A stretch of DNA of 64,000 bases from a virus. Under the pieces are notes generated by a model that saw nothing but the letters and a program-made list of their open reading frames with translations, had not been told where the DNA came from and made no database searches. The translations under genes were made by a program, and so were the position numbers. The DNA is taken from positions 47,743 through 111,742 of the IMG/VR virus record IMGVR_UViG_3300043772_001024; one strand, written 5' to 3'. The number at the start of each line of letters is the position of its first letter. Positions within the stretch are counted from its first letter, which is position 1. Positions 1 through 64,000 of this stretch are shown piece by piece.

Positions 1-1912
1 CTTCTGGAAGATATTGTAAACTTTGAGGTAGGTTTTGTTGAATTGGTTGCATTTGTTCCATTTCATATCCTTCACAAGGAGGACACGTACCATCAGCATT
101 TTTAGGGAACACTGCTTCGTCACCTGTCATAGGATCAGTACATACACACTCTTCTTCTTCAGTACCTGTTGTTGTTGTAGTTATTGGTTCTTGAGGTATT
201 ATGTGTTCTGCTTCTTCAAATGATGTATTTACTTTATTTATACAATCTTTATAAGTTTGACCTTCTGGAGAACTGTATATAATTTCTAATGCTTTTGCTT
301 TAGATTCTTCCCAATTTGGATCTCCTGGTCTTGCACCCTTTAACCATTTTGGAAAAGCTTCAACTAACATTTGGTCTATATTTCCTGATTTAGTAATTTT
401 ATCACATAAGCCACCAGCTACACCTTTAGGATCTGCTTTACCACTTCCAGCACCTTTATAATATTTTACATCTTCTCCCTTTCTTCTTCTGTATTGACCT
501 TCATATCCACTTGATGATTTACCTTTGGTCCAGTCAGTACCGGATGAAAATGTGCCAACTTTTTTTGACTTTATTCCTCCAACAGTTTCACCATTATCAG
601 CTTTACGTAAAGGAACACCACCATAAGCCATCTGATTAGGATTGTTATAGAATGGCATTCCATAACCACCCATAGACATACCATACATAGCCATAGGAGC
701 TTGTTGCATTTGTTGTTGTGGCATTTGTTGTGCCATAGCCATCATCTGTTCAGGAGAAGGTTGTCCTTGTGGAGGAGCTTGCATTCCTGGTTGAGCTCCT
801 TGTTGTTGCTGAGCCATCATCTGCCTTTGTTGTGCAGCTTGTTGTTGCAAGTTATTAAGAGCATCTGTAACCATTTCTTTTGCCTTCATTTCCGGAATAG
901 CAAGATTACCAAGAACTGTAATTATATCTTCAGGAGTTATTCTGCTTTGCAATAAGTTTAGAAGAATCTCATCCATTTCTTTTCCTTGATCAACTGCACT
1001 TTTTACATCTGCTGTAATTTTATTTAATGCAACTTCTAAACCTTTATCAGCATGTCTCAACATTCCACCATGTCTCATACCTGGTTGCATTGGAGGTTGT
1101 TCCATTCCTTGTTCTTCAGGCATAGCTACAGGAGAACCGTCAGGCATTGTTGGAGGCTCATTAGCTTCAATAGCTTGTTGAGGTGCTCCTTCTGCCATTG
1201 CTTGACCCATATCAATTGCCTGACCTGCTTGTGCTGGTGATTCTTGTTCTGGTTGATCCGGTAGTATGTCTTGTTCAGAGATACCATTAGCTTCCATATA
1301 TTGTTTAGCCACAGATGGAATTCCTTGTGGAAAACCTTTCTTAGCTTCTTGAGCTAAAGCTAATGCACCTAGTTTAATGATCATTTTCTTTATCATTAAC
1401 TCTGCAGTTTTTATTTGCACTTTATCTGAACTAGGATCTTGCATTGTTGCTCTATACTTATTTAATGCAATAAACTGTTTAGATAAATCTGCCGGGGTAT
1501 ATCCTCCTTTCTTAGCTGCTTTATTAAACATCTTAAGAATAGCAGGATCTTTGATCATCATCTCCTTAGTATCACTAAAGATAAAACTATCATCCGGAAG
1601 ATTTAATGGTACACCATTAGCACTATGTCTAGGTCCTTTAATTTCATAAAACAAAGGATATCCAGAAGGATCAAATGTTAATACAGTTTCTCCACCTTCA
1701 GCTTCTAGGTTAGCTTCCTCTCTAGGTACTTTTGTTATTGTAGTTCTAGATACTGCTTTAGGTTCTGTAAGTTTTAAGTTACCACCACCAAATGCTGAAA
1801 GATCATTTGCTAATGATCCTTCTACCTGATATCCAGTCTTAGCTTTTGGAGGCTGAGTTATTTTTACTTTAAATAATTCAGGAGCTTCTGCTATTTTAAC
1901 TCTGTATCTCAT
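1..1912 (-). CDS. Cargo-type virion protein, C-terminus beyond window (partial)
   Basis: Open frame from an ATG at 1910-1912 (MRYRVKIAEAPELFKV) running off the left edge, at least 637 residues. The middle is Gln/Met/Pro-rich and low in complexity, followed by short AYGG, RHGG, MGG and KKGG motifs like those in the next two genes. A CVCTDP...GTCPPC cysteine cluster lies near the visible end. It is the third of three consecutive large low-complexity proteins downstream of the tail muzzle gene, where crAss-like phages keep capsid-packaged ejected (cargo) proteins. The function is inferred from position and composition only. The start is 5 nt from the previous stop, so it is cotranscribed. Confidence 0.75.
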   Translation of the reverse strand, partial: MRYRVKIAEAPELFKVKITQPPKAKTGYQVEGSLANDLSAFGGGNLKLTEPKAVSRTTITKVPREEANLEAEGGETVLTFDPSGYPLFYEIKGPRHSANGVPLNLPDDSFIFSDTKEMMIKDPAILKMFNKAAKKGGYTPADLSKQFIALNKYRATMQDPSSDKVQIKTAELMIKKMIIKLGALALAQEAKKGFPQGIPSVAKQYMEANGISEQDILPDQPEQESPAQAGQAIDMGQAMAEGAPQQAIEANEPPTMPDGSPVAMPEEQGMEQPPMQPGMRHGGMLRHADKGLEVALNKITADVKSAVDQGKEMDEILLNLLQSRITPEDIITVLGNLAIPEMKAKEMVTDALNNLQQQAAQQRQMMAQQQQGAQPGMQAPPQGQPSPEQMMAMAQQMPQQQMQQAPMAMYGMSMGGYGMPFYNNPNQMAYGGVPLRKADNGETVGGIKSKKVGTFSSGTDWTKGKSSSGYEGQYRRRKGEDVKYYKGAGSGKADPKGVAGGLCDKITKSGNIDQMLVEAFPKWLKGARPGDPNWEESKAKALEIIYSSPEGQTYKDCINKVNTSFEEAEHIIPQEPITTTTTGTEEEECVCTDPMTGDEAVFPKNADGTCPPCEGYEMEQMQPIQQNLPQSLQYLPE

Positions 1913-1917
1913 GTTGA

Positions 1918-4900
1918 TTATTTTATATATTCTACTTTACCTCCGGCAGCTTCAATAGCTTTTATTTGATCCATAGTTAAACTATAAACTTTACCTTTAG
2001 CATATTGTGAATTCATTTGTCCACCTTTCTTACCATACAGACCACCTTCATAACCTTGTTTACCAGGAGTGCTTCCATATTGAGTTTCATTACCACTTGC
2101 CATCAAGTCTGAACCTTTTCTTTCTGCAGAACCAAAACCTGATTGACCTGTATTAGCAGTAGCAGCATCAGATGTTCTTGATCTTTGTGCAGCTAAATCC
2201 ATTTTTCTACCCTCATCTCTAGCATTTAAAAATCCAGTAGTCAGTCCTGTTAAACTTGTTGGACCACTAAATAAATCTGTAGCAAGTTGTCCTGGATTAA
2301 ATGTATAAGCAGATTGTTCTACTGTTCTACCTATAAGATTAGGATCATTAAACTCTGCTTTATCTACAGTGATACCAGGTTTAGCTTTTGGTAAATATCC
2401 ACCGTAAGCCATGTATTCAGGTACATAACCACCATAAGCCATATAACCACCATAAGCCATTGGTAATTCATCTAAACCATCTTCTCCAGTATAAGCTGGA
2501 TTAGATCCGCTTGATGGAGGTGGTACTCCAGGATTATAATCTTGTGGAGTTGGAACAAACTTTGGATCAGCCATAGGGTTGTCTTCACCAGGTGCAGAAT
2601 ATGAAGGACTAGATGCTGCTGGTCTACCCATATTAGTATTTCCAGTTACACCTGTACTTGCAGTACCAAATGCATTACCTCCAAAAGGATTTGAAGAAAC
2701 ATTAGATTGTCCAGACATTGAAAAATTATTTGGACTTTCTGCATATTTTAAATTACCTGATGGTTGAACACCTGTGCTAGCAGATCCAAATTGATTTCCA
2801 CCAAATGCATCTCCAGTAAATGGATTACTTGATGATACAGCAGATTCACCTTGAGATTGCATTGTTTCAGGAGCAGTTCCAGATAATTTACTAGGAATTT
2901 GAGAAGCACCTCTTGTAGGCATACTGCTTGGAGGAGTAATAGATTCAGCATCTGCATTTACAAGTCTACCTTTACTATCAATACCCATTGGGTTTCCTTC
3001 AACATCCACATTAGTCATCAGCATTTCATTTTTGCCAAGCTTCATTCCTTTTGCAGTTCTTGTATCTGTTGTTTCTTCATCATCTTCTCCACCAGTAGTT
3101 GTTGTTCCTGCATTAATATTAGTACCAGAACCTTGTTTGTTTATCAAATCATCTGCAGCCCCATCTTCAGGATCAGCATACCATTCTCTTACTCTTTTAG
3201 TATCAAATGGGTTATACCACTTACCTCTATCTTTGTATGCTACTTCTCTAATCTTTTTAGTTCCTTCAGGTACTTGCCAATTAACCGGAGAAAAAGCATT
3301 GCTATAATTAAAATCTCTTGTAAGTCCAAAACCTAATCTTTGAGGTCTACCTACTGAGAATTGACCTTGACCCATTCCTTGTTGTCCCTGCATCATTTGC
3401 ATCATTTGCATATATTGAGCCATTTGGTTTTGATTACCCATAGAACCATAATTATCTCTATTTTGATTAAATGTAATTTGATCACCTACTTTATATCCAC
3501 CACTTTGAGGACCTTGATTTTTTGTAAGATCAAAGTTTCTACCACTTGTTGTTCCTGTATTAGGTTGACCAGTTGGTTGGAATCTATTACCTACAGTACC
3601 AGAAGGTTGCATACCTGTAGTAGCTTTACCAAATGCATTACCAGCAAATGGGTTTACATCTACTGGATTTTTACTACCCATTTGATCTATTCTGTTTTTG
3701 GTAGCATTCATTTGTTTTTGAAAGTTGGTAATATAACCATCATATGCTTTATGTAAAACATCTCCACCATATGCATACTCATCACCTCCATAGATAAACT
3801 TCTGAAGATTACCATATTCATCAGGTTCTACACCAGATATTGGACCTCCCATTTGGTAGTAGTCATAATATTTTGTTGCTAGTGGGTTTAAAGACAGTCT
3901 TCTTTTTCTTTCATTTATTTCTTTTTCTGTTGTTTCTGCAGCTGTGTCTTTGATAAAGCTACCATCTGGCTTAACAATATCATAACCATTAGCTTTATTA
4001 ATTTCTTTATACTTTTTTGCTCTAACATCTTTTGGTATACGTGCTAGATAATTAAATTTCTGGTCAAAAGCTTCTTGATTAGCCTCCTCTGCTTTAGTAC
4101 GTTTATCAGACCAAGGAGAAAATTCTGAACTTACCGCAGACCAACCCATATGAGAATCAGAGTCACCCAGTTGACTACTTTGTGTACCATCTGGATTTGT
4201 AACTATATAACTTTCATCAAGGCCATATTTGCTAGGATCAGCATTATATTCTTTTTGACTTACTGGATTACTCCAAACTAATGATTCATCTACATTAGTA
4301 TTGTCATCATCATATTGACCAGACCATACTAAACCTCTTTGATCAACATCATTTCCTTTTGGATTTTTAATTACTTCTCCTGTTGCAGGATCTATCATAT
4401 AACCATACTGAGAAGGATCTTTTGCTTGATTATAAAGAGAGTCTGTAAACTTATCAGAATCAGCTTTTTGTTTAGATAATTTTGCAAAATCACCTGCCCA
4501 GTCTTGACCATAATCTATAAGACCAGGTATATTAGTTTGTTGACTTTGTAAAGGTGCACCCCCTACAGATTGAGCTTGTGTAGATTGAGAAGCTGCAGTA
4601 GAACTTGCACTAGATGAAGGTCCTGTAGCTTTCATAGTCTTTTTACCATTCAGCATTCTTGCATTTGGATTCTCAAAAGGATTACCCAATAGCTCTTCCG
4701 GATCTGGTAGATCAACTATAGATCTTACTCTGTTACCATCTTGATCTGCACAGTATCCTAAGTTAGGGTCATATACAGATCCTGGAGGACATTTAATCTC
4801 ATTCTTTTTACTTGACTTATTATTTTGTGCAGCAGTGGAATTTGGATTTTGTTTTGCTACTTCATCTAAAGCAGCATTGTTTATAGTGCTGATAGTTTTC

Positions 4901-5946
4901 TTTCTTACTTGTGCTGGGTAGCTTACTTTTTTATAAGACATCATACCTGGCCCCATCATACCAGGAAACATTCCAGGCATCATATTCATTGCACCAGGAA
5001 GCATTTTAGCTAAATCTCCAATAGCATCTAAATCCCATGTAGCTTCAGCTTTTCTTAAACCACCTAATGGTCCAAACTCATAATTAACATTTGCACCAGG
5101 TATTGCTGTTGGTGTTCCAAATAAAGCTCTGTTAGCTCTTGCAATTTTTCTATTTCTTCCACCAAATAGAAACTTACCATTAAAATTATCTCCCATTGTA
5201 GATTCTTGATATTGTTGATATTCATTTTCTGCTGTTTCTTTCATCTTAGCTTCATTAGCAGTTTGCTTAATTATGGCAGCTAAGTTTTTTTCAGGAGGTG
5301 TAAATCCAGAAGGACTATCTATTGTTCCTCTTGGAGATATGTTAGTTTCATTGTTTTTTACTTCTTCCCCTTGAGCAGCTTTTCTTAATTCTTTAATTCT
5401 CTTTTTTACATAAGCACCTTTGGTTAAACCACCAAACTTATAAGCATTGTCATAAGGCTCTGCATCCATTCCGATATAATATGGTTGCTTAGGTTTAGGT
5501 ACTATACTGCCTGGGGCAAACTGTCCACCTTCTGCATATTGACCACCATATCTTGCCATATCTTCATCATCATCTTCATCCGCACCTTCATTAACAACGG
5601 CAAGTCCTTGATTGTCACCTCCATAGTAATCATAAATAGCAGCATTATCAGGCTCCTCTTCTTCTATTACTTCTGTTGTTTCTTCTTGTACTGGTGTATC
5701 ATATGGAGCAGATGCTTCATCCTCATCATACTCATCATCTCCTAGAAGATCATATTGTTTGTAAACCTTATCTCTTGCTTGATCTCTTGATAAACCAAAC
5801 TCAGCCATCTCATAGATAATAATTTCAGGATCTTTACCTTCTGCAATCTTTTTATTTATTTCTTTATCTATGTTAACAGCCATACCATCCTTGGCTTTTA
5901 CCAGCTTACCTTTCCCATCCGGAGCTTTATATAATCTAACTTTCAT
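1918..5946 (-). CDS. Large low-complexity cargo-type virion protein (1342 aa)
   Basis: The N-terminus (MKVRLYKAPDGKGKLVKA) resembles small basic phage virion proteins. An acidic stretch (about residues 75-130), then Gln/Asn/Ser/Gly-rich segments follow. Motifs such as YYGG, RYGG, AEGG, KFGG, YQMGG, IYGG, AYGG (several copies) and KKGG are scattered throughout. The C-terminus (LTMDQIKAIEAAGGKVEYIK) matches a motif duplicated in the neighbouring 322-aa gene. Repeated NPF...GNAFG(K/T)A(T/S)TG segments occur around residues 760 and 1090-1130. There is no enzymatic motif. Placement after the muzzle gene suggests an ejected internal protein. A GTATATT promoter-like site lies just upstream. The role is inferred. 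Confidence 0.8.
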   Translation of the reverse strand: MKVRLYKAPDGKGKLVKAKDGMAVNIDKEINKKIAEGKDPEIIIYEMAEFGLSRDQARDKVYKQYDLLGDDEYDEDEASAPYDTPVQEETTEVIEEEEPDNAAIYDYYGGDNQGLAVVNEGADEDDDEDMARYGGQYAEGGQFAPGSIVPKPKQPYYIGMDAEPYDNAYKFGGLTKGAYVKKRIKELRKAAQGEEVKNNETNISPRGTIDSPSGFTPPEKNLAAIIKQTANEAKMKETAENEYQQYQESTMGDNFNGKFLFGGRNRKIARANRALFGTPTAIPGANVNYEFGPLGGLRKAEATWDLDAIGDLAKMLPGAMNMMPGMFPGMMGPGMMSYKKVSYPAQVRKKTISTINNAALDEVAKQNPNSTAAQNNKSSKKNEIKCPPGSVYDPNLGYCADQDGNRVRSIVDLPDPEELLGNPFENPNARMLNGKKTMKATGPSSSASSTAASQSTQAQSVGGAPLQSQQTNIPGLIDYGQDWAGDFAKLSKQKADSDKFTDSLYNQAKDPSQYGYMIDPATGEVIKNPKGNDVDQRGLVWSGQYDDDNTNVDESLVWSNPVSQKEYNADPSKYGLDESYIVTNPDGTQSSQLGDSDSHMGWSAVSSEFSPWSDKRTKAEEANQEAFDQKFNYLARIPKDVRAKKYKEINKANGYDIVKPDGSFIKDTAAETTEKEINERKRRLSLNPLATKYYDYYQMGGPISGVEPDEYGNLQKFIYGGDEYAYGGDVLHKAYDGYITNFQKQMNATKNRIDQMGSKNPVDVNPFAGNAFGKATTGMQPSGTVGNRFQPTGQPNTGTTSGRNFDLTKNQGPQSGGYKVGDQITFNQNRDNYGSMGNQNQMAQYMQMMQMMQGQQGMGQGQFSVGRPQRLGFGLTRDFNYSNAFSPVNWQVPEGTKKIREVAYKDRGKWYNPFDTKRVREWYADPEDGAADDLINKQGSGTNINAGTTTTGGEDDEETTDTRTAKGMKLGKNEMLMTNVDVEGNPMGIDSKGRLVNADAESITPPSSMPTRGASQIPSKLSGTAPETMQSQGESAVSSSNPFTGDAFGGNQFGSASTGVQPSGNLKYAESPNNFSMSGQSNVSSNPFGGNAFGTASTGVTGNTNMGRPAASSPSYSAPGEDNPMADPKFVPTPQDYNPGVPPPSSGSNPAYTGEDGLDELPMAYGGYMAYGGYVPEYMAYGGYLPKAKPGITVDKAEFNDPNLIGRTVEQSAYTFNPGQLATDLFSGPTSLTGLTTGFLNARDEGRKMDLAAQRSRTSDAATANTGQSGFGSAERKGSDLMASGNETQYGSTPGKQGYEGGLYGKKGGQMNSQYAKGKVYSLTMDQIKAIEAAGGKVEYIK

Positions 5947-5963
5947 GTTATTCTTTATAATTA

Positions 5964-5970
5964 AATATAC
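5964..5970 (-). promoter_or_regulatory. GTATATT late-promoter-like motif
   Basis: Read on the minus strand the site is TTTAGTATATTT, 18 nt upstream of the 1342-aa gene. The same core recurs in front of most minus-strand units here. Promoter function is inferred from recurrence only. Confidence 0.45.
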
Positions 5971-5981
5971 TAAATTTTAAT

Positions 5982-6950
5982 TTAACTGATAAACTTTTTA
6001 AGTTTACTTACTGGTTCTACTATGTATCCTTGGTCTATATATTTCTGTATTTCTTTTTCTGGTATATCTATTTCTATATAGTCATTAGTTGATCCACCCT
6101 TTCTTTTTTGATTTAGGTTATCACTATCAATATCTTCACCTGTATCACCAATATTTATAACTTGTTGCCAAGGAATAGTTTTATATAAAGTTTTAATTGA
6201 ACTAGGATCTAAATATTTAAGTTTACCAAACTTACCTAATGCTGGTACTGCACCAAACATATCAGCAGCTTGTCTCCATGTAGGTAAATCCATTCCACTT
6301 TCTTGCCAATCAGAGTATGCATTTTTTGCATCTCCCCAAGAAAGATATCCAGTTGGATCAAAAAATTCTGCTACATTTTCTCCAAAAGATTCTGGCATAT
6401 GTCCAGTTTTAGTTCCTGTAATTGTTACTTCAGGAAAAGTTTTTTGTAAAACTGTATCTTTATTTCTTTTTTGTTTGATCTCTTTGTTTAATAAAGCCTT
6501 ATTACTAAAAGAATTATTTACAGGTTGTTTAGATCCTTTTCTAGTTAATGAGGGTACTGGTTTTTTGCTTTGATTACCTTGTCTCATTCTAGACATTAAA
6601 CCTTGCATAAAAGGATCTTCAACACACTTTTTACCATTCCACTTATATCCTGGAAGACAGTCTGTTGAACCCCCATCTATAAATCTATTTAATGTGGGTA
6701 TAGAAGGATCACTTACTTCTTCTACTATATAACCACCATCAATATACTTTTGTACATCTTCTTCAGATAAATCTAATTTAATATAGTCTTTTTCACCACC
6801 ATCTTCATATTTAAATTTAGCTGTAGGATTGTAAACTCCCGGAGCCCTTTTCTTTTTTCTTTTTTTAAATAACTTGTTTTTTACAAATAGTCTGTTGGTA
6901 GCAAATATGTTACTATTCTGCAATGGCCCACCTTTTTTAAAATCAGTCAT
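5982..6950 (-). CDS. Virion cargo-type protein with duplicated YIxGGYIVE motif
   Basis: A 322-aa basic protein starting MTDFKKGGPLQNS. It carries two copies of a module: an xxGG turn, then DYI(K/E)(L/I)D(L/I), a short helix (QKYID), then GGYIVEEV or QGYIVEPV, at about residues 50-80 and 285-318. A CLPGYKWNGKKC pair lies between. No catalytic site is seen. The C-terminal motif is also found at the end of the adjacent 1342-aa protein, so the two are probably sorted or packaged alike. It ends 36 nt before the next start; its ATG overlaps the stop of the muzzle gene (position 6950), which suggests translational coupling. Confidence 0.75.
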   Translation of the reverse strand: MTDFKKGGPLQNSNIFATNRLFVKNKLFKKRKKKRAPGVYNPTAKFKYEDGGEKDYIKLDLSEEDVQKYIDGGYIVEEVSDPSIPTLNRFIDGGSTDCLPGYKWNGKKCVEDPFMQGLMSRMRQGNQSKKPVPSLTRKGSKQPVNNSFSNKALLNKEIKQKRNKDTVLQKTFPEVTITGTKTGHMPESFGENVAEFFDPTGYLSWGDAKNAYSDWQESGMDLPTWRQAADMFGAVPALGKFGKLKYLDPSSIKTLYKTIPWQQVINIGDTGEDIDSDNLNQKRKGGSTNDYIEIDIPEKEIQKYIDQGYIVEPVSKLKKFIS

Positions 6951-9900
6951 TATCTTAAAGAGTATTGGTTCTTACTATTAAATAATTTAAGGATCATGTT
7001 AGTATCCCTTGAGTCAGCTTTACTAAGATACATGAAGTTAACCATGTGTCTGAATTTTTTTCTTTGTAACAAAGATTTATTATAGTCTACAGCTTGAGGG
7101 TTAATAGCTTTTTTATAACCATTAGCTTCTGTAATCCACAACATGTTCTCTGGATAGTTTCCTAATAAAGTTGTAGTACCTGGAATAAGCTGTCCAGATG
7201 GTGGATAACCTGATCCATTAGGGAATTCTCCACGGTCTTTAGTAATATCCCAAAACTGGTTAACTCTGTATTTGTTCTCTTCTTTAGAAAACAAGATATC
7301 ATATGAGTTATTGTTTATATTAAGTTGTGGATACAATAATGATAATGCTATATTATTCTTAGGGAATACATTAAGATTCAAGTATCCTGATATTTGTTCT
7401 GAGTTATGTATAACTAGTCTATCAAAGTTATAATCCAATATATGGAACTGATCACTGCAGAATCTTCTTTCTCTTCTATAACACTCAAGTACATACTCTA
7501 TACTTTTTACTGTTGTAACAGATTGACCGGTAGTTATTGGGAACTCAATTTCAAAAGGATACTGCACACCATAAAAATTACAGTAATCATTACAGTTAGC
7601 ACCATGTTTATAAAACTTATTTGTCTGTGTAGTTATAAAACTATCTTTAGTAGGCATAACAAGATCTGGATGCCAATCATGGAAGCTTATCCAAAACTGA
7701 GACTTAGGGTCATAACTTACTGTCCATGAGGCATCTTCAAATATTCTAGGATCTCCAAGTGCTAGTTTAATAGGTGTATTTGAAGGTTTACCATCTACAT
7801 AAGGATAATAATTAAAATAACTTTCTTTACCTGAATTTATATTAATTACTCTTCCTGCTAATGGAAAACCATCAGGACCAATTTCTTTTAACTTATAATC
7901 TTTTTTACAAAAGTAAAGTACAGAGTTATAGTTATCATATACTGCTTGTGTTCCAACACCTGCTACTGGATTATCCTGATATGGATAATCAGGAAAATCC
8001 TCAAGTAATTTACACGGCAAGAAATAATCAAACCACCATTTCATACCAGCTTGAGATACTTCTTGAAGACCTTCACCATATGAGAATACTTTACCTTGAT
8101 CTTGTGATATATAATATAGTCCCGCTGGAGTTGATATTACTGACAATCTTCCTTGAGATGACCCATACATGTATGGTTTATCTGCTACTACAATATTTTG
8201 AGGTTCTCTTGCAAATACACCTCCGTCACCTATAATGACTTTTGTTCCTGATCCATCCATCTCAAGTGTATCAACACCTTGGAATACTATTGGACTATCA
8301 TTCTTAAATGTAACAAAGGCTCCAGTTTTAGCAAAGTTTTTAACTCCACTAATCTGACTAACAAATTCTTTTCTGTTTAACGGTAAGAATATAAACCAAT
8401 TATCAGTAGATGATGTTTGTGAAACAGGTAATGAATATGTAATAGTATTTGGATAATAAGTATAACATAACTCAGCAACCTCAGGATTATAGTACACACT
8501 CTGTAAAAATCCAAATGATGTATATCTGTTTGTAAGCCTTGTTATACTTAATGAATAATCATATAGATAAAAGTTACCTTCTGTTGCAGTTATCTTATCC
8601 ATTCTGAACATAGTCTCTAAGTCTGTATACCTATATGGGTTATAAGCCTTTTCATAATCAAAGACACCAACTTCTCTAAAGTCATTTATTACATCAGACT
8701 CTACAAAAAAGTCTCTTACTCCAGATGCTGATAAATAGAAATATGCATTCTTAACATTTGTAAACCCGTCATATGAAACTGGTGGAATTATGCTCCAAGC
8801 TTTATCAGTTCCTCTATTATAACCTTTATGATCAAGATTAAAATAATCATTTGGTAAAAATCCGTCACCTGTTGTTCCATTATAAAAGTCATTTATCCAT
8901 TGTGTCCAAGTTCCAGGGTTGGCTATATTAAGCTGGGATGCATCATACTTTTCACTATTAGCCCAATACCTAGGTTCAGGAATCATCTGACTATTAAAGT
9001 AATTATACTCATAACCATTGGGTTCTGTATATAACCAATTATAGAAAAAGAACATTGGATTCTTTTCTGTAAATCTTGTTATGTAAGTATCACCACCAAA
9101 TATTACAGGAGTTTGGTTAATTGTTTTTAATGTAACAGATTTATTTGTAGGAGCTGGTAAATTATTAGTTGTATATGGTAATGTTGCATAATCAAACTTT
9201 TGCTCACATGGTGTTATTGGAAACTGAGTAATACTTTTTAACTGTCCATATTGGTCATCATTGTCTATTTTCATAGCACTATAATGACTACCAATTCTTG
9301 TAGTAAATTCTATGCTCTTTTTCTTTTCAGTAAACTTTGGACCAGCTGCACCTAAAGCATCATCAAACATACCAAGACTACCTAGTGATTGATCTAGCCC
9401 ACTGGTACCTGTTATTAATAATTTAGGACCATCTGTAGTTGGAGTATTAGCTCTCTCAGTTCTCAACATTAATAACTGACTTCTCTTGTAGTTATTAATA
9501 GTGTATTTTTGAAATTGATTCATGGTAATAGTATCATCATAATCATCTATCTCAAATGAGATATTTTTAAATATATATGATGAGTCTGCAATTTTAAATC
9601 TCTTTGTATCATTTATATTAAATGGTTTAAATGCATCATATAAACCATGACCAATAAGTTGTAAAGCATATTGTCTATATGGTGCTAAGGCATATATTAA
9701 ATCTGCTGCAGCATTAACACCTTCCATAAAGTATTGTGATATTTGAGTTACACCACCTAATGCACTAAACAACCCTTGTGTCCATGAAGGTAACATAGCA
9801 TTTCCTGATAGCTCATTAGTATAACTATTTGTATTAAATATACCTCCTTCAAATAGTGATTGACGATTATTATTTCTAGCAGCACTACCAAAACCATCAG

Positions 9901-12517
9901 TAGAGGCATTACCCAATGGGTTAAAAGCATCTGTAAGAAATCCGCCAGTAATACCATTTGCATAATTAAAAAAAGTTTGTCTACTTGTGAAAGTATTAAA
10001 ATCCCAGTCAAAATCATGAAAATTTAATGCACCTCCTGTTATATTTTTACCAGCATATGGTGTTGGTAATGTTGCACCTGGTCCACCATTACCACCTCCA
10101 GCAAGTAACCAATCCATAGCATATTGATTTTCAAAACTACCTAATGGATAATTAATTTGTTTTTTACCCATTCTTCTTAGAAGTGCATCTCCTATACCTG
10201 AAATGATTATGACCCACAATGCATCATTACTCATAAGTTTAAACTTAGGATGACCCTGTGGCTCTATAAATCTTTGTATAGCATTACCTTCAAGATGCCC
10301 GTATAGTTTTAATTCTATTGGGGCCAAGTAAGGATTTCTAAAACTAGTATCTGGTGAATGAAAACTTGTTATGTTTACAGGAACATCTTGATTTAAAAAG
10401 TTATTATTACTATCAACAGACTTTATAAATGGATCATTGTAATACTGATCATTACCTGATGCATTATTTCCTATTGGTATAATTGTATTATAAGGATAGT
10501 TAGCATAAAGACCCGTTCTGTTATTAGCAGGAACACCAACTCTATTATATGTTCTAAAGTTATTCAGCATACCTTTGGCAATAATACTTCTATTACCATC
10601 TCTAGATCCTCTCAATATTTCATATCCTACTATTCCCGGTATATCAAAACCATCATTGTCTTTTGGATATATAATATTCTTAAATTGCACTGACATCATT
10701 CTGATGAATAATGCATTTGTTGCAGGATCTCTTCTAAAATGATAAGCAGCATCAGATGATGTTAACTGTCCTGTGGCTTCATTATAAATTACATTCTCAG
10801 GAAACTTATGATGTCTAATAGGTAGTCCACATAAATCATATGAAGCACTTGGTATAGGTAATCCTGTTACAGAACTCCATGTACCTGTCCAAAAATGTTG
10901 ACTAGCATTCCATATGTCAGGTCTATTATCTGGATACTTTTCTGTAGACTGCCAATAACCCATCTTACCCGCAGCAATTACTCTACCACCATCAGGCAGT
11001 GTATAAGGATAAAAGTTAGGTGATGGTGGCTGATTCAGTCTTGCTGTATTTATAGTTTGGAATAACAAGGTATCTCCAGGAAAACTATCTGAGTTTGAAT
11101 AAGGTAAATCTTCACGAATACCTGGTGCAGGTCCCCAATTTTCAGCAGCTCTTCCTGGAATATGATATGATGCAGACTTATCTCCTGTGTTGTATACCCA
11201 TCTTATAAAAAAAGTATATACCTCATCTCTCATAAAATTAGTCTTTGAGCCTCCTCTAAAATAATAATTGGAAGGGTACTCTACTGAAACCCATTCGGTT
11301 TCAATTAAATTTGCTAAGGGTTGATAGTTAAAATCAAACTTTGATGTTGGCCCTACTCTAAGCAAATAAGTATTTAACTGAGCCATTTGATCTGACTTCT
11401 CAAATACAGGAGTCATCAAAGGTATGAGTGTAATATCTATAGATTCAAAGCTAGGTTTGTACTGGTCTATAAATATGTTTCTAGTATTTGTAGAATAGTA
11501 TCCAATTACTCTAGCAACAGTATTCTCATTTATGTTTGCAACAAGTACAAGTTGGAACTCATCAAAATTTTCTGTGTCAGCTTCTACTTCTAATTGTAAT
11601 GAACCTTGTGTAGAATTAACAGTATAAACAGGTTGTACATTACTAGCTGTAAAATAATCTGATATCTTTTCTCCTTTTATTGTATATGCAATAACTGCAT
11701 AGTAACTACCATTTTCTAATGAACCTGAACCATCACCAAGTCTTAAATTAAGACAAGGTGTATCCATCAATCTTGCTAATCTTGTTTTTTCACAATCAAG
11801 TGTATTAATAGAATTACAAGTAATACAACCGTCTATAGGATGTCCTGCTGGCCATACACCAGGTTGAGTCTGACTTGTATTAGATGAGTCAGTACATATT
11901 TGATTCCATTCTACACCTGGCCAAAGAATGTTTGTACCATTACCATTTGAGTAAAAGTTAACAGTTGTGGATCCTGAACCACCACCTAACCAAACATAAT
12001 CAGAACTAGGCCAAGTTTTTGGATCACCAACATTTAAATATCTATCTGGATTTTTACCATCAGCCCAATATACCTGCCAAGAACAATCTTCTTTTTCTCT
12101 TGCTGCTCCAGATATTAAATGTGCTTTACTAAAACCTAAACATGCATCTTGAACAATTGGTCTATATGTACATGAGGCTTCTTCAAACAAACCTATTTCA
12201 GATACTCTTGGTAAAATCTCAACAGCACTTGCATGAGAAGCTGTAAACACAATCCATTTATCACTAAACATGTGTATCATTCCTATAACATATCTGAATG
12301 AAAAAGCACTATTAATTGTTGCTCCAGCTGTTGCACAAAGTATATTTGAAACTTCATTGGATATTGTACCTACATCACCTTCAATAGTGTTGTTAACCAC
12401 ATTCCTTGCATAACTCCACATACCTTCTTGAATAAATGCGGGGTCACTATCTTTATGAAGACCCTTTATAAAGGTATTAGTCTTACTAGTATTTAAGTTT
12501 CCTTTTTCTTCTGCCAT
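6950..12517 (-). CDS. Tail stabilization / muzzle protein (P22 gp10-like)
   Basis: An 1855-aa protein whose N-terminus (NTFIKGLHKDSDPAF, then EGMWSYARN and EGDVGTISNE) is the signature of the crAss-like tail stabilization protein, related to P22 gp10 and called the muzzle in crAss001 structures. It forms the distal part of the short tail that closes the channel and contacts the cell surface. Its length suits this family, which is far larger than P22 gp10. It is rich in Tyr, Asn and Gly, as expected for a beta-rich virion protein. It sits 3 nt downstream of the ring-protein gene, in the conserved crAss order. The assignment is family knowledge recognised by eye. Confidence 0.8.
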   Translation of the reverse strand: MAEEKGNLNTSKTNTFIKGLHKDSDPAFIQEGMWSYARNVVNNTIEGDVGTISNEVSNILCATAGATINSAFSFRYVIGMIHMFSDKWIVFTASHASAVEILPRVSEIGLFEEASCTYRPIVQDACLGFSKAHLISGAAREKEDCSWQVYWADGKNPDRYLNVGDPKTWPSSDYVWLGGGSGSTTVNFYSNGNGTNILWPGVEWNQICTDSSNTSQTQPGVWPAGHPIDGCITCNSINTLDCEKTRLARLMDTPCLNLRLGDGSGSLENGSYYAVIAYTIKGEKISDYFTASNVQPVYTVNSTQGSLQLEVEADTENFDEFQLVLVANINENTVARVIGYYSTNTRNIFIDQYKPSFESIDITLIPLMTPVFEKSDQMAQLNTYLLRVGPTSKFDFNYQPLANLIETEWVSVEYPSNYYFRGGSKTNFMRDEVYTFFIRWVYNTGDKSASYHIPGRAAENWGPAPGIREDLPYSNSDSFPGDTLLFQTINTARLNQPPSPNFYPYTLPDGGRVIAAGKMGYWQSTEKYPDNRPDIWNASQHFWTGTWSSVTGLPIPSASYDLCGLPIRHHKFPENVIYNEATGQLTSSDAAYHFRRDPATNALFIRMMSVQFKNIIYPKDNDGFDIPGIVGYEILRGSRDGNRSIIAKGMLNNFRTYNRVGVPANNRTGLYANYPYNTIIPIGNNASGNDQYYNDPFIKSVDSNNNFLNQDVPVNITSFHSPDTSFRNPYLAPIELKLYGHLEGNAIQRFIEPQGHPKFKLMSNDALWVIIISGIGDALLRRMGKKQINYPLGSFENQYAMDWLLAGGGNGGPGATLPTPYAGKNITGGALNFHDFDWDFNTFTSRQTFFNYANGITGGFLTDAFNPLGNASTDGFGSAARNNNRQSLFEGGIFNTNSYTNELSGNAMLPSWTQGLFSALGGVTQISQYFMEGVNAAADLIYALAPYRQYALQLIGHGLYDAFKPFNINDTKRFKIADSSYIFKNISFEIDDYDDTITMNQFQKYTINNYKRSQLLMLRTERANTPTTDGPKLLITGTSGLDQSLGSLGMFDDALGAAGPKFTEKKKSIEFTTRIGSHYSAMKIDNDDQYGQLKSITQFPITPCEQKFDYATLPYTTNNLPAPTNKSVTLKTINQTPVIFGGDTYITRFTEKNPMFFFYNWLYTEPNGYEYNYFNSQMIPEPRYWANSEKYDASQLNIANPGTWTQWINDFYNGTTGDGFLPNDYFNLDHKGYNRGTDKAWSIIPPVSYDGFTNVKNAYFYLSASGVRDFFVESDVINDFREVGVFDYEKAYNPYRYTDLETMFRMDKITATEGNFYLYDYSLSITRLTNRYTSFGFLQSVYYNPEVAELCYTYYPNTITYSLPVSQTSSTDNWFIFLPLNRKEFVSQISGVKNFAKTGAFVTFKNDSPIVFQGVDTLEMDGSGTKVIIGDGGVFAREPQNIVVADKPYMYGSSQGRLSVISTPAGLYYISQDQGKVFSYGEGLQEVSQAGMKWWFDYFLPCKLLEDFPDYPYQDNPVAGVGTQAVYDNYNSVLYFCKKDYKLKEIGPDGFPLAGRVININSGKESYFNYYPYVDGKPSNTPIKLALGDPRIFEDASWTVSYDPKSQFWISFHDWHPDLVMPTKDSFITTQTNKFYKHGANCNDYCNFYGVQYPFEIEFPITTGQSVTTVKSIEYVLECYRRERRFCSDQFHILDYNFDRLVIHNSEQISGYLNLNVFPKNNIALSLLYPQLNINNNSYDILFSKEENKYRVNQFWDITKDRGEFPNGSGYPPSGQLIPGTTTLLGNYPENMLWITEANGYKKAINPQAVDYNKSLLQRKKFRHMVNFMYLSKADSRDTNMILKLFNSKNQYSLR

Positions 12518-12519
12518 GA

Positions 12520-13563
12520 TTATAGTACTCTAGATACACCATTAATTCCGTAAAATGCTCTATTTGGAGAATAGCTTTTAAACATGTCATAGTATTTACT
12601 ATACATAGCTTTTCTATTTGTCCACCACATTTGTTCTAGTTCTTTAAAGTTTGGAGTGTTAACTAAACTCAAAGCTTGGTTTCTTGCAGCTCTAAGCTTT
12701 TGTTCTACAAGTTGTAATCTTGCAGATACATCTTCTCCATTCATAAATAAGTTTTCAAGCAGCCTTTGTTTTATTGCATACTCATAATAATCATTAAGCA
12801 AGTCATGATCAGGTACAAGTAAATTACCTGCTTCATCTTCCATAGCTCCTTGGTAATTAAGATATACCTTACCTGTCTCAAATGTTGTAAATAAAAATCC
12901 ATCTTTTATCCAACCTTGATTAGCAGTATCATAATATAAGTTAGGACAATCACATTCTATTTCCTGACTCTGTTTCATTCTTAATGGAATTAATCTAGAA
13001 TATTTTCTTGTGGCTCCTGTATTTAATATTTGAATCAACTCATACTTTTCACCTTTGCAATTCATAAATACCCGTGGAGGTACACATGTATTACCATATG
13101 GATTATCAGGATCATACTCAGTTGGTATTGGATCTACTATAGGATGATTAAGATCACAAGCTGCAGTATGTTTACATGGATTAGCATTACATGATCTGCA
13201 GTTAACACTTGGTGGTGCACATTGATTTACTGTTGATGGTACTTCATGATAAGGTACTTCTTGTATATTAGTTCCACCGGACATTCCACCATAACCAACA
13301 TGGTCTTCATACTCTCCACAGATAAAAGCAAAATTAAATGTATAAAAATTATCAGGTAACTTTACTTTATTATGACAAACCTCAAGTACAACTTCTCTTG
13401 TTTGATTTATCCTTAGACCAAGATCATAGTTTATTCTTTTAGCAACTTTAATTAATTGCTGAGGCTCTATCATATTTTCTAGAGCAAGAGTATTCATGTC
13501 TATTGATACATCTTCTAAGAGTTGATCAAAAGGTCTGTAACGGAGAGTGTAATTGAAATCCAT
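12520..13563 (-). CDS. Tail ring / tubular protein, cysteine-cluster variant
   Basis: A 347-aa protein between the muzzle and a P22 gp4-like protein, the position of a stacked tail ring protein in crAss-like virions. An N-terminal helical region and the segment VYLNYQGAMEDEAGNLLVPD (about residues 236-255) followed by long helices resemble other crAss ring proteins. A central insertion (about 113-175) holds many Cys and His (VNCRSCNANPCKHTAACDLNH), possibly a metal site. The start overlaps the stop of the upstream gene at 13563. Ring identity is inferred from synteny and composition. Confidence 0.65.
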   Translation of the reverse strand: MDFNYTLRYRPFDQLLEDVSIDMNTLALENMIEPQQLIKVAKRINYDLGLRINQTREVVLEVCHNKVKLPDNFYTFNFAFICGEYEDHVGYGGMSGGTNIQEVPYHEVPSTVNQCAPPSVNCRSCNANPCKHTAACDLNHPIVDPIPTEYDPDNPYGNTCVPPRVFMNCKGEKYELIQILNTGATRKYSRLIPLRMKQSQEIECDCPNLYYDTANQGWIKDGFLFTTFETGKVYLNYQGAMEDEAGNLLVPDHDLLNDYYEYAIKQRLLENLFMNGEDVSARLQLVEQKLRAARNQALSLVNTPNFKELEQMWWTNRKAMYSKYYDMFKSYSPNRAFYGINGVSRVL

Positions 13564-14225
13564 TATCTTAATGAGTTTTGACTATCATCTGCACCATCAG
13601 CTGGCATCTGTGTAATAGTAGTTAATTCTTTTAATACAAACTGTTCAGCTTCTGAAAATAAATAATCAGGAATTGCTAAAGGTTCATCCTGTTTTATTTG
13701 ACAATCATCAGTATCACATGTTTCTACTTTGTTTTCAAATATGGCTTCCATTCTTATAGCATCCCAGTCTATGTTAGGACAGTATACATAACCATTAAGA
13801 TACCAGAAATATGGTCTCTTGTTATATTTGAATGTGCTAGATTTAGTTATAGACACCCATGTTCCAGGGTCTGTTCTAAACATTTCTATAGATCCATCTA
13901 TAGAAGATGTAGTACGGATAATTGGTCCAAACATACCATCTAATATACTTGGTAATTTATCTTTAGATCTTTTAAAATAACATTCTGAATATACACCAAT
14001 ACAACCAGCCTCTACTCTATCAACATCTATAAGTTCAATATATGGTAGAACTTGAAAGATCTGACTCATCTTCATTAACCTGAACTGATTGTCTTCTCTT
14101 TTAATTAATGTCTTTGCATATTTACTAAGAGCAAAATAGATTGTCCTATCAGTTAAGAAAGCATCTTCCTTAACAGCTTTAAGAGCATTTCTTACTCTTG
14201 ATATGGCTTCTCCTATTGTTGTCAT
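13563..14225 (-). CDS. Tail tubular / ring protein (P22 gp4-like, crAss type)
   Basis: A 220-aa protein with the layout of crAss P22 gp4-like adaptors: an N-terminal helix (TIGEAISRVRNALKAVKED), a beta-rich centre, and an acidic helical C-terminus (IPDYLFSEAEQFVLKELTTI). It should sit in the ring stack between portal and tail. It overlaps the upstream gene by 4 nt (ATGA-type) and its own stop abuts the next ring-type gene, giving a tight four-gene tail operon with the muzzle. The exact ring number cannot be assigned from sequence alone. Confidence 0.65.
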   Translation of the reverse strand: MTTIGEAISRVRNALKAVKEDAFLTDRTIYFALSKYAKTLIKREDNQFRLMKMSQIFQVLPYIELIDVDRVEAGCIGVYSECYFKRSKDKLPSILDGMFGPIIRTTSSIDGSIEMFRTDPGTWVSITKSSTFKYNKRPYFWYLNGYVYCPNIDWDAIRMEAIFENKVETCDTDDCQIKQDEPLAIPDYLFSEAEQFVLKELTTITQMPADGADDSQNSLR

Positions 14226-14803
14226 ATGTCAAATTCATTATATGTTTTCAATTCCTTTTTCTGTTTCTTGACAAGCATATCTATATATGTTGCCTTTTGG
14301 TAGATCAGTCTAAGTTTTGCAGTAGGATCTACTACCACATACATATTCCAATTTTCAGGATAACTCTTAGCAACTTTTCTTTTAAAGTCCCTACATGCAA
14401 CAAAACTCCAAAACTCTCTGTTTTTCATTTTATGTTTTAGTGCATGACTGGTAAAAAAGATTTTAGCTAACTTTCCATCTGTATCCCAATTTCTGTTTGT
14501 TACTGTCATCCCATATTTATGAGACTTTACAAAGTCAATATTTTTTTTCTTACTTTCTTGACATGTTCCAATGAACAACCAACCTATTTGCTCTGGGAGC
14601 TGGACACCATCTCTTTTATCAATCACTGTTTGATAAACTGTAGTGTTAAACTTCTTAACTATAGTTTTTAATACAGTGTTATCAATATCCTTATACTTTG
14701 AATATTTTTTCTTAAACTTTTCAAAGAACTCTTTATTTAGAACATTGTGTACATCTGGTCTAAATCTTGGAGCTTTTACATCTGGCTTATTAAATTCCTT
14801 CAT
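14222..14803 (-). CDS. Conserved crAss-like protein of the tail operon
   Basis: A 193-aa basic protein, first gene of the tail operon, preceded by a GTATATT motif and a terminator of the previous unit. It is Lys-rich at both ends. The central region (QIGWLFIGTCQESKK...RNREFWSFVACRDFKRKVA) looks globular. A gene of this size at this position is conserved in crAss-like phages, but I cannot assign a fold. It may be a structural adaptor or an assembly factor. Confidence 0.6.
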   Translation of the reverse strand: MKEFNKPDVKAPRFRPDVHNVLNKEFFEKFKKKYSKYKDIDNTVLKTIVKKFNTTVYQTVIDKRDGVQLPEQIGWLFIGTCQESKKKNIDFVKSHKYGMTVTNRNWDTDGKLAKIFFTSHALKHKMKNREFWSFVACRDFKRKVAKSYPENWNMYVVVDPTAKLRLIYQKATYIDMLVKKQKKELKTYNEFDI

Positions 14804-14815
14804 GCTATTACTATT

Positions 14816-14822
14816 AATATAC
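14816..14822 (-). promoter_or_regulatory. GTATATT late-promoter-like motif
   Basis: The minus-strand read is TTTTTAGTATATTAATAG, 13 nt upstream of the tail operon and directly after a terminator, as expected for a new transcription unit. Confidence 0.5.
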
Positions 14823-14860
14823 TAAAAATAAATGAGACTAACAAATGTAACTAAAAAACA

Positions 14861-14884
14861 AAACCCCCACAAGTGTGAGGGTTT
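14861..14884 (-). terminator. Rho-independent terminator
   Basis: Perfect or G-T-paired 10-bp stem (minus strand AAACCCTCAC / GTGGGGGTTT, loop ACTT) followed by a U-rich end. It closes the unit ending at 14922. Confidence 0.75.
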
Positions 14885-14921
14885 GTCTTGTTGTCACAGA
14901 AACCAACAACCTGTAACTTCT

Positions 14922-15167
14922 TTAAGGATTACACAACTGAGCTACTATACTTTGTAAAGCTGTAGCTAAGTTTGTGTTTGTTGCTATTAATATTGTTTCA
15001 CCACACATAATATTTGGACCAGTATATATAATACACTGAGCATCCATTATCTCAGAACATGGTTCTGGATTAGGACATCCAATTGGAGTTGGACATGGTG
15101 CAGGACTTGGCATGAAGCTATCTTCACATCCGCATTTCTTACATGTATTTGTTGTTGTAGTTGTCAT
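14922..15167 (-). CDS. Small cysteine-rich virion-type protein
   Basis: An 81-aa protein with an N-terminal CKKCGC segment and a Pro-rich linker, then a C-terminal domain AQCIIYTGPNIMCGE...ALQSIVAQLCN. That last domain repeats the N-terminal domain of the adjacent 559-aa protein (CVIWQGPDIPCIKLCTGD, then a helix ending LATELC). It is probably a small capsid or fibre accessory, inferred from paralogy. It is the last gene before a terminator. Confidence 0.6.
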   Translation of the reverse strand: MTTTTTNTCKKCGCEDSFMPSPAPCPTPIGCPNPEPCSEIMDAQCIIYTGPNIMCGETILIATNTNLATALQSIVAQLCNP

Positions 15168-15177
15168 TACTTAATAT

Positions 15178-16857
15178 TTAAGGACAAGAATAATTTTTAA
15201 TATCTGTTGTACATGGATCTAAATATGCAATAAGCCCATCAAGTTGTACCCAACCAAATCCACCAACATTAGTTTCATTATTAGCATCACAACTAAATGG
15301 ATATGTTAATGTTGCATCGTAGTCTAATGTAACTGCTTGAGCACCTGATGCTGGTGAACTATTCATTACACTAGATGCACTCTGATATAATGGAACATAT
15401 TCTCCAGATCTTACATGTGATATAACATTATTTGCAATAGATGTGCTATATGGATTACCTATAGTCCCACCTGTTCCTGCTGATTCTTCATAATCTTTTA
15501 TTAATGTTAATATTAATGTTTTATTTGAAGTAATGATTGGTTTTACTAAAGTAGTTAGCATACCACTGTATAATGGTACAGAACTTATGTTTATAAATCT
15601 ATAAGCTAATGTATAATTTAGAAAATAACTATTATCAAAATTAGTTCCTGCATCAACTATAGAAGTTGGTATAACTGACAAACCTTGATTAAATGTAATT
15701 GAACCACCAGAGTTTAATACTACTGATCCAGGACCAGCTTGTGATGGAGCTACTGTTGTGTTTAAGAAATAAGTATCAGTTAGTGGTGCTGATCCATTAT
15801 AATCCCATATCAATGGTTGATTACTATTTAAAGGATCTTGTAAAGGAATCATTACAACCCCTCTAAAATGAACAGCATTTCCTATTCTTCTACATTGAGG
15901 TACTTTTTTATTTGCAATATTAAATGTCCCATACCATGCAAATCCATCTAGATCCACCCAACCTGTATCTTGTATATTTGCAGTTAATACTCCGGCAGTC
16001 AAATCTAAATTTACACTGCTTGTATTACTTGTGCTTACAAGTCCAGTACTAACTGCAGCATATACATCACATATTACAATCCAAGCATTAGTAATGCTTT
16101 CTGCAAGAGTTGCTGGAACAGGAGTCCAATTTGGATCTGTAGTTACATCTGTTCCAAAAGCACATGCTGGAACTAATGCATTACCAATATCTGCTGGAGT
16201 ACCTAATACACCTAACAAAGAACAATAACCACCAGCTACACTATTTATTAATTGATCTAATACATTATCAATAGCATATGTATTTCCTGCAATCAATGTA
16301 CCAATATTACATCCAACTATAATTGTTGGTGTAGGTGTTACTGGTGGAGGTGTATTTTCTATTGCAGTTACTCTAACTAATAAATCTGTAATTTGAATCT
16401 GTAAGTTTAAAATCTCATCTATTATAGATGTGATCTTTTGACCAATCATTAATACATAATCTACTAACTGCATAGTAGTTTGTGTACCTACAACAAAAGG
16501 TTCTGCTACAGTCACAACACAGTCAGGACATGTTGATGTTGATCTTAATCCTCTTGTACCACCAGCTAACTCTGTTTCATTAATATTTTCAAGAGCACAT
16601 ACTCTGTCAATAAGCAACTGAATTAGTTTTTGAAAATCATCTGGAGGACATGCTATTAAATTAAAACATGATAAATCATAGTTTGTAATTTTAAGAGTGT
16701 CCATTATAGCACACAGTTCTGTAGCTAATTTTTCTATTACATCAGATACAGTATCTCCTGTACATAATTTAATACAAGGAATATCTGGACCTTGCCATAT
16801 CACACAATTACTTGATATTGGGCTACATGGTCTATTATCTAAGTTTAATGGTTTCAT
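15178..16857 (-). CDS. Fibre-like surface protein with Cys-rich N-terminal domain
   Basis: A 559-aa protein. Residues 1-60 hold the GPDIPC...CTGD domain shared with the 81-aa neighbour. Helical segments follow (about 75-180, with a run resembling a coiled coil around QIQITDLLVRVTAIENT), then a long beta-rich Ser/Thr/Asn-rich region ending in DGLIAYLDPCTTDIKNYSCP. This architecture (anchor, stalk, beta-rich tip) suits a head fibre or tail-associated fibre. A GTATATT motif lies 7 nt upstream. No chaperone or lyase domain is visible. Confidence 0.65.
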   Translation of the reverse strand: MKPLNLDNRPCSPISSNCVIWQGPDIPCIKLCTGDTVSDVIEKLATELCAIMDTLKITNYDLSCFNLIACPPDDFQKLIQLLIDRVCALENINETELAGGTRGLRSTSTCPDCVVTVAEPFVVGTQTTMQLVDYVLMIGQKITSIIDEILNLQIQITDLLVRVTAIENTPPPVTPTPTIIVGCNIGTLIAGNTYAIDNVLDQLINSVAGGYCSLLGVLGTPADIGNALVPACAFGTDVTTDPNWTPVPATLAESITNAWIVICDVYAAVSTGLVSTSNTSSVNLDLTAGVLTANIQDTGWVDLDGFAWYGTFNIANKKVPQCRRIGNAVHFRGVVMIPLQDPLNSNQPLIWDYNGSAPLTDTYFLNTTVAPSQAGPGSVVLNSGGSITFNQGLSVIPTSIVDAGTNFDNSYFLNYTLAYRFINISSVPLYSGMLTTLVKPIITSNKTLILTLIKDYEESAGTGGTIGNPYSTSIANNVISHVRSGEYVPLYQSASSVMNSSPASGAQAVTLDYDATLTYPFSCDANNETNVGGFGWVQLDGLIAYLDPCTTDIKNYSCP

Positions 16858-16863
16858 ATATAT

Positions 16864-16870
16864 AATATAC
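16864..16870 (-). promoter_or_regulatory. GTATATT late-promoter-like motif
   Basis: The minus-strand read is ATTAGTATATTATATATATG, seven bases from the ATG at 16855-16857. So close a spacing would give a leaderless or near-leaderless message if this is a true promoter. Confidence 0.35.
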
Positions 16871-16876
16871 TAATTA

Positions 16877-18895
16877 TTATTGAGAATTACAAGTTTTTAA
16901 TGTGGTGTTGCATCCACATCCACATGTAGGTGTATTATTACAACATGTCTGAACAGGTTTGCAGATATAGTCAGGGTCAACTAAAGCAGCCAAATCTATT
17001 AGCTCTTTTTTGATTAACCACTTTTCATCATCTTCAGGACAACAATTGCTTAGCCCATATCTAAGTCTCATGACTTCTTTATATAGTATCTCTGATGCTC
17101 TACAAGTAATCTTTTCCCATTTATCTATATCACATGTTGGTACAGAGTATCCAGGTTTAATTTTTCTTTTAGGAGTTATAATTGGACATACAAGTGTTGG
17201 TGTGTAACATACTGTAGTTTTTTCAAACTGAATGCTCCCTGTTCCTACAATATATATGTTACTTGATGTTTGATTATCAACACCACAAATTGTTATTATG
17301 TATGGACTCTTTTGTGTTATTGTTTGTTGAGACTCAACATTACCACTACAATTTTTATAATAAAGTGTTGCAGTTGTATCAGAACCAATAGTAATATTAT
17401 ATTCATAACAAAAATCACCACCAAGAACACAGTCTCCAAATATCTCTAGATTATCTGTCTCAGGATAATCAGTTACCCATCTCTTAAGACAAATTTTTCC
17501 ACTAGTTGCCCCTGCAGTTAATCTTAATGATACACTGTTATCATCACAATCTATATACTCATATTCTTTCTCTTCAGTGCTATAGTTTGTTATTCTGTTG
17601 CATAGACATGGTAGTGGAGGAGTACAACTTGGACAATCAACATAAGTATTAGTTACTGTAACAGGTACAGGATTTATTGGTACTTCAACTTCTGTTATAC
17701 TCCAACAACCCTCGCACCCTTGTACATTAACTATATCATCAAGATATGCAGAAAGATCAGAACCTGTATATATAGGATCAAGTATCTCATTACAATCTTC
17801 TAATATGTAATACTGAGTTAAACATTCAACACATGAGTTAAATGAAGTTAGTATAACTACAGTAGTTTCACTTGGTGGTTGATAATTAATAAGCTCTACA
17901 AAAAAACAACCACAATCTTCTAGTTTAACATATTGTCCTACATAGTCTGCTAGGTCTTGATATGTGTATTTAATATCATTAGCATTTTCACAACTAGTTA
18001 ACTTGTAAGCAATGATTGGTAAACATTCTGAACAAGATCCGTATTCTTGAGTTACTATGACATTAACTGTACAATCACAAATTTCTTCAGACTCAGCAAC
18101 AGACCAGCATCCATCATAACCCGCTATTTGTACTACAGTGTTTGTATCAACATATTGAGACAGACTTTGCAGTGTAGAATATATTATTTCTTTTGTATCA
18201 CAGTTAGTAAGTTCATAGCACTCCGTAGGGCATTGTCCATCAATACATAATCCATTATCAGTAACCTGATAGTTAGGTAGTTTACCATTTACTATTGGTC
18301 TTATTTGTGAACAAAAACCTAATGTCTCACCAATGGTTTCCTGTAAAACTCCATCACAGTCTATATATGTAAGTAACTTAAATTGGCCAGTTACATCATA
18401 ACATTTACAAGGACATGGTTCAGGACCAACATCATCTAGTATAAAATCATTAAATGGACTATTGCAATAACCTGCATTTTCTAATACAAACCATGTTGAA
18501 TTTTCACCATCAGCTACTATAACAACATATTGACCTACAACACTTTCTAAATCTGGATTTGTACTATTAAAAAATTGACCATCACAGTTATATAATGTGT
18601 AACACGTTGTTTGACAGTCTGGACATTCTTCTGTATAATCAGTACACTTTGCTTCAGGATCTAATGTTACTATTGTAAAATAAGCTAAGGATGGTGCTGG
18701 ATTTAATCCAGACCAATCACCAGTTAAGTATGTAGTTACTCTGTAACATGAATCTGAAAATCCTGGAAATAGTGTAGTAGGTTTTACAAGTGTTCCATAG
18801 TCTGTTGTACCATCATATAGAAATTCTAAAAAGACAGTTTCATCACAACAACTTGTGAACCTTATTACAATACGTTCAAATGTTACAGCAGCCAT
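16877..18895 (-). CDS. Cysteine-rich repeat protein of the virion surface
   Basis: A 672-aa protein built largely of about 80-residue repeats with the pattern C-Y-x-L-x-N-C, IYS/T, a short helix ending in Y-V/L, V-x-I/V, C-W-S-V/I, then C-x-C and C-x-x-C. At least four copies lie between about residues 95 and 430. The protein holds dozens of cysteines, an odd load for a phage structural protein, suggesting metal binding or disulfides formed after release. The C-terminal part (CDIDKWEKITCRASEILYKEVMRLRYG) is helical and ends in CCNNTPTCGCGCN. It is cotranscribed with fibre-type genes. A receptor-binding or decoration role is inferred. Confidence 0.65.
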   Translation of the reverse strand: MAAVTFERIVIRFTSCCDETVFLEFLYDGTTDYGTLVKPTTLFPGFSDSCYRVTTYLTGDWSGLNPAPSLAYFTIVTLDPEAKCTDYTEECPDCQTTCYTLYNCDGQFFNSTNPDLESVVGQYVVIVADGENSTWFVLENAGYCNSPFNDFILDDVGPEPCPCKCYDVTGQFKLLTYIDCDGVLQETIGETLGFCSQIRPIVNGKLPNYQVTDNGLCIDGQCPTECYELTNCDTKEIIYSTLQSLSQYVDTNTVVQIAGYDGCWSVAESEEICDCTVNVIVTQEYGSCSECLPIIAYKLTSCENANDIKYTYQDLADYVGQYVKLEDCGCFFVELINYQPPSETTVVILTSFNSCVECLTQYYILEDCNEILDPIYTGSDLSAYLDDIVNVQGCEGCWSITEVEVPINPVPVTVTNTYVDCPSCTPPLPCLCNRITNYSTEEKEYEYIDCDDNSVSLRLTAGATSGKICLKRWVTDYPETDNLEIFGDCVLGGDFCYEYNITIGSDTTATLYYKNCSGNVESQQTITQKSPYIITICGVDNQTSSNIYIVGTGSIQFEKTTVCYTPTLVCPIITPKRKIKPGYSVPTCDIDKWEKITCRASEILYKEVMRLRYGLSNCCPEDDEKWLIKKELIDLAALVDPDYICKPVQTCCNNTPTCGCGCNTTLKTCNSQ

Positions 18896-18896
18896 T

Positions 18897-19088
18897 TTAT
18901 TTGGTAAATTTCTTCAGGTTTAAATATCTATTTGGTCCCCAAGTATTTGTGGTTGTAACAGGTTTAGCTGGAGTAACAGTTTGAGCTACTTTGGTAGCAC
19001 AGCTACTACATCCTTGCTTTCCATTTGAAAGTGTTCTCTTCTGACATCCACAACTTAATTTGGCTCCACAATTAGGACAACTACTCAT
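18897..19088 (-). CDS. Small zinc-ribbon-type protein with WGPNRYxNLKKF tail
   Basis: A 63-aa protein. The N-terminal half is cysteine-rich (CPNCGAKLSCGC, then CSSC), compatible with a zinc ribbon. The C-terminus ends TWGPNRYLNLKKFTK, a tail I associate with small proteins of Bacteroidota phages. It lies 2 nt upstream of the Cys-rich repeat protein. The function is unknown; it may act in assembly of the cysteine-rich neighbours. Confidence 0.6.
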   Translation of the reverse strand: MSSCPNCGAKLSCGCQKRTLSNGKQGCSSCATKVAQTVTPAKPVTTTNTWGPNRYLNLKKFTK

Positions 19089-19107
19089 TTTGTTGGTTTT
19101 TATTGGT

Positions 19108-19650
19108 TTAACAATTAGTACAAGTTAATTTATTTAAAAGCTTAAGTGCATAATTGTACAAGCTCATTCCTTTCTGAGGCTCATGACAATATTCTACTTT
19201 TGCTTTTGCAGCTTGAAGATACATATTAATTAATCTTAAAGCTTCTAATTTCTTTTTGACTGCTGCTGGCGGATCACATGCTGCAGCATCTACATCACAC
19301 AATACTTTATTGTACTTTATTAAAGCTTGTGTAATTCTCATATGGTTGTACTCTACATATACTTGATCATTAGGAGATACACTATACTTAATGATGTATA
19401 TACCATCAGGTATATCATAGTTAATTGTACCGCAATCTACAGTTTGTAACTGAAGGTCACATGCAGTTATTGTCTCCGCAAAGTTTTCAGTAGTATCTAG
19501 CTGTACTGAATATCCAAATCCAGGTACAGTAATGTTTAATGTAGGACAAGATACCGGAAGTAATGGTGTATAAACACTTGTATCAAATAACTTCATGATA
19601 CATGAGTTCATCACAGTAGGTACTTCTAAACTTAATACATGATTTGCCAT
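19108..19650 (-). CDS. Structural-region protein of unknown function
   Basis: A 180-aa protein with a beta-rich N-terminal two thirds (LNITVPGFGYSVQLD; IPDGIYIIKYSVSPND) and a helical C-terminal third (KKKLEALRLINMYLQAAKAKVEYC). Several Cys are present. It is the first gene after the terminator of the 601-aa gene. Similar proteins occur beside the zinc-ribbon and Cys-rich genes in related phages, so I infer a structural or assembly role. Confidence 0.6.
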   Translation of the reverse strand: MANHVLSLEVPTVMNSCIMKLFDTSVYTPLLPVSCPTLNITVPGFGYSVQLDTTENFAETITACDLQLQTVDCGTINYDIPDGIYIIKYSVSPNDQVYVEYNHMRITQALIKYNKVLCDVDAAACDPPAAVKKKLEALRLINMYLQAAKAKVEYCHEPQKGMSLYNYALKLLNKLTCTNC

Positions 19651-19666
19651 GATATTTATAATAAAA

Positions 19667-19697
19667 AAGGGGAGGAGTTTGAAACTCTTCTCCCCTT
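19667..19697 (-). terminator. Strong terminator after 601-aa structural gene
   Basis: Long GC-rich stem (AAGGGGAG / CTTCTCCCCTT on the plus strand), followed on the minus strand by a run of T (CCCCTTTTTT). With the upstream promoter-like site it isolates the 601-aa gene as a single-gene unit. Confidence 0.75.
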
Positions 19698-19721
19698 ATT
19701 GTTTATAGTTAACTTATTGTC

Positions 19722-21527
19722 TTAAACACAAACTGTAGGACCAGTAGGTGTTGTAGGTGGGAAGTTATAAAGTGGAACACATGCTGTTTCAACACATCCT
19801 TCCAATTCTAAACCTACACAGTCTGAACAATTTGACAACCAAGCATTTACAAATGTTTCAAATGTAGCTTCTGGACCACAAGTAATAACTTCTAACAAGT
19901 ACTGATCATTATCAAATGTGCTAGATGGGTTATTGAAACGTGGAACATTGTGCTGTAAGAAATATCTTGTATACAACTTGTTACGGTCAATATAATCAAA
20001 CACACTGTATCCTTGAGTAATCTCACGAATCCTGAAATCACTAGAGAAGAAGTTTTGTCTGTATTGCTCAGATAAGATAGCATCTCTTGCAACTGATTCA
20101 CCAAGACCCATTACTTGTCTTCCTTCACACTCAGTAATAACACATACTCCATCAAACAAACATGGATCACCATTTAAGTCTACTTCAGAAGCATACAATC
20201 TTACTGGCTCAACTTCATAGAAGTCAGAGATTTGGAATGTACAATTTTGGAATTTAGTATCAACATAAGCTCCATTAAGAACCATACCAGCACAGTCATT
20301 AAGTATATATCCTGGAGATACATATTGATCCCAAGTTTTTGCACCTGGTACTGTTGCTAGGAATGCAGCTGATGTTCCTGGTGCATACAATGGAACACCA
20401 CTTTGATCAACTACAACAATTTGCATAAATGGAGATATAACAGGATATCTTGTAATTGCTTCAGCCCATTGGATAAAAATTAAAGTTGAATCAATTTCTA
20501 CTGGAGCAATAGCACCATCAGGACAACATCCACCGTATGCAGAAGCAATGATGTAAGAGTTGTGATTTAATAATCTTAATGCAGGAGAACCTTTAACATC
20601 AACACGTAATGTATAAGTTTCACCACAATAGAATTTTTTACAACAGTTAGCACCTATTCCAGCATCTACTGTAAATGTAGGAGAGGTGATTGAACCTGAT
20701 CCATCCCAAGGTAAGTAAAAACCTGTGATTGCAATTGGACCTGCAACAGTTTGTGAAATACTAACTTCATAAGTACCAGCACCACCAGTAGTTCCTGTTA
20801 ATTGTGAAAGTATAGTTGTACCAGCTGTAACACCTGTACCTTGAATTACCATACCTGGTTGGAAAGAACCACCGTTTGCTGCCATAGCTGCAATTGTCAT
20901 TGTAGTACCTGAAATGCTACTACCTGCTGAAGATATACCTGTTTCAGGTTGAACTATGTCACCATCAACCCATCCTGAACCACCATTAGCAATTTCTACA
21001 AATGTAACTACTCCACCTACTACAGTGATATCAGCAAGTAATCCAGAACCTGTTGGTGAAGATAAATCTACTAATGGGATATTATTATAAACACCATCAG
21101 CAATATTAGCACCAGCATTTGTGATTGCTAAACTTAAAGCTACATCATCTGTGTAAGCTGTGTTACCAATATGGATAACATTATTTTGTGGTAAACATGG
21201 ATCTACACGGTAGAATTTGTTTACATATTTAGGATTAATTTCCTTAGACTTGTTAGACTCTTGGTATCCACCATGGAAAGGACCAATTTTATCATTCTGA
21301 TAAATTGAACCTGCAGCAAGGATAAGATTACAACATCCTATTGTTGTTGCACTATATGTTGTTGGAACAACAGTCCAGGTTTTAGGGTTTACAAATCCAA
21401 AAGATCCTCCAGGAAAAATATTCCCTGTAGTACCAAGTTGGCCACCATTTAATCCTGTATAACCTCCACCACCTGCCAAGGTAGTACCAATGAAGGTTTT
21501 TCTAAAGGCATGATTAAAATAACTCAT
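19722..21527 (-). CDS. Abundant virion protein candidate (auxiliary capsid / head fibre)
   Basis: A 601-aa protein, Gly/Thr/Ile-rich and beta-dominated, with a Gly-rich N-terminus ([19 protein letters not shown]). A repeat-like insertion at about residues 190-275 ([28 protein letters not shown]) resembles bacterial surface/Ig-like elements. The C-terminal part ([29 protein letters not shown]) looks globular. It has its own promoter-like motif and a strong terminator, like the capsid gene, implying a high copy number. Hence an auxiliary capsid or head fibre protein is most likely. No direct family match was made. Confidence 0.6.
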
Positions 21528-21560
21528 TGTTTTTTGTTTTAGTTAATAAATATATACTAT

Positions 21561-21567
21561 AATATAG
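21561..21567 (-). promoter_or_regulatory. CTATATT late-promoter-like motif
   Basis: The minus-strand read is CTTTTACTATATTATAGTAT, 34 nt upstream of the 601-aa gene, in a 63-nt gap. Confidence 0.45.
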
Positions 21568-21590
21568 TAAAAGTTTTTGAAATAACAAAA

Positions 21591-22103
21591 TTATTTTAAG
21601 AAAAGTAATTTATATTTAGTAGAATTAATTGCATCCTTTACTAAATCTAAGTTGTTTACTATCTCAGAATAAGGTAACATCCCTTGGAGTTTGTTTACCA
21701 TAGCATAAATATCTCTAAGATATGATACACCATCTGCTACAGTATCTAAGGTTCTTGGTGTTACTTCAGAATACTTTAATAGTTTTTCTGCAGCTCCCTG
21801 ATATCCTTCAACTAAGGTATCTGCAAAATCAGGTATAGCATCATATAACTCATTAAGAGCTTTGTGTGCTGCATAAGATCCATCACCTGTTACTTTAAGA
21901 TGTAGCTTATGAAAACTTGTTCTTGCATTCATAAGTTCTGAAGCACATGCAGATACCATAGTATCTAATGAACTACCACCAACTCCTGTATCTGGAGTAG
22001 GTTGTGGTTTAGCTGGTTCTTCTTTTGGTTGAGTAACTGTAACTTGTGGTCTAGCAATTGTTTTTGCTGGCTCCGGATTTCTTTTTAATAATCTTGTTGA
22101 CAT
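21591..22103 (-). CDS. DUF5856-like, ferritin/Dps-like helical protein
   Basis: A 170-aa protein. A Pro-rich basic N-terminus (about 1-45) is followed by a helical domain with ARTSFHKLHLKVTGDGSYAA, HKALNELYDAIPDFADTLVE and a C-terminal DAINSTKYKLLFLK. This matches my recollection of phage DUF5856 proteins, whose spacing of H and E residues resembles Dps/ferritin helices. Their role is not established. It lies between the ring protein and the 601-aa gene, so it is probably virion-associated. Confidence 0.55.
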   Translation of the reverse strand: MSTRLLKRNPEPAKTIARPQVTVTQPKEEPAKPQPTPDTGVGGSSLDTMVSACASELMNARTSFHKLHLKVTGDGSYAAHKALNELYDAIPDFADTLVEGYQGAAEKLLKYSEVTPRTLDTVADGVSYLRDIYAMVNKLQGMLPYSEIVNNLDLVKDAINSTKYKLLFLK

Positions 22104-22108
22104 TGCTT

Positions 22109-22807
22109 TTAGTTGTTACGTTCTGCAGTTTCTGTACCTCTGGAGAATTGGTTAGTTGACTCAATATCTCCTGCAAGTATACTCACTGCTTCATCTATTA
22201 TTAATTCTATTATATCATCTTTAAACTCACATAGTACTTCAGTTGTAGAAGCAACATTAGTATAAGGGTCCACACATCCTTGGATTTGTATTTTAATAGG
22301 TTGTCTATAATATACTAAGTCAGCTTTTTCTATATGAAATGCATTGTTAGTATAAACATTTACTTTGTTACCTTTTAGAGTAGCAAAGGTTTCTGCCCAT
22401 TCAAAACTAGGTTTCTTAGCATCATCTCTAAGTAACTGATTTAAGTTACCTTCTTCAGCAAGATACACAGTCATCCTTCTTTTATCACAGCATTCTTTGT
22501 TAGCAAAGACATCTACTCTTTTCCACTGCAGATACTCAAGAGGTAGTGTGGCTTCATAGTATATTTCCTTATCAGTAAGAGATAGATCATATGTAGACAA
22601 TAGTACTTGAAGATCATCTTTTCTTCTAGTAGATTGCTCATCACCTTCTTTAACTAAGTTGATACCATGTAGCTGTCTTCTTACCCACTCCACCTGAGCT
22701 TTATTAAAACCCTCAACAATTTGCCAACACTCAAGATTATCATAATCCTGAGAATCAAGCTTGTTGATCCTTTGTTTTATCTTTATGGTAATAGTACTAT
22801 TAAGCAT
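22109..22807 (-). CDS. crAss-type ring protein (head-tail connector)
   Basis: A 232-aa protein. Helical N-terminus (IKQRINKLDSQDYDNLECWQ), a DKRRMTVYLAEEGNLNQLLRD-type segment, then beta strands and a helical end (DDIIELIIDEAVSILAGDIE). Size, position downstream of the capsid gene and overall pattern fit the conserved crAss ring proteins that extend the portal. There is no enzymatic motif. It abuts its neighbours by 3-5 nt, so it is cotranscribed. Confidence 0.65.
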   Translation of the reverse strand: MLNSTITIKIKQRINKLDSQDYDNLECWQIVEGFNKAQVEWVRRQLHGINLVKEGDEQSTRRKDDLQVLLSTYDLSLTDKEIYYEATLPLEYLQWKRVDVFANKECCDKRRMTVYLAEEGNLNQLLRDDAKKPSFEWAETFATLKGNKVNVYTNNAFHIEKADLVYYRQPIKIQIQGCVDPYTNVASTTEVLCEFKDDIIELIIDEAVSILAGDIESTNQFSRGTETAERNN

Positions 22808-22810
22808 GTC

Positions 22811-23323
22811 TTATTTTTTTCTTTTTACAGAGCCGCCTTTTTTAAAAGCTTCTTTATAATCTCTATCTAATATTTTTTTTCTATGTGTTCCTTCTTCTGA
22901 ATTCCAATCAATATTATTCATATTGTTCATTTCATTAAGTTGGGCATTTTTATTATATTTTTGATTCCAGATTCCTTCTTTGTTTAAACCTGTTCCTAAT
23001 CTTTTATTATTAACACCAACTGCAGGAGATCTTAAATAATTTTCAAAAGCAGATCTATCTTCTTTTTCTATTTGTCTATATTGATCTTCAGTACCATAAC
23101 CCATATTTGGTTTTGCTGGTGCAAATGGTGTATTAGGTGTAGTTGTAGATGGAAAAGCTTGATCAAGTCTTTTAGTATCTGATTCTGTTAAAGGTCCAGC
23201 ATATGTATTTTTAAAAGACATACCATCTTGAGCTTTCTTAATAGACTTTTTTACTGAAGCTTGTCTAGCTTCATTAGCTTTTCTAAAGAATGTAATTGGA
23301 TTTTCTTTTTTAGTTTTTTTCAT
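22811..23323 (-). CDS. Basic virion-type protein ending AFKKGGSVKRKK
   Basis: A 170-aa Lys/Asn-rich protein with no recognisable domain. Its last residues (AFKKGGSVKRKK) closely match the portal C-terminus (YDKGGSVKNKK). It starts the run of small basic genes lying between ring protein and capsid. Cargo, scaffold or DNA-binding roles are possible; the shared tail suggests a common sorting or interaction signal. Confidence 0.6.
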   Translation of the reverse strand: MKKTKKENPITFFRKANEARQASVKKSIKKAQDGMSFKNTYAGPLTESDTKRLDQAFPSTTTPNTPFAPAKPNMGYGTEDQYRQIEKEDRSAFENYLRSPAVGVNNKRLGTGLNKEGIWNQKYNKNAQLNEMNNMNNIDWNSEEGTHRKKILDRDYKEAFKKGGSVKRKK

Positions 23324-23324
23324 C

Positions 23325-23492
23325 TTATTTCTTTTTAGCTTTTGCCATTTTCTTAAAAGTAAGAGCTAATGTTTTAGCTTTACCTGTACAACCTGGTTTA
23401 GTAATTGGAGTACATTTACCTTCAGTACCTCTACGTTTAATAGAGGCTGAAACTTTTTGCATCCATTTTTTGTCAGACTTTTTAGTAGGCAT
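23325..23492 (-). CDS. Small basic protein (55 aa)
   Basis: ATG at 23490-23492, stop at 23325-23327. The product begins MPTKKSDKKWMQKVSASIKR and has a CTPITKPGC pair and a Lys-rich C-terminus. It fits exactly between its neighbours with 1-2 nt gaps, which supports it as a real gene. The KKWMQK start resembles small packaged proteins of other phages. Probably DNA-binding or virion-internal, by charge. Confidence 0.65.
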   Translation of the reverse strand: MPTKKSDKKWMQKVSASIKRRGTEGKCTPITKPGCTGKAKTLALTFKKMAKAKKK

Positions 23493-23494
23493 GG

Positions 23495-24139
23495 TTATCT
23501 TTTTTTAGCTCCGCCCATTTTTTTAATAACACCTCTACCTTTTAAGATATCAGCTCTAGTAACTTTACCATCTTTGTTTAAATCTGGAAAACCACCTTTT
23601 TTAAATCTAGGTCTTTCACTAACACATTTTCCAGAAGCATCTTTCACCATACCTCCACGGCAACCAGGTGACACAGCTCTATTAGTAGTAGAACCACCTT
23701 TCTTAAGGATACGTCCTTGTTCAGATCTTGGATTACTACTATACATTGGCATACCCATCATTGGTAAAGTTGCACCACCCATAGCATATTTTTTCTTAGC
23801 ACCACCAAGTTTCTTTTCTTCTGTAGGTTCATTTAATTTTTTTCTAGCTTCTTTTCTAGTCATTCCGGGATTAGCTTTTTTAATCTCTGATACTGCTTTT
23901 CTTTTTTTACTAGCATCAGCAATCATTTTTCCAGCAACAGCAGCTGAGCCACCAATGCTACTTACAAGACCAGCAATTAAACCAGCACCACAAGGTCCAC
24001 AACCAACTTTTTTTCCACCAACAGATATTGGACACTTTCCAGGAGGGCATTCTCCAGGACCACTTTTAGCCATTTTCTTAACAGCAGTAACCTTACCACC
24101 ATCTTTCATTTTACCACAACCGTATTTACAAGTTTTCAT
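23495..24139 (-). CDS. KKGG-motif protein with EF-hand-like C-terminus
   Basis: A 214-aa protein. N-terminal Cys cluster (CKYGCGKMKDGG; CPPGKCP; CGPCGAG), then a Gly/Ala hydrophobic segment (AGLIAGLVSSIGGSAAVAGKM, about 52-72), a basic helix (MTRKEARKKL), and repeated MGG/KKGG motifs. The C-terminal DLNKDGKVTRADILKGRG has the D-x-N-x-D-G-x-V-x-x-x-D spacing of a dockerin-type calcium loop. Such KKGG plus EF-loop proteins occur in aquatic phages. Probably virion-associated; the function is unknown. Confidence 0.65.
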   Translation of the reverse strand: MKTCKYGCGKMKDGGKVTAVKKMAKSGPGECPPGKCPISVGGKKVGCGPCGAGLIAGLVSSIGGSAAVAGKMIADASKKRKAVSEIKKANPGMTRKEARKKLNEPTEEKKLGGAKKKYAMGGATLPMMGMPMYSSNPRSEQGRILKKGGSTTNRAVSPGCRGGMVKDASGKCVSERPRFKKGGFPDLNKDGKVTRADILKGRGVIKKMGGAKKR

Positions 24140-24152
24140 TTTATATATAGTT

Positions 24153-24434
24153 TTAACAATTCCACTTTCTTAAAGACTTATTGATCCTTGAATCAGGATC
24201 ATTAGCTGTCTTAGAGCTTGTTAGTTTTTTCTTCATCCCACTCATCCTAGCACAGAAACTTTTTCTTCTCTTAGCAGACTTGCTATCTGGATCAAGCTTT
24301 GATGGTTTAGTAGTCACAGCTGTCTTAAGTTTACTACCAGGATTAGCTGCCCTATAGCTTGCTACACCTTTAGCATTAAGCCCACCTTCTGGATTCTTAC
24401 CTGCTTTTCTTTGCCATGCTGGTGACTTAGCCAT
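24153..24434 (-). CDS. DUF6321-like small virion-region protein
   Basis: A 93-aa basic protein with SPAWQRKAGKNPEGGLNAKG near the start and SFCARMSGMKKKLTSSKT, then NDPDSRINKSLRKWNC at the end. These two blocks are the hallmark of DUF6321 proteins that I know from marine T4-like and other aquatic phages, and the match is strong along the whole length. The biochemical role is unknown. It sits in the cluster of small basic proteins downstream of the capsid genes. Confidence 0.75.
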   Translation of the reverse strand: MAKSPAWQRKAGKNPEGGLNAKGVASYRAANPGSKLKTAVTTKPSKLDPDSKSAKRRKSFCARMSGMKKKLTSSKTANDPDSRINKSLRKWNC

Positions 24435-24436
24435 GA

Positions 24437-24679
24437 TTATATTTTTTTACCACCAGCAAGATTGGTAAACATCTTTGCTTGTTCTAATGCAGCTTTCTTT
24501 ACTTCCGCCATCATCTTAGCATCCTTTTGAATTTCTGCTGCTCTCTTTAATGTGGACATAGCAGATTCAATTTCCCATTTTCTCATCTCAGCTTTATTAC
24601 TACCAAGTCCAATTGATATACTTGTTGTACTTGCTTTTTTAGCTGGTGCTTTTTTAGTTGTTGTTTTTTTAATTGCCAT
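24437..24679 (-). CDS. Ala/Lys-rich helical protein
   Basis: An 80-aa protein with a KKTTTKKAPAKKAS start resembling histone H1-like tails, then an amphipathic helix (MRKWEIESAMSTLKRAAEIQ) ending FTNLAGGKKI. Tight spacing to both neighbours. DNA compaction or virion-internal packing is plausible by composition, not demonstrated. Confidence 0.6.
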   Translation of the reverse strand: MAIKKTTTKKAPAKKASTTSISIGLGSNKAEMRKWEIESAMSTLKRAAEIQKDAKMMAEVKKAALEQAKMFTNLAGGKKI

Positions 24680-24684
24680 GACTA

Positions 24685-24993
24685 TTAATGTTTTTTAGAT
24701 GTTCTCAATCCTTTAGAAGAAGCTTGTCTTCTTAATGAATTTCCTTTTATTGTTGCTCCACCTTTTTTATACAATTTTGCAGCCTTTTCACGTCTTTCTT
24801 TTCTTCCTTCTGGTGTATTCTCATATTTAGCTTGACTGCCTATCTTTTCCAGTACATTTGCAGGCTTAGGTCTAATTCCAATTGTATCCCCTCTATTATT
24901 ATCAGTATTGATTGATATTGATCTTTTACATTTACATGCAGTAGAATCCCATTTCTGCATTGGTGGGCATTGTTTTGGTTTACAAGGTTCCAT
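24685..24993 (-). CDS. Small basic protein with Cys motif and YKKGG
   Basis: A 102-aa protein. The N-terminus CKPKQCPPMQKWDSTACKCK carries four cysteines in a knot-like spacing and resembles the C-P-P...W-D/N...C-K segments of the larger cargo proteins (CLPGYKWNGKKC). The C-terminus has YKKGGATIKGNSLRRQ, the shared xxGG motif followed by a basic tail. Function unknown. Confidence 0.6.
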   Translation of the reverse strand: MEPCKPKQCPPMQKWDSTACKCKRSISINTDNNRGDTIGIRPKPANVLEKIGSQAKYENTPEGRKERREKAAKLYKKGGATIKGNSLRRQASSKGLRTSKKH

Positions 24994-25010
24994 TTTAATT
25001 AATTTAATGA

Positions 25011-25349
25011 TTATACTTTTTTAACCCTTCTTCCCATACCTACTCTAGACTTCTCAGCTTTTTTAGCAGCTAGTTTAGAAGGAGTTAATTCATACTTTGT
25101 TTTAGGTGTATCTTTAGATACTTTTTTTGTAGGCCGGCAGTATTCATTTTTACCACCGGCACCACAAGGTTTTCCTGATTTAGTATCTTGCCATTTCTCT
25201 GCTTGCCATCTTTTGAGGTTTGAACCCTCTTTAGTTTTTCTCACAGTACCTGATCCTTTCCTACATTTAGCAATAGCTTGAGAAGCTCTTGCTGAAGGAA
25301 ACACAGCATACTGTGCTTTTACTCTATGATAGCATGCATCTTTTGGCAT
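25011..25349 (-). CDS. DUF5872-like small protein
   Basis: A 112-aa protein. KDACYHRVKAQYAVFPSARA, SQAIAKCRKGSG, then LKRWQAEKWQDTKSGKPCG and EYCRPTKKVSKDTPKTKYEL match my recollection of DUF5872, a small Cys/Trp domain known from phages and from large eukaryotic DNA viruses. Function unknown. It is unusual in that the same module is shared by viruses of very different hosts. Cotranscribed with the other small basic virion-region genes. Confidence 0.65.
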   Translation of the reverse strand: MPKDACYHRVKAQYAVFPSARASQAIAKCRKGSGTVRKTKEGSNLKRWQAEKWQDTKSGKPCGAGGKNEYCRPTKKVSKDTPKTKYELTPSKLAAKKAEKSRVGMGRRVKKV

Positions 25350-25352
25350 AAC

Positions 25353-25733
25353 TTATCCTCTTCCAGGTGTAGCTTTTTTAGGAGCTTTACTTCTTGGTTT
25401 AGAAGGTTTCTTAGCTGTGTTAGAAGCAGCAGCTTTAGGATTAACACCAGATTTAACACCTTTGCTACCTGCAGATTTAGTTGCTACTAAATTAGCATTA
25501 GCATTCACCATACCACCTGTTTTCATTTTTTTAGAAATACCTTTACCATATAGTTTATTAGATCCTGTAGGTGGAGTATCAGATTGAACTTTTTGTTCTT
25601 CTGGTGCAGATGAGGGTGTTGCCATAGTAGCTGGAGAATTACTTTTAGTTGTTGGTCCACCTACTCCATATTTTTTAGTACCACCTTTTTTCATCATTGT
25701 TTTACCATACATAGCTTTAGATAACTTTTTCAT
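25353..25733 (-). CDS. Low-complexity KKGG protein
   Basis: A 126-aa Lys/Ala/Ser/Pro-rich protein. It begins MKKLSKAMYGKTMMKKGGTK, followed by YGVGG and KTGGMV, and ends in a basic RSKAPKKATPGRG tail. Probably disordered. The AMYGKTMMKKGG element belongs to the family of xxGG motifs in this window. A virion or assembly role is inferred. Confidence 0.6.
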   Translation of the reverse strand: MKKLSKAMYGKTMMKKGGTKKYGVGGPTTKSNSPATMATPSSAPEEQKVQSDTPPTGSNKLYGKGISKKMKTGGMVNANANLVATKSAGSKGVKSGVNPKAAASNTAKKPSKPRSKAPKKATPGRG

Positions 25734-25745
25734 TTTATTTTTATT

Positions 25746-26762
25746 TTATGAGTTCCAATACTTTTCACAGGCAAGGTTAAGATCTTTCAAAAGGTCCTCA
25801 TTTAAAGGGTTTTTCATGAACTCAACTACATCAGAAACATTTCTACCAAGTAAAGCACTTGACTTAGCATGGTAAATATATCCATCTGCCTTATTTATAA
25901 TATACTTAAAAAAAACGGAATCTCTAACAATTGATTTAATTTTTAGTGTTTCCATATCTAAAGTTGCAGTCTCCATGAAGGATTTTGCAGCTCTTTCTTT
26001 GTTGGTTTCTCCACCTTCACCATTGATATGTCTATCCATATTCTCATAGATAATGTCTAATGGTGTTGATCTCTTATATTGTGTACTGTTGATATCTACT
26101 ACTTTTGCAATGTAGAATAGCTTAGTACTGTTTTTGTCAAATAATTTTTGTAGTTCAGACAATGCTTTATTACGGAGTTTTTTGTACTCTGTTCTATACA
26201 TTACAGTTTCTTCTTCTTTATCTAAGTAAAACTTAGGAGGAACTGCTTTGGATCTAGCATCATCAAAACTTTTTGCTACAATAGAAAAACCACCTGCCTC
26301 AATAGCATGTAATTTAATTCTATCATAAGGATCTCTTGGGTCTAAGAATAAAGGATCATTACTACAAGATATAGATATCTTGTTCCAGAACTCTGCATTA
26401 TCTGGTTTAAGTAATTTTACTTTATTCCAAAACTGAGGATCATCAAGTTCAATAACATTTGCAGCTAGTTCTTTTTCAAGTTCAACTATTGCAGATCTTA
26501 TTTCTCTCACTCTAGCTTCTCTATCTTCTTGATTAAGTAATTTAATCTCTGGAGCAAATTCATTTAGACCAGTGATGTATCTTACTACACCATTATTTTC
26601 TAAACAAGCAAGTTGCTCATTATGAGTTACTCCATCAAATAGAGAGATACCATATTCTTCTAATCCCATGTTAGAAGCTGAATTGTCAAAGAACGGGCGG
26701 ACAGCAATTGTTGTTTGTTTAACTGTTCCTTTACCTGTTTCCACCATTGTGAAATTTTCCAT
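25746..26762 (-). CDS. Conserved crAss-like protein downstream of capsid gene
   Basis: A 338-aa soluble, charged, mainly helical protein (EDREARVREIRSAIVELEKEL; YRTEYKKLRNKALSELQKLF). It is the first gene after the capsid terminator. A gene of this size next to the major capsid protein is a conserved crAss feature, but no fold is recognisable. It may be a capsid-associated or assembly protein. Confidence 0.6.
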   Translation of the reverse strand: MENFTMVETGKGTVKQTTIAVRPFFDNSASNMGLEEYGISLFDGVTHNEQLACLENNGVVRYITGLNEFAPEIKLLNQEDREARVREIRSAIVELEKELAANVIELDDPQFWNKVKLLKPDNAEFWNKISISCSNDPLFLDPRDPYDRIKLHAIEAGGFSIVAKSFDDARSKAVPPKFYLDKEEETVMYRTEYKKLRNKALSELQKLFDKNSTKLFYIAKVVDINSTQYKRSTPLDIIYENMDRHINGEGGETNKERAAKSFMETATLDMETLKIKSIVRDSVFFKYIINKADGYIYHAKSSALLGRNVSDVVEFMKNPLNEDLLKDLNLACEKYWNS

Positions 26763-26803
26763 GTTTGTTGGTTTTATATTGTTGGTTATTAAATCTTAAA
26801 AAA

Positions 26804-26827
26804 AAGGGAGGAGTTTCCCCCTCCCTT
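26804..26827 (-). terminator. Terminator after major capsid gene
   Basis: Stem AAGGGAGG / C-CTCCCTT with an 8-nt loop and a T run on the minus strand, just downstream of the capsid stop codon. It limits readthrough from a highly expressed gene. Confidence 0.75.
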
Positions 26828-26843
26828 GTATATATAGAGTGGA

Positions 26844-28460
26844 TTAGAATGATCCACCTGTGATTGGGTTTCTCATGACTATCTTCAACACCTTGGTCGG
26901 ATCCTTAACCCAGATAGCCGGCATTGTTTGGCTCATCATTACACGGTATCCATTGAATTGTCCAGAAGACTGGAATCCTTGGCTACGTCCCATGTAATCC
27001 ATAGTACCATTTTGATACCACCATTTCAATTGATTATCCCAAGACAATTTCAATAAGAAGATATTGTCATTAGTGTTATCAGTGATGTCAAAGATAATGA
27101 ATGAATAAGAACTTAATGGGAAACCATCAATGATTGGGTTCTCAATGTCATTAGTATGAACATTGTCAAATGCTGGGTTCAATACAAACTTAACATTTGC
27201 CAAGAATGGAATTACATAAGAAGTGTAAGCAAATCCAAAGTTCAAGTCCATACCTTTACCAGTGATTGCACCAATATCAGCAGCCTGAATTAATAAACCT
27301 GAAGATACTGCTTCACGTTTGATAGCTTCATTTACCATTCTCATTCCACCCATACCTGTTTGTACAACTAGTGAACGCTTAGGATCTGGACCTTGGAATT
27401 CAACTTTACCATTGAAGAAGTTGTAGATCTCTCCACGGAACAAATCAAGTGTAAAGTTATTTTTGTTGTATACTCTTTTGAATGAGTTATCCAACTGTTT
27501 CCAAAGACCCACTGATAATCTTAGATCATCTGGACCATCTTGACGTACTCTACCTCCTTGTCCCCACATTAAGTAAGTCTCAATATCAGAAGCAATTTTA
27601 GTTAAGTGAGCAGCTTCCATTGTAGTTAAGAAAGTACGTGATAAGTCTCCGTTATCAAATGCTTTTTTAACTTTGTCTTTACCCATAACTTTAACCATAT
27701 CTTCTAAAGATGTGATTGATGGATCTACAGATTTGTCAAATGTTCTCCAGATCTCAGTTACAGGAACTGTACCATCTGCATTCATACCACCTTTGATCAT
27801 CAAGTCAGCACGGCTAGAGATAGAATAATGTACGTGAGCTTCAGCACCACCAACAAAGTTATAGAATTCACGGAATCCTGTTCTTGTTGTGATGTCAGAG
27901 AATCTCTCACCATACTCACCTCTTGCAGAACCTTTACGGAAAACTTTAGTACCATTAGCTAAGTACTTGTTATCCAAATATTTGAAGTTGTCATTGTTTA
28001 CTAACTGTACAGTATAGATATAAGCATCTCCTAAAGGAAGGATGTCTTCTGCAGTTATGTACATCTCAACACCATTGTATTTGTCATAAGTGATGATATC
28101 ACCATGTCCAAACTCACGTCTGCTAAGTTTGATACGGAAGGTTGAGCCTTCAATACCTTTAAAGTTGTTTTCTGGTTCAATATCCTCAAGGATGTAAGGT
28201 AAGTCTACAGACACAGGAGTCTGCCACTTATACTCACCACGAGCATTATCAACCATAATTACATTTTTACCACCAAAGCTAGACATTTGGTAAAGAGGCA
28301 TTTCTACCTTCTGAGCCATAGCCCAAAGGTCCACTGGACCTAAATCCATTGGTTCTGCATCCTTTAACATGTTAACCAAGTGATAAGAGTCTACATGTGA
28401 CGTAGCATTGTACGCGGTATCCCGTAGAAATATACCATTGTTTAAAACTGGAGTTGCCAT
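26844..28460 (-). CDS. Major capsid protein (HK97 fold, crAss type)
   Basis: A 538-aa protein located third after terminase and portal, followed by a strong terminator. The sequence has an N-terminal arm (LNNGIFLRDTAYNATSHVDSYHLVNM), long beta-rich stretches and GGAEAHVHYSISSRADLMIKGG in the middle, all typical of crAss-like capsid proteins of about 500 residues. No cleaved prodomain is evident. Many copies should form the icosahedral shell. Its codons look more regular (more C-ending) than those of its neighbours, in keeping with high expression. Confidence 0.8.
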   Translation of the reverse strand: MATPVLNNGIFLRDTAYNATSHVDSYHLVNMLKDAEPMDLGPVDLWAMAQKVEMPLYQMSSFGGKNVIMVDNARGEYKWQTPVSVDLPYILEDIEPENNFKGIEGSTFRIKLSRREFGHGDIITYDKYNGVEMYITAEDILPLGDAYIYTVQLVNNDNFKYLDNKYLANGTKVFRKGSARGEYGERFSDITTRTGFREFYNFVGGAEAHVHYSISSRADLMIKGGMNADGTVPVTEIWRTFDKSVDPSITSLEDMVKVMGKDKVKKAFDNGDLSRTFLTTMEAAHLTKIASDIETYLMWGQGGRVRQDGPDDLRLSVGLWKQLDNSFKRVYNKNNFTLDLFRGEIYNFFNGKVEFQGPDPKRSLVVQTGMGGMRMVNEAIKREAVSSGLLIQAADIGAITGKGMDLNFGFAYTSYVIPFLANVKFVLNPAFDNVHTNDIENPIIDGFPLSSYSFIIFDITDNTNDNIFLLKLSWDNQLKWWYQNGTMDYMGRSQGFQSSGQFNGYRVMMSQTMPAIWVKDPTKVLKIVMRNPITGGSF

Positions 28461-28485
28461 TTTATATTTGTTTATTTGTTACTAA

Positions 28486-29748
28486 TTAAAATCTCTTAAA
28501 CATGTTTGCTCTTGAGATGGTTTTTTGTGGAGCCCTAGTAGTTGTATTTCTTCTCTCAGGTTCTTCATACTGAGTAGATGCTGTACTTCTTCTAGCCTCT
28601 TCTGTTTTCAATTGTCTTACTACTTTTTCTGTAGCTTGTCTTCCACCTTGATCTCTTACTCTATTTTTGTATCCATTAGGATCAGCAAGTAACCATAGTG
28701 CTTCAGCAATAAGATCATGTCTTGGTTCTACAAACTGATACTTCTCAAGTAAGTGTCCAAGTAAATTTGTAGGTTTACCAGAAATTGAAGGGTAATTAGG
28801 TTGTACTAATCCTGAATAAAGTAACCCTTGAGTTTTTTTATCAAGTTTAATTCCACCTAGATCACCTCCAGCAAGAGTGCTGTATACATTATCTGTATAA
28901 GCTTTTGCTGCAGCTTGCTGTTGATCTTTTTTCTCTTCTTGCTCTGCTAGTTGTCTTGCAATAATTTCTTCTTGCATTCTATCTAACTTAGGTTTGAACT
29001 GGTTAGCTTTTTGCTCAAGCTTATCCATGTCTTGCCAATCTTGGATTTCTGATTCTATTTCTTCAGCTGTTCCAAAGTTTGTAGCATAAAGATATTGTCT
29101 TGCAATCTCAGCTTGATCATATTCATCAGATGGATCAAGTTGTCTCATTTCCTCTACATGTGCCAAGGTTCTAAATAAACCTTTAAGATCTTGACCACCA
29201 TCAGCTACATATTTAGCTGCATACTGTAGTTCTTCAGGAAGTGAATTGAAAAATTCTTTAGGTACATTATTTCTTACTTTGTCTTCTCTTTCTTGGAAGT
29301 TAGCTTCAAATAACTCTCTAAAGTCTTTAGTGGTATATTCTTCTAATGGTTTGTCATCATCAAAACCAATAAGAGTACCTTCTTCAATCATTTTAGCTGC
29401 AAGTTCAGCAAGACCAGATTTATCAACCTTTGGTCTTCCTTTATTACCAGCCTCTTCTTCTTGTGCAATTAGACCATCAAGCTCAGCAATGGTTTCATCA
29501 ACTTCTGCTTTCTTTTCAGCTGCTTCCTCTTTTTCTTTTGGAGAAGCAGGTGAGTTGTCAAGGAACGTGGTGTCTACATTTTCTTTTGAAAATAAAGACT
29601 TTGGTTTATCATCTTCTTTACCATCTTCAGGAAGCATTACACTTTCTGCTCCAGGTATTCCAAAGATCTCATCAATATTTACATCTACTTGACCTACCGT
29701 TGTAGTGTCTAATGTCTGGGTTTCCCCAGTTTGGTTTGTGTTTTCCAT
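28486..29748 (-). CDS. Scaffold-position protein between portal and capsid
   Basis: A 420-aa highly acidic protein. Disordered N-terminus (about 1-130), a coiled-coil-rich centre (DKLEQKANQFKPKLDRMQEE; QLAEQEEKKDQQQAAAKAY), and an Arg-rich C-terminus ending in RANMFKRF. Acidic N-terminus plus helices plus basic tail, encoded directly before the capsid gene, is the usual plan of a scaffolding protein. This role is inferred from position and composition. Confidence 0.65.
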   Translation of the reverse strand: MENTNQTGETQTLDTTTVGQVDVNIDEIFGIPGAESVMLPEDGKEDDKPKSLFSKENVDTTFLDNSPASPKEKEEAAEKKAEVDETIAELDGLIAQEEEAGNKGRPKVDKSGLAELAAKMIEEGTLIGFDDDKPLEEYTTKDFRELFEANFQEREDKVRNNVPKEFFNSLPEELQYAAKYVADGGQDLKGLFRTLAHVEEMRQLDPSDEYDQAEIARQYLYATNFGTAEEIESEIQDWQDMDKLEQKANQFKPKLDRMQEEIIARQLAEQEEKKDQQQAAAKAYTDNVYSTLAGGDLGGIKLDKKTQGLLYSGLVQPNYPSISGKPTNLLGHLLEKYQFVEPRHDLIAEALWLLADPNGYKNRVRDQGGRQATEKVVRQLKTEEARRSTASTQYEEPERRNTTTRAPQKTISRANMFKRF

Positions 29749-29775
29749 AAGTGTTGGTTTTTTATGTTATACTTC

Positions 29776-29782
29776 AATATAC
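29776..29782 (-). promoter_or_regulatory. GTATATT late-promoter-like motif before capsid operon
   Basis: The minus-strand read is TTTTGTATATTGAAG, 28 nt upstream of the scaffold-position gene, in the 92-nt gap after the portal gene. Confidence 0.5.
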
Positions 29783-29840
29783 AAAATAAACTTGATAAAT
29801 TTAAAACAGAAGAAAAGTTTTTCTGCACTATATGGCTATA

Positions 29841-32591
29841 CTACTTTTTATTTTTCACTGAACCACCTTTATCATATTTGTTTTTATTCACTCTTGCTAC
29901 TTGAAGTTGTTTATCAGCTATCTCTCTTTGAACTTGTAGCTTCTCTCTTTCAATAGCATTCTTATCTCTATCTAACATAGTTCTGGTAGCTTCTTTATCT
30001 CTTTGCAATTGATTTTGCATTTGATATTGCTCACTTTGTCTTATATCTTTTAAAGCATCTTGGTAATCAGATATCTGATTCTGATTAATATCAGCCATAG
30101 ATCCATAACCAGCAGCTCTAATTTCAGCAATAAGTATTTCAGTTTGTCTATCTTTCTCTTTCTCAGCAGCAGTAGCATCAATCTTCATCTTCTCAATCTC
30201 TTGTTGTTTCTGAAGTTGTTGTTCTTGCATTTGCTGTTGTTGTTGCATTTCTTCTTGTTTTTGCTGCTGTTGTTTTTGCTCAGAAGATTTAAGAGCACTG
30301 TTAAGTTCAGCAATAGAATCAGATTGAACAATTTTACCAAGATCATAGATAGAAGCTCCTGTAGTATTATTCTGCATAGCCATTTGTTTTAACTGTTCTA
30401 AAACAGCTCTGTGGTTTGCGGTTGTACTACAGAATATATTAAGATCTCTCATCAATAAGTCAGTACCATTTATTTCAAAGTTTACTTTCTCATCTGCTGT
30501 AGTAATATAACTTAATCTGCTTGATGGTTTTGTAGAGTGATAATACTGCGCTAAGTCAGTTCTCATCTGGTGAACTCTTGGCATTAAGTAATCACAGTGC
30601 TGAACAAAGAACATTTCTGTTTGAGCATATGAAGAAGCAGCAGCTTGTTCTACTCCGGTAGCAGTCATTTGAGCTATTTGTTGTCCCATCCTTTGTGGAG
30701 TTACACCTATTACTTCATAAGCTTGTTGCTTGAAGTGATTAGCTAACTGTATCCTTGACATTAATCTCTCTGTCTGAGATAGATCTAGTTTTTGGAAATG
30801 CTGGAAGTTTAATGCATTCTCTGTATTTGTGATAGATGTATCTAGAGGTAGCATCTGGAAGTTCTTCATTGCTACATATGCTTTAGCATAATTACCTTTC
30901 CCCCAGTCTTCTCCTAATGAGTGTCTTGGTAAAGTATTCTGGTCAAGCATGATAATAGTTCCTAGTTCATCTACTAATATATCTGCAATCTGATTGTTAA
31001 CTATATTATATCCAATCTGGTATGGTTTCATTAAGTCAATAAGTGCAGTAGACTTAGTATTTCTATCTGAGAATACAGATCCTTCTACTGGAAGTTTACA
31101 TCCATACAAGCTATTATCACCTTTAAACTGAAATCTTAGTGGTCCTATCTTAGGTTTATCAACTCCAATATACATAGGAGTAAATCCTCCCGGATTATTC
31201 ATACCCCAGAAAGAAGGTATGTTTGGCCCTATCTTTATACCACCCCATACTTCATTGATCCATATCCAGTCAATATGTTCACCGTAAACTAAGTTATCTT
31301 TAGTTTTGTTTTTCATCAATCTGGTATCATAAATTGGTTTAGTAGATATTGTGTAATCTTCATCTACTATATCCATCTCTACTTTACCATTATCATCTAT
31401 ACTTATTAGATGCCCTATTTTTCTCTGAGACTTCCAATATATAGTTGATACCCTTAATAAGTATGCTGTACCTTGATCATAGTAATCCTCACCTTCAGAT
31501 AGTATTTGAGTAATGATATCCCCGCCTTCTAATACAGTACCACCCATTGCAGTTGTATACTGTCTATATGCTAATGAGGGCATATTAGTATTCCAATCAT
31601 GTGATTTGGTACCGTCATAAAAACTACCATCATTTTGAAGACCACCAATTGTGTATCCGGCAGATCTGATTGGGTATACTGCTTCTAAAGCTCTTAATTG
31701 TTCTTCATCCATCAGATATCCATATCTATCAATAACATCAGCAGGAGTCATCATATCTGTCTTACCGGCCCAGTTAGCTTGAGATATATATCTAGCATCT
31801 GGAGATTTATGATAAAATGAAATAGCTGGATTCCATAACTCTACTTCATAATCATCTTCCATCATGCGGAAATGCCAGAACTCTCTATCTGTAATTAACA
31901 TGTCACGGAAGCCTCTTTCTTCAAGTTCATCCATTCTGAATCTTTCTACATCCACTTTATGTTGATGTGTAGCCCACTCTTCTACCATTGACCTGTAATC
32001 TTTTCTAAAGTACATTTCAATTTCAGGAAGGGATTTTAATTTCTCTGGTGATGTCTCTTGTTGGAATTCTTCTGAATCAGGCTGAAGTCCTTTATCCATA
32101 AGTGCAGAAGATACTTTAAGTCTTGCATCTTGTAATAGAACATCTTCAACCATTTGTCTTTTCTGCTCTATCATCTCATTGTATGAATGTTCATCAACAG
32201 CTCTATAAGTCAGCTTAGTTGATCTTTTAGCAAATTCAGCCACCAGAACATTAATAACATTTGGTATAATTGGATAGAACTTTAACTCTAATGCAGAAAC
32301 ATCTTCTTTAGTTAAAAGATCCACAATGTCTCTGTAATCATTATTTTCTTCTACTATGTAGTCTGACTTATCTATAATACCTTTTGCAAGTTTATAGTTC
32401 TTCATCAGTCTTCTAGCATTTCTCCGGATTTGTTTTAAGCCTTGCCACTCCAACCAGTCTAAATTCCATGCTGCCCACTTCTCATCCTTTTCTTTTTTTG
32501 TAATAAACTGTAATGGTTGGGTGATACTACCCATTCTATTATTTTCAGTTGTGGCTCCTCCTTTTGCTTGTAAAGCATTTATTATCTTCAT
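29841..32591 (-). CDS. Portal protein (crAss type)
   Basis: A 916-aa protein directly downstream of the large terminase, the place of the portal in crAss-like phages. The central part (DREFWHFRMMEDDYEVELWNPA; RLMSRIQLANHFKQQAYEVIGVTPQRMG) fits the wing and stem/crown of a crAss portal, and the length suits this family (700-900 aa). A long Gln/Lys/Glu coiled coil (about 775-880) forms the C-terminal region. Both ends carry xxGG motifs: LQAKGGATTEN at the start and YDKGGSVKNKK at the end. It forms the dodecameric DNA gate. Confidence 0.8.
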   Translation of the reverse strand: MKIINALQAKGGATTENNRMGSITQPLQFITKKEKDEKWAAWNLDWLEWQGLKQIRRNARRLMKNYKLAKGIIDKSDYIVEENNDYRDIVDLLTKEDVSALELKFYPIIPNVINVLVAEFAKRSTKLTYRAVDEHSYNEMIEQKRQMVEDVLLQDARLKVSSALMDKGLQPDSEEFQQETSPEKLKSLPEIEMYFRKDYRSMVEEWATHQHKVDVERFRMDELEERGFRDMLITDREFWHFRMMEDDYEVELWNPAISFYHKSPDARYISQANWAGKTDMMTPADVIDRYGYLMDEEQLRALEAVYPIRSAGYTIGGLQNDGSFYDGTKSHDWNTNMPSLAYRQYTTAMGGTVLEGGDIITQILSEGEDYYDQGTAYLLRVSTIYWKSQRKIGHLISIDDNGKVEMDIVDEDYTISTKPIYDTRLMKNKTKDNLVYGEHIDWIWINEVWGGIKIGPNIPSFWGMNNPGGFTPMYIGVDKPKIGPLRFQFKGDNSLYGCKLPVEGSVFSDRNTKSTALIDLMKPYQIGYNIVNNQIADILVDELGTIIMLDQNTLPRHSLGEDWGKGNYAKAYVAMKNFQMLPLDTSITNTENALNFQHFQKLDLSQTERLMSRIQLANHFKQQAYEVIGVTPQRMGQQIAQMTATGVEQAAASSYAQTEMFFVQHCDYLMPRVHQMRTDLAQYYHSTKPSSRLSYITTADEKVNFEINGTDLLMRDLNIFCSTTANHRAVLEQLKQMAMQNNTTGASIYDLGKIVQSDSIAELNSALKSSEQKQQQQKQEEMQQQQQMQEQQLQKQQEIEKMKIDATAAEKEKDRQTEILIAEIRAAGYGSMADINQNQISDYQDALKDIRQSEQYQMQNQLQRDKEATRTMLDRDKNAIEREKLQVQREIADKQLQVARVNKNKYDKGGSVKNKK

Positions 32592-32596
32592 AGTAC

Positions 32597-34804
32597 CTAT
32601 TTAATGTTTTTAAATGGAGATCTTGTTATTCCTTTTGCTAATGAATTACCAGAACCTCCCATATGTCTAAATGGACTTCTATTTAATTTAAACAAATTTT
32701 CTGACTTTTGCAAGTTTTTGGCCATATCATCCATGATTGTTCTTGTTGCAAACCCTCTATTTGATTCTTGAATTCTCATGAATGCAACCAGAGCAGCAAA
32801 AGAAACTAGTCTATCCACATTGACTCCATCTGCATATTCTCTCATTTCTTTAATTAGCATGGGGTCAGGAATCCTTTCTATACCATATTTTGTTCTAACA
32901 ATAGTACCATCAGGTTTTGTTTCCACATCTATTTCTTCCTTACAATATTCTATGGCATAACTAAGAAGATGGGCCTTGAAAAGAGTACCTGTATTTTTCC
33001 AACCATACTCCTGAAATACATTGGCATTAGAACCAAGGTCTTTTAGAAACATGATCTGACCTTTAGGTACTAGATACTTTTGTTTTTTTCTAGATATCAT
33101 ATACTGGATAAACAAAGATATGTTATTCTCTATAAGTGTCCAGGCATTGTACCACTCTATAATTAGTTCTAGTTTCTGGTGGGTTTTGTTTATGTCATCA
33201 AATCTGCCACACCATGCAGCTACTATTTTACCTTGTTCTATATATGTCTCTGTTTCAACACCAGTAACTTTAGTTACTTGAAGTGGAGCTTTCATTACAT
33301 ATATGGAACATAGTGATTCTGAGGTAGTTGTCTTTCCTTCAGATACAGGGTCAATAGATGCATAATATGTTTGACCAAACTGTGCATCTTTGATGGGTCT
33401 TTCCCACACTACTAATACACCTGTTTTATCTTCAGTTTTTTTAGATATAGGAAACTCAGATATAGGTCTTTTGTTTGTAGGCATTACAGCCGGTTTACCA
33501 TTCTCATCCGTGCTTATGTCTAAGAACTCATAACCATATGTCTTTTCCTCTATTCTTCTTTCTTGTGCTGCAAGTAAATGTGTTGGGAATACAGATACAG
33601 TTCTATGGTCAAATGCTTCTTTTATATTCCTTGGATGCTGAGATATCCTAAGCTGATAATCTTCAGCACTTAGTTCTTTCTTCCATTTCTCAAATTGTTC
33701 ATCCAATGCTTTTAATGCAGCTTCTACAAGTGAATTACCATATTCATCTATATGTGGTGGCATAGACCATTGTTCAGGAATAAATAAACCTGACATACCT
33801 ATAGTACCTTTATCATCTATCAGATTTGTTTCTACAGCATATATATCTTTAGATAAAGGATTAAGAATCATATCTCTCAATGGATTACACTGAGACAAAT
33901 CACCCACAGATCCAGCAGCTATAAACATTCCTGTAGTCATAAGACCAGATCTCATGGCTGGGCGCATGTACTCATATGTCTGATCCATCTTAGGAGCAAT
34001 TCCAGCCTCCTCATGAAAGAAGTATTTAACTGGACCCCCTACACCATTTGTTGGATCTTTCTCAAATGACATACCTTGTATAGTACCTTTAAGACCCACT
34101 TCTGTATTTCTATCTCCTCTTCTTACTTGGATCTTTTGTTGCCACATCATCACTTTATCTGGTGACATAGGTCTATACCATGCAGTATGCTCATTTAAGA
34201 ATGCTGCATATTCCTGTAAGAATTTCCAGGATCCTTTCTCATTGATGTAGTCTTTAAGACTAGCTCCCATCTTAAGAGTAACCCCGGCTTCAAACCATTG
34301 CTGGTTTATAAACTTACCCATATGATAATAAGAAGAAGCTATCTGCCGTTTCTTTAGTATAGCTGAGTGTTTATAGTTTAGTTCTGCTAACAACTCATAT
34401 AAGGCCATATGATACTGAGCATCCCTAATTTTAGCAAAGCCAAACTGCTGAATCTCTTTATCAAAGATAGGTAAGAAGTTTAGCCACATGTAGTATTCTC
34501 TTGCAAGAAACCATGTGTTATCTCCATCTTTTACTATAATACCTTTACGGCATTTTGTTTTTTGATCATCCCAGTAGCTTATAAAGTCTTTGGATTTAAA
34601 TGGAGCTGTAGTGTATACTCCATCTTTTTTAAATTTGACTGACTCAGATATGAAAACTCTATTGGTAGTTTCATTGAAGTTGTACTTACCTGGTTCCTTA
34701 AATAGTTCAAAGATAAAGTTACTGAACTCTTCTCTGGAGTCAAAACTTGTTGTTGTCCAGTTTCCATTGTCATAGGTTGGTATGTCTTGATAAATTTCAC
34801 TCAT
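32597..34804 (-). CDS. Terminase large subunit
   Basis: A 735-aa packaging ATPase/nuclease. An ATPase N-terminal half with a Walker-A-like LKKRQIASSYYHMGKF (about 150-165; the usual GKS/T is degenerate, as in some crAss terminases), Walker B-like YFFHEEAG (about 261-267) and a C-terminal RNase H-like nuclease starting YYASIDPVSEGK (acidic D485). It drives DNA into the capsid through the portal encoded next to it. The C-terminus has RHMGGSGNSLAKG. Spacing of 2-5 nt to both neighbours shows a packaging operon. Confidence 0.85.
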   Translation of the reverse strand: MSEIYQDIPTYDNGNWTTTSFDSREEFSNFIFELFKEPGKYNFNETTNRVFISESVKFKKDGVYTTAPFKSKDFISYWDDQKTKCRKGIIVKDGDNTWFLAREYYMWLNFLPIFDKEIQQFGFAKIRDAQYHMALYELLAELNYKHSAILKKRQIASSYYHMGKFINQQWFEAGVTLKMGASLKDYINEKGSWKFLQEYAAFLNEHTAWYRPMSPDKVMMWQQKIQVRRGDRNTEVGLKGTIQGMSFEKDPTNGVGGPVKYFFHEEAGIAPKMDQTYEYMRPAMRSGLMTTGMFIAAGSVGDLSQCNPLRDMILNPLSKDIYAVETNLIDDKGTIGMSGLFIPEQWSMPPHIDEYGNSLVEAALKALDEQFEKWKKELSAEDYQLRISQHPRNIKEAFDHRTVSVFPTHLLAAQERRIEEKTYGYEFLDISTDENGKPAVMPTNKRPISEFPISKKTEDKTGVLVVWERPIKDAQFGQTYYASIDPVSEGKTTTSESLCSIYVMKAPLQVTKVTGVETETYIEQGKIVAAWCGRFDDINKTHQKLELIIEWYNAWTLIENNISLFIQYMISRKKQKYLVPKGQIMFLKDLGSNANVFQEYGWKNTGTLFKAHLLSYAIEYCKEEIDVETKPDGTIVRTKYGIERIPDPMLIKEMREYADGVNVDRLVSFAALVAFMRIQESNRGFATRTIMDDMAKNLQKSENLFKLNRSPFRHMGGSGNSLAKGITRSPFKNIK

Positions 34805-34806
34805 AA

Positions 34807-35322
34807 TTATTGGTCATATGCCACACCAATACCACCTCTAACTCTACTTGATTGTTCTTCTTGAAGATCTTTATAAGCTCCTTTGAAAGACTGTCTGATA
34901 GCTTCATAGTTTTTAGCTGCACTAATAAGTGAGTTTATATTCCCGTCCCTACCTGCAGTTATAGTTGTTACTTCCATATATCTTGCTAATCTATCTAACA
35001 TGGATGCAATACCTTTATATGCTCTGGATGTTGGGGTTTCATACATTCTTTGACAGAACTGTAAAGCTGTGAATACAGCATCATCTTCTGTTGAGAATTC
35101 ACCTTCTATCTGTTGCATTATTAGATTCTCTTTATCTATATCTGGTGTATAGAAAAATGGATTCATATCCGGATTGGGACATGTCATGTAGAAAAGATAT
35201 TGGTATATTTTTAGGTAATCATCCGGATACTCTTCCATTATATCTTTAAGAGCTTTTAGTGTATAACAGTGTTCTGTTGGTACCACAATATTATTCTGTA
35301 CATCAAAGAGTTTGATTAACAT
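34807..35322 (-). CDS. Conserved packaging-operon protein, possible small-terminase analogue
   Basis: A 171-aa helical protein between nuclease and large terminase (gaps of 2 nt). The centre has an acidic YPDDYLKIYQYLFYMTCPNPDMN segment and the end long helices (AISAAKNYEAIRQSFKGAYKDL-like). crAss-like phages lack an obvious small terminase, and a small helical protein next to TerL is the natural candidate; this is only an inference. No HTH motif is apparent. Confidence 0.6.
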   Translation of the reverse strand: MLIKLFDVQNNIVVPTEHCYTLKALKDIMEEYPDDYLKIYQYLFYMTCPNPDMNPFFYTPDIDKENLIMQQIEGEFSTEDDAVFTALQFCQRMYETPTSRAYKGIASMLDRLARYMEVTTITAGRDGNINSLISAAKNYEAIRQSFKGAYKDLQEEQSSRVRGGIGVAYDQ

Positions 35323-35324
35323 AT

Positions 35325-36155
35325 TTATTTCTTTTTAATTGGGTTATCTTTCATATAATGTATAACTGCCTGCACTTCATCTACCAAGTAAGGTATAGAG
35401 ATTGGTATAACTTCTTTTATTACAGGTTCCCCTCTCTCATCTTTCTTTGTAATAGGATAGCCCCAGTTATCTTCTCTTTCAACTTCAAATGTTATATGAT
35501 GAACAAATATTCTTCCTGGTTTTAGTTTGGGGTTATGCTTCAATATAATATACATATAAATACTCAATTGTAAAGCATAGTGATTAAAGTGGCAGTCATC
35601 TAAACTATCTACCGGTGATAACATCTTATCAGTTACACCTTCCCAGTTAGTGAAACCTTCCATCTTAATTTCTTTATTAGTCTTGTAGTCAATAATATTT
35701 ACTTTACCATTGACTACTTCAACTAAATCTGACTGGCCACATAAGCCTGCTGACTTAAGATAGACCATATGTTCTGGATACACGCCTGGTTCTAGTTTTT
35801 GATTTGGTGCCACCCTGATACCATTATTTTCACCGGATGGGCTAAATACAGGTACAGTAACACCTTCTCTCTCTAATGAAGCTAAAGAACATAAATCATC
35901 CTCTCTTTGGTTATGATACCATGTACCAAGGGTGGTAGACCTATCAGCTTCATTTTTCCAAATCTCTTGTATAATAACAGGATCTACACCATACCATTTA
36001 GATGTCTTTTTCTTGCTCACCTTCTCTGCAGTTTTCTTTGCATCAAATGGTTTTTTTAAAGCAGATATTACTGTAGTTACACTAGTCCAGTTTATCTTCT
36101 CTTCAGGATTTAAACTCTTATAGCTATGGTCCTCAGCTGTAAATATTATACTCAT
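35325..36155 (-). CDS. PD-(D/E)XK nuclease
   Basis: A 276-aa protein with the RecB/Cas4-like nuclease core: TLGTWYHNQRE (His81), GLCGQSDLVEVVNG (Asp143) and KVNIIDYKTNKEI (Asp156-x-Lys158), followed by a helical segment with HYALQLSIYMYIIL (the QxxxY motif of RecB-type nucleases). No Cys cluster, so it is not Cas4 with an iron-sulfur centre. A PD-(D/E)XK nuclease near TerL is typical of crAss-like phages; it may process recombination or packaging intermediates. ATGA-type overlap with the upstream gene. Confidence 0.8.
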   Translation of the reverse strand: MSIIFTAEDHSYKSLNPEEKINWTSVTTVISALKKPFDAKKTAEKVSKKKTSKWYGVDPVIIQEIWKNEADRSTTLGTWYHNQREDDLCSLASLEREGVTVPVFSPSGENNGIRVAPNQKLEPGVYPEHMVYLKSAGLCGQSDLVEVVNGKVNIIDYKTNKEIKMEGFTNWEGVTDKMLSPVDSLDDCHFNHYALQLSIYMYIILKHNPKLKPGRIFVHHITFEVEREDNWGYPITKKDERGEPVIKEVIPISIPYLVDEVQAVIHYMKDNPIKKK

Positions 36156-36403
36156 TTTTTCAATTGTTCTAAAGCAAGTATTGCTATGTTAAAGTTATCT
36201 ATATCCTCAGACATAAGCATTGTCTTTAAGTTCTTTACCACATCTGGTTCAATATTTTTATTTTCTTCCATCCATTCTAGATAGTCAATAGTATTTCTAA
36301 CTGCTAATGCATGGTTTATCATACTACCAGTTGTAATAGATATTTGTCTCCCTTGGGGAGCAATACCATCAGTCATGAAGGATTCTAGTTCTACCCATTT
36401 CAT
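36152..36403 (-). CDS. Small protein with MLMSED motif (paralogue pair)
   Basis: An 83-aa protein. Its C-terminal helix pair contains LKTMLMSEDIDNFNIAILAL, similar to IRKMLMSEDDASVLLANTII at the end of the next gene upstream. Overlaps of 4 nt with both neighbours indicate translational coupling. The function is unknown; the shared motif suggests tandem duplication or a common partner. Confidence 0.6.
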   Translation of the reverse strand: MKWVELESFMTDGIAPQGRQISITTGSMINHALAVRNTIDYLEWMEENKNIEPDVVKNLKTMLMSEDIDNFNIAILALEQLKK

Positions 36404-36735
36404 GCATTTTCTATAATTGTGTTAGCTAATAAAACTGATGCATCATCTTCAGACATAAGCATCTTCCTGATATTACTTACTTCTTCTTGAGTAAACTTCC
36501 CTTCCATACAAGCTATCTTAAGTCTTAGAAACTTATTCTCAAGTTCTAATCTTTCTAGTCTACCTAGAATTTCTGATAATGTACTTGTTGATGTAACTGA
36601 AGGTGGTATACTCTGTAGTTGCTCCCATATACCATTTGTATTTATATTTGTGTTCCCAGGAATTGTATTAATAGTCTTATTAGGATCACTAACATATATA
36701 CCTGCATTATGCAATCTATCTGTAAACTTTGACAT
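36400..36735 (-). CDS. Small coiled-coil protein with MLMSED motif
   Basis: A 111-aa protein. N-terminal disordered part (NTIPGNTNINTNGIWEQLQ), a leucine-rich coiled coil (LSEILGRLERLELENKFLRL, about 63-82) and the C-terminal MLMSEDDASVLLAN block shared with the downstream gene. No known domain. Part of the packaging operon. Confidence 0.6.
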   Translation of the reverse strand: MSKFTDRLHNAGIYVSDPNKTINTIPGNTNINTNGIWEQLQSIPPSVTSTSTLSEILGRLERLELENKFLRLKIACMEGKFTQEEVSNIRKMLMSEDDASVLLANTIIENA

Positions 36736-36739
36736 ATTA

Positions 36740-37039
36740 TTAATCTTTAAGATTATCTAATGCATCTTCTTCCTCTTCTGTAGCAATTGCATCCCATTTA
36801 TCTAATGGACATGATGATGATAGAGATCTAGTCTTGAAATTAAGTGAACATCCACATTCATTACAACATGGAGCAGTGCCCTTTACAGCACATTTTCTTC
36901 CTTTATGTTCACAGTCCTCACAGATAGAATATCTTAGTCTTGCTATTTCTTCTACTGTTTCATCCCGGATTACAGAGTTAGTTATACCTTCAATTATCTG
37001 ATTCCGGTTTTGCCAAATTAGTTTTAGTGTGTTTTTCAT
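36740..37039 (-). CDS. Zinc-ribbon protein
   Basis: A 99-aa protein with eight or more ordered cysteines: RYSICEDCEHKGRKCAVKGT, then APCCNECGCSL and SSSCPLDKW. This R-x-x-x-C-x-x-C ... PCC-x-x-CGCSL ... CPL-x-KW pattern is a conserved small phage zinc protein. Likely nucleic-acid or protein binding. It lies beside the IHF-like gene (4-nt overlap), which may hint at a role in DNA organisation or late transcription; that is inference. Confidence 0.65.
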   Translation of the reverse strand: MKNTLKLIWQNRNQIIEGITNSVIRDETVEEIARLRYSICEDCEHKGRKCAVKGTAPCCNECGCSLNFKTRSLSSSCPLDKWDAIATEEEEDALDNLKD

Positions 37040-37422
37040 TGTTCATTCTTTTTAAGTTTATACTCTTCTTTCTTATTTAAAGTTTCCTGTTTTTTTAATG
37101 CCAGCTTGTCTAATTGCTTTTCTATATGATCTAAAGCTAATAGTTTTTTTTCCAACATCATCTTGTGGTGATAAGCATTAAATGTAGATGTGTCATGGTT
37201 GGTAAGTGCTTTTTTATATCTAGGCACCATCTTTCTTACAAAGCTTTCTTTTATAACAAATTGACCCAGACCCTCTACATTTATTCTTAAATGTTTTAAC
37301 CCAGTTATATTACTCTTTACTTCTTTATAATAGTACTCAATTAAATCCTCAACCAAATTAATTGGGATATTTAATTCTTCAGCTACTTCTTTATACAAAG
37401 ACTTTGACTTCTGTGGTATCAT
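37036..37422 (-). CDS. IHF/HU-like DNA-binding protein
   Basis: A 128-aa protein. Residues about 8-60 (YKEVAEELNIPINLVEDLIE, then GLKHLRINVEGLGQFVIK) have the helix-helix-strand pattern of the HU/IHF dimerisation half, and crAss-like phages encode an IHF-type subunit at this position. The remainder is a Lys-rich helical tail unlike bacterial IHF. It probably bends DNA in packaging or transcription. Overlaps both neighbours by 4 nt. Confidence 0.7.
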   Translation of the reverse strand: MIPQKSKSLYKEVAEELNIPINLVEDLIEYYYKEVKSNITGLKHLRINVEGLGQFVIKESFVRKMVPRYKKALTNHDTSTFNAYHHKMMLEKKLLALDHIEKQLDKLALKKQETLNKKEEYKLKKNEQ

Positions 37423-37778
37423 TTACCTAAAAATTTAAAGTCTAAAAGTATGTCTCCTTCAGTCTGCACTTTTAAAGCTGGGTCAATAAACACAACTTTT
37501 TTATTTGCAGGATCTTTGCTTACTAAATTATTCTTCTCACATTTATTAATACAGTTTCTTACTGTTTGCTCTGACTTAAATATCTTATGTTCATCAGATG
37601 CTTCATAACAAAAATGAGAGAGTTCAATTGGACCAAGTAATGACAACAGAGTTAAACATTCCAGATCAGACTCACTCATTGTTATACGGTTAATATAACA
37701 ATGAGTTAAGATCTGAAACTTAATGACATCATTTCTTGACATCACTACTCTTTTCTGTACCTGATTAACTAAAGCCAT
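37419..37778 (-). CDS. Probable winged-helix DNA-binding protein
   Basis: A 119-aa protein. The pattern SESDLECLTLLSLLGPIELS, HKIFKSEQTVRNCINKCEKN, NLVSKDPANKKVVFID reads as a helix-turn-helix with wing. crAss-like phages have a conserved small protein beside the IHF gene. The function is unknown; a regulator or small-terminase-like DNA binder are both possible. Confidence 0.55.
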   Translation of the reverse strand: MALVNQVQKRVVMSRNDVIKFQILTHCYINRITMSESDLECLTLLSLLGPIELSHFCYEASDEHKIFKSEQTVRNCINKCEKNNLVSKDPANKKVVFIDPALKVQTEGDILLDFKFLGK

Positions 37779-37780
37779 GA

Positions 37781-38065
37781 TTAGTCTTTCTTAAGCTTTC
37801 TTTTTGGAGCTTCTGTTTCTGGATACTCTAAGTCATCTTCTTCTTCACCATTCTCAGCATTCTTAGCTTCATTCATCATCATTGCATACTGCATCTGAAG
37901 ACTCATTCTTTTAAACCTTGCTTCATCAATAGCTAGAAGTTTTTGTTCATACACTAGTTGGGCATCAAGATAAGGTACTGAATCTGTGTAAAATTCAAGC
38001 ATAGAAGCCTTCTTTTCAGCTAGTTGCTCAGGAGTCAATTCCTCCTCAAAATGTTGGTTTTCCAT
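37781..38065 (-). CDS. Small acidic helical protein
   Basis: A 94-aa protein, first gene of the packaging operon after a terminator and a GTATATT motif. It is helical (EQKLLAIDEARFKRMSLQMQ) with an acidic-then-basic C-terminus. No recognised family. Its place at the head of the operon suggests an early step in late expression or packaging. Confidence 0.55.
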   Translation of the reverse strand: MENQHFEEELTPEQLAEKKASMLEFYTDSVPYLDAQLVYEQKLLAIDEARFKRMSLQMQYAMMMNEAKNAENGEEEDDLEYPETEAPKRKLKKD

Positions 38066-38090
38066 TTTATATATTTTAAAAGTTTAAGCA

Positions 38091-38097
38091 AATATAC
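38091..38097 (-). promoter_or_regulatory. TTGTATATTTG promoter-like motif before packaging operon
   Basis: The minus-strand read is AATTGTATATTTGC, containing a TATATTTG that also fits the Bacteroidota -7 element TAnnTTTG. It is 26 nt upstream of the first packaging gene and follows a terminator. Confidence 0.5.
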
Positions 38098-38128
38098 AAT
38101 TTTATGTTTAAACTAAATATATTTAAAA

Positions 38129-38160
38129 CAAAAAATCCAGGCATACAAAGTACCTGGATT
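38129..38160 (-). terminator. Terminator between lysis and packaging units
   Basis: Perfect 8-bp stem AATCCAGG / CCTGGATT, 11-nt loop, followed on the minus strand by TTTTTTGT. Confidence 0.8.
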
Positions 38161-38180
38161 AGTATGAGTAAAATTATAAT

Positions 38181-38471
38181 TTATTTTTCTCTTTGGTTTT
38201 TCATCCACAGTGCACCAGCTGTTCCTGCTAAGGCTGCACCTACAGTTCCTAATATCCCACCTTTGCTATCTTTAGATTTACCTTTGCTTTTAAATTTTTG
38301 TCTACATCTTTTTTTTCCAGGACCTCCAGGGCCAGCGCATTCAGACATAACATCTGTTGCTCCACCAACTTCATAGCTTTTCATTGATCTTATCATTGGT
38401 GCAGGTCCACCTTTTTTCATTGACTTACAAAATACTGTAGCATCTGTAACTCCTTTTAGTCCATTTTTCAT
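38181..38471 (-). CDS. Small xxGG-motif protein with hydrophobic C-terminal segment
   Basis: A 96-aa basic protein with MKKGGPAPMIRSM, YEVGGATDVMS and SKGG motifs, a short Cys cluster (CAGPGGPGKKRC) and a C-terminal Gly/Ala-rich hydrophobic stretch (GILGTVGAALAGTAGALWMK) that could be a membrane segment or glycine zipper. It lies between the lysis cassette and the terminator. Virion-associated by motif, possibly membrane-active during ejection or lysis; inference. Confidence 0.55.
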   Translation of the reverse strand: MKNGLKGVTDATVFCKSMKKGGPAPMIRSMKSYEVGGATDVMSECAGPGGPGKKRCRQKFKSKGKSKDSKGGILGTVGAALAGTAGALWMKNQREK

Positions 38472-38473
38472 AG

Positions 38474-38632
38474 TTATCTATTTTTAAGTGTTAAGTTTAA
38501 TATAGTAAAAGAATAGAAGTTTCTGTTTGGGTCTATCTCTATAGAGAACAGATCAAGCATAGATACTCTAGCTCTAACGGTAATTGTTTTCCAATTAGGT
38601 TTGTGACTTTTCCAGTTGTTTCTAAACTTCAT
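38474..38632 (-). CDS. Small hypothetical protein (52 aa)
   Basis: I chose the ATG at 38630-38632 (MKFRNNWKSHKPNWKTITVR) because it starts just after the amidase stop. The end (DPNRNFYSFTILNLTLKNR) overlaps a CTATATT motif on the DNA level. Proteins with the N-W-K-(x)-H-K-P-N-W pattern appear in related phages. No function known. Confidence 0.5.
   Translation of the reverse strand: MKFRNNWKSHKPNWKTITVRARVSMLDLFSIEIDPNRNFYSFTILNLTLKNR
38499..38505 (-). promoter_or_regulatory. CTATATT promoter-like motif inside a coding end
   Basis: The minus-strand read is CTTTTACTATATTAAAC, 28 nt upstream of the 96-aa gene and embedded in the last codons of the 52-aa gene. Weak evidence, listed for the motif set. 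Confidence 0.3.
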
Positions 38633-38633
38633 A

Positions 38634-39512
38634 CTATAAGGATAATAACATATCAATTAATTCTTGCTGTGGAAACATATCCACTTTTCCTCTTATTATG
38701 TTAGTATGAGAATACATACCTGGAGTCTTGTTTGCTCTATCAAGATCTAATACATCAAATCCATCAGCTCCTCTTGCTTTAACATATTCTACTAAACCTA
38801 CTCTAGGGTCAATATCATATTTGTCAGCTACAAAAAGGATCCATTGCTTCAATGTTTCAATCTGAGCATCTGAGTATTTATGCCAGAACTGAAAACCACG
38901 GAATGGTTTAGCCAACTTAACTATCTGGTTAGGATCTGCTGGTGTACCAACATAAGTCTTTCCATTAACTATCTGACCCATACAACATACTTCAATAGCT
39001 ACAGAGTTTCTATGCATAACAGAATTACCTGTACCTGTGTGCCACCCATATCCTCCTTCTGGAAAACATTGGATTAATTCACCGTCATACTTGGTATTAC
39101 CATTTCTTACAGATTGACCACCTAATATAAATTCAGTAGCTACATTACCTCTGTTATCTCTAGCCCACATATCAGCAACTTGGTATGGATCTTCCCATCC
39201 TGCTGTGTGGTGTAAGAATATCCATTGTTTTTTTACAGGACCAGGGAAGTAAGTTCCTACTGGCATATAATGTTTCTTAATCTCTAATGCTTTTTCTACT
39301 TCTAGATTCTCAGCATTGTCAGTATTAAGAATACCCATATGAGCCCAAGTCTTAGGACCAACTACTCCATCAGGTACTAAACCATTTTTCTTTTGGTAAG
39401 ATTTTACTGCTGATTCTGTTTTTGGACCAAAGATTCCGTCAGCTGTAAGTTTTAAAAATTCTTGAAGAGTCACCACTGCTGGGCCCTTACTTCCTTTCTT
39501 TAAAACATCCAT
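38634..39512 (-). CDS. N-acetylmuramoyl-L-alanine amidase endolysin with PG-binding domain
   Basis: A 292-aa two-domain endolysin. Residues about 5-60 form a PG_binding_1 domain (LQEFLKLTADGIFGPKTESA, then DGVVGPKTWAHMG). Residues about 90-280 form an Amidase_2 (T7 lysozyme-like) domain with predicted zinc ligands His101/102 (FLHHTAGW), His158-region (GYGWHTG) and His269 (GMYSHTNI), and a downstream Lys/Asp pair (RGKVDMF). It cleaves the peptide from MurNAc at lysis. There is no signal peptide, so holin release is expected; holin-like genes lie directly upstream. Confidence 0.85.
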   Translation of the reverse strand: MDVLKKGSKGPAVVTLQEFLKLTADGIFGPKTESAVKSYQKKNGLVPDGVVGPKTWAHMGILNTDNAENLEVEKALEIKKHYMPVGTYFPGPVKKQWIFLHHTAGWEDPYQVADMWARDNRGNVATEFILGGQSVRNGNTKYDGELIQCFPEGGYGWHTGTGNSVMHRNSVAIEVCCMGQIVNGKTYVGTPADPNQIVKLAKPFRGFQFWHKYSDAQIETLKQWILFVADKYDIDPRVGLVEYVKARGADGFDVLDLDRANKTPGMYSHTNIIRGKVDMFPQQELIDMLLSL

Positions 39513-39817
39513 TATTTCTTACGGTTAAATTTTTTACTCATCATATGAGCAACCCATTTACCAACTCTTTGTAGTACTGGAGTCTCAGCTTCTACTTTAA
39601 CTGTAGTGCCTTTATCTGTCTTAGTAACTTCTACATCTAATTTTCTAGAGTCTAGTACAAACTTCTTTTCTTCTTCATCAGCTTTTACTGTAACATCTAC
39701 TTTAGGTGTATCTACTACTACATCTAATTTTTTGTCTTTTTTCTTAACACTTACTCTGGTTTTCTTTACCTTAACTTCAGCATTAATTTCCACTGGTGTT
39801 TTTGCTTTCTTTGCCAT
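39512..39817 (-). CDS. Lys/Val-rich protein of lysis cassette
   Basis: A 101-aa protein of alternating Lys/Val/Asp (VKVKKTRVSVKKKDKKLDVV), predicted beta-rich or disordered, ending in VAHMMSKKFNRKK. It overlaps the holin-like gene by 35 nt in another frame and the amidase start by 1 nt. No family recognised. Perhaps an accessory of lysis or a small virion protein. Confidence 0.5.
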   Translation of the reverse strand: MAKKAKTPVEINAEVKVKKTRVSVKKKDKKLDVVVDTPKVDVTVKADEEEKKFVLDSRKLDVEVTKTDKGTTVKVEAETPVLQRVGKWVAHMMSKKFNRKK

Positions 39818-40061
39818 CTTTCTTTTTTTTATTGGTTATTGTTTTTTTATCTTGGTTATCTTCAACAGTTAGTTGAGATAAAGTAGCTGCTACTGTTCCT
39901 GCAGTTACTAAATAACCAGCTACTGTAACTACTGCTGCTGGTAATGTTATTGGAGCTGCAACTATTACTCCTGCTGCTGCACCTACTGCAATAGCAATCT
40001 TCTGTACATTCTTCCAGAATTTAGGAGTAGAAGCATTCCATCTTTTTTTTATATTAGTCAT
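39783..40061 (-). CDS. Holin-like membrane protein
   Basis: A 92-aa protein. A basic N-terminus (IKKRWNASTPKFWKNVQKIA) precedes two hydrophobic segments (about 24-46 and 50-65; VGAAAGVIVAAPITLPAAVV, YLVTAGTVAATLSQL) and a charged Lys-rich C-terminus. Two TM segments, small size, basic tail and position next to the amidase fit a class II-type holin common in Bacteroidota phages. It would permeabilise the inner membrane to release the endolysin. Confidence 0.65.
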   Translation of the reverse strand: MTNIKKRWNASTPKFWKNVQKIAIAVGAAAGVIVAAPITLPAAVVTVAGYLVTAGTVAATLSQLTVEDNQDKKTITNKKKKDGKESKNTSGN

Positions 40062-40329
40062 GTCTGCTATTTATTATGAATAACTTTACTGCATCTGACA
40101 ATTCACTAACATTCTTTGCTAAGTTTTTAATTTCAAGCTGTGTCAGTTCTTGTAGTGCTTGATATTTTATTTGACTTTCTTGTTGTACTAGTTCTATTTT
40201 ACCTTTTAATTTACCTTGTTCTTCTGTATTTTTTCTAACATCAGAGTGTATCATTTTTAAAAAGTATCCAAATATAGTAAAAATTAAACTAGCTATAAAA
40301 AGGATGAGTGTCATTAACCAGGTTTCCAT
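40054..40329 (-). CDS. Membrane-anchored coiled-coil protein of lysis cassette
   Basis: A 91-aa protein. One N-terminal TM segment (LMTLILFIASLIFTIFGYFL) and a long coiled coil (about 35-85; GKLKGKIELVQQESQIKYQA). This layout resembles small Rz/i-spanin or XhlA-like lysis partners. First gene of the lysis operon, overlapping the holin by 8 nt. Spanin versus holin partner cannot be settled from sequence. Confidence 0.6.
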   Translation of the reverse strand: METWLMTLILFIASLIFTIFGYFLKMIHSDVRKNTEEQGKLKGKIELVQQESQIKYQALQELTQLEIKNLAKNVSELSDAVKLFIINSRHD

Positions 40330-40358
40330 TGTTATTATGTTATAAATATATATATAAT

Positions 40359-40365
40359 AATATAC
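40359..40365 (-). promoter_or_regulatory. GTATATT late-promoter-like motif before lysis operon
   Basis: The minus-strand read is TTTTTTGTATATTATTAT, 30 nt upstream of the first lysis gene, in an 83-nt gap. Confidence 0.5.
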
Positions 40366-40412
40366 AAAAAATAAATGAAACTACAATAGGTTAATAGGTA
40401 TTTTTACTTATA

Positions 40413-40724
40413 TTAAGCCATGTCAATGATTACTTCATACCCCATTTGCTCATAAGCTATCTTAGCATATTTGTGAGCTGTCTCTAAAGATTGAGTTTCA
40501 CCTGCCTCTAAATCAGATTTATAACTTCCAATAGGAACATCTGTATATAAAATTTTACCTTCTTCAAATGTTGCTTTGTTTGCAAATGTTGCTACTTCAC
40601 CTTCAATAGTGTTTCCTGGGAAATCACCTAAGAATCTGATTCTACCATAAACCTCTGGTAACTCAATACCTGTTCCTGAGATTGTAATCTTTTTTTCTTC
40701 TGTTGCTTTAATTAAAATTGCCAT
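40413..40724 (-). CDS. Hypothetical protein at end of tail-fibre unit
   Basis: A 103-aa beta-rich protein (MAILIKATEEKKITISGTGIE; VYGRIRFLGDFPGNTIEGEV) with a C-terminal helix. It follows a tail fibre gene by 27 nt and may be a fibre base, cap or assembly partner. No family recognised. Confidence 0.55.
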   Translation of the reverse strand: MAILIKATEEKKITISGTGIELPEVYGRIRFLGDFPGNTIEGEVATFANKATFEEGKILYTDVPIGSYKSDLEAGETQSLETAHKYAKIAYEQMGYEVIIDMA

Positions 40725-40750
40725 AATATATTTTTTTGTAAAGATAGTAA

Positions 40751-42451
40751 TTATCCTAATAATCCTAAATTAGTTAATATAGTAACTAAGTCACCAACTG
40801 TTGCTATACCTGCACTTGATTGTTTATATAATTTAATTACATCTCCAACCTCTGTTCTAAAATGTGGTGCTGCATTACCTGCTGTTATGTCTGCTGAGTA
40901 TTGTTGGAATGAATCAGTAATATTTGTAGATGGTACTGATGTATGATTTCTTACTACTAATGTATTTCCACCATCTCCCATAAATGTAGTTACATTGGCA
41001 TCTGTTAATATAGTATTGTTTTTCCCACTTAATAATAAGCTACCATTACCTCTAAACATTTGGCTTTGGCGATAATCATTAAAGAATACATTAAATACTT
41101 CATTTGCACTATAAGTTATAAAACCACCATTACCTGATCTTCCTAAATGAATTGAACTATTACCACCATAAGTATCCTGAGAAGCATTACCAATTCTAAT
41201 TGATGAGTCACCAGATGTTGTATTACCAATACCCATGACTATATTCCTCATCCCATTTATAGAATTAGAAGAACCAACAACAACATAATTATCAACGGAA
41301 CCACTTAAAGTATTTGAATTACCAAATACTGTATTTGTATAATTAGCAATGGATGTATTTCCTGTTCCTACATACAACGAACCAAATGTATTTGTTTGTA
41401 TAAAAGTTCCTGCTGTTGTATCTATTTTTGGATTAGATGGAATTACTATTGTGCCATTTCCTTGCACAGTTAAAATATTCGCACTATCAGCACTATTCCT
41501 AACTCTAAATGCTAAGTCAGTTGATAATGCACCTTGTGCTCTTACGTCAAGTCTTGCACCTGGTGTTGATGCTTCTGTCCCAATTCCTACCGTACCACTA
41601 CTATTTATTGTAAATATGGGATTAGTTGTTAAATTACCTGCATTATTACCATGAACATTGAAAAAATTGACATTTGTACCTGCATTACCTATTCTTAAAG
41701 TTGCTTGAGCTCCTATCCCTGTAACATGAAAAACATTATGAAATTGATTTCTTATTTGTATATTATGAGTTTGTGTTCCTGATGAATACATGGCAACACC
41801 ACCATTATTTCCAACCGTTAAGCTACTTCCTATTTGTATTGATTTAGTTCCTGCCGACTCAGGAAATACAAAAACACCGCCTTCACTTAATGCTTGAAAC
41901 CTTACTATTTCTATGTTACTGGTATTGTCATTTTTAAATAAGGAAAGTTCAGACCCTTTATTGAAAGTACCTACTGTAATTTTTCTTAATCTTGTATATC
42001 CAATTCCCGTTACATCATTATTCTCTATTTCTAACATACTGTTAGAAAAAGTTGTTTTTCCATCACCCTGAGCAGAAATAATATTCTGCGTACCAGCACT
42101 ATTCTGAATTTGAAATGGTATATCAGTAGCAGCAGTACCTACAGCCTTTAATCCTAATCTTTTTAATGTATTGTCATAAGTGAAGTTAGCATCTTGCTGA
42201 ACTACTCCACCTGCTTGAAAGAATACTCTACCATCTGTTCCTGATGTTACAGCTGTTGTTCCTACTGTTATTCCACTTCCTGAGAATATTTCTTGGACAA
42301 CTCCTGTAGAATCTTTATAGTGAACTAACTTATCTGCCTTATCATAGAAATAAGTACTGTTAGCTACAGATGCCCAATCTGCAGAAGTATCAGTAACTAC
42401 TGTGTAGTTAATAGCTCCTGCCATTGTTGTTGTTACTGCTGTTACTGCCAT
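40751..42451 (-). CDS. Tail fibre protein
   Basis: A 566-aa beta-rich protein. The N-terminal DTSADWASVANSTYFYDKAD segment and following NLxxQxDANFTYD are typical of fibre attachment regions in Bacteroidota phages. Repeats of the type GNGTIVIPSN / SGTVGIGTEASTPGARLDVR / NSADSANILTVQGNGT make a shaft, and the end IATVGDLVTILTNLGLLG is a common C-terminus. Probably a host-recognition fibre. Overlaps the next gene by 10 nt. Confidence 0.7.
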   Translation of the reverse strand: MAVTAVTTTMAGAINYTVVTDTSADWASVANSTYFYDKADKLVHYKDSTGVVQEIFSGSGITVGTTAVTSGTDGRVFFQAGGVVQQDANFTYDNTLKRLGLKAVGTAATDIPFQIQNSAGTQNIISAQGDGKTTFSNSMLEIENNDVTGIGYTRLRKITVGTFNKGSELSLFKNDNTSNIEIVRFQALSEGGVFVFPESAGTKSIQIGSSLTVGNNGGVAMYSSGTQTHNIQIRNQFHNVFHVTGIGAQATLRIGNAGTNVNFFNVHGNNAGNLTTNPIFTINSSGTVGIGTEASTPGARLDVRAQGALSTDLAFRVRNSADSANILTVQGNGTIVIPSNPKIDTTAGTFIQTNTFGSLYVGTGNTSIANYTNTVFGNSNTLSGSVDNYVVVGSSNSINGMRNIVMGIGNTTSGDSSIRIGNASQDTYGGNSSIHLGRSGNGGFITYSANEVFNVFFNDYRQSQMFRGNGSLLLSGKNNTILTDANVTTFMGDGGNTLVVRNHTSVPSTNITDSFQQYSADITAGNAAPHFRTEVGDVIKLYKQSSAGIATVGDLVTILTNLGLLG

Positions 42452-42762
42452 GATGTAAATGTATTATAAAAGTTATCAAATATTAATTTTTCTGAATTAG
42501 ACAGTGTATCATATTCAAATTCTTGCATAGACTTTACTTCTAATTTTTCAACCAATAAAAGAACATATCTTTTAACATCATCTTCTGTTACAAAAATTTG
42601 ATTATATATATCTGTATTTTTGCTATTAGCTAAATTAATAAAATCTTGATAAGATAAGTTTTCATCTCCTGATAAATCACTTATAATATAAGTTTTTACT
42701 GCTGAATCAACAGTGCTTATTAGTTCATTATAGTCTAATAATATATCTACTTTAGTTATCAT
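42442..42762 (-). CDS. Small acidic protein of fibre operon
   Basis: A 106-aa acidic helical protein (DVKRYVLLLVEKLEVKSMQE; LSNSEKLIFDNFYNTFTSWQ) that overlaps both flanking fibre genes. Size, acidity and position suggest a fibre assembly chaperone or attachment cap, by inference only. Confidence 0.55.
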   Translation of the reverse strand: MITKVDILLDYNELISTVDSAVKTYIISDLSGDENLSYQDFINLANSKNTDIYNQIFVTEDDVKRYVLLLVEKLEVKSMQEFEYDTLSNSEKLIFDNFYNTFTSWQ

Positions 42763-44099
42763 AATAATATATTTCCTTGATTATCTTGTGTATTTATTAA
42801 GCCTTGTGTAATGTTAGCATTTACTGGTGTAGTTGCTGTTCTAAATGAAGTATTAGCATATTTAACTGTAGCAGCAGCAGTTGAATTAATACAATTTGCA
42901 GATGTACTAGCTACATCAATAAGACAATTAGCTATTTCATTTAATGTTGCACCACTCATTCTAACAGCATGACCTCCTGCATTACTCCAACCCGAAACTA
43001 TGGTGCAATTTAATAATGAAATTGCTCCTGCGTTTGATACAATTGCTCCTGCTGAATATAAGAAACAATTATAAAATTTATATCTTCCATCACCATAATT
43101 AAAGTGAAGTGCTATTGCATTTCCCGATGTAGAATATGCTTGGCAATTTTGAGCAATTGTGCTATAAAAACAAGTTCCCGAAACTGACCTTGCAATACAA
43201 TTATAAATAGTTTGTGAGCCTAAAAGTTGCCCATCAAAACAAGCACCCGTATTAGTAGTTACTTGACAATTATAAGCACCATTAACAGCTTGAACTCCAA
43301 TACCACTTGTTAAACAATTTATAACACATTCATAAATTGTGCTACTACTTCCTGATATCCCCGTACCACTTTGAGTAATAATAATAGATTGTCTTGCAAT
43401 TCCTGATGAAAATCCACCCGAAGTACCCGTACATTCAATATAGCAATTATTAATTGTACTACCTGTATTACCACCAGCAATAGCAGTACCTCCACCATTT
43501 GTAATACAAGTTAAGTTGTTTGCTATAAAAGCATGTAAAGCATCACCTGACATAATAGGTGAATTTCCTGATGTAACAGTATATCTTACAACACAACCAC
43601 TAAAATCAATTCTTGAAGAAATATATGCAGATGTACCAATGAATGCAAAAATTTGATTACCTGCTGATGCTGTATTTGTTCTTGTAATGTTTATATTATA
43701 AAATGCAAATGTTCCTCCTACTGTTGAGTTATAAGAAAACATTACTCCAGAGTTGTTAGTATATGTATATGTATGACCATTACCATTTATAATAACTTCA
43801 CTTTTCATAGCAATAGTAACATTTGCTGTTTCAGTAACGTCTGCAAATAATTCAATAGTCTGACCTGCAGTTGCAGCAGCCATTGCTAAAGTTAATGTAG
43901 CATAGTAAGTATAAACTCCACTAGCATTTGAAATACCCCAAACACCAGAAGATCCTGTTACATTCACAGTAACATTATTACCAGAAGTTGTAGCTGTTAC
44001 ACCTGTTCCTGTAAAGTCAATTTGAGCTACATCAGATGTAAGTGTAGAACCTTCATCTAATATTTTAATTGATTTTCCTATATTAATCCCTGTACTCAT
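42759..44099 (-). CDS. Parallel beta-helix tail fibre / tailspike-like protein
   Basis: A 446-aa protein. A short N-terminal domain (GINIGKSIKILDEGSTLTSD), then DVTETANVTIAMKSEVIING and many short strand repeats with NC/SGC/NN turns (INNCYIECTGTSGG, YECVINCLTSG, YNCIARSVSGTC), typical of a right-handed parallel beta-helix such as pectate-lyase-like tailspikes. Polysaccharide binding or depolymerase activity is possible, but no catalytic acids can be assigned. Confidence 0.65.
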   Translation of the reverse strand: MSTGINIGKSIKILDEGSTLTSDVAQIDFTGTGVTATTSGNNVTVNVTGSSGVWGISNASGVYTYYATLTLAMAAATAGQTIELFADVTETANVTIAMKSEVIINGNGHTYTYTNNSGVMFSYNSTVGGTFAFYNINITRTNTASAGNQIFAFIGTSAYISSRIDFSGCVVRYTVTSGNSPIMSGDALHAFIANNLTCITNGGGTAIAGGNTGSTINNCYIECTGTSGGFSSGIARQSIIITQSGTGISGSSSTIYECVINCLTSGIGVQAVNGAYNCQVTTNTGACFDGQLLGSQTIYNCIARSVSGTCFYSTIAQNCQAYSTSGNAIALHFNYGDGRYKFYNCFLYSAGAIVSNAGAISLLNCTIVSGWSNAGGHAVRMSGATLNEIANCLIDVASTSANCINSTAAATVKYANTSFRTATTPVNANITQGLINTQDNQGNILL

Positions 44100-44101
44100 T
44101 T

Positions 44102-44656
44102 TTAATATGTTTTATTTAATATGCAAATATCGCTATAAATACTATTACCTAAATTAGCAGCCCCCCATTGAACTGTAATATCTAAAGTATTAGCTATTGT
44201 TGTATCAAAGGTTGTGCTATTAACATCATTAAAAGCAAATCCTTCCGTAACACCATTTGATGTCTTAGTATAATGAAATGTACCTAATGTAACTATAGAT
44301 GCTACACCTGACCCTCCTAATGCTCTTACAGTGAAATCTACATTCAAAGAGAATACATTGTTTGTAATATTAGTTATTGCCTTAGCACCACTGTCAGCTA
44401 ATATAGAAGTACCATCCTTTACTTTTACTCTTATGGTTTGGTTATTAGCTACATTTAGTACGCCAGCTATTATAGCTCTAAAGCTATCACCTACTTTAAA
44501 GAAGTTAGCAGGTACAGATAAACTACCTACACCACCATTTATTAATGATGTCTCTACAGCTGTATTAGTAATAGGAGTACTGTTTGCTGTTTGAGCAAAT
44601 AACCCTCCTGTAATAGTATAAGGATTAGCAGATAATATATTTATCTGTGTACTCAT
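44102..44656 (-). CDS. Tail fibre domain protein
   Basis: A 184-aa beta-rich protein (SLSVPANFFKVGDSFRAIIA; GTSILADSGAKAITNITNNV; LDITVQWGAANLGNSIYSDI) like receptor-binding domains of phage fibres. It overlaps the downstream small gene by 4 nt. Likely a host-recognition tip or fibre subunit. Confidence 0.6.
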   Translation of the reverse strand: MSTQINILSANPYTITGGLFAQTANSTPITNTAVETSLINGGVGSLSVPANFFKVGDSFRAIIAGVLNVANNQTIRVKVKDGTSILADSGAKAITNITNNVFSLNVDFTVRALGGSGVASIVTLGTFHYTKTSNGVTEGFAFNDVNSTTFDTTIANTLDITVQWGAANLGNSIYSDICILNKTY

Positions 44657-44907
44657 GCTTCAAAAGGTGGTGGTGTTGGCTTCGGTTCGTATGGTATTAA
44701 GTCAAGGTCTTTTACCCAAAGATAATCAGGGTTTACACACTGCTTCATTTCTTCAACTGATATTACCCAGTTGTCATTCAAGTCCTGAATAGGATTAAAA
44801 TAAGAGTCAGGTGCATACCATTGTCCTAATAATTCGTCTTTTTGTAGCTCAGTTAATAAACCTACATAGGTCAACTTTTGTTCTGCTGTTAGTTGTGTTA
44901 GTTTCAT
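44653..44907 (-). CDS. Small fibre-associated protein (assembly-type)
   Basis: An 84-aa protein. LTAEQKLTYVGLLTELQKDE, then YFNPIQDLNDNWVISVEEM and a Pro-rich end (IPYEPKPTPPPFEA). It overlaps both flanking fibre genes by 4 nt. The position and size resemble fibre assembly chaperones; similar small proteins accompany tail fibres in Bacteroidota phages. Confidence 0.6.
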   Translation of the reverse strand: MKLTQLTAEQKLTYVGLLTELQKDELLGQWYAPDSYFNPIQDLNDNWVISVEEMKQCVNPDYLWVKDLDLIPYEPKPTPPPFEA

Positions 44908-46472
44908 ATATTTCTATTTAATGCTGTTTGGAATGTTGTTACGCGAGAATTTAGGTTGGTTGCATCAGTATCAGTTAAACCGTCACCTATTGAGGCAAAA
45001 GCGTAATTTCTTTGTGTATAGTATTGGGCTGTTCCAGTAACATTTAACGCTCCTAAAAACATATTTAAATCGCCTCTTGCTCCATTTGCCCCTGTATAAG
45101 TGCTTCCTAATTGAGTATTATTTTTAAATAATTTTAAAACACTTGCACTTGTCCTTGTACCAACATAAAACCCAGTTGAATTTGTGTTTCCAGTTAATAC
45201 TCCTGAGCCTCCATTAATATAAGCATAAGCATTATTTGAAAATCTTGCATATAAACCAGTTACAGCTGACGCATTTAAACCTCCAAAATCCAAACCTCCT
45301 AAATCATTATTTGTTCTTGAATACAATGATAAATGCATTGAATCATTTGTGCTAAATGCTGTATTTGGATTTAATCCCGTATTTGCATATCCATTAACAC
45401 CACTTGTGTAACCGTTGGAATTCCATGTTCCTCCACCACTAAATGATAATTGATATTGAGCTGTGTTTTTAAGGTTGTAAGAATTACTACTTGAAGACGA
45501 ACCTACAAAAGGATAAACCGCTTTCATCTTAGTCCACAATCCATCAGCTTTCATTCCTATTACAAGGTTGTTTATTGCATTAGCTTCTACTTGGTCTTGT
45601 ATATCAGCATTTGTTACAAAAGCCTGTGCATCTGCATCACTTACTGTTTGAGTTCCTATTGAGCGTCCTAAAGTTGTTTGAAATGCTTGTACGGCTGTGT
45701 AAAAGTTAGCTGCTTCGGTATCTGTTAAGCCGTCACCTATTGAAGCGAAGGCTGTTTCTTTAGCTGAATATAAATCAATTGCAACATTACGCCTAAATAA
45801 ATTAAGAATATAAGTACTACCTCCTGTATAGGTATTATTTACAGAACTTGTACCTATTGTAATTCCATTTCTATAAGTTTCAAAATCATTATTGGCTCTA
45901 CGTGAATTTAAAATTAAACCTCTTGCATTTACTGTTGAAGTTGTTACTCTTCCAGCTATATTACTTCCTTGGTTGTTTAAATATTCATTCCCATTTCTTA
46001 CTATAAAAACTTCATTTGTTCCAGCATTATCTCCGCTACCAAACTCGCAAGCTAAAGTAGTTGAGTTAGTTCTTATGTAAGTAGATATATGAGAATTTAA
46101 AACTGTTGTTGCATTAAAAGAAAAATAAGTATTACCCCATCCATTAATTCCACCAGGCAAAACTCCAGTACTTGAATGAGTTACACCGCCGTTCCAAAAT
46201 ATTCTAAACGCTGCATCCAAATCGCGTGGGTCTTTTAAGTTAAACTTATGACTTGTTGCCGTCCCACCAACAAATGGATACAAGGCTGAAAATTTTGACC
46301 ATATAGAATACCCTTTCAAGTCAACTACCAAAGTATTGATAGCCGCTTGTTGTGTAGGGTCTGTTATTGCAGCCGCTGTAATGAATGCTTGTGCATCTGG
46401 GTCAACGGGAGGCACAGGCGGCACTAATGAAGCCAAATAAATACCAGTATTTCCACCTAAGATAACAGGCAT
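44904..46472 (-). CDS. Duplicated tail fibre / lectin-type protein
   Basis: A 522-aa protein made of two tandem copies of one module, about residues 24-270 and 278-522. Each begins DAQAF(I/V)T...I(T/Q)D, has IWSKFSALYPFVGGTA or LWTKMKAVYPFVGSSS, a NLKDPRDLDAAF-type element, and ends FASIGDGLTDT followed by FQT(T/A)L(G/N)R. The strand pattern suggests a concanavalin-like (LamG) lectin fold. Internal duplication would double the binding sites. The IWSKM(K)AIYPF element reappears in a separate 117-aa gene at 48979. Confidence 0.7.
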   Translation of the reverse strand: MPVILGGNTGIYLASLVPPVPPVDPDAQAFITAAAITDPTQQAAINTLVVDLKGYSIWSKFSALYPFVGGTATSHKFNLKDPRDLDAAFRIFWNGGVTHSSTGVLPGGINGWGNTYFSFNATTVLNSHISTYIRTNSTTLACEFGSGDNAGTNEVFIVRNGNEYLNNQGSNIAGRVTTSTVNARGLILNSRRANNDFETYRNGITIGTSSVNNTYTGGSTYILNLFRRNVAIDLYSAKETAFASIGDGLTDTEAANFYTAVQAFQTTLGRSIGTQTVSDADAQAFVTNADIQDQVEANAINNLVIGMKADGLWTKMKAVYPFVGSSSSSNSYNLKNTAQYQLSFSGGGTWNSNGYTSGVNGYANTGLNPNTAFSTNDSMHLSLYSRTNNDLGGLDFGGLNASAVTGLYARFSNNAYAYINGGSGVLTGNTNSTGFYVGTRTSASVLKLFKNNTQLGSTYTGANGARGDLNMFLGALNVTGTAQYYTQRNYAFASIGDGLTDTDATNLNSRVTTFQTALNRNI

Positions 46473-46474
46473 AA

Positions 46475-47266
46475 TTACGCTACATAAATGATTATAAACT
46501 CAGTTCCTGTTGCATCATAAGCAAAGGAAGTAAAATAGTTATTAATTGCATCAGCAGAGAAGTTTAATACTTCTCCTGGTTTGATAGTAGTTAATGAAGC
46601 TAACACAGTTCCATTACCAGCACCTACGTTAGCAACAGATACAGAATAAAAAGTAGCAGCAACAGAACTAACATTTCCTGATGTATTAGAAGGTCTCAAC
46701 ATTCCTGGTGTTCTAGCTAAACCAGTTCCACCATCTACAGTAATACTATTACCTCCATCATTAATAGCTACAGCACCATTAGCATTTACAGCTACAGGTG
46801 AGTAATCACCATTAGCAGATGTCATAATTGCATTAGCATCATTTCTAACACCTAGTACAAATGATCCTGTGTTACCAGATACATGGGCTGTATCTTCAGC
46901 AAATGTTGCAGGCATAGTTAATACATCCACCTGTAACTCACCATTAGCATCTACTTTGATACCTGTAAATGTTGCTGGGTTAGCTGGATTTGTATAACCA
47001 TAAATTCCTACTGAATCATTATCAGGATCTAGATTAACTTCTAATGTTACTCCACCTGCTATATTTACATTAAGAGCATCATCCCCGGCTATATTTGTAA
47101 AAGTAAATGCATCTATATTGTCATTACATATAGTTACTGAATCTTCTACACAAGTTAGTGGTTGAGCTACCTCATCTAAAATTGCTTGAAGTCCTTGAAG
47201 TACTCTCCACTGATATGGTAGGTTATTACCTTGGTTTCCACTATCTTTTAAATTTCCTATTGACAT
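46475..47266 (-). CDS. Tail fibre-associated structural protein
   Basis: A 263-aa protein with a helical N-terminus (NNLPYQWRVLQGLQAILDEV) followed by beta-rich Asn/Val/Gly repeats (DGNTGLARTPGMLRPSNTSG-type) and an IIYVA end. This is a frequent protein next to the 158-aa family below in Bacteroidota phages. Probably a fibre or baseplate-like part; role inferred. Confidence 0.6.
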   Translation of the reverse strand: MSIGNLKDSGNQGNNLPYQWRVLQGLQAILDEVAQPLTCVEDSVTICNDNIDAFTFTNIAGDDALNVNIAGGVTLEVNLDPDNDSVGIYGYTNPANPATFTGIKVDANGELQVDVLTMPATFAEDTAHVSGNTGSFVLGVRNDANAIMTSANGDYSPVAVNANGAVAINDGGNSITVDGGTGLARTPGMLRPSNTSGNVSSVAATFYSVSVANVGAGNGTVLASLTTIKPGEVLNFSADAINNYFTSFAYDATGTEFIIIYVA

Positions 47267-47317
47267 AGTGTTATGTTTTAAATAACTGAGGTATTTCTAC
47301 CTCAGTAAATTGATAAT

Positions 47318-47794
47318 TTATGCAAGAATCAAAAAGTGAATTTTAACTACATTGTTTAGTGCTGCAGCTGAACCATTTGGATTTGATAATACAATTTTAA
47401 ATGAACCTGTTGCAATATCTGAAACACTTGCTACAGGAAACCCTGTTGCAGCCTCATCATATTGTACAGAAACTAAAATTCTTGATCCTGCAACAACATT
47501 AGTGTTGTTTACAGTAAAGAATGTTTTAGCATTTGCAGCTAATGTAGATGACACAGTAGTTACAACACCATTTAATGTGTTTGTAGTTACCGGTGTTGTA
47601 ATACTAGTACCCTGAGTTACAGTGCCTGTATTATATAATGTCTGCAATGGAGCAGCATTTACAGCTAATGGTAGCCACTTATCATCGCGAGATTGGTCTT
47701 GTGCACCTACTGCAATTAGAGTGTTAACATCTGTTGGGATTGTGGTTCTGTAATTACCAGCCTTGATCCAAGAAATAAGATTTAAGATATCCAT
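47318..47794 (-). CDS. Conserved fibre-region structural protein
   Basis: A 158-aa protein. The N-terminus DILNLISWIKAGNYRTTIPT, then DKWLPLAVNAAPLQ and repeated TTxVTxNTLNGVVTTVSSTL, end FKIVLSNPNGSA...IHFLILA. I recognise this as a recurrent virion protein type of Bacteroidota phages without known function. First gene of the fibre unit, after a GTATATT motif and a terminator. Confidence 0.65.
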   Translation of the reverse strand: MDILNLISWIKAGNYRTTIPTDVNTLIAVGAQDQSRDDKWLPLAVNAAPLQTLYNTGTVTQGTSITTPVTTNTLNGVVTTVSSTLAANAKTFFTVNNTNVVAGSRILVSVQYDEAATGFPVASVSDIATGSFKIVLSNPNGSAAALNNVVKIHFLILA

Positions 47795-47824
47795 GATTAT
47801 AAAGTTTTAATAAATATACACTAT

Positions 47825-47831
47825 AATATAC
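47825..47831 (-). promoter_or_regulatory. GTATATT late-promoter-like motif before fibre operon
   Basis: The minus-strand read is TTTTTTGTATATTATAG, 31 nt upstream of the fibre unit, immediately after a terminator. Confidence 0.5.
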
Positions 47832-47850
47832 AAAAAATTTTTGATATAAA

Positions 47851-47877
47851 AAAATCCCCAGCTAAAAAACTGAGGAT
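47851..47877 (-). terminator. Terminator of accessory minus-strand unit
   Basis: 8-bp stem with one mismatch (ATCCCCAG / CTGAGGAT), 8-nt A-rich loop, then a T run on the minus strand (GGGGATTTTTTT). Confidence 0.65.
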
Positions 47878-47901
47878 CTTTCTGTTTGGAGAGTATATAG
47901 G

Positions 47902-48099
47902 TTAAAACATCAAGCCCATAAAGAATGCTATAAAAAGCATTGCTATTAAAGTTATATTAGCATATTTCTTTCCTTCTGGATCTTCTTCCCAGACATTGTG
48001 CATCTTATTATATAGGGGTTTACTCATAGCATTGTTTACTAAAAACAAGAACCCTAATACTATTACACCAAATATAAACATGATTCCTTTTATAATCAT
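47902..48099 (-). CDS. Two-TM small membrane protein
   Basis: A 65-aa protein with TM segments at about 2-22 (IKGIMFIFGVIVLGFLFLV) and 45-63 (ITLIAMLFIAFFMGLMF), joined by a charged loop (MHNVWEEDPEGKK). Overlaps the DUF3310 gene by 4 nt. Function unknown; small phage membrane proteins here could act in exclusion or in late lysis control. Confidence 0.6.
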   Translation of the reverse strand: MIIKGIMFIFGVIVLGFLFLVNNAMSKPLYNKMHNVWEEDPEGKKYANITLIAMLFIAFFMGLMF

Positions 48100-48374
48100 A
48101 GTGAGTCAATTCTTTTTTGTAAATATACTAAAGCTTTTTCTAAATCTTCTTTTTCTGTAGAAATATTTTTCTTACCAGCCCGGGCAACATACTTAATTAC
48201 ATTACCCAAGTAGAAGTCTCTGTCTAGTCCCCAGGCATCTAGCACTTGAAATACTTCATAAGTATTATTAGCACCACCATAGTATTCTGGTCTGGGTCCT
48301 TTATCTGGTTCTAGATTGAGCACTCTATCTGTAACATCAATAAGAGTAGCCCTTATTTTATTATCCTGACTCAT
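48096..48374 (-). CDS. DUF3310-family protein
   Basis: A 92-aa protein. PEYYGGANNTYEVFQVLDAW, then FYLGNVIKYVARAGKKN and KEDLEKALVYLQKRI match the DUF3310 pattern (YE-x-I/F-x-V-x-D/E-A-W ... LGN-x-x-KY-x-x-RAG-x-K ... DL-x-KA-x-x-YL). DUF3310 is widespread in phages and is often annotated as nucleotide kinase-like, without proof. Likely nucleotide metabolism or replication-associated. Confidence 0.75.
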   Translation of the reverse strand: MSQDNKIRATLIDVTDRVLNLEPDKGPRPEYYGGANNTYEVFQVLDAWGLDRDFYLGNVIKYVARAGKKNISTEKEDLEKALVYLQKRIDSL

Positions 48375-48377
48375 GAC

Positions 48378-48674
48378 TTACCATACTATAATTACATCAC
48401 CTTCATTAAGAACAAGCTTTATACTTCCATCTATTTCTATTCTCTCTACTTGTTCCATGTTAAGTGCTGAGGTTCTTACATATACTTGATCACCTTCACT
48501 AACTTCTTCTACTTTATCTCCTGTGGCATAAACTGTAAGCCTACTCCAAAGCTTAGCAGCCTCTTGCATCATTGCTTCTTCATCTTTAGCAGACAACTCA
48601 AGTCCTGACTTCTTTCTTTCCGGTACACTCAATAAAATTGTCCGGCCTCTTAATAACTTAAATCCTTTACTCAT
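48378..48674 (-). CDS. GroES-like co-chaperonin candidate
   Basis: A 98-aa protein with the co-chaperonin strand order: FKLLRGRTILLSVPERKKSG, a variable loop (where the GroEL-binding mobile loop lies), LTVYATGDKVEEVSEGDQVY, and IEIDGSIKLVLNEGDVIIVW at the end, as in the Cpn10 C-terminus. T4 gp31 and other phages encode such cochaperonins for capsid folding. The mobile loop here (ELSAKDEEAMMQEAAKLWSR) is helical and unlike GroES, so function with host GroEL is uncertain. Confidence 0.55.
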   Translation of the reverse strand: MSKGFKLLRGRTILLSVPERKKSGLELSAKDEEAMMQEAAKLWSRLTVYATGDKVEEVSEGDQVYVRTSALNMEQVERIEIDGSIKLVLNEGDVIIVW

Positions 48675-48677
48675 TAC

Positions 48678-48962
48678 TTATTTTTTTAATGTGATTACTT
48701 TTACTACTGCCATTTGGGCATTCAGGATTTCTCCCAGTGCATGATCAAACAACAAACTTTTTAGTGGCCCTCTTTCTGCCTCATAGTTTGATTTCAAAAT
48801 CTCAGCCATTTCTGCTGCTAATAACTTTACTTTAGTTACTGTGGTATCATCTAGATTATCCGGATCTAATCCTACTAACTGATGTCCAAAAGGAATGATT
48901 TTATGCTCAATCATTTCTGGAGAATTCTCCGGTACTGGGTAAGTTGGTTTTGTTTCACTCAT
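48678..48962 (-). CDS. Acb2/Tad1-like anti-CBASS sponge candidate
   Basis: A 94-aa protein. FGHQLVGLDPDNLDDTTVTK, VKLLAAEMAEILKSNYEAER and ALGEILNAQMAVVKVITLKK follow the helical-hairpin pattern (F-G-x-x-x-V-G-x-x-x-x-P ... V-x-x-x-K-x-x-x-A-E ... A-x-x-x-I-x-x-AQM-x-x-VK-x-x-T) that I associate with Acb2, small oligomeric proteins that sequester cyclic oligonucleotides and block CBASS. Some Acb2-type proteins are accessory genes of tailed phages. Assignment is by remembered pattern, not alignment. Confidence 0.5.
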   Translation of the reverse strand: MSETKPTYPVPENSPEMIEHKIIPFGHQLVGLDPDNLDDTTVTKVKLLAAEMAEILKSNYEAERGPLKSLLFDHALGEILNAQMAVVKVITLKK

Positions 48963-48978
48963 TGTATTTAATTTAAAA

Positions 48979-49332
48979 TTAATTTATTTTTCTAGTTAAA
49001 TTATCTGATGCTTTTTTAGCAAACTTTTTTACTTTATTTTTTTCTGACTTAGATAAGTTAAGACTTGTTTGCCATCCTTTACCTAAGTTTAATCTAGGTC
49101 CATTTGGATTCATTAAGTTTATATCTTGTTTATCTACAGGAGCATCTCCAAAGGGATATATGGCTTTCATTTTACTCCATATACCTGTTTTTTCCATATG
49201 AGTAAACATTGACACAAAAGCTTTAACATACTGCATTCTTGTATAAGGCACACTTTTAGTTCCAAAAGGTATCTTATCTATCTTTACAGCTAGAAAATAC
49301 TCTCTTAATGTTCTCTTACCTGTCTCAGTCAT
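48979..49332 (-). CDS. Small protein with a stray tail-fibre lectin motif
   Basis: A 117-aa protein. The segment MEKTGIWSKMKAIYPFGDAP...INLMNPNGPRLN matches the repeated element of the 522-aa fibre gene at 44904 (IWSKFSALYPFVGGT...NLKDP), and the C-terminus is Lys-rich. It is encoded in the accessory unit, not with the fibres. It might be a mobile remnant, a fibre accessory or a decoy-like soluble domain. Function unknown. Confidence 0.55.
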   Translation of the reverse strand: MTETGKRTLREYFLAVKIDKIPFGTKSVPYTRMQYVKAFVSMFTHMEKTGIWSKMKAIYPFGDAPVDKQDINLMNPNGPRLNLGKGWQTSLNLSKSEKNKVKKFAKKASDNLTRKIN

Positions 49333-49333
49333 C

Positions 49334-49543
49334 TTATTCTATAATTTCAAATTCAACATCTTCAAATTCTGCCTTTAAAAAGTAATCTATACCTCCCCAA
49401 CATTTACCATCAATTTCTATACAAGTATCATTATGAACAAACCCTGTACAAGTTCCTAGTATCTTATCTGGATTATGATAACTGACTACTCTATCACCAA
49501 TTTGATAATTAATCTGAGGTTCAATATATATATTGTTATGCAT
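49334..49543 (-). CDS. Small hypothetical protein (SH3/KOW-like)
   Basis: I start at the ATG at 49541-49543 (MHNNIYIEPQINYQIGDRVV) just inside the upstream gene's end, because it leaves the usual short overlap; an earlier in-frame start would overlap more. The 69-aa product has IGDRVVSYHNPDKILGTCTG, a small-barrel-like pattern, and a Trp/Cys pair (KCWGG). Function unknown. Confidence 0.5.
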   Translation of the reverse strand: MHNNIYIEPQINYQIGDRVVSYHNPDKILGTCTGFVHNDTCIEIDGKCWGGIDYFLKAEFEDVEFEIIE

Positions 49544-49844
49544 CATATTTTTGTGTTGTTTTAGGTGTTTTGTCACTTAATTCTTTTTCTTCAATAAAGT
49601 TATCAAGCAAATTCAACTTAAGCTTTTCTAATAAACCTATGAGAGCTAGATTACCATGGGCATTCTCACCAACTCTAACTTCTAGTCCTTCTTCTTTCTC
49701 AGTGATGGACAACAACACTTTATCTGACATATTAATTAATTTACTTAGTTTATCATAAAGCTCTCTTGCTTCCAGGTTGCTACCCCCAAGAACTCTAACC
49801 TCCTTGGTAATCTTTTCCCACAACAGTTTTTGCTGTGGACTCAT
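49536..49844 (-). CDS. Small helical protein, first gene of accessory unit
   Basis: A 102-aa charged helical protein (SPQQKLLWEKITKEVRVLGG; NLEARELYDKLSKLINMSDK; ALIGLLEKLKLNLLDNFIEE). It heads the minus-strand unit that includes the GroES-like and Acb2-like genes, 46 nt downstream of a TATATTTG site. No family recognised. Confidence 0.55.
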   Translation of the reverse strand: MSPQQKLLWEKITKEVRVLGGSNLEARELYDKLSKLINMSDKVLLSITEKEEGLEVRVGENAHGNLALIGLLEKLKLNLLDNFIEEKELSDKTPKTTQKYDA

Positions 49845-49889
49845 CTCATGTAAAAGGGATTGAAGTGATCATACAAGTTGTTGGTGTTA

Positions 49890-49897
49890 CAAATATA
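49890..49897 (-). promoter_or_regulatory. TATATTTG promoter-like motif for accessory unit
   Basis: The minus-strand read is TTTTTATATTTGTAAC, directly after a terminator; it fits the Bacteroidota -7 consensus TAnnTTTG. No clear -33 TTG was found. Confidence 0.5.
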
Positions 49898-49918
49898 AAA
49901 ACTTTTTTTGTTTAAACT

Positions 49919-49944
49919 AAAAACCCCAGAAAAAATTTCCAGGG
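49919..49944 (-). terminator. Terminator of 210-aa gene
   Basis: 9-bp stem with G-T pairs on the minus strand (CCCTGGAAA / TTTCTGGGG) followed by TTTTT. Wobble pairs form only on the minus strand, supporting orientation. Confidence 0.7.
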
Positions 49945-49984
49945 CTCTTAGCTTATTAATCAATCAAAGTAAATATGAACTATG

Positions 49985-49992
49985 CAAATATA
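49985..49992 (-). promoter_or_regulatory. TATATTTG motif in the 3' end of the 210-aa unit
   Basis: A TATATTTG on the minus strand, 6-13 nt after the stop at 49998 and about 40 nt before a terminator. With that terminator it would make a very short transcript without a gene. Confidence 0.35.
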
Positions 49993-49997
49993 ATAAA

Positions 49998-50630
49998 TTA
50001 TTCTGTATCATAAAACATTCTTTCAGAATCTTCTGTATGCCACTTATCAAAACCCTCACAATTGTACCACTCTTTGTTAACCAGATAGTCAGGTTTCTCA
50101 GGGAAAGGCTTGGTTACAAAGCTTGGCTCTGACCACTTGATCCGGTTATTAGGTTGTAGAGCAATCTGTCCATTATCTAAAAGTATTATGTGATGGCTCT
50201 TATGCTCCATAGGATCTTCTGCTAGAGATAGATCTGTGTTAGGATCATTAGACCCCCAGTTAATAGTAGCATAGTAACTACCCTGGTAGAACTTATGGTC
50301 CTTCATATACACTTCTACTTTGGTATCATACAGATATGACAAATGCAGTAGAGTAAACTTGTAGGAGAAACAGTTCCAGATCTGCAGATAATGAAAAGGT
50401 AAATCTGGATCCGGTAACTTAGGTTCTGTCAATAGGGCATGGGATGGTAGTTTATCTCTGAGAACTCCATTCTCAAGGAGCACCTGGAACAATGCAGCTT
50501 GTCCCGGCATACACCTTACTGAAATAACTACCCCCGGGGTAAATTCCCCCAGACCTTTCTTACCCTGATACATATACTCATTCCTAACAAACACCTTGAG
50601 AGGAAAAAAATTGTGTTCTATATAAGCCAT
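49998..50630 (-). CDS. Hypothetical protein of divergent region (210 aa)
   Basis: I start at ATG 50628-50630 (MAYIEHNFFPLKVFVRNEYM), because a terminator and a promoter-like TATATTTG lie upstream; longer starts would cross them. The product is aromatic-rich and globular (LPFHYLQIWNCFSYKFTLLH; HHIILLDNGQIALQPNNRIK). The domain is not recognised. It is a single-gene unit next to the strand switch, possibly an early or regulatory gene on the late strand. Confidence 0.55.
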   Translation of the reverse strand: MAYIEHNFFPLKVFVRNEYMYQGKKGLGEFTPGVVISVRCMPGQAALFQVLLENGVLRDKLPSHALLTEPKLPDPDLPFHYLQIWNCFSYKFTLLHLSYLYDTKVEVYMKDHKFYQGSYYATINWGSNDPNTDLSLAEDPMEHKSHHIILLDNGQIALQPNNRIKWSEPSFVTKPFPEKPDYLVNKEWYNCEGFDKWHTEDSERMFYDTE

Positions 50631-50634
50631 AGTA

Positions 50635-50642
50635 CAAATATA
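50635..50642 (-). promoter_or_regulatory. TATATTTG promoter-like motif with near-zero leader
   Basis: The minus-strand read is TTTTTATATTTGTACTATG, placing a -7-like element only 4 nt before the ATG. Transcription from it would give a leaderless or internally started message. Confidence 0.45.
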
Positions 50643-50671
50643 AAAAAAATCCTGGACTGTAACATCCAGGA
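50642..50671 (-). terminator. Terminator of a gene-less mini-unit
   Basis: Perfect 7-bp stem TCCTGGA / TCCAGGA, 8-nt loop, then eight T on the minus strand. No minus-strand gene precedes it within 500 nt, so it must end a short non-coding transcript or attenuate one. Confidence 0.7.
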
Positions 50672-50713
50672 CTTTCCACCCAGTCCGTTGACCAGGAAAC
50701 ACATATCTAATTA

Positions 50714-50721
50714 CAAATATA
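50714..50721 (-). promoter_or_regulatory. TATATTTG promoter-like motif of mini-unit
   Basis: The minus-strand read is TTTTTTGTATATTTGTAA, between two terminators about 50-80 nt apart. A transcript from here would be roughly 50-60 nt. Confidence 0.45.
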
Positions 50722-50722
50722 C

Positions 50723-50749
50723 AAAAAACCCCGGTACATTATACCAGGG
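50723..50749 (-). terminator. Terminator of a second gene-less mini-unit
   Basis: 8-bp minus-strand stem CCCTGGTA / TACCGGGG with one G-T pair, then TTTTTT. A further TATATTTG lies upstream at 50799-50806. Confidence 0.7.
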
Positions 50750-50798
50750 CTTCTTGCTCATCAATTTAGTTTTTAATTATGTCACCATAATCCTAGAA

Positions 50799-50806
50799 CA
50801 AATATA
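50799..50806 (-). promoter_or_regulatory. TATATTTG promoter-like motif, most upstream minus unit
   Basis: The minus-strand read is GTTGGTATATTTGTTC. It would give a short transcript of about 60-75 nt ending at the terminator near 50723, with no convincing gene. Confidence 0.4.
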
Positions 50807-51134
50807 CCAACTTATTTTTAACTACCAAATTTTATAGCATGTGATGGCTATTGATTTTATTATAAGTAGTAGCATGTGATGGGGTATGTATGGATGAGCC
50901 CCACCCTCAGCCAGAATTGGTGGTACCCCCCATGAAATCTATACAGATTAAAACTTTTTGGGTATGAAAATAATATTTTTTGTACAGGTAAAAGTATCTG
51001 TTAACAGTCTATGATCTAGCTACAACTTAGTACTATGATTAGTATAGTATAGTATGTATATAAGACACAAGCACAGGTGGTACTGGCAACCATGTCTATA
51101 TATCTAGCTGGCAAGCAACCAACAACATTGTATA
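50807..51134. other. Divergent intergenic region at strand switch
   Basis: There is no convincing gene. It holds two direct copies of TAGCATGTGATGG at 50835-50847 and 50870-50882 (35 nt apart), a GC-rich island with GGGG/CCCC hairpin potential at 50881-50932, and AT-rich DNA with TAGTATAG repeats near 51040-51058. It separates the late (minus) and early (plus) halves, and is the natural site for early promoters, operators or an origin. Specific function is not shown. Confidence 0.5.
50835..50882. repeat. Direct repeat pair TAGCATGTGATGG
   Basis: Two perfect 13-nt copies start 35 nt apart in the divergent intergenic region. They may be operator or initiator binding sites. Confidence 0.6.
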
Positions 51135-51175
51135 TATACAGCTCTATACTATTATTAAATATAAAATTAATAGTT
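51135..51175 (+). promoter_or_regulatory. TATACAGCT early leader, copy 1
   Basis: TATACAGCT, then CTATACTATTATTAAAT, then the ATG at 51176. First of a family of near-identical upstream elements, one per early gene. Confidence 0.65.
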
Positions 51176-51340
51176 ATGGATAACACTTGCCCAACATGTA
51201 ATATGGAATATGATATAGATATCAATTTCAATGAAGAAACCAACTCATATGATGCAGTTAAAAAATGTATTTGTGATTATATGAACATGTTCTATGAACA
51301 TGATTCACAAATGGAAAAAGAATATGAGTTACCCTTTTAG
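51176..51340 (+). CDS. Small CxxC protein (54 aa), early cassette 1
   Basis: I use the ATG at 51176 after the TATACAGCT leader. The product begins MDNTCPTCNMEYDIDINFNE, with a CPTC knuckle and a later CIC, compatible with a zinc-binding mini-domain, and is acidic at the end. The stop lies in the loop of a small hairpin (TACCC/GGGTA). Function unknown; its position as first early gene suggests host takeover. Confidence 0.6.
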   Translation: MDNTCPTCNMEYDIDINFNEETNSYDAVKKCICDYMNMFYEHDSQMEKEYELPF

Positions 51341-51344
51341 GGTA
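51330..51344 (+). terminator. Hairpin with stop codon in its loop (cassette 1)
   Basis: 5-bp stem TACCC / GGGTA with loop TTTTA; the stop TAG (51338-51340) spans the loop and stem. There is only a weak T-rich tail, so termination may be inefficient. Confidence 0.4.
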
Positions 51345-51360
51345 GCTTATATTTATGTTA

Positions 51361-51401
51361 TATACAGCTCATTACTATTATTAATTATAAAATTAAACAT
51401 T
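51361..51401 (+). promoter_or_regulatory. TATACAGCT early leader, copy 2
   Basis: TATACAGCTCATTACTATTA followed by an AT-rich tract to the ATG at 51402; same 41-nt length as copy 1. Confidence 0.7.
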
Positions 51402-51590
51402 ATGAAAGTATTTGGATTATTTAATATGGTTGCTGCTTATATATGCACCATAATTTGTATTGTTAGTGTAACATATTATGTAGCATTTGAAGCTATGTAT
51501 GCTAATGCGTTTATCATGTCTTTAGCAGGATTTGCTATGTTTATGGTAGCAAGAACATTACACACTGAATGGAGACAAGGGAAGCTATAA
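51402..51590 (+). CDS. Small membrane protein (62 aa), early cassette 2
   Basis: Start at 51402 (MKVFGLFNMVAAYICTIICI). Two hydrophobic segments (about 7-27 and 34-50; AFIMSLAGFAMFMVARTL) then a polar tail (HTEWRQGKL). It is a membrane protein expressed from the early array. Possible roles are superinfection exclusion or membrane remodelling, both inferred. Stop codon inside a hairpin. Confidence 0.65.
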   Translation: MKVFGLFNMVAAYICTIICIVSVTYYVAFEAMYANAFIMSLAGFAMFMVARTLHTEWRQGKL

Positions 51591-51600
51591 GGCTTCTCTT
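51581..51600 (+). terminator. Hairpin with stop codon in its loop (cassette 2)
   Basis: Stem GAAGC / GCTTC with loop TATAAG containing the TAA stop (51588-51590), then TCTTTCTCTTT. Confidence 0.55.
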
Positions 51601-51613
51601 TCTCTTTGTGTAT

Positions 51614-51654
51614 TATACAGCTTTTCACTAGTATTAATCTTAAAACTAAATATC
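51614..51654 (+). promoter_or_regulatory. TATACAGCT early leader, copy 3
   Basis: TATACAGCTTTTCACTAGTA then TTAATCTTAAAAC before the ATG at 51655. Confidence 0.7.
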
Positions 51655-51723
51655 ATGGTATCTTATGTAATCATCAATGGAATTGTAACAGTTAAAGAAT
51701 GGGTATTAAATCCCAATGCTTAA
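51655..51723 (+). CDS. 22-aa microprotein, early cassette 3
   Basis: The short frame MVSYVIINGIVTVKEWVLNP NA ends at TAA 51721-51723. Support is the context: the same leader upstream as six larger early genes and a strong terminator 4 nt downstream, so the ORF fills a complete cassette. Function unknown; such microproteins may inhibit host enzymes. Confidence 0.5.
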   Translation: MVSYVIINGIVTVKEWVLNPNA

Positions 51724-51727
51724 CTTG

Positions 51728-51761
51728 AAGTGTCACTTTAATAGTGGCACTTTAACTTTTT
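51728..51761 (+). terminator. Terminator of cassette 3
   Basis: 10-bp stem AAGTGTCACT / AGTGGCACTT (one G-T pair), loop TTAAT, then TAACTTTTT. Confidence 0.75.
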
Positions 51762-51763
51762 GA

Positions 51764-51798
51764 TATACAGCTTATTACTAATCTTAAATTAAACAATT
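51764..51798 (+). promoter_or_regulatory. TATACAGCT early leader, copy 4
   Basis: TATACAGCTTATTACTAATC then TTAAATTAAAC before the ATG at 51799; slightly shortened relative to other copies. Confidence 0.7.
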
Positions 51799-52017
51799 AT
51801 GATAGCACAGATTATTTTTATTTGGTATCTCATTACAGGGACTGTAGTGTACCAACATGATGTTGAAGGTAGACAAACTTATGCTCTATTCTTTCCTGAT
51901 GGGAAGGTAGTTGATTATGCTTATAAGGCAGAAATCATAGAGTATATAGAGACCGGAACATTTGAGTATGATGAAACTTTGGAAGACAAAGTTACTGATG
52001 CAGATAAGGGGGAGTAA
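51799..52017 (+). CDS. Small protein with N-terminal hydrophobic anchor, early cassette 4
   Basis: A 72-aa protein. MIAQIIFIWYLITGTVVYQH is a likely membrane anchor or a buried strand; the rest is acidic (EYIETGTFEYDETLEDKVTD). Its last codons lie inside a GGGG/CCCC hairpin. Function unknown. Confidence 0.6.
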   Translation: MIAQIIFIWYLITGTVVYQHDVEGRQTYALFFPDGKVVDYAYKAEIIEYIETGTFEYDETLEDKVTDADKGE

Positions 52018-52025
52018 TCCCCTTT
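52006..52025 (+). terminator. GGGG/CCCC hairpin with stop codon in loop (cassette 4)
   Basis: 6-bp stem AAGGGG / CCCCTT, loop GAGTAAT with the TAA stop of the gene (52015-52017), followed by a short T tract. Confidence 0.65.
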
Positions 52026-52030
52026 ATACT

Positions 52031-52069
52031 TATACAGCTTTTAACTAGTATTAATTAAAACTATATATT
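52031..52069 (+). promoter_or_regulatory. TATACAGCT early leader, copy 5
   Basis: TATACAGCTTTTAACTAGTA then TTAATTAAAACTATATATT to the ATG at 52070. It differs from copy 6 by one base over 39 nt. Confidence 0.75.
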
Positions 52070-52342
52070 ATGGAAACAAGAATTGACAAAAGTGAAGTTA
52101 CTCAAAGTTTATTAAACAGAATGAGTTATCTAGATAAACATACTATGGTATGTATGATACAGATACTTCAATCAAGAATAAACCTTCCTGATAGTGCTTA
52201 CACTAAATGGGGTAATGAGGCTTGGATAAGACATGTTGCAGATGCACTTAATGAGTATCTGGATATCAAAGAAAAGAATGATAAAAACATGAGAGCAGCA
52301 TTAGCTAATATGCAAGATGCCTATGAGAATCCAGAGTATTAA
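52070..52342 (+). CDS. Small helical protein, early cassette 5
   Basis: A 90-aa protein, mostly helical and charged (SEVTQSLLNRMSYLDKHTMV; WIRHVADALNEYLDIKEKND). No family recognised. Its stop is followed immediately by the AAGGGG hairpin. Candidate host-interaction protein by position. Confidence 0.6.
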   Translation: METRIDKSEVTQSLLNRMSYLDKHTMVCMIQILQSRINLPDSAYTKWGNEAWIRHVADALNEYLDIKEKNDKNMRAALANMQDAYENPEY

Positions 52343-52365
52343 GGGGGAGTAATCCCCTTTTTTTT
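52341..52365 (+). terminator. GGGG/CCCC terminator (cassette 5)
   Basis: Same AAGGGG-GAGTAAT-CCCCTT hairpin as cassette 4, here just after the stop, followed by eight or more T. The GAGTAA in the loop is no longer used as codons. Confidence 0.8.
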
Positions 52366-52369
52366 CTTT

Positions 52370-52408
52370 TATACAGCTTTTTACTAGTATTAATTAAAAC
52401 TATATATT
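52370..52408 (+). promoter_or_regulatory. TATACAGCT early leader, copy 6
   Basis: TATACAGCTTTTTACTAGTA then TTAATTAAAACTATATATT to the ATG at 52409; 38 of 39 bases identical to copy 5. Confidence 0.75.
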
Positions 52409-52705
52409 ATGACAGATTTTATTCATACAGGTTGGTGGGCACCTACATTAACTACCACTGAAGATCCTTTGTTAAAAGTTATTGAAAGAGACAATGGTGT
52501 TTCTTGGACTATAACCTTTTATGTAGGAGAACACATCATAGATTGTATTAACATGGAATGGTGTCGTGGTACTAAATTAGACAAGGATGTCCTTAGACTT
52601 CCTGTGTATAGTGATGAAGGTATATACTTAGGTAGCCTTGCCAAAAGATTGGAAGATGCTATTAATGTGATGTATCCTGAACCTATGTTCAAGACAGGGG
52701 AGTAA
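52409..52705 (+). CDS. Small acidic protein, early cassette 6
   Basis: A 98-aa protein with a Trp-rich N-terminus (TDFIHTGWWAPTLTTTEDPL) and a SWTITFYVGEHIIDCINMEW strand-type region. Its stop lies in the loop of a GGGG/CCCC hairpin (same as cassette 4). Function unknown. Confidence 0.6.
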   Translation: MTDFIHTGWWAPTLTTTEDPLLKVIERDNGVSWTITFYVGEHIIDCINMEWCRGTKLDKDVLRLPVYSDEGIYLGSLAKRLEDAINVMYPEPMFKTGE

Positions 52706-52717
52706 TCCCCTTTTTTT
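52697..52717 (+). terminator. GGGG/CCCC terminator with stop codon in loop (cassette 6)
   Basis: Stem GGGG / CCCC, loop AGTAAT with stop TAA 52703-52705, then seven T. Confidence 0.75.
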
Positions 52718-52743
52718 GTATAAGGTGCTTTGCACATCTTGTT

Positions 52744-52790
52744 TATACAGCTTTTTACTGCTTGGAGTATTAACCAATAAATTATTTATT
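52744..52790 (+). promoter_or_regulatory. TATACAGCT early leader, copy 7
   Basis: TATACAGCTTTTTACTGCTT then a longer AT tract to the ATG at 52791. It is preceded by a small GTGC/GCAC hairpin (52725-52735) and CTTGTT, a feature shared with copy 8. Confidence 0.7.
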
Positions 52791-53102
52791 ATGAAAGTTC
52801 AAGGAACATTAGTGTCAGTTAGCAACACAGTAAAAACAGCTAACAGTGAGAATGCATCTGAATACCGCACTTGTGTAGTTAAGTTAGCAGACGGTAACAA
52901 CTACTTTGCAAAGATTTGGGAAAAGAGCTTCCAAAGAGGTGTTGAGATTGGTGCTGAATATACCGTTGAGGGTCAACAAGACGGTGACAATATTTGGTTA
53001 ACCGTGTTGAATGGTGCAGATGCCCAAGTTGCTACTGTTGCCAACCTTGGTGCATTGTTTGGTGTTGCACAAAACACTCTTGCTGAAGAACCATTGTTCT
53101 AA
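52791..53102 (+). CDS. Small OB-like protein candidate, early cassette 7
   Basis: A 103-aa protein starting MKVQGTLVSVSNTVKTANSE. The strand pattern (YRTCVVKLADGNNYFAKIWE, GAEYTVEGQQDGDNIWLTVL) and acidic/hydrophobic tail (NTLAEEPLF) resemble a small single-stranded-DNA-binding OB fold, whose acidic tip often recruits partners. Evidence is the pattern only. The codons are richer in G/C at third positions (GGT, GTT, AAC), suggesting high expression. Confidence 0.5.
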   Translation: MKVQGTLVSVSNTVKTANSENASEYRTCVVKLADGNNYFAKIWEKSFQRGVEIGAEYTVEGQQDGDNIWLTVLNGADAQVATVANLGALFGVAQNTLAEEPLF

Positions 53103-53112
53103 TGTGAGTAAT

Positions 53113-53146
53113 ATAGCCCGTACATAGTGCGGGTTATATTTTTTTT
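53113..53146 (+). terminator. Terminator of cassette 7
   Basis: 8-bp stem ATAGCCCG / CGGGTTAT (one G-T), 9-nt loop, then ATTTTTTTT. Confidence 0.8.
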
Positions 53147-53520
53147 ATAAAGGCCTTCGGCAACTTGTTTGTACAGCTTTATACTTTTGTGGGTTGAGTA
53201 TGGTGGAATTGCACAATAAGTGCATACTCAACCCTGTTGCACTGTTTATTAAGTGCACATAATGGAGATGAGTGTGTGTGATGATGTGATAATCTCTCCA
53301 CTATTCTTTGGGTCATATCTAGTGTTCAGAATCTAGTAAAATCCCATATAACTATAGATATATATGGCTACACAACCATATCTATACAACACACATCTAG
53401 TCTACCTTACTATATTACTTATTACTATTATATCTATTAGTATTAGTTAGTGTTGGACAGCAATATCTTCCGGAATTAGTTTTCCGCCACTATATATGAT
53501 TATTAACCTGATTAAAATTT
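53147..53520 (+). other. Non-coding region with leader copy 8, inverted repeat and palindrome
   Basis: A TGTACAGCT variant of the early leader (53170-53178), preceded by a GCC/GGC mini-hairpin, is followed by a perfect 12-bp inverted repeat (53191-53234) and an AT-rich stretch with CCATATA/TATATGG dyads near 53353-53376. Tiny frames exist (20 aa at 53200, 24 aa at 53262, overlapping as TAATG) but lie across the inverted repeat and are not convincing. It may be an origin, operator or RNA element. Confidence 0.5.
53191..53234. repeat. Perfect 12-bp inverted repeat
   Basis: GGGTTGAGTATG and its exact reverse complement CATACTCAACCC, 20 nt apart, with a nested TGCAC/GTGCA pair inside. It would form a strong hairpin in RNA or a cruciform/operator in DNA. 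Confidence 0.75.
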
Positions 53521-53892
53521 ATGATTATGAACTCAATGCACAAAGCTATTGAAGCAGCTAAAGTCTGGAACATGACTCCACAAGAAAAACAATTGTATTA
53601 TTACAAACAATCTCATAGACCAGAGAACAAAGATGTCTTTGATAAACCAAATGACAAAGGTAACTATGGTACTAGAAGAAGATCTAGACCATGGGATAAC
53701 TGTTGGTTTAGTAATAAACCACATATTATATCTCTTACTATAGAAGAAGCAATTAGTAAGCATCCGGATTATATGTTGTGGTGCTACAAAAACTTAAGTA
53801 TCAAATGGTCTGTACATACTGTAAGATTATTTGACAAACTACAACCAAAAACTAAAGTAATGACTGCTTCTACATTTATGTCATTAGTTTAA
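53521..53892 (+). CDS. Exodeoxyribonuclease X C-terminal-like protein
   Basis: A 123-aa protein. The end (ISKHPDYMLWCYKNLSIKWS, then VHTVRLFD) recalls the exonuclease X C-terminal domain and related DUF3820 type (P-x-Y-L-x-W-x-x-x-N). The middle (RRRSRPWDNCWFSNKPHIIS) is basic. No exonuclease catalytic core is present, so it is a stand-alone nucleic-acid-associated domain at best. Start MIM from an ATGATTATG doublet; ATG 53521 or 53527 are both possible. Confidence 0.45.
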   Translation: MIMNSMHKAIEAAKVWNMTPQEKQLYYYKQSHRPENKDVFDKPNDKGNYGTRRRSRPWDNCWFSNKPHIISLTIEEAISKHPDYMLWCYKNLSIKWSVHTVRLFDKLQPKTKVMTASTFMSLV

Positions 53893-54200
53893 ACTAAACA
53901 TTGCAGTTATAAGAGGAAACCTGTTGAGGTAGTGAACGTAATCTTATAGCTGTAGTGTATTATTTAACTTATAGAAACTTAATTAATATTTTCTGTTAGG
54001 CAGGGTGATACCCATGAGTCCTGACTAAATGAGTCGGGAAACAACACCGCTAGGGTGCCCACTCCGTTGCTAATGCCAACTAGAAGGACTTAATCACTCC
54101 AGCATAAAAGCACCTCTGTCACTGTGTATACATACAGTTTATCCTTTGTTTCTCAAAGGTGCATTCACAGGCTTTATAGTAAGGTTTGCCTGTGTTTTTT
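53893..54200 (+). ncRNA. Structured RNA of unknown class with terminator
   Basis: A gene-less 300-nt stretch with strong local helices: an 11-bp stem CAGTTATAAGA/TCTTATAGCTG (53904-53914/53942-53952), GGGT-GAT-ACCC (54003-54013), a 7-bp stem CCTGACT/AGTCGGG with loop AAATG (54020-54038), GCACCT/AGGTGC (54110-54115/54157-54162) and a 3' terminator. Sequence complexity and GC content exceed the surroundings. I do not recognise the class (not RNase P, tmRNA, 6S or a clear ribozyme). Confidence 0.6.
54166..54200 (+). terminator. Terminator at 3' end of structured RNA
   Basis: Perfect 7-bp stem CACAGGC / GCCTGTG, 15-nt loop, then six T. Confidence 0.8.
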
Positions 54201-54226
54201 AATTAGTAATTTAAAAACAAATAAAT

Positions 54227-54460
54227 ATGAATGCAACTATGATTAACAACAGGGAGTATGTAGAAACTCAACACCACTTTAGTTCTTTAATAGATCAAGA
54301 GCTATTAGAGAAAGCTGGTAAATTCTACCGGGAACCACTATCAGACACAGACAGGAGAAGAATACTCTCTATGGATCTAACTGATAAGCTATGGTTATTG
54401 CAACAGTATAAGGATGAAGAAAAGATATTTCCTCCTGCAGATTTTGATAATATTTATTAA
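54227..54460 (+). CDS. Small charged protein (77 aa)
   Basis: MNATMINNREYVETQHHFSS, then helical LLEKAGKFYREPLSDTDRRR and LTDKLWLLQQYKDEEKIFPP. No family recognised. It starts 26 nt after the RNA terminator, so it begins a new expression unit. Confidence 0.6.
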   Translation: MNATMINNREYVETQHHFSSLIDQELLEKAGKFYREPLSDTDRRRILSMDLTDKLWLLQQYKDEEKIFPPADFDNIY

Positions 54461-54476
54461 TTCATTAACTTACAGT

Positions 54477-54608
54477 ATGAAAACATCAGCAGTAATTATC
54501 CTATGGTTTGCAGCAGTTACTACAATAGCAATATTATTTGCTAGCTGTGGTACAAGTAACCATGCTTGTGATGCCTACGGTCAGGTAGACACAGAAGAAA
54601 GAATTTAG
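54477..54608 (+). CDS. 43-aa lipoprotein
   Basis: Start at ATG 54477 (MKTSAVIILWFAAVTTIAIL). Signal peptide followed by the lipobox L-F-A-S-C at residues 20-24; the mature part is only about 20 residues (CGTSNHACDAYGQVDTEERI). It should be lipidated and exported. The HACDAYG element occurs in small lipoproteins of Bacteroidota, so it may be host-derived. Phage lipoproteins of this size (T5 Llp type) often block superinfection; inferred. Confidence 0.65.
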   Translation: MKTSAVIILWFAAVTTIAILFASCGTSNHACDAYGQVDTEERI

Positions 54609-54631
54609 TACTTAGTACTAATTAGTATTAC

Positions 54632-54661
54632 AGGAGCCAGGAAATACTTGGCTCCTTTTTT
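54632..54661 (+). terminator. Terminator after lipoprotein gene
   Basis: Perfect 8-bp stem AGGAGCCA / TGGCTCCT, 9-nt loop, then six T. Confidence 0.8.
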
Positions 54662-54674
54662 ATTGTATAAACTT

Positions 54675-54935
54675 ATGATTATGAAAAAGTTAGAAGAATT
54701 GGAATTGAAAAGAGAACATTATCAAACTCAACTAGAAGAACTTCATTTTAATGAACCTAGTGAGTCATGGTATAAAATAAGAAGATCTGAACTAGAGTTT
54801 CAGATAGCTAATATGGATGAAGCTATAGAAGATGAGAAAGAGTCATTAAGACAAGAAAGAGTAATAGGTAATGTCTTTATTATTGTCTTATATGCATTAG
54901 TAGTAACAGGATTAGGAATTTTAATATTTATGTAA
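54675..54935 (+). CDS. Coiled-coil protein with C-terminal TM anchor
   Basis: Start at 54675 (MIMKKLEELELKREHYQTQL), or at the second ATG 54681. Long helices (about 3-58) precede a C-terminal TM segment (GNVFIIVLYALVVTGLGILI). Tail-anchored topology. Cotranscribed with the secreted protein below (2-nt gap). Function unknown. Confidence 0.6.
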   Translation: MIMKKLEELELKREHYQTQLEELHFNEPSESWYKIRRSELEFQIANMDEAIEDEKESLRQERVIGNVFIIVLYALVVTGLGILIFM

Positions 54936-54937
54936 AA

Positions 54938-55210
54938 ATGAAAAAGTTATTTATGATTGTGGCACTTATGATTGCCGGAGTTGGTTACTCACAAAACTTA
55001 CCAAAGAATCTTACTAAGAGTGAGAAGAAATTTGTAAACAATGTAATAGAACTCACTAATGATGTTCTAGTGGATGTAACTAAAAGAAAAGATGGTGTAA
55101 TTGTAGTAGAATTTTGGAATACTATGTACACTCTCACAGAAAATGGTTATATTGATCAAATGTGGATCCTTGAAGATGAGGATTGGATGGCATTAGGTAG
55201 AGAGTATTAA
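54938..55210 (+). CDS. Secreted or periplasmic protein (90 aa)
   Basis: MKKLFMIVALMIAGVGYSQN is a clear signal peptide with cleavage near SQ-N. The mature part of about 70 residues is PepSY- or cystatin-like only in general strand pattern (DVLVDVTKRKDGVIVVEFWN). Export during early infection suggests modification of the envelope or exclusion. The family is not recognised. Confidence 0.6.
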   Translation: MKKLFMIVALMIAGVGYSQNLPKNLTKSEKKFVNNVIELTNDVLVDVTKRKDGVIVVEFWNTMYTLTENGYIDQMWILEDEDWMALGREY

Positions 55211-55212
55211 CC

Positions 55213-55224
55213 TTTAAATCAGAA
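55213..55224 (+). promoter_or_regulatory. TTTAAATCAGAA leader, copy 1
   Basis: Exact 12-mer TTTAAATCAGAA preceded by AACC, 2 nt before the ATG at 55227. First of four copies. Confidence 0.65.
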
Positions 55225-55226
55225 AA

Positions 55227-55352
55227 ATGAAAGTAAAAAAAGATTATTATATGGGTATAGAAGAAGACCTATCAGCAGGTTCATTGATTAGTTTCTTTTT
55301 AGTTGGAATATCTATTATTACAATTGCAACAGTTGTATTACTCAACTTTTAA
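55227..55352 (+). CDS. 41-aa membrane microprotein
   Basis: MKVKKDYYMGIEEDLSAGSL then a single TM segment (ISFFLVGISIITIATVVLLN) and stop. The stop TAA is part of the next leader copy. One-TM microproteins of this type can act on host membrane complexes; function unknown. Confidence 0.6.
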   Translation: MKVKKDYYMGIEEDLSAGSLISFFLVGISIITIATVVLLNF

Positions 55353-55359
55353 ATCAGAA
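55348..55359 (+). promoter_or_regulatory. TTTAAATCAGAA leader, copy 2
   Basis: Exact 12-mer 4 nt before the ATG at 55364; it includes the stop codon of the preceding gene. Confidence 0.7.
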
Positions 55360-55363
55360 TAGA

Positions 55364-55642
55364 ATGAAAACAGCAATGCAAGAATTAAAAAGTGATTTAG
55401 TACTTACTAAAGAAACTACTAAAAATTCTTTCTTAGAAATTGAAAACCAAGAAATAAGGAAAGTGTGTATAGGAGTTGTTGAAATAACTTTAAATGCTAT
55501 TATTAAAAGAATTGATACAGAGCTATTAGCAATGGAGAAAGAGCAGACAATAGATACTTGGAATAATGCTATCAATGCAGTTGAAAAAGATAAGTGGGAA
55601 TCATTTGAACAATACTACAAAGAAACCTTTAAATCAGAATAG
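55364..55642 (+). CDS. Helical protein (92 aa) ending in leader-encoded FKSE
   Basis: Helical and charged (MQELKSDLVLTKETTKNSFL; GVVEITLNAIIKRIDTELLA). The last codons TTT AAA TCA GAA are the leader of the next gene, so the C-terminus FKSE arises from the repeat. Function unknown. Confidence 0.6.
   Translation: MKTAMQELKSDLVLTKETTKNSFLEIENQEIRKVCIGVVEITLNAIIKRIDTELLAMEKEQTIDTWNNAINAVEKDKWESFEQYYKETFKSE
55628..55639 (+). promoter_or_regulatory. TTTAAATCAGAA leader, copy 3
   Basis: Exact 12-mer inside the 3' end of the previous gene, 4 nt before the ATG at 55644. Confidence 0.7.
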
Positions 55643-55643
55643 A

Positions 55644-55730
55644 ATGAACAGAAGAACTATTATAGCTATTATATCATTTATATTAGGTTTTATTATAAAT
55701 CAAATTATTTTGTATATAATTATTAACTAA
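55644..55730 (+). CDS. 28-aa membrane microprotein
   Basis: MNRRTIIAIISFILGFIINQ then IILYIIIN and stop. Almost entirely one hydrophobic helix with an Arg-rich start. It is supported by the leader copies before and after it, which frame it exactly. Function unknown. Confidence 0.5.
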   Translation: MNRRTIIAIISFILGFIINQIILYIIIN

Positions 55731-55732
55731 CA

Positions 55733-55744
55733 TTTAAATCAGAA
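55733..55744 (+). promoter_or_regulatory. TTTAAATCAGAA leader, copy 4
   Basis: Exact 12-mer preceded by AACA, 4 nt before the ATG at 55749. Confidence 0.7.
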
Positions 55745-55748
55745 TAAT

Positions 55749-56168
55749 ATGGAAAAAGAATTTGTACCTTATGAGTTAGCTTTAAAGATAAAGCAAATTG
55801 GATATAAAAAAGAAGGTGTTGATGAAGACTGCTTTGCTTTTTATGATGAAGAGGAATATCTATTTACTGTAAGAGAACAAGATGACATTAATGAAGAATG
55901 GTTAATTGCACCAACATTCTCACAAGCATTTAGATGGTTTAGAGAGAAACATGGTTTGTTTGTAGCTCCAGCTGCTGCTTCATATGAAAATGGCCTATAT
56001 TTATGGTTTTTTGAAATAAATTCAACAGTATTACCATTTGGAACTGGTTTGGGTACAACTGATGATTTTAAAACTTATGAAGAAGCAGAAACAGCTTGTC
56101 TCCAAAAGTTAATTGAAATTGTAGAACAAACACATGCTGAGATGATAGATCATGGCGTGTATAAATAA
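55749..56168 (+). CDS. Conserved Bacteroidota phage protein (FVPYELALKIK type)
   Basis: A 139-aa protein. KEFVPYELALKIKQIGYKKE, then APTFSQAFRWFREKHGLFVA and TYEEAETACLQKLIEIV. I recognise this FVPYE...PTFSQAFRWFREK...YEEAE-C-L-x-KLIEI pattern as a common hypothetical protein of Bacteroidota phages and prophages. Role unknown. Confidence 0.7.
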   Translation: MEKEFVPYELALKIKQIGYKKEGVDEDCFAFYDEEEYLFTVREQDDINEEWLIAPTFSQAFRWFREKHGLFVAPAAASYENGLYLWFFEINSTVLPFGTGLGTTDDFKTYEEAETACLQKLIEIVEQTHAEMIDHGVYK

Positions 56169-56175
56169 AACAAAA

Positions 56176-56718
56176 ATGGCAAGAGTAGCAAAAGCAATGA
56201 AAAAAGATCTAGTTGAAGCAAAAAAAGCTTGTGTAGGCAAAAAGATGGAAGGATTTAAGTTTGCTGATACTAAAAATACTAAGTATGCTAGTTGTATGAA
56301 TGAATACATTGGTAGACTGGGTAAAATTACAGAGTACAATGAGAAAACTGATGAGTTCAAAGTAGAGTTTAAAGATGACTACTGGTTTTATCCAGCTAAG
56401 TTAGGCTTGAAACATATTGTAGAAGAATCTGATGTGGTTATAGAAAATGTAACTGAAGAAGAAATTGATGATGCATATGTAAAAATGCTTAAGGAAGAGA
56501 TAGCAGATTTATCAGCTAGATTAGATGGTGCTTATAAAGAACAGGAAGAAATGCTTGAAGAGTTAAGCTCATGGCTAAAACCATTTCCTAGTGCTTTTAC
56601 AAAGCTTCAGGAACATGCTGGTGTAATTACTCCGGAAGATGTTACTTATCACACAAATCTTATTCTTAAGATTATGGAACATAAGTTTGGTTATAAACCT
56701 AAAATGGTAGAGCTTTAA
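56176..56718 (+). CDS. Hypothetical protein (180 aa) with small-barrel segment
   Basis: Start chosen at ATG 56176 (MARVAKAMKKDLVEAKKACV), preceded by an A-rich tract; an in-frame ATG at 56152 would overlap the previous gene by 17 nt. GRLGKITEYNEKTDEFKVEF resembles a small barrel (SH3/Tudor-like) and the second half is coiled coil (LSARLDGAYKEQEEMLEELS). Function unknown. Confidence 0.6.
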   Translation: MARVAKAMKKDLVEAKKACVGKKMEGFKFADTKNTKYASCMNEYIGRLGKITEYNEKTDEFKVEFKDDYWFYPAKLGLKHIVEESDVVIENVTEEEIDDAYVKMLKEEIADLSARLDGAYKEQEEMLEELSSWLKPFPSAFTKLQEHAGVITPEDVTYHTNLILKIMEHKFGYKPKMVEL

Positions 56719-56892
56719 AGAAATGTGTTGTCCCTTGAGAAAGGAATGTTAAGTAGTCTGCCAGATACCAACACAGAGGGCTTCTCATCCTCAAGACACA
56801 TAAACTTCAGTTCCCACACAGTGGTGAGATGGGCTAAGTTATATACAATTTCTCGGAGCTGGAAGTAGAAAGCTGAAGAGTGTGTCTTTTAT
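56719..56892 (+). ncRNA. Structured RNA leader upstream of tRNA
   Basis: A gene-less 174-nt stretch. GTGTTG (56725-56730) can pair with CAACAC (56769-56774) and CTTGAG (56734-56739) with CTCAAG (56790-56795), a pseudoknot order. A long helix GACACA-(4 nt)-CTTCAG / CTGAAG-(2 nt)-TGTGTC (56795-56810 / 56873-56886) follows and ends 6 nt before the tRNA. It may be a separate RNA or a processed leader. Confidence 0.5.
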
Positions 56893-57002
56893 AGTCCCAT
56901 AGCTCAGTTGGTAGAGCGGAACCTCTGAAAATGTAAAGGATAGCCTGTTAGGGCATGCAATACATCAGGTTCAGGTCACAGGTTTGAATCCTGTTGGGAT
57001 TA
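56893..57002 (+). tRNA. tRNA-Phe(GAA)-like with a 35-nt hairpin insertion at position 37/38
   Basis: Complete cloverleaf: acceptor AGTCCCA/TGGGATT (7 bp with one G-T), D-arm GCTC-AGTTGGTA-GAGC, anticodon stem AACCT/AGGTT (56920-56924/56967-56971), T-arm ACAGG-TTTGAAT-CCTGT. The anticodon loop CTGAAA is interrupted by 56931-56965, which forms its own ATGTA/TACAT stem with an inner GCC/GGC hairpin; after it a C completes a 7-nt loop. Anticodon GAA is inferred. There is one extra base before the anticodon stem and no encoded CCA. It may be functional with an extended arm, or a tRNA mimic. Confidence 0.7.
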
Positions 57003-57046
57003 CTAAAAAATGCTATTGTGGGAGTGACTTACTTCAACCCTCTGAC

Positions 57047-57068
57047 AGCCAGGAAAGACTGGCTTTTT
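57047..57068 (+). terminator. Terminator of tRNA/RNA unit
   Basis: Perfect 6-bp stem AGCCAG / CTGGCT, loop GAAAGA, then TTTTT. Confidence 0.8.
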
Positions 57069-57086
57069 ATTGTTTAATTTAAATTT

Positions 57087-57422
57087 ATGATTATGAACTG
57101 GTTAGGAAAAATGTTCAAGAAAAAGAAAAAGAGTTATAATACTGATGGTCAGTATAAACTATTAATTATTGATGATGAGGCAGAATTGCTCCATAAAAAT
57201 TTAGGTATGACTAATGAAAGAGCAGAAATAATATTAAATAAGTGCTTAGAATCATTTGAAAACAGTCAACGTGTGCATGTTGCAATGGAAAAGGTTGTTG
57301 ATATATGTACTCATACTAATGAGATAGTCTTTGCTACTCTTATGATGGCTAAAGTTATTGAGAAGAATGAGTCACATGAAAGGATTTCTAATATGCTCAA
57401 AAACATGTTTGGCCGTGGATAG
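57087..57422 (+). CDS. Helical protein with basic N-terminus (111 aa)
   Basis: MIMNWLGKMFKKKKKSYNTD has an amphipathic, Lys-rich N-terminal segment that could touch membrane or nucleic acid. The rest is helical (MTNERAEIILNKCLESFENS; IVFATLMMAKVIEKNESHER). First gene after the RNA unit, with an ATGATTATG doublet at the start. Function unknown. Confidence 0.6.
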   Translation: MIMNWLGKMFKKKKKSYNTDGQYKLLIIDDEAELLHKNLGMTNERAEIILNKCLESFENSQRVHVAMEKVVDICTHTNEIVFATLMMAKVIEKNESHERISNMLKNMFGRG

Positions 57423-57627
57423 GTATTTAATTAGCTCTGTCTTAGGATTTAATCTTAGGGCAGAGATAGTTGATCAGAATGGTGAGCTGGTAAAGAAAGG
57501 TTTTGTTAAAGGTGCTTTTCCTAAAAGAGCAAAAAAGATAAAGTCAAGACTTTTTGACAAAACATTCTTTACTCACTATAATGAGGAACTTGTAGCAAAA
57601 ATTAGAGACCTAAGAAAATTTGATTAG
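57415..57627 (+). CDS. Small basic protein (70 aa), GTG start proposed
   Basis: The frame opens with GTG at 57415 (V/M DRYLISSVLGFNLRAEIVD), which overlaps the upstream stop by 8 nt; an ATG at 57358 would overlap by 65 nt. Basic end (KRAKKIKSRLFDKTFFTHYN). No family recognised. Confidence 0.5.
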   Translation: MDRYLISSVLGFNLRAEIVDQNGELVKKGFVKGAFPKRAKKIKSRLFDKTFFTHYNEELVAKIRDLRKFD

Positions 57628-57629
57628 TT

Positions 57630-58049
57630 ATGAATATATCTGTAACATATGATGAAACTGATGTAGCAAAAGCATTAGGTAAGATTATCAAAGATCCAAA
57701 TGCAGAAGAGTTTGTCAAGCTATTTACTCCCATTATTTGTGGTAGCTCACAAACAGTAGAACATTTCTTTAAACTTATGATAGGTAATAAACTGCCAGGT
57801 ATACTAGCTTATGGTACTTTGTGCAGAATGCCTGTAAGTAGTATTGGTTATGGTATGGATAAACAAGCAACTACACAAAAGTATGCTGATTCAGATGGTT
57901 GTATTATTGTTACTGTTAAAGATTTCAGAGGTTATCATGAGTATTCACAATATTATGTAGAATATACCGGTATTGATGACAAGGGTAATGTTAAGAAAGA
58001 TACAACCTATGTTAGAACTAATGAACTGGAAGTTATTGAGGATTTTTAA
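57630..58049 (+). CDS. Hypothetical protein (139 aa)
   Basis: MNISVTYDETDVAKALGKII; the central SSQTVEHFFKLMIGNKLPGI is helical, the second half beta-rich (CIIVTVKDFRGYHEYSQYYV). It lies 2 nt after the previous gene and is followed by a terminator. No fold recognised. Confidence 0.6.
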   Translation: MNISVTYDETDVAKALGKIIKDPNAEEFVKLFTPIICGSSQTVEHFFKLMIGNKLPGILAYGTLCRMPVSSIGYGMDKQATTQKYADSDGCIIVTVKDFRGYHEYSQYYVEYTGIDDKGNVKKDTTYVRTNELEVIEDF

Positions 58050-58090
58050 GAGGTGTATTCTGTGAATATGCTTTTCCTGACCAAAATACG

Positions 58091-58112
58091 GAGGGGTATA
58101 GTGCCCCTCTTT
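58091..58112 (+). terminator. Terminator
   Basis: 6-bp stem GAGGGG / CCCCTC, 7-nt loop, then TTTATTG. It closes the 57087-58049 unit. Confidence 0.7.
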
Positions 58113-58197
58113 ATTGTTTAGCTATATATTGCTAAATTTTATTGGTTTAAACTTCTTAGCTTAGAATAAATGCACTACATTTACTAGCATATTTTTT

Positions 58198-58476
58198 ATG
58201 CCTGTAATGCAATATCAGCTCCCCAACGGGAAAGTAGTTAATCTCTCAATAGAGGAATATCTTGATCTTACAGATGAAGATGTGCAGTACTTGATGTCTC
58301 TAGACTATGGAGAACATATCTTAGATCCATTCACAGGATCAGCAGTAGAAAAAAACAAACAAGAAAAATATTATGACTTTGATTATCTAGCAGATGATGA
58401 AAGTGATGATGATGTGATATCTGATGATGATCCATTTGATGATATCATAGACTTAACGGGCCCACTGGATACATAA
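58198..58476 (+). CDS. Very acidic small protein
   Basis: A 92-aa protein. MPVMQYQLPNGKVVNLSIEE, then YLDLTDEDVQYLMSLDYGEH; the C-terminal half is Asp-rich (DDESDDDVISDDDPFDDIID). The N-terminus occurs in crAss-like phages. Strong negative charge suggests a DNA-mimic or an interactor of a basic protein; speculative. Confidence 0.6.
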   Translation: MPVMQYQLPNGKVVNLSIEEYLDLTDEDVQYLMSLDYGEHILDPFTGSAVEKNKQEKYYDFDYLADDESDDDVISDDDPFDDIIDLTGPLDT

Positions 58477-58594
58477 TACCTGAATTGCAATAAAGGTATT
58501 TACAACTTATCACTTAGACTGAGTAACTAGGTGTATAGTAAAAATCTACTCAAACAATCAATTATTTATTTATTTATTTTTAAAACTTAAAGTT

Positions 58595-59074
58595 ATGAAC
58601 ACAAAAGTTAAAGTTGTAGCTGATGCTACTACAGGATCTGTAATTACATTATCTGGTAATGCACAATTTGGTTATGTAAGATTAGAACAAGTTAGATCTG
58701 TCATTGATGACAATGGTTTCTTACGTAGAAAAGCAGTTAGCACATTAATTCATGGTGACATTAATGAGTTAAAAGCTATGAATTTTTATGCTGGACAAGA
58801 GTTACCAGGACAAATTGTAATTAAAGAAGCTTTAGAGCCATTTAATTCTAAAACTCCTGAGCGTGATCTTAAAGTAGCAGGTTCTACTGGTATAGTATGT
58901 ACTTTTGAAGGTGCACCTATTTACCGTAAAACTGTTTATACAACAGCTGCAAATGCACAAGACATACTTATCAAACATGATAATGTAAATCAGTTGCGTG
59001 AAGCTTATGCTGTGCAATCAGGTACTTCAAGTGCTATAAACAATGCACGTCCAGCTGAAGACTTATCTATCTAA
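58595..59074 (+). CDS. Probable OB-like single-stranded-DNA-binding-type protein
   Basis: A 159-aa protein. MNTKVKVVADATTGSVITLS, GYVRLEQVRSVIDDNGFLRR, LPGQIVIKEALEPFNSKTPE form a strand-rich unit; the C-terminal tail is Ser/Ala-rich and ends ARPAEDLSI. It sits alone in a unit with its own terminator and uses GC-richer codons, signs of high expression, as expected for an SSB-type replication protein. The OB fold is not proven. Confidence 0.45.
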   Translation: MNTKVKVVADATTGSVITLSGNAQFGYVRLEQVRSVIDDNGFLRRKAVSTLIHGDINELKAMNFYAGQELPGQIVIKEALEPFNSKTPERDLKVAGSTGIVCTFEGAPIYRKTVYTTAANAQDILIKHDNVNQLREAYAVQSGTSSAINNARPAEDLSI

Positions 59075-59099
59075 GATAGTCTAAGCTATTAGTTAATAT

Positions 59100-59131
59100 G
59101 AGAGGGGTAGAAATATCCCTCTCTTTTTTTT
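59100..59131 (+). terminator. Terminator
   Basis: 7-bp stem GAGAGGG / CCCTCTC, 10-nt loop, then eight or more T. Confidence 0.8.
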
Positions 59132-59134
59132 ATT

Positions 59135-59626
59135 ATGATTAAAATGTATAAAATGGAAAAGTTAAAACAGGAAATTAAAAATTATCAGTTGAATGCAGGT
59201 AAAACTTACATGCAGTATGAAACTGACAGGTATTCACAGTATCAAAACTACTTGTACAAGAGAGCACTTTATGGTCTAAATGCTCTTTCTGAACAAGAAC
59301 TAGCTACTATGTGTAGCAAAAAGAAACAAAGAATTGTAAATGTTTATAAGAGAGCTCAAGTAGTAATCAATAAACTTAAGCAAGAGTTTACCATAAAGTA
59401 TACCAACTTTATGTTCAAGACTTTGTTTCCAAACAGTCCACTAACAGACTCATTACTAGCTTGTTCTGAGCTTGATGAGAAGTTTAAAAACACTCTAACT
59501 TTTAAAGATTTAAACATTGGTAAAGATGATATTATTGCTATCTTTATAGCAGAAGGCATCTTACCTAAAAACTTTTTAAGTTTAGATAAGGACCCAAACC
59601 AGTTACCAAGATTAAAAAACCAGTAA
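59135..59626 (+). CDS. Helical basic protein (163 aa)
   Basis: MIKMYKMEKLKQEIKNYQLN start with several possible ATGs (59135, 59144, 59153). Helices NALSEQELATMCSKKKQRIV, NKLKQEFTIKYTNFMFKTLF. No family recognised. Cotranscribed with the next two genes (11-nt gap, then overlap). Confidence 0.55.
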   Translation: MIKMYKMEKLKQEIKNYQLNAGKTYMQYETDRYSQYQNYLYKRALYGLNALSEQELATMCSKKKQRIVNVYKRAQVVINKLKQEFTIKYTNFMFKTLFPNSPLTDSLLACSELDEKFKNTLTFKDLNIGKDDIIAIFIAEGILPKNFLSLDKDPNQLPRLKNQ

Positions 59627-59637
59627 AAACCAAAGTT

Positions 59638-59844
59638 ATGACAAGAGATGAATTTGAAAAGAAAGTGTATGATTTAACTAATCAGTTAACAGAATTGGTA
59701 AAACAATTACCAGAAATTCCTGAACTAGATGATACTCTAGATCCACGTGACTATGATACAAGTAGAAGTTCATTTGAGCTTTCTATTATGGGATTAGAAC
59801 AAGATTTAGATCTTTTATCAGATACATATTTTGATGAAGCTTAA
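59638..59844 (+). CDS. Small acidic helical protein (68 aa)
   Basis: MTRDEFEKKVYDLTNQLTEL then PEIPELDDTLDPRDYDTSRS and LGLEQDLDLLSDTYFDEA-type end. Overlaps the HNH gene by 14 nt. Function unknown. Confidence 0.55.
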   Translation: MTRDEFEKKVYDLTNQLTELVKQLPEIPELDDTLDPRDYDTSRSSFELSIMGLEQDLDLLSDTYFDEA

Positions 59845-60238
59845 AACTTGTGACGGTTGCCAGAAGGAAACCGTGATATGGAAGAACCATGAGGGATTCA
59901 AATACTGTAAATATTGCTGGAGTTGCCAAAAAGCCATTAATAGTGACAGTTCACAGAAACCAACTGATTATAAAATCCCTCAGGTTTCTTCTAAAAGGGC
60001 AAAAAAAGATGCAGAGTATGCTAAACTAAGACAAAGGTATCTTACTGAGAATCCACTATGTATGGTGAATGTAAATGGTTGTATGCACAATGCAACAGAT
60101 ATACATCACACATTTGCTGGAAGTAACAGAGATGCCTTTTATTTAGTTCAAAGTACTTGGTTAGGAGTGTGCCGGTCATGTCATGATTGGATACACTTAA
60201 ACCCGGCAGATGCTAGAACTATGGGATGGTTAAAATGA
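59831..60238 (+). CDS. HNH-type zinc-finger nuclease candidate
   Basis: A 135-aa protein. CDGCQKETVIWKNHEGFKYC then KYCWSCQKA is a four-Cys zinc finger; the second half has CMVNVNGCMHNATDIHHTFA, GVCRSCHDWIHLNPADARTM, with the HH and CxxC-H of NinG/HNH-like phage proteins of Bacteroidota. Probably a structure-specific or DNA-processing endonuclease. The start is at 59831 or 59834. Confidence 0.65.
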   Translation: MMKLKTCDGCQKETVIWKNHEGFKYCKYCWSCQKAINSDSSQKPTDYKIPQVSSKRAKKDAEYAKLRQRYLTENPLCMVNVNGCMHNATDIHHTFAGSNRDAFYLVQSTWLGVCRSCHDWIHLNPADARTMGWLK

Positions 60239-60247
60239 TTATTTAAT

Positions 60248-61696
60248 ATGATTACTATGGAAGATGAGAAAGTAAAAAGAATAGCCAAGCCAAGAGTAAA
60301 TATTGATAATGTTACTTTTGGTGATTTAACTGTAATAAAGTACAATGGTGGTGGTAAACAACTTTGTAGATGTAGCTGTGGAAAAGAAACACAAGTTGCA
60401 ACAGGATTTCTTATAGGAGGTCATAGAAAGAGTTGTGGATGCAAGAGATATGTAAGAAAACAAGCAGAAAACTGTCGTCACTGTGGAGCTACTATTTGTG
60501 ATAGGAATGAATTCAAATCTAGAACCTATAGTAATGGTAAGAAAGGTAAATGTAGTACATGCAAGTATTGTAAGAGCAAAGCCTCTTTTTGTTTATATTC
60601 ATATGAAGATCCTGAACTTGAAAAGCTAAGTGTGAAGAGAAATGGTTATATTCATAATAGAGTTGGGTGGGCTAAAAATGGAGAGATTTATAAGCAGAGG
60701 GATTATGAACGTAAGAGAGAATCAACTGCTAATTTAGATGATAACTATATTATGAAAAAGCTTGTTAGTGAGGGTTGGTCCAGAGATGATGTTACTCAAG
60801 AAATTATAGAGTCAAGGAGAAAAGCTCTTAAAGATTATAGAGAGAGAACAGGACTTTCATGCAAGGAAGACTATTTTAGATATGAGTATAAAGGAGTAAA
60901 GTACAGAAAAAAAGATTATTGTGAAATAATTGCAAAAGAGTACGGTCTTACTCCTATTACAGTGCATGGCAGACTTAAAGCTGGCTGGTCTTTTGATGAT
61001 ATAGTTAATACACCCATGTATTGTCTCTCTGAAACTTCAAGAAAGGAATATGTTGAAAAGATGGGTGCTCAGGTTAAAGTCTATGATCTTGATAACAATT
61101 TGCTTTATGAATTTAATACCTATGGTGAGACTGCAAAGTTTTTAAATACTTCACAAAGTAATGTAGTGAATACTTGTACAAGATCTGGAATATTTCAGGA
61201 TAAATACAAGATAAGGTCTAAGATAAGCTCTCCAGAGAAAAAAGCTTTATTGAACAAGAAAACAAAAGCTAAAAATGAAAACTGGTGTAGGATAACTTAT
61301 GCAACTCCTGAGTTAAATGAATTAGCATCTAAAAGATGTCATGAAATAAACTATAAGCTTTATTATGCTAACAATAGAGAGATTATTTATCAAAGAGTCA
61401 AAGATTATTGTAATAGAACTTTTGATGTAAAGGGAGTAAATAACAAAGAAGGTTATAGTACTAACAGGGAATACAAAAAAGCTAAACACCGAGATTGGGT
61501 AAATAACAATAAAGAATTGTTAATGGCTTATCATGTAGCTTATAGAAGAAATATTGTTGACAATTTAAATGATGCATATATCAAGGGCTGTTTAATGAGA
61601 ACTGTGGGTTTAAAAGCTAGTGATATTACTCCTGAAATGATTGAGATGAAAAGAAAACAATTGGTTATGTATAGGGAATTAAAACATTTAAAATGA
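60248..61696 (+). CDS. Mosaic homing-endonuclease-like protein with zinc-ribbon and NUMOD1
   Basis: A 482-aa protein. N-terminal zinc-ribbon of AP2/HNH-type phage proteins (FGDLTVIKYNGGGKQLCRCS; GGHRKSCGC), a second Cys cluster (CRHCGATIC ... CSTCKYC), two copies of a helical repeat (DNYIMKKLVSEGWSRDDVTQ...KALKDYRER at about 160-200 and LNDAYIKGCL...KQLVMYREL at the end), and a NUMOD1 DNA-binding repeat (VKVYDLDNNLLYEFNTYGET...FLNTSQSNV) near 275-315. No HNH or GIY-YIG catalytic core is evident, so it may be a non-cleaving DNA binder or a decayed mobile gene. Confidence 0.65.
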   Translation: MITMEDEKVKRIAKPRVNIDNVTFGDLTVIKYNGGGKQLCRCSCGKETQVATGFLIGGHRKSCGCKRYVRKQAENCRHCGATICDRNEFKSRTYSNGKKGKCSTCKYCKSKASFCLYSYEDPELEKLSVKRNGYIHNRVGWAKNGEIYKQRDYERKRESTANLDDNYIMKKLVSEGWSRDDVTQEIIESRRKALKDYRERTGLSCKEDYFRYEYKGVKYRKKDYCEIIAKEYGLTPITVHGRLKAGWSFDDIVNTPMYCLSETSRKEYVEKMGAQVKVYDLDNNLLYEFNTYGETAKFLNTSQSNVVNTCTRSGIFQDKYKIRSKISSPEKKALLNKKTKAKNENWCRITYATPELNELASKRCHEINYKLYYANNREIIYQRVKDYCNRTFDVKGVNNKEGYSTNREYKKAKHRDWVNNNKELLMAYHVAYRRNIVDNLNDAYIKGCLMRTVGLKASDITPEMIEMKRKQLVMYRELKHLK

Positions 61697-61872
61697 GTAA
61701 AGCAAACACAAAACAAATTAAAGAAGTTGCTGACAAGTCTGAGACTGTTGGTAATGAATTGTATGATGAGTTTCAAAAAAGTAAGAAACTTGAAACTGCT
61801 AAAGTGGCTATTGCAGCATTTAGAAACACTTTGTATGCAAACAGTCTTTTAATTAAGACAGAGAAGATTTAG
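61693..61872 (+). CDS. Small protein (59 aa)
   Basis: ATG at 61693 overlaps the previous stop (ATGA). Product MSKANTKQIKEVADKSETVG followed by helical DEFQKSKKLETAKVAIAAFR and a basic end (LLIKTEKI). Short helical protein of unknown function; translation is coupled to the upstream gene. Confidence 0.6.
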   Translation: MSKANTKQIKEVADKSETVGNELYDEFQKSKKLETAKVAIAAFRNTLYANSLLIKTEKI

Positions 61873-61884
61873 TATTATTTATTT

Positions 61885-62664
61885 ATGATTTTAAAGGATA
61901 TGATTATGAAAACAGAATTAAAAGATGCAGTTAGTTTATTAAAGAAAATTAAATTTACCAAGGATTACAAAAAGTTTTATTTTCTTGATAGTATAAACAG
62001 AATCCCAGATCCTTCTCATATACAAAAAATGATTATGAGTGTTAGAGCAATGGGTGTTGTGAGACCAATAATATGTGTAAAAGTACAGTTTATTGATGGA
62101 ACAACTAAGTTATACATTGTAGATGGACAGCATTTATTTAATGCATTATGTGCAGATGATCTTGAAATACCTTATATAATAATTGAAGCTAAGGAAAAAG
62201 TAGATTTGGTAAATAAAATGGCAATGTTGAATAACTCTTCAAAGCCATGGACATTACTTAATTATGTTAATGCTTATAAAATGCATATTCCAGATTACTT
62301 TCAATTATTTGACCTAAGGAACAGATACAATATTGAACCATTAATGCTTGCCGCAATATGTACAAGAGGTACATCAGCTGTTGCTACTGGAAGTCAATTA
62401 ATAAAGTCTGGTAAGTTCAAGATAACAAATCCTGAAGCAGAAGATATGGCTAGAGCTTTTAATGAGTTCTTTTTAAAGATTGGTTCTGCTGACCGTTGGG
62501 TTAAACACCAATTTTTACAGGTATTTATGAGAGCTTGGGGTGAGTATGATCATACTGAAGCCTTAAGAAATCTTGATAAACACATTAAGACTGTTAAGGC
62601 AATGAGTGATACAGGAGCTGCAGAAGCTTTTATAAGCAAAAACATATTTAATTTAACAAAATGA
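61885..62664 (+). CDS. ParB-like nuclease-domain protein
   Basis: A 259-aa protein. RIPDPSHIQKMIMSVRAMGV, VRPIICVKVQ and YIVDGQHLFNALCADDLEIP follow the ParB/Srx pattern (two-strand site selection, then DGQHR-like loop). NNSSKPWTLLNYVNAYKMHI is also typical of phage ParB-type proteins. Start at 61885 or at ATG 61906 (MKTELKDAV). Likely a replication or DNA-modification partner; overlaps the helicase start by 4 nt. Confidence 0.7.
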   Translation: MILKDMIMKTELKDAVSLLKKIKFTKDYKKFYFLDSINRIPDPSHIQKMIMSVRAMGVVRPIICVKVQFIDGTTKLYIVDGQHLFNALCADDLEIPYIIIEAKEKVDLVNKMAMLNNSSKPWTLLNYVNAYKMHIPDYFQLFDLRNRYNIEPLMLAAICTRGTSAVATGSQLIKSGKFKITNPEAEDMARAFNEFFLKIGSADRWVKHQFLQVFMRAWGEYDHTEALRNLDKHIKTVKAMSDTGAAEAFISKNIFNLTK

Positions 62665-63755
62665 CAAAAGATCAAGTCCAAGAAGAAGCAATTAAAGCTA
62701 CTGAAGGTAGACAAAGATCTAGTGTTGCATTGGGTACTGGTGTGGGTAAGACTCTAGTTGGTCTTACTCACATGGAACTCAATACTACTCCACTAATGAG
62801 ATGTCTTGTAGTAGCACCAAAGAAGGCAATCTTCCAGTCCTGGAAAGATGATGCTGTGAAATTTGGTAAAGAAAATTTATTAGGTAGAATGACATTCACT
62901 ACTTACTTAAGTCTGAACAAACACAATCCTAATGATTATGATGCTGTCTATTTGGATGAGATGCATAGTCTGTTGGATAGTCACCGGGGATTCCTCCAGT
63001 TATACAAAGGTAAAATCCTTGGTCTAACTGGTACTCCACCTAAGCGTGATTATTCAGAGAAAGGTAAGTTAGTAAATGAGTTTTGTCCTGTAGTATATAC
63101 ATTCAAAGCAGATGATGCTGTAGAGAATGGAATACTAAATGACTACCAGATAGTAGTGCATCAGTTAGAGCTGACACATAACAAAGTGTTTCCGGTCAAA
63201 ACTGGCAATAGACAGTATATGGCATCTGAGATTGATAACTATACTTACTGGTCTAGAAGGATTGATGTAGGTTCTGGTAACATGCATATGCTCAGAGTGA
63301 TGAGGATGAAAGCTATGATGGAGTATCCAAGCAAAGAACTGTATACTAAAAAGTTAATGGAAAGTATCCAGACTAAGTGTATAATATTTGCTAATACTCA
63401 AGCTCAGGCTGACAGATTGTGTAATTACAGTTATCACAGCAGTAATAAGGAGTCTGAGGATAATTTACTTATGTTTAAGGAAGGAAAAATAGACAAGCTC
63501 TCTACTGTATTGCAGTTGAATGAGGGTGTAAATATTCCTAATCTTAAACAGGGTATTATTATGCATGCATACGGTAATGAAAGAAAAGCTGCACAGAGAA
63601 TTGGTAGGTTACTCCGGTTAAACCCAGATGATAAGGCTATTGTCCACATACTATGTTATATGGATTCAATAGATGAAAAATGGGTTAAAGAAGCCTTAGA
63701 AAACTTTGACCAGACTAAAATTATTTGGAAAGATTTTAATATTTCACTATATTAG
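62661..63755 (+). CDS. SF2 helicase / translocase
   Basis: A 364-aa DEAD/DEAH-like (SNF2-related) helicase. Walker A ALGTGVGKTLVG (about 24-35), DEMH box (VYLDEMHSLLDS, about 97-108), motif III GLTGTPPK, and C-terminal motif VI QRIGRLLRLNPDDK. It is short, with compact RecA1 and RecA2 lobes. crAss-like phages carry such helicases among replication genes. Coupled by ATGA overlap to the ParB-like gene. Confidence 0.8.
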   Translation: MTKDQVQEEAIKATEGRQRSSVALGTGVGKTLVGLTHMELNTTPLMRCLVVAPKKAIFQSWKDDAVKFGKENLLGRMTFTTYLSLNKHNPNDYDAVYLDEMHSLLDSHRGFLQLYKGKILGLTGTPPKRDYSEKGKLVNEFCPVVYTFKADDAVENGILNDYQIVVHQLELTHNKVFPVKTGNRQYMASEIDNYTYWSRRIDVGSGNMHMLRVMRMKAMMEYPSKELYTKKLMESIQTKCIIFANTQAQADRLCNYSYHSSNKESEDNLLMFKEGKIDKLSTVLQLNEGVNIPNLKQGIIMHAYGNERKAAQRIGRLLRLNPDDKAIVHILCYMDSIDEKWVKEALENFDQTKIIWKDFNISLY

Positions 63756-63759
63756 TAAT

Positions 63760-64000
63760 ATGGAAGAGTCAAGAACACACAAGCTAGTTATATATAATGA
63801 TGACCTCAACTCATATGATTATATAATGGCATGCTTGATCAGATTTTGTGATCATGAAAGATTACAAGCTGAGCAGTGTGCTGTTGTTGCTCATAATACG
63901 GGTAGGTGTACAGTAAAAAGTGGTGATTATATGGAAATGTTCCAAATTAAAGCTAACTTTGATGGTTTAGATATAAAATCAGAAATTAAGGATTATGCAG
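63760..64000 (+). CDS. ClpS-like Clp protease adaptor (3' end beyond window)
   Basis: ATG at 63760 begins MEESRTHKLVIYNDDLNSYD, then YIMACLIRFCDHERLQAEQC, AVVAHNTGRCTVKSGDYMEM and FQIKANFDGLDIKSEIKDYA, running off the edge. The NDD motif (residues 13-15), the helix spacing, the conserved His45 and the G-x-C-x-V-K-x-G strand are those of ClpS, especially Bacteroidota ClpS (VLYNDDVNTF ... AEQC ... HYKGKC). ClpS delivers N-degron substrates to ClpAP. A phage copy could redirect or inhibit host proteolysis. Only about 80 residues are visible. Confidence 0.8.
   Translation, partial: MEESRTHKLVIYNDDLNSYDYIMACLIRFCDHERLQAEQCAVVAHNTGRCTVKSGDYMEMFQIKANFDGLDIKSEIKDYA

Follow-up and report, generated by a model that had tools for sequence, protein, structure and literature searches.

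An array of candidate phage-specific promoters in front of seven small genes and a structured RNA in a crAss-like phage

Introduction

What is the short element that recurs in front of seven consecutive genes in the genome of a crAss-like phage, and what reads it? The window analysed here is a stretch of 64,000 nucleotides (positions 47,743 to 111,742 of IMG/VR record IMGVR_UViG_3300043772_001024; coordinates below are those of the window), and a sequence-only reading of it had proposed that the element is a promoter or leader. By its terminase, portal and major head protein, whose PHROG matches are at 4e-53, 1e-92 and 1e-30, and by its giant RNA polymerase, the phage is crAss-like (Crassvirales). 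Among the matches listed, those of the terminase in a tblastn search shared 23-27% identity with it and came from crAss-like or Bacteroidota phages, and no DNA similarity to named phages was found. The giant virion RNA polymerase is a protein of 3111 aa with the active-site motif SGADFDVDK (DxDxD); it has local matches to crAss001 gp50 (4e-9) and phi14:2 g066 (5e-8) and shares with both the motif SGxDFD(V/I)DK. A search for a T7-like polymerase gave no match in the phage, but it gave none in the control genomes either and so does not speak for absence.

Results and Discussion

The eight elements, e1 to e8, start at 51135, 51361, 51614, 51764, 52031, 52370, 52744 and 53170, all on the plus strand, and are confined to 2 kb within the 111.7-kb genome. 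The positions given for these sites and for the seven start codons in the sequence-only reading are all correct, as are its range of 35-47 nt for the distance from core to ATG (41, 41, 41, 35, 39, 39 and 47 nt for the seven genes) and the single base by which e5 and e6 differ before the ATG. Its shared motif ACTA(G/T)TATTAAT is exact in e2, e3, e5 and e6 and nearly so in e1, but e4 reads ACTAATCTTAAA. The leader of e7 is 6-12 bases longer than those of the other copies.

The consensus was derived from 105 distinct copies at 28 loci, most of them from related IMG/VR contigs; a second pattern scan returned 60 stretches, mostly single chance matches, from which contigs were retained only where several copies lay on one strand. 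The element is about 23 bp long with fixed spacing, TATACAGCT-N3-TACT-N2-T-N2-K-R. Position 19 is T in 100 of the 105 copies, position 22 is T or G in 100 and position 23 is a purine in 102, and the conservation of these three positions was not forced by the search pattern. For the 9-mer by itself 2.2 copies are expected and 8 were found, only a moderate departure from chance. A 24-position profile gives the eight sites 25-34 bits, compared with 9.9 bits for the next-best site in the 111.7-kb genome and maxima of 6.6-15.2 bits on shuffled genomes; these scores are somewhat flattered because the profile includes the eight sites themselves, although most of its rows come from relatives. The whole element is not a product of chance.

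All features of the array lie on the plus strand. Its first element, e1 (core 51135..51158, 32.8 bits, predicted start 51156/51157), stands before the open reading frame of gene 1 (51176..51340, 54 aa, family G), whose orthologue in the relative L018 is found behind the same element, and gene 1 has an intrinsic terminator at 51320..51354. Next come e2 (51361..51384, 31.4 bits, predicted start 51382/51383), the open reading frame of gene 2 (51402..51590, 62 aa, hydrophobic, family B) and its terminator (51577..51600), followed by e3 (51614..51637, 30.1 bits, predicted start 51635/51636), gene 3 (51655..51723, family C), which encodes the 22-aa microprotein MVSYVIINGIVTVKEWVLNPNA, and a terminator at 51725..51755. 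Families B and C are each present in seven of the eight closest arrays. The sequence-only reading had counted the microprotein gene among the one-gene units, and its reading frame is under purifying selection: of the base changes relative to c0457, 11-12 are synonymous and 2 non-synonymous.

The remaining units are built in the same way. The core of e4 (51764..51787, 28.5 bits, predicted start 51785/51786) precedes the open reading frame of gene 4 (51799..52017, 72 aa, family A) and the terminator GGGGGA-GTAA-TCCCCT (52008..52023); e5 (52031..52054, 31.3 bits, predicted start 52052/52053) precedes that of gene 5 (52070..52342, 90 aa, family E; terminator 52341..52360), and e6 (52370..52393, 34.3 bits, predicted start 52391/52392) that of gene 6 (52409..52705, 98 aa, family H; terminator 52696..52711). 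Behind e7 (52744..52767, 25.4 bits, predicted start 52765/52766) is gene 7 (52791..53102, 103 aa; terminator 53110..53140) of family D, which is typically the last coding cassette. Its product is predicted to be an OB-fold protein: the AlphaFold model (mean pLDDT 71, beta-beta-beta-alpha-beta-beta) has as its best PDB matches the Teb1 OB folds, with E values of 2e-4 to 9e-4. No relative of this family was found in the bacterial genome collection, and the array proteins have almost no matches in Pfam or PHROGs.

Of 62 elements, 57 have a terminator-like hairpin at most 75 nt upstream, compared with 1.45% of random stretches, which argues that the units are promoter-gene-terminator cassettes. 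Just upstream of e1 neither a terminator nor a hairpin was seen. The terminators bear on the possibility that the element is an RNA-level leader, either a translation enhancer or a processing site, repeated along one long transcript. The near-constant distance to the ATG in coding cassettes would suit such a leader, as would the AT-rich 3′ half, which resembles other Bacteroidota 5′ UTRs; however, nearly every copy has a terminator before it, and some cassettes are non-coding and retain the core while the translation leader is absent. The RNA stems of the non-coding cassettes begin after the core, the first of them at position 22 or 23 in five unrelated cassette types. We regard the RNA leader as very improbable. 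Transcription is predicted to start at the final K/R, that is, core position 22 or 23, and this predicted start together with the non-coding cassettes favours a promoter followed by a 5′ UTR of 13-25 nt. Of the two functions originally proposed, the promoter is thus the one favoured, and, judging from these sequence features, the element very probably acts as one.

The last element, e8 (TGTACAGCT, 53170..53193, 28.5 bits, predicted start 53191/53192), had been described as a copy with no clear gene, but the site is not empty. A structured RNA (53191..53300, z -3.5), conserved in three relatives, follows it, and core position 22 is where the first stem of this RNA (GGGTTGAGTA/TACTCAACCC) starts. 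Since no terminator was found between this RNA and the gene at 53521, the RNA may serve as leader to the operon that follows. Several relatives carry a small non-coding RNA cassette after the terminator of gene 2. An Rfam search gave no match at the elements, and a minus-strand match to TD-2 fell below threshold and was rejected.

Comparison with related phages indicates that genes are swapped behind fixed promoters, because the e4 front end from -45 to +30, a 75-bp terminator-promoter stretch, is identical in this phage (G000), L017, L018, L019 and L021, and three different, unrelated genes stand behind it in those five phages. The arrays of eight close relatives hold twenty-one gene families in a partly conserved order; the family of gene 4 has its own promoter in relatives, and in this phage the promoter in front of it is the one located after the microprotein gene. 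These comparisons support the earlier reading. Its idea of a transferable module that makes any open reading frame a one-gene unit agrees with the units' own terminators and with the same front end before different genes across phages, and the motif, whose absence upstream of orthologous genes in relatives had been named as a refutation, is present there.

Cassettes turn over strongly, and the breakpoints fall within or close to the shared front end. This could also mean that the main role of the repeats is in recombination, as sites where gene cassettes are collected, expression being secondary. The spacing, strand, purine at position 23 and adjacency to terminators fit expression signals instead, the core has no dyad symmetry, and ordinary homologous recombination between near-identical junctions can explain the turnover. 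There is little to recommend recombination sites as the primary function, and we prefer a promoter array in which the likeness of terminator, promoter and leader from junction to junction lets genes be gained, lost and swapped by recombination.

The primary-sigma promoter of Bacteroidota is marked by TAnnTTTG some 7 nt ahead of the start and by TTG at -33. Within 80 nt upstream of the array genes no TAnnTTTG was found, and this promoter class was rejected for the seven genes; on its opposite strand the junction does carry such a promoter, TTTG/TTG-N18/19-TAnnTTTG, 303-306 nt away from e1 in this phage and three relatives. Here it is a divergent host-type promoter, TTTG-N19-TATATTTG (50799..50829, minus strand), for the leftward block. 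Sigma-70-type promoters, also rejected, are fewer in the sequence than in shuffles.

One alternative is that the elements are promoters for the host RNA polymerase, directed by an alternative sigma factor or by a specificity factor that the phage makes or its virion carries. Many phages use the host polymerase for their early genes, and ordinary GC-hairpin and U-tract intrinsic terminators flank the units. In addition to the missing TAnnTTTG box and the normal host-type promoter on the opposite strand, however, comparison by eye gave no match to the sigma-54 (-24/-12) or ECF (CGT at -10) promoters of Flavobacterium (PMC9723704), and no Sigma70_r4 domain was found in the phage. We consider the host polymerase a less likely reader, though one to be taken seriously.

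The polymerase injected with the DNA would be the likeliest reader, with a chance that we place slightly above even. This rests on the absence of a Bacteroidota sigma match, the opposite-facing host-type promoter, the co-occurrence of polymerase and element, and the absence of the element from crAss001 and phi14:2. The polymerase occurs at 55-85% identity in all six element-bearing contigs in which it was found (records of at least 80 kb), and the motif is conserved upstream of array genes in polymerase-encoding relatives, the genes being called early by position alone; this co-occurrence could be explained by shared ancestry alone. The polymerases of crAss001 and phi14:2 are far more distant, and in the stretches scanned the best profile scores were 12.5 bits for crAss001, which was covered by the profile scan only, and 10.2 bits for phi14:2. 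The lack of an equivalent repeat in the early genes of phi14:2, the best studied of these phages, can also be held against the proposed reader: before the ATG they show only a ribosome-binding repeat, A-rich and AACAACTAAAACT-like. In phi14:2, early transcription by the virion polymerase is reported to be rifampicin-resistant (PMC10136315), and both crAss001 and phi14:2 resemble this phage in having a giant virion RNA polymerase and an early block that starts at the junction where it diverges from the late genes. By position and by analogy with the published data on these two phages, the array genes are probably early.

We therefore propose, as an explanation that we think reasonably probable, that the array is the head of the early transcription block. 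It would be a chain of autonomous cassettes, in each of which a phage-specific promoter is followed by a single gene or small structured RNA and then by an intrinsic terminator; the giant virion polymerase, injected with the DNA, would read the promoters and initiate at core position 22/23, giving mRNAs with AT-rich leaders of 13-25 nt. Each small protein would then be made at once and independently. Since the remaining rightward block lacks the element, this model requires read-through from e8 or another promoter class.

Thermus phage P23-45 has AT-rich pre-early promoters that are read by its virion RNA polymerase (PMC10770324). The starts are mapped in P23-45 and only predicted here, and the present phage differs in its one-gene units with their own terminators, its small RNA genes and the exchange between phages. 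The SAS/ESAS of Cluster K mycobacteriophages, a GGGATAGGAGCCC-type repeat that abuts the start codon (PMC3203893), is likewise short, asymmetric and for the most part oriented one way; it lies immediately upstream of many small genes of different families and is conserved across related phages. Membership in that class was rejected because the sequence is unrelated and the core, preceded by a terminator, ends at the predicted start, separated from the ATG by a predicted 5′ UTR of 13-25 nt.

No DNA signal of a crAss-like virion polymerase was found published in the open literature, and the word "promoter" is absent from the Crassvirales review. The array is the first concrete candidate that we have found for the signal of these phages' own polymerase, an exact one of 23 bp with a predicted start base. 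A fixed promoter-terminator chassis that exchanges genes, a 22-aa protein and small RNAs may explain how blocks of short unknown genes arise, and such arrays could be a useful route to host-takeover genes and phage small RNAs.

Many elements have an upstream GCC-TNC-GGC hairpin with a 3-nt loop (GCC-GNA-GGC on the template strand). Hairpins with a T-N-C/T triloop accompany 47 of the 105 elements, compared with 0.9% of random positions, and longer hairpins another 40. In this array GTGC-TTT-GCAC (52725..52735; GTGC-TTC-GCAC in relatives) and GCC-TTC-GGC (53153..53161) lie 8 nt upstream of e7 and e8. The early promoters of coliphage N4 are read by its virion RNA polymerase through a template-strand hairpin with a 3-nt loop (PMC4496689), and the predicted OB-fold protein encoded in the array may be a further likeness to N4. 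The N4 enzyme, however, is T7-like and unrelated to the crAss enzyme, and here a variable gap of about 1-13 nt separates hairpin and core where N4 has a fixed hairpin-start distance. In addition, e1 lacks a hairpin, and elsewhere the start is reached only after a long sequence-specific core downstream of the hairpin. It is conceivable, if rather unlikely, that the crAss-like virion polymerase reads a composite promoter made of an extruded DNA mini-hairpin (template C(GNA)G triloop) and the TATACAGCT-N3-TACT core; the terminator hairpin of the preceding gene could then replace the mini-hairpin, and the last cassette's OB-fold protein would be a single-strand-binding activator. If so, two unrelated virion polymerases, the crAss-like and that of N4, would have converged on one promoter trick.

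A degenerate ninth site is present at 50940, and it occupies the equivalent position in relatives.

Results and Discussion

The sequence-only reading had placed eight TRTACAGCT sites and seven start codons in the array, and all of these positions proved exact. The elements e1 to e8 begin at 51135, 51361, 51614, 51764, 52031, 52370, 52744 and 53170, all on the plus strand, and their alignment shows an invariant TACAGCT and an invariant ACT at a fixed spacing, followed by AT-rich sequence up to the ATG. The 64-kb window forms the final part of a 111,742-bp record. When all of this record was scanned with a profile, the eight sites scored 25-34 bits and the runner-up 9.9, which falls within the range of shuffled sequence (6.6-15.2), so the array is unique in this genome.

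The array region holds 14 terminator-like hairpins vs 1.8 expected, including one at the end of every array gene. When arrays from nine related contigs are pooled with the one here, near-identical relatives being counted separately, 57 of the 62 elements after the first have a hairpin at most 75 nt upstream, compared with 1.45% of random stretches from the same block. Terminators are few in the rightward block beyond the array, so that its remainder looks operonic. The array itself would consist of separate cassettes rather than one operon.

The genes of eight close arrays fall into 21 families, with several alternative slots. Around e4, this phage and the related IMG/VR loci L017, L018, L019 and L021 share one sequence without any difference between -45 and +30, but carry three different genes behind it, and in two more phages a front end 85-87% identical to that of e4 precedes two further genes. 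Genes thus appear to have been swapped behind fixed promoters. The proposal that the element is a transferable promoter or leader module is thereby supported, and is sharpened to terminator-bounded cassettes in which one front end, that of e4, precedes different genes. Gene 4 (family A) has its own promoter in six relatives; in this phage it comes immediately after the front end downstream of the microprotein gene, an arrangement that would result if recombination between two promoters had removed an intervening cassette. On comparative grounds the 22-aa ORF (51655..51723) is a real gene, because, of the base changes that separate it from contig c0457, 11-12 are synonymous and 2 non-synonymous, and a homologue is present in more distant arrays. 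A 103-aa array protein at about 6447 of L014 (reverse strand) contains ITSIEKVLNPNTGK, like the microprotein end KEWVLNPNA, and the microprotein may correspond to a larger protein's motif standing alone. The last coding cassette typically holds a conserved family of 88-104 aa, here gene 7, whose AlphaFold model, of moderate confidence overall (mean pLDDT 71) and poor at the C-terminus, is a beta-beta-beta-alpha-beta-beta barrel. Its top Foldseek matches were OB folds (Teb1 OB-A, 4e-4; ribosomal S12 and Rim1 SSB weaker), and the product likely binds nucleic acid.

Some relatives carry cassettes of 96-155 nt without a convincing ORF, with the core before and a terminator after. These retain TATACAGCT-N3-TACT-N2-T, and core position 23 is almost always G in them and mostly A, with the AT-rich leader next, in coding cassettes. 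Of the 105 distinct elements compared, 102 have a purine at position 23, 100 have T/G at position 22 and 100 have T at position 19; positions 3-9 and 14-16 were imposed by the search pattern, and the informative conservation is that of the remaining positions alone. The first stem of the RNA starts at position 22 or 23 in each of five unrelated non-coding types: GGATATAATG in L019, GGATAGTAT in L010, TGCTGAT in L018 and L021, GAGAAAA in L069 and GGGTTGAGTA in the RNA behind e8. Because the stems begin there, we take position 22/23 as the predicted transcription start, which would give coding leaders of 13-25 nt. The non-coding cassettes fall into several types that are unrelated in sequence; each cassette has a promoter and a terminator to itself, and most occupy one array slot (L018 4386-4540; L019 4101-4196; L017 7706-7834; and, on the reverse strand and numbered on the reverse complement of the locus, L010 about 5617-5747 and L014 about 5543-5669). 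They are candidate phage small RNAs.

In 47 of the 105 elements a hairpin of 3-5 bp, its loop T-N-C/T, ends 6-13 nt upstream (random, 0.9%); in 40 others the hairpin is longer and in most cases is the terminator (random, 6%). The mini-hairpin stems differ with complementarity preserved (GCC/GGC, GTGC/GCAC, TGCT/AGCA), and a second pattern, GCCTNYGGC-N6-13-TACARCTTNNNACT, found 33 stretches, mostly further arrays. At e7 and e8 the mini-hairpin is placed between the core and a terminator ~30 nt upstream, and so should belong to neither transcript; it may act as DNA. The hairpins of phage N4 early promoters follow a C(GNA)G rule. Their GNA loop is on the template strand, where the array mini-hairpins would show the same; the general features of N4 early promoters have been described (PMC4496689). 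Counting against an N4-like role are the varying hairpin spacing, the lack of a hairpin at e1 and the small predicted DNA stability (-1.3 to -2.6 kcal/mol).

Its terminase, portal and major head protein identify the record as a crAss-like phage. Among its products is a 3111-aa protein that matches the catalytic virion RNA polymerases of phi14:2 and crAss001 at its SGADFDVDK motif and on either side of it. The structural genes point leftward, and the array opens a rightward block that extends to the record end; the record start carries rightward helicase, primase and DNA polymerase genes for replication, as if this block continued across the record ends. The array occupies the same kind of place as the early genes of known crAss-like phages: the right genome end of crAss001 holds early genes (PMC8375218), and early transcription in phi14:2 is rifampicin-resistant and ascribed to the virion polymerase (PMC10136315).

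TAnnTTTG, the Bacteroidota primary sigma box (PMC9723704), is missing from the upstream regions of all seven genes. The opposite strand carries TTTG/TTG-N18/19-TAnnTTTG 303-306 nt from e1, in a position shared by this phage, L018, L021 and L017; host-type promoter strings are no more frequent genome-wide than by chance, so the argument for a host-type promoter there depends on its conserved position. A polymerase fragment search of 16 records gave six matches (55-85% identity), all in records of at least 80 kb, and no match in the other 10, which are mostly short (one is 80.5 kb). In the stretches scanned, crAss001 and phi14:2, which encode far more distant polymerases, lack the element. This distribution fits promoter-polymerase co-evolution without proving it. 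The elements very probably function as promoters; that the virion polymerase reads them is slightly better than an even call, and we consider the combined reading, a promoter array read by that polymerase, reasonably likely. It has a clear path to testing. Phage early-promoter arrays are an already known kind, of which this array would be a variant.

Several further features flank the array. A degenerate element, TATACAGATTAAAACT, lies at 50940-50963 (+), 195 nt upstream of e1, with no ORF behind it and a counterpart in the corresponding position of L017 (perfect TATACAGCT), L018, L019 and L021; a second, weak core-like site is at 51019. Behind the divergent host-type promoter, at 50640-50830 (-), the first leftward gene is preceded by a pair of strong terminator-like hairpins (50757-50721 and 50677-50644), which suggests a short RNA or an attenuated leader; parts of this region are retained in relatives. 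Downstream, between the genes at 53521 and 54227, a conserved structured non-coding region (53898-54200, +) without an Rfam match has pieces about 81-100% identical in L018, L019 and L021, with ~200 extra nt in L019, and a first part 92% identical in L096. Finally, a 110-nt Rfam tRNA match at 56893-57002 (+), not reported by ARAGORN, is possibly a tRNA with an insert.

Follow-up and report, generated by a model that had tools for sequence, protein, structure and literature searches.

Phage tRNAs are usually explained in one of two ways, as supplying codons or as replacing host tRNAs that have been cleaved. The locus analyzed here raises the question of what a phage tRNA-like gene does when its anticodon arm is interrupted by an insert. 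It lies in a stretch of 64,000 nt, positions 47743 to 111742 of a 111,742-base IMG/VR virus contig, which we call the window and which was analyzed over its whole length. The original prediction placed a tRNA-Phe-like gene at 56893-57002 and called for its fold to be checked with tRNAscan-SE and Infernal. An Rfam search of the whole window found a tRNA at exactly these positions (RF00005, 51.6 bits versus a gathering score of 29, E = 3.7e-8); it is the sole Rfam match in the window and the sole tRNA on the 111.7-kb contig. ARAGORN reported no tRNA gene at 56893-57002. The gene scores above the RF00005 threshold, but it lacks a 7-nt anticodon loop with U33 on a 5-bp stem.

The gene is 110 nt long, lies on the plus strand, and reads AGTCCCA-TA-GCTC-AGTTGGTA-GAGC-G-GAACC-T-CTGAAAA-[36 nt]-GGTTC-AGGTC-ACAGG-TTTGAAT-CCTGT-TGGGATT-A. 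All four arms that had been predicted are present. The 5' strand of the acceptor stem, AGTCCCA (56893-56899), pairs with TGGGATT (56995-57001), after which A73 ends the gene at 57002, with CCA not encoded. The D-arm (56902-56917) is closed by GCTC and GAGC and carries A14, G15, and GG; the anticodon stem pairs GAACC (56919-56923) with GGTTC (56968-56972); and the T-arm (56978-56994) pairs ACAGG with CCTGT around TTTGAAT. The D-arm, the T-arm, and the 3' end agree with the Rfam alignment, and the Levitt pair is G15-C48.

Between GAACC and GGTTC the window gene has 44 nt. L007, an ordinary phage tRNA-Phe whose anticodon stem is identical, reads GAACC-CTGAAAA-GGTTC, and relative to it the window gene has an excess of 37 nt, made up of an extra U at 56924 and a 36-nt insert at 56932-56967, after position 38. 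The segment between these two additions, CUGAAAA (56925-56931), is identical to the normal Phe (GAA) anticodon loop of L007. Thus, the original prediction was right to put an insert in the anticodon arm, but its extent (35 nt at 56931-56965, between positions 37 and 38), accurate to within two bases, has to be corrected to the one given here, and the extra U has to be added. The complementary strings thought to fold the insert are there: an outer helix of ATGTA (56931-56935) and TACAT (56961-56965) and an inner hairpin, GCC-N6-GGC (56943-56954). Both are invariant among homologues, so that covariation neither proves nor refutes them. The insert had also been judged too short for a group I intron, which agrees with its length of 36 nt and with the lack of any Rfam intron match at E values up to 1.

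Homologues were collected from IMG/VR contigs by scanning for the insert and by reaching loci through the two flanking genes. The same insertion, sought at homologous loci as the original prediction had proposed, was found in six distinct 110-nt variants including the window's own (family A), which align without gaps at a mean column identity of ~97%. In three acceptor pairs both partners differ between variants (CCA/TGG becoming ATG/CAT in L044, giving the acceptor AGTCATG), and these compensatory changes refute chance as the origin of the arms. While the acceptor varies by compensation, the insert is nearly invariant; its variation amounts to four hairpin-loop bases, the six bases between GCC and GGC being TGTTAG, TGTTAT, or TACCAT. 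CUGAAAA is the same in all six. The L044 copy adjoins a different gene, and L033 and L034 have the 110-nt gene in common but not the upstream flank, which indicates that it is the whole gene that moves or recombines. Judged by this pattern of conservation, the window gene is real and conserved. The insert pattern was absent from 85,000 bacterial and archaeal genomes, its own contig had neither a free copy of the insert nor antisense matches to it beyond chance, and no similar DNA around the window was found in the phage collection or in plasmids.

The gene is flanked upstream by a 188-aa gene to which no function was assigned (56152-56718, plus strand; relatives in 8 contigs) and downstream by a 111-aa gene (57087-57422, plus strand; relatives in 48 loci), which served as the syntenic marker of the locus. 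A terminator-like hairpin on the same strand (57048-57068; GCCAG-GAAAGA-CTGGC and then TTTTT) precedes the marker, and its stem covaries among relatives, from GCCAG/CTGGC in the window to GCCGG/CCGGC in L024 and GCTTG/CAAGC in L042. The slot upstream of the 111-aa gene is filled in different ways. It holds an ordinary 74-nt tRNA-Arg(UCU) in L024, L025, L030-L032, and L038-L041, nothing in L018-L023, L026-L029, and others, and other inserted tRNA-like genes in L017 (4566-4682, 117 nt), L016 (8410-8567, 158 nt), and L042 (7753-7912, 160 nt). The last three all score above the tRNA cutoff, and their inserts differ from the window's and are longer.

Several other elements accompany these genes. 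A downstream element, AAATGCTATTGTGGGAGTGACTTACTTCAACCCTCTGACAG, together with the covarying hairpin (57003-57068 in the window; also L024 and L042), is common to loci with different tRNA genes. Directly upstream of the tRNA is an element GATGGGCTAAGTTATATACAATTYCTCGGAGCTGGRAGTAGAA...GTGTCTTTTAT (56829-56892 in the window; also L090 and L096), which is kept also where the tRNA is absent. An intergenic element, TTGCGTGCACCC...GACCGTA...AGACAGATAAAAGGTGTAATAGTCTGTCTT, which is probably a structured RNA, stands upstream of the 111-aa gene in L082-L085, L043, L042, and L096 and recurs at several intergenic sites. The L042 contig, from a related phage, also carries a Hatchet ribozyme at 2159-2326 (Rfam RF02678, 75.3 bits).

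The large terminase and the major head protein of the window phage match PHROG families, and the terminase is 23-27% identical to those of Crassvirales and Flavobacterium phages; from these matches, it is likely that the window phage is a distant crAss-like phage of Bacteroidota. Family A comes wholly from metagenomes, as does nearly all of the broader class described below, and the hosts given are inferred ones.

This broader class consists of genes with an AGTCAGG-type acceptor, a Leu-like D-arm, an intact T-arm, and usually A73, in which the normal anticodon arm is missing. A first scan with the common 3' half, ACAGGTTCRAATCCTGTCCTGACTA, gave at least 120 stretches, among which the dominance of AGTCAGG was partly selected by the pattern itself. 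A second scan fixed only AGT and the Leu-like D-arm, leaving acceptor positions 4 to 7 and the whole 3' half free. Among the matches listed, 88 of the 101 with a recognizable 3' half nevertheless carry AGTCAGG, and the acceptors are paired, though nothing in the scan constrained them to be. With our own cloverleaf scanner, which gave 0 matches in 2.34 Mb of shuffled sequence, we found at least 236 distinct AGTCAGG...CCTGACTA genes without a normal anticodon arm at no fewer than 183 loci (L103-L343, e.g., L111, L131, L134, and L165). Among the matches listed, AGTCAGG-type genes without a normal arm outnumber those scored normal by 236 to 15, and for other acceptors the corresponding numbers are 48 and 251; the rule for a normal arm (4 of 5 pairs, U33, and a 7-nt loop) is simple and misfiles a few genes. 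Exact-pattern scans underestimate diversity and favor AGTCAGG. In ~85,000 bacterial and archaeal species (one genome each) the 3'-half pattern occurred only 8 times, all or nearly all on metagenome-assembled contigs, three of which were Chitinophagaceae or Sediminibacterium.

The class genes sit between ORFs, some of them among ordinary tRNAs with unrelated acceptors, and among the matches listed, 54 loci have two to five of them. Also among the matches listed, A73 is present in 217 of 231 genes, CCA is encoded in 3 of 236, and the Levitt pair is kept in 210 of 231, as A15-U48 in 199 and as G15-C48 in 11. This last count exceeds those of all 10,000 column shuffles, in which the relatedness of the sequences was not corrected for. 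The middle segment, in contrast to this core, ranges from 16 to 131 nt (median, 57) and falls into ~176 BLAST-connected families among the matches listed. One gene, L262, has an apparently normal Leu(UAA) arm on an AGTCAAG acceptor, which suggests that the AGTCAGG class descends from tRNA-Leu. Two other origins were considered and rejected. MITE-like terminal repeats would not explain the AGTCAGG ends, as the same payload occurs with AGTGCAG/CTGCACT ends and it is the pairing that is kept, not the sequence; integron attC sites are ruled out by the tRNA core and the 15-48 pair.

The window gene shares the architecture of the class, with intact acceptor, D-, and T-arms, a 15-48 pair, and an abnormal anticodon arm, and its locus is occupied by class members in relatives. 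It departs from the class in having the acceptor AGTCCCA or AGTCATG instead of AGTCAGG and in keeping the Phe loop sequence. Its insert has no clear sequence in common with the AGTCAGG payloads, and the link is one of locus and architecture.

The payload sequences point to at least partial structure. In the family formed by L154, L174, L221, and MW202828.1, six pairs in the acceptor, the D-stem, and a payload helix change on both sides, and 99.1% of the cells in the alignment pair, versus at most 39.8% when the partners are slid. The covariation in the acceptor and the payload helix of this family spans AGTCAGG and AGTGCAG versions. Between L112/L135 and L136 the helix GTTGAA/TTCAAC is exchanged for GAGCAA/TTGCTC. 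Over 122 payloads the gain in fold energy over shuffled sequence was modest (mean z of -0.76, versus -0.40 for stretches drawn at random from these loci).

A further comparison came from the crAss001-like phages. crAss001 has a 144-nt tRNA-like gene (96453-96596; L380 1154-1297, minus strand; 46.6 bits) directly downstream of a TROVE (Ro60-like) gene. A similarity search found this type of region also in PhiCrAssBcn records, cr112_1, and cr106_1, and crAss001-like tRNA-like genes of 142-144 nt are present at L389 2396-2537, L390 1783-1924, and L391 1757-1900. What looks like another cloverleaf-like copy (GGGGATG...CATCCCCA) comes next in L390 and L391. Beside the crAss001-like tRNA-like gene are free hairpins with the motif TTAGTGTA..A.AGA.TTACTTCAA ... 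CTGTT...TGTTC. The insert in crAss001, cr106_1, and cr112_1 is a circular permutation of these hairpins, in which the same two strands appear in reversed order and are joined by a small hairpin. On this comparison the crAss001-like insert is a module that exists also without the tRNA, beside the TROVE gene.

Cellular TROVE/Ro60 relatives bind tRNA-like Y RNAs, and the free hairpins and the tRNA-borne module are candidate phage Y RNAs. Rfam gave no Y-RNA family for the crAss001 region and none for the window element, which matched tRNA only. TROVE was matched at E ≤ 0.001 in 6 of the 42 records tested, crAss001 included, mostly not adjoining the tRNA-like gene, and these numbers do not support a TROVE link for the whole class; neither the window contig nor its near relatives gave a TROVE match. 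Transcriptomics places the crAss001 TROVE gene among the earliest expressed in infection (PMC8375218), and there is a general discussion of jumbo phages with TROVE proteins, the cellular versions of which act together with a tRNA-like partner (PMC7824862).

Among the readings offered in the original prediction, that of a tRNA with an extended arm fits these results best: inserts of many lengths and sequences occupy the same place among relatives, most of which have no anticodon, and the crAss001-type module is found outside tRNA as well. Because the parts that are read by processing enzymes or at the elbow are kept, and the part that decodes is replaced, often by something structured, these genes look like tRNA scaffolds. 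We propose, with about even confidence, that the window gene makes a tRNA-scaffolded RNA whose payload is kept, unspliced, in the mature molecule. The tRNA body (acceptor, D-arm, T-arm, and elbow) would let the host's RNase P, RNase Z, and CCA-adding enzyme excise, finish, and stabilize the RNA. The structured payload in the position of the anticodon arm would stay in the mature molecule as its active part, with a protein or a second RNA as the probable binding partner. In the window gene, the body would come from tRNA-Phe and the payload would be the 36-nt hairpin, and the gene would represent one branch of a phage practice of keeping the tRNA core and swapping the anticodon domain for an interchangeable RNA module. 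Several findings count against this reading: the Phe loop CUGAAAA, for which a pure scaffold would have no use, is kept unchanged in family A; the payload helices of this family carry no covariation signal (six sequences at ~97% identity); the payloads of the broad class fold only slightly better than shuffled sequence; and the window insert has no clear sequence in common with them. The case for a scaffold is weaker for the window gene than for the class because the conserved insert has no identified partner and the Phe loop is kept.

For the class we suggest, tentatively and at rather less than even confidence, that uncultured phages, many of them probably infecting Bacteroidota, have a large, undescribed set of tRNA-like genes with a conserved, possibly aminoacylatable core and exchangeable payloads that replace the anticodon arm and are used against hosts or their defenses, the window gene being one branch. 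Bacterial LeuRS does not need the anticodon, and for that reason it is possible that the Leu-like members, with their A73 and Leu-like D-arm, are charged.

The alternative that survives best, which we still think unlikely, is that the RNA is a decoy: a tRNA mimic, either sacrificial or resistant to cleavage, that would engage the host's anticodon nucleases or other defenses directed at tRNA. The kept tRNA core, with its anticodon loop hidden or removed, is what a decoy would look like, and the turnover of payloads would fit an arms race; in addition, the bacterial tRNA mimic YrlA has been proposed as a competitive inhibitor of an anticodon nuclease (PMC7790460). However, the analysis turned up no defense target, and most class members are without any anticodon-loop sequence.

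Rather improbable, in our view, is a mini-intron, which a host or phage endonuclease would excise and whose flanking halves would be ligated into a working tRNA-Phe(GAA). The insert does follow the anticodon closely on its 3' side, near the classical site, and the exact Phe loop, invariant in the six variants, is what such a tRNA would need; this much of the earlier suggestion holds. But six long contigs of the group had no RtcB, RNA_ligase, or tRNA_int_endo match (PF01139, PF09414, and PF01974); a search with PF09511 (T4-type ligase) was uninformative because its controls gave no match either. The bulge-helix-bulge is missing, the two helices being separated by an internal loop, CUGAA(A)/C, instead of two 3-nt bulges around 4 bp. 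With U56924 in place, any contiguous excision leaves an 8-nt loop or a 6-bp stem. In two of the six variants C31 faces A rather than G, and this C31-A39 mismatch breaks a pair of the anticodon stem. Finally, in the syntenic relatives and the broad class there is no anticodon that splicing could restore.

It is quite improbable that the tRNA core is mere processing punctuation, a site between genes for cutting by RNase P and RNase Z, with a middle that drifts. The conserved parts (acceptor, T-arm, and elbow) are those that the two enzymes read, the middles differ almost everywhere, and the genes lie between ORFs, all as such a site would require; yet the middle of family A is as conserved as the core despite changing flanks and acceptor, several payload families show compensatory changes, and the crAss001 insert is a conserved module. 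A decaying pseudogene or recombination debris, which the abnormal anticodon arm and the rejection by ARAGORN might suggest, is highly improbable given complete acceptor, D-, and T-arms with compensatory changes across contigs, retention of the gene at new genomic locations, and a class found at more than 180 loci.

The scaffold that we propose resembles several known RNAs and differs from each. With canonical phage tRNA-Phe(GAA) (RF00005) the window gene has in common the cloverleaf, the D and T loops, A73, and the unencoded CCA, but it has the 36-nt insert and the extra U in the anticodon arm and is missed by ARAGORN. Like Y RNAs and YrlA, which act with Rsr (Ro60, TROVE), these genes join a tRNA-like fold to what would be a protein-binding module, and in crAss001-like phages TROVE is a neighbor. 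Here, however, the molecule would start and end at a complete acceptor stem, there is no Rfam Y-RNA match, and the window contig has no TROVE match and the window insert no common motif. tmRNA also has tRNA-like ends, no usable anticodon, and a long insertion, whereas the window gene forms a 4-bp D-stem, matches no tmRNA model, has no evident tag frame, and has a far shorter insert. A permuted tmRNA was seen elsewhere, on the minus strand of L009 (12824-13007; RF04321, 76.2 bits), a phage contig with many tRNAs, one of them called Pyl(CTA). Archaeal, eukaryotic, and self-splicing tRNA introns likewise interrupt the anticodon loop, but here the bulge-helix-bulge is absent, the insert falls short of the length of a group I or II intron, the contigs yielded no splicing genes, and relatives have no anticodon. 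The closest parallel is the engineered tRNA scaffold, a tRNA body in which a foreign RNA replaces the anticodon arm; the phage version is natural, phage encoded, and known here from sequence.

A widespread class with a tRNA body but without a decoding arm cannot supply codons or replace cleaved tRNAs in the usual way. It points to the tRNA as a carrier of other RNAs, an architecture so far built deliberately by engineers, and suggests that in viruses the tRNA body serves to transport RNA modules and not to decode. In the open-access literature searched, we found no account of phage tRNAs whose anticodon arm is replaced. Cultured crAss001-like phages of Bacteroides intestinalis, which have a version beside an early-expressed Ro60-like gene, make the question open to direct testing. 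Annotation tools either overlook these genes or label them as undetermined, suppressor, or pseudo tRNAs. The cultured Tenacibaculum phage pT24 (L233) has two near-identical genes annotated as tRNA-Undet, at 533-611 and 900-978, each with a lengthened anticodon arm.
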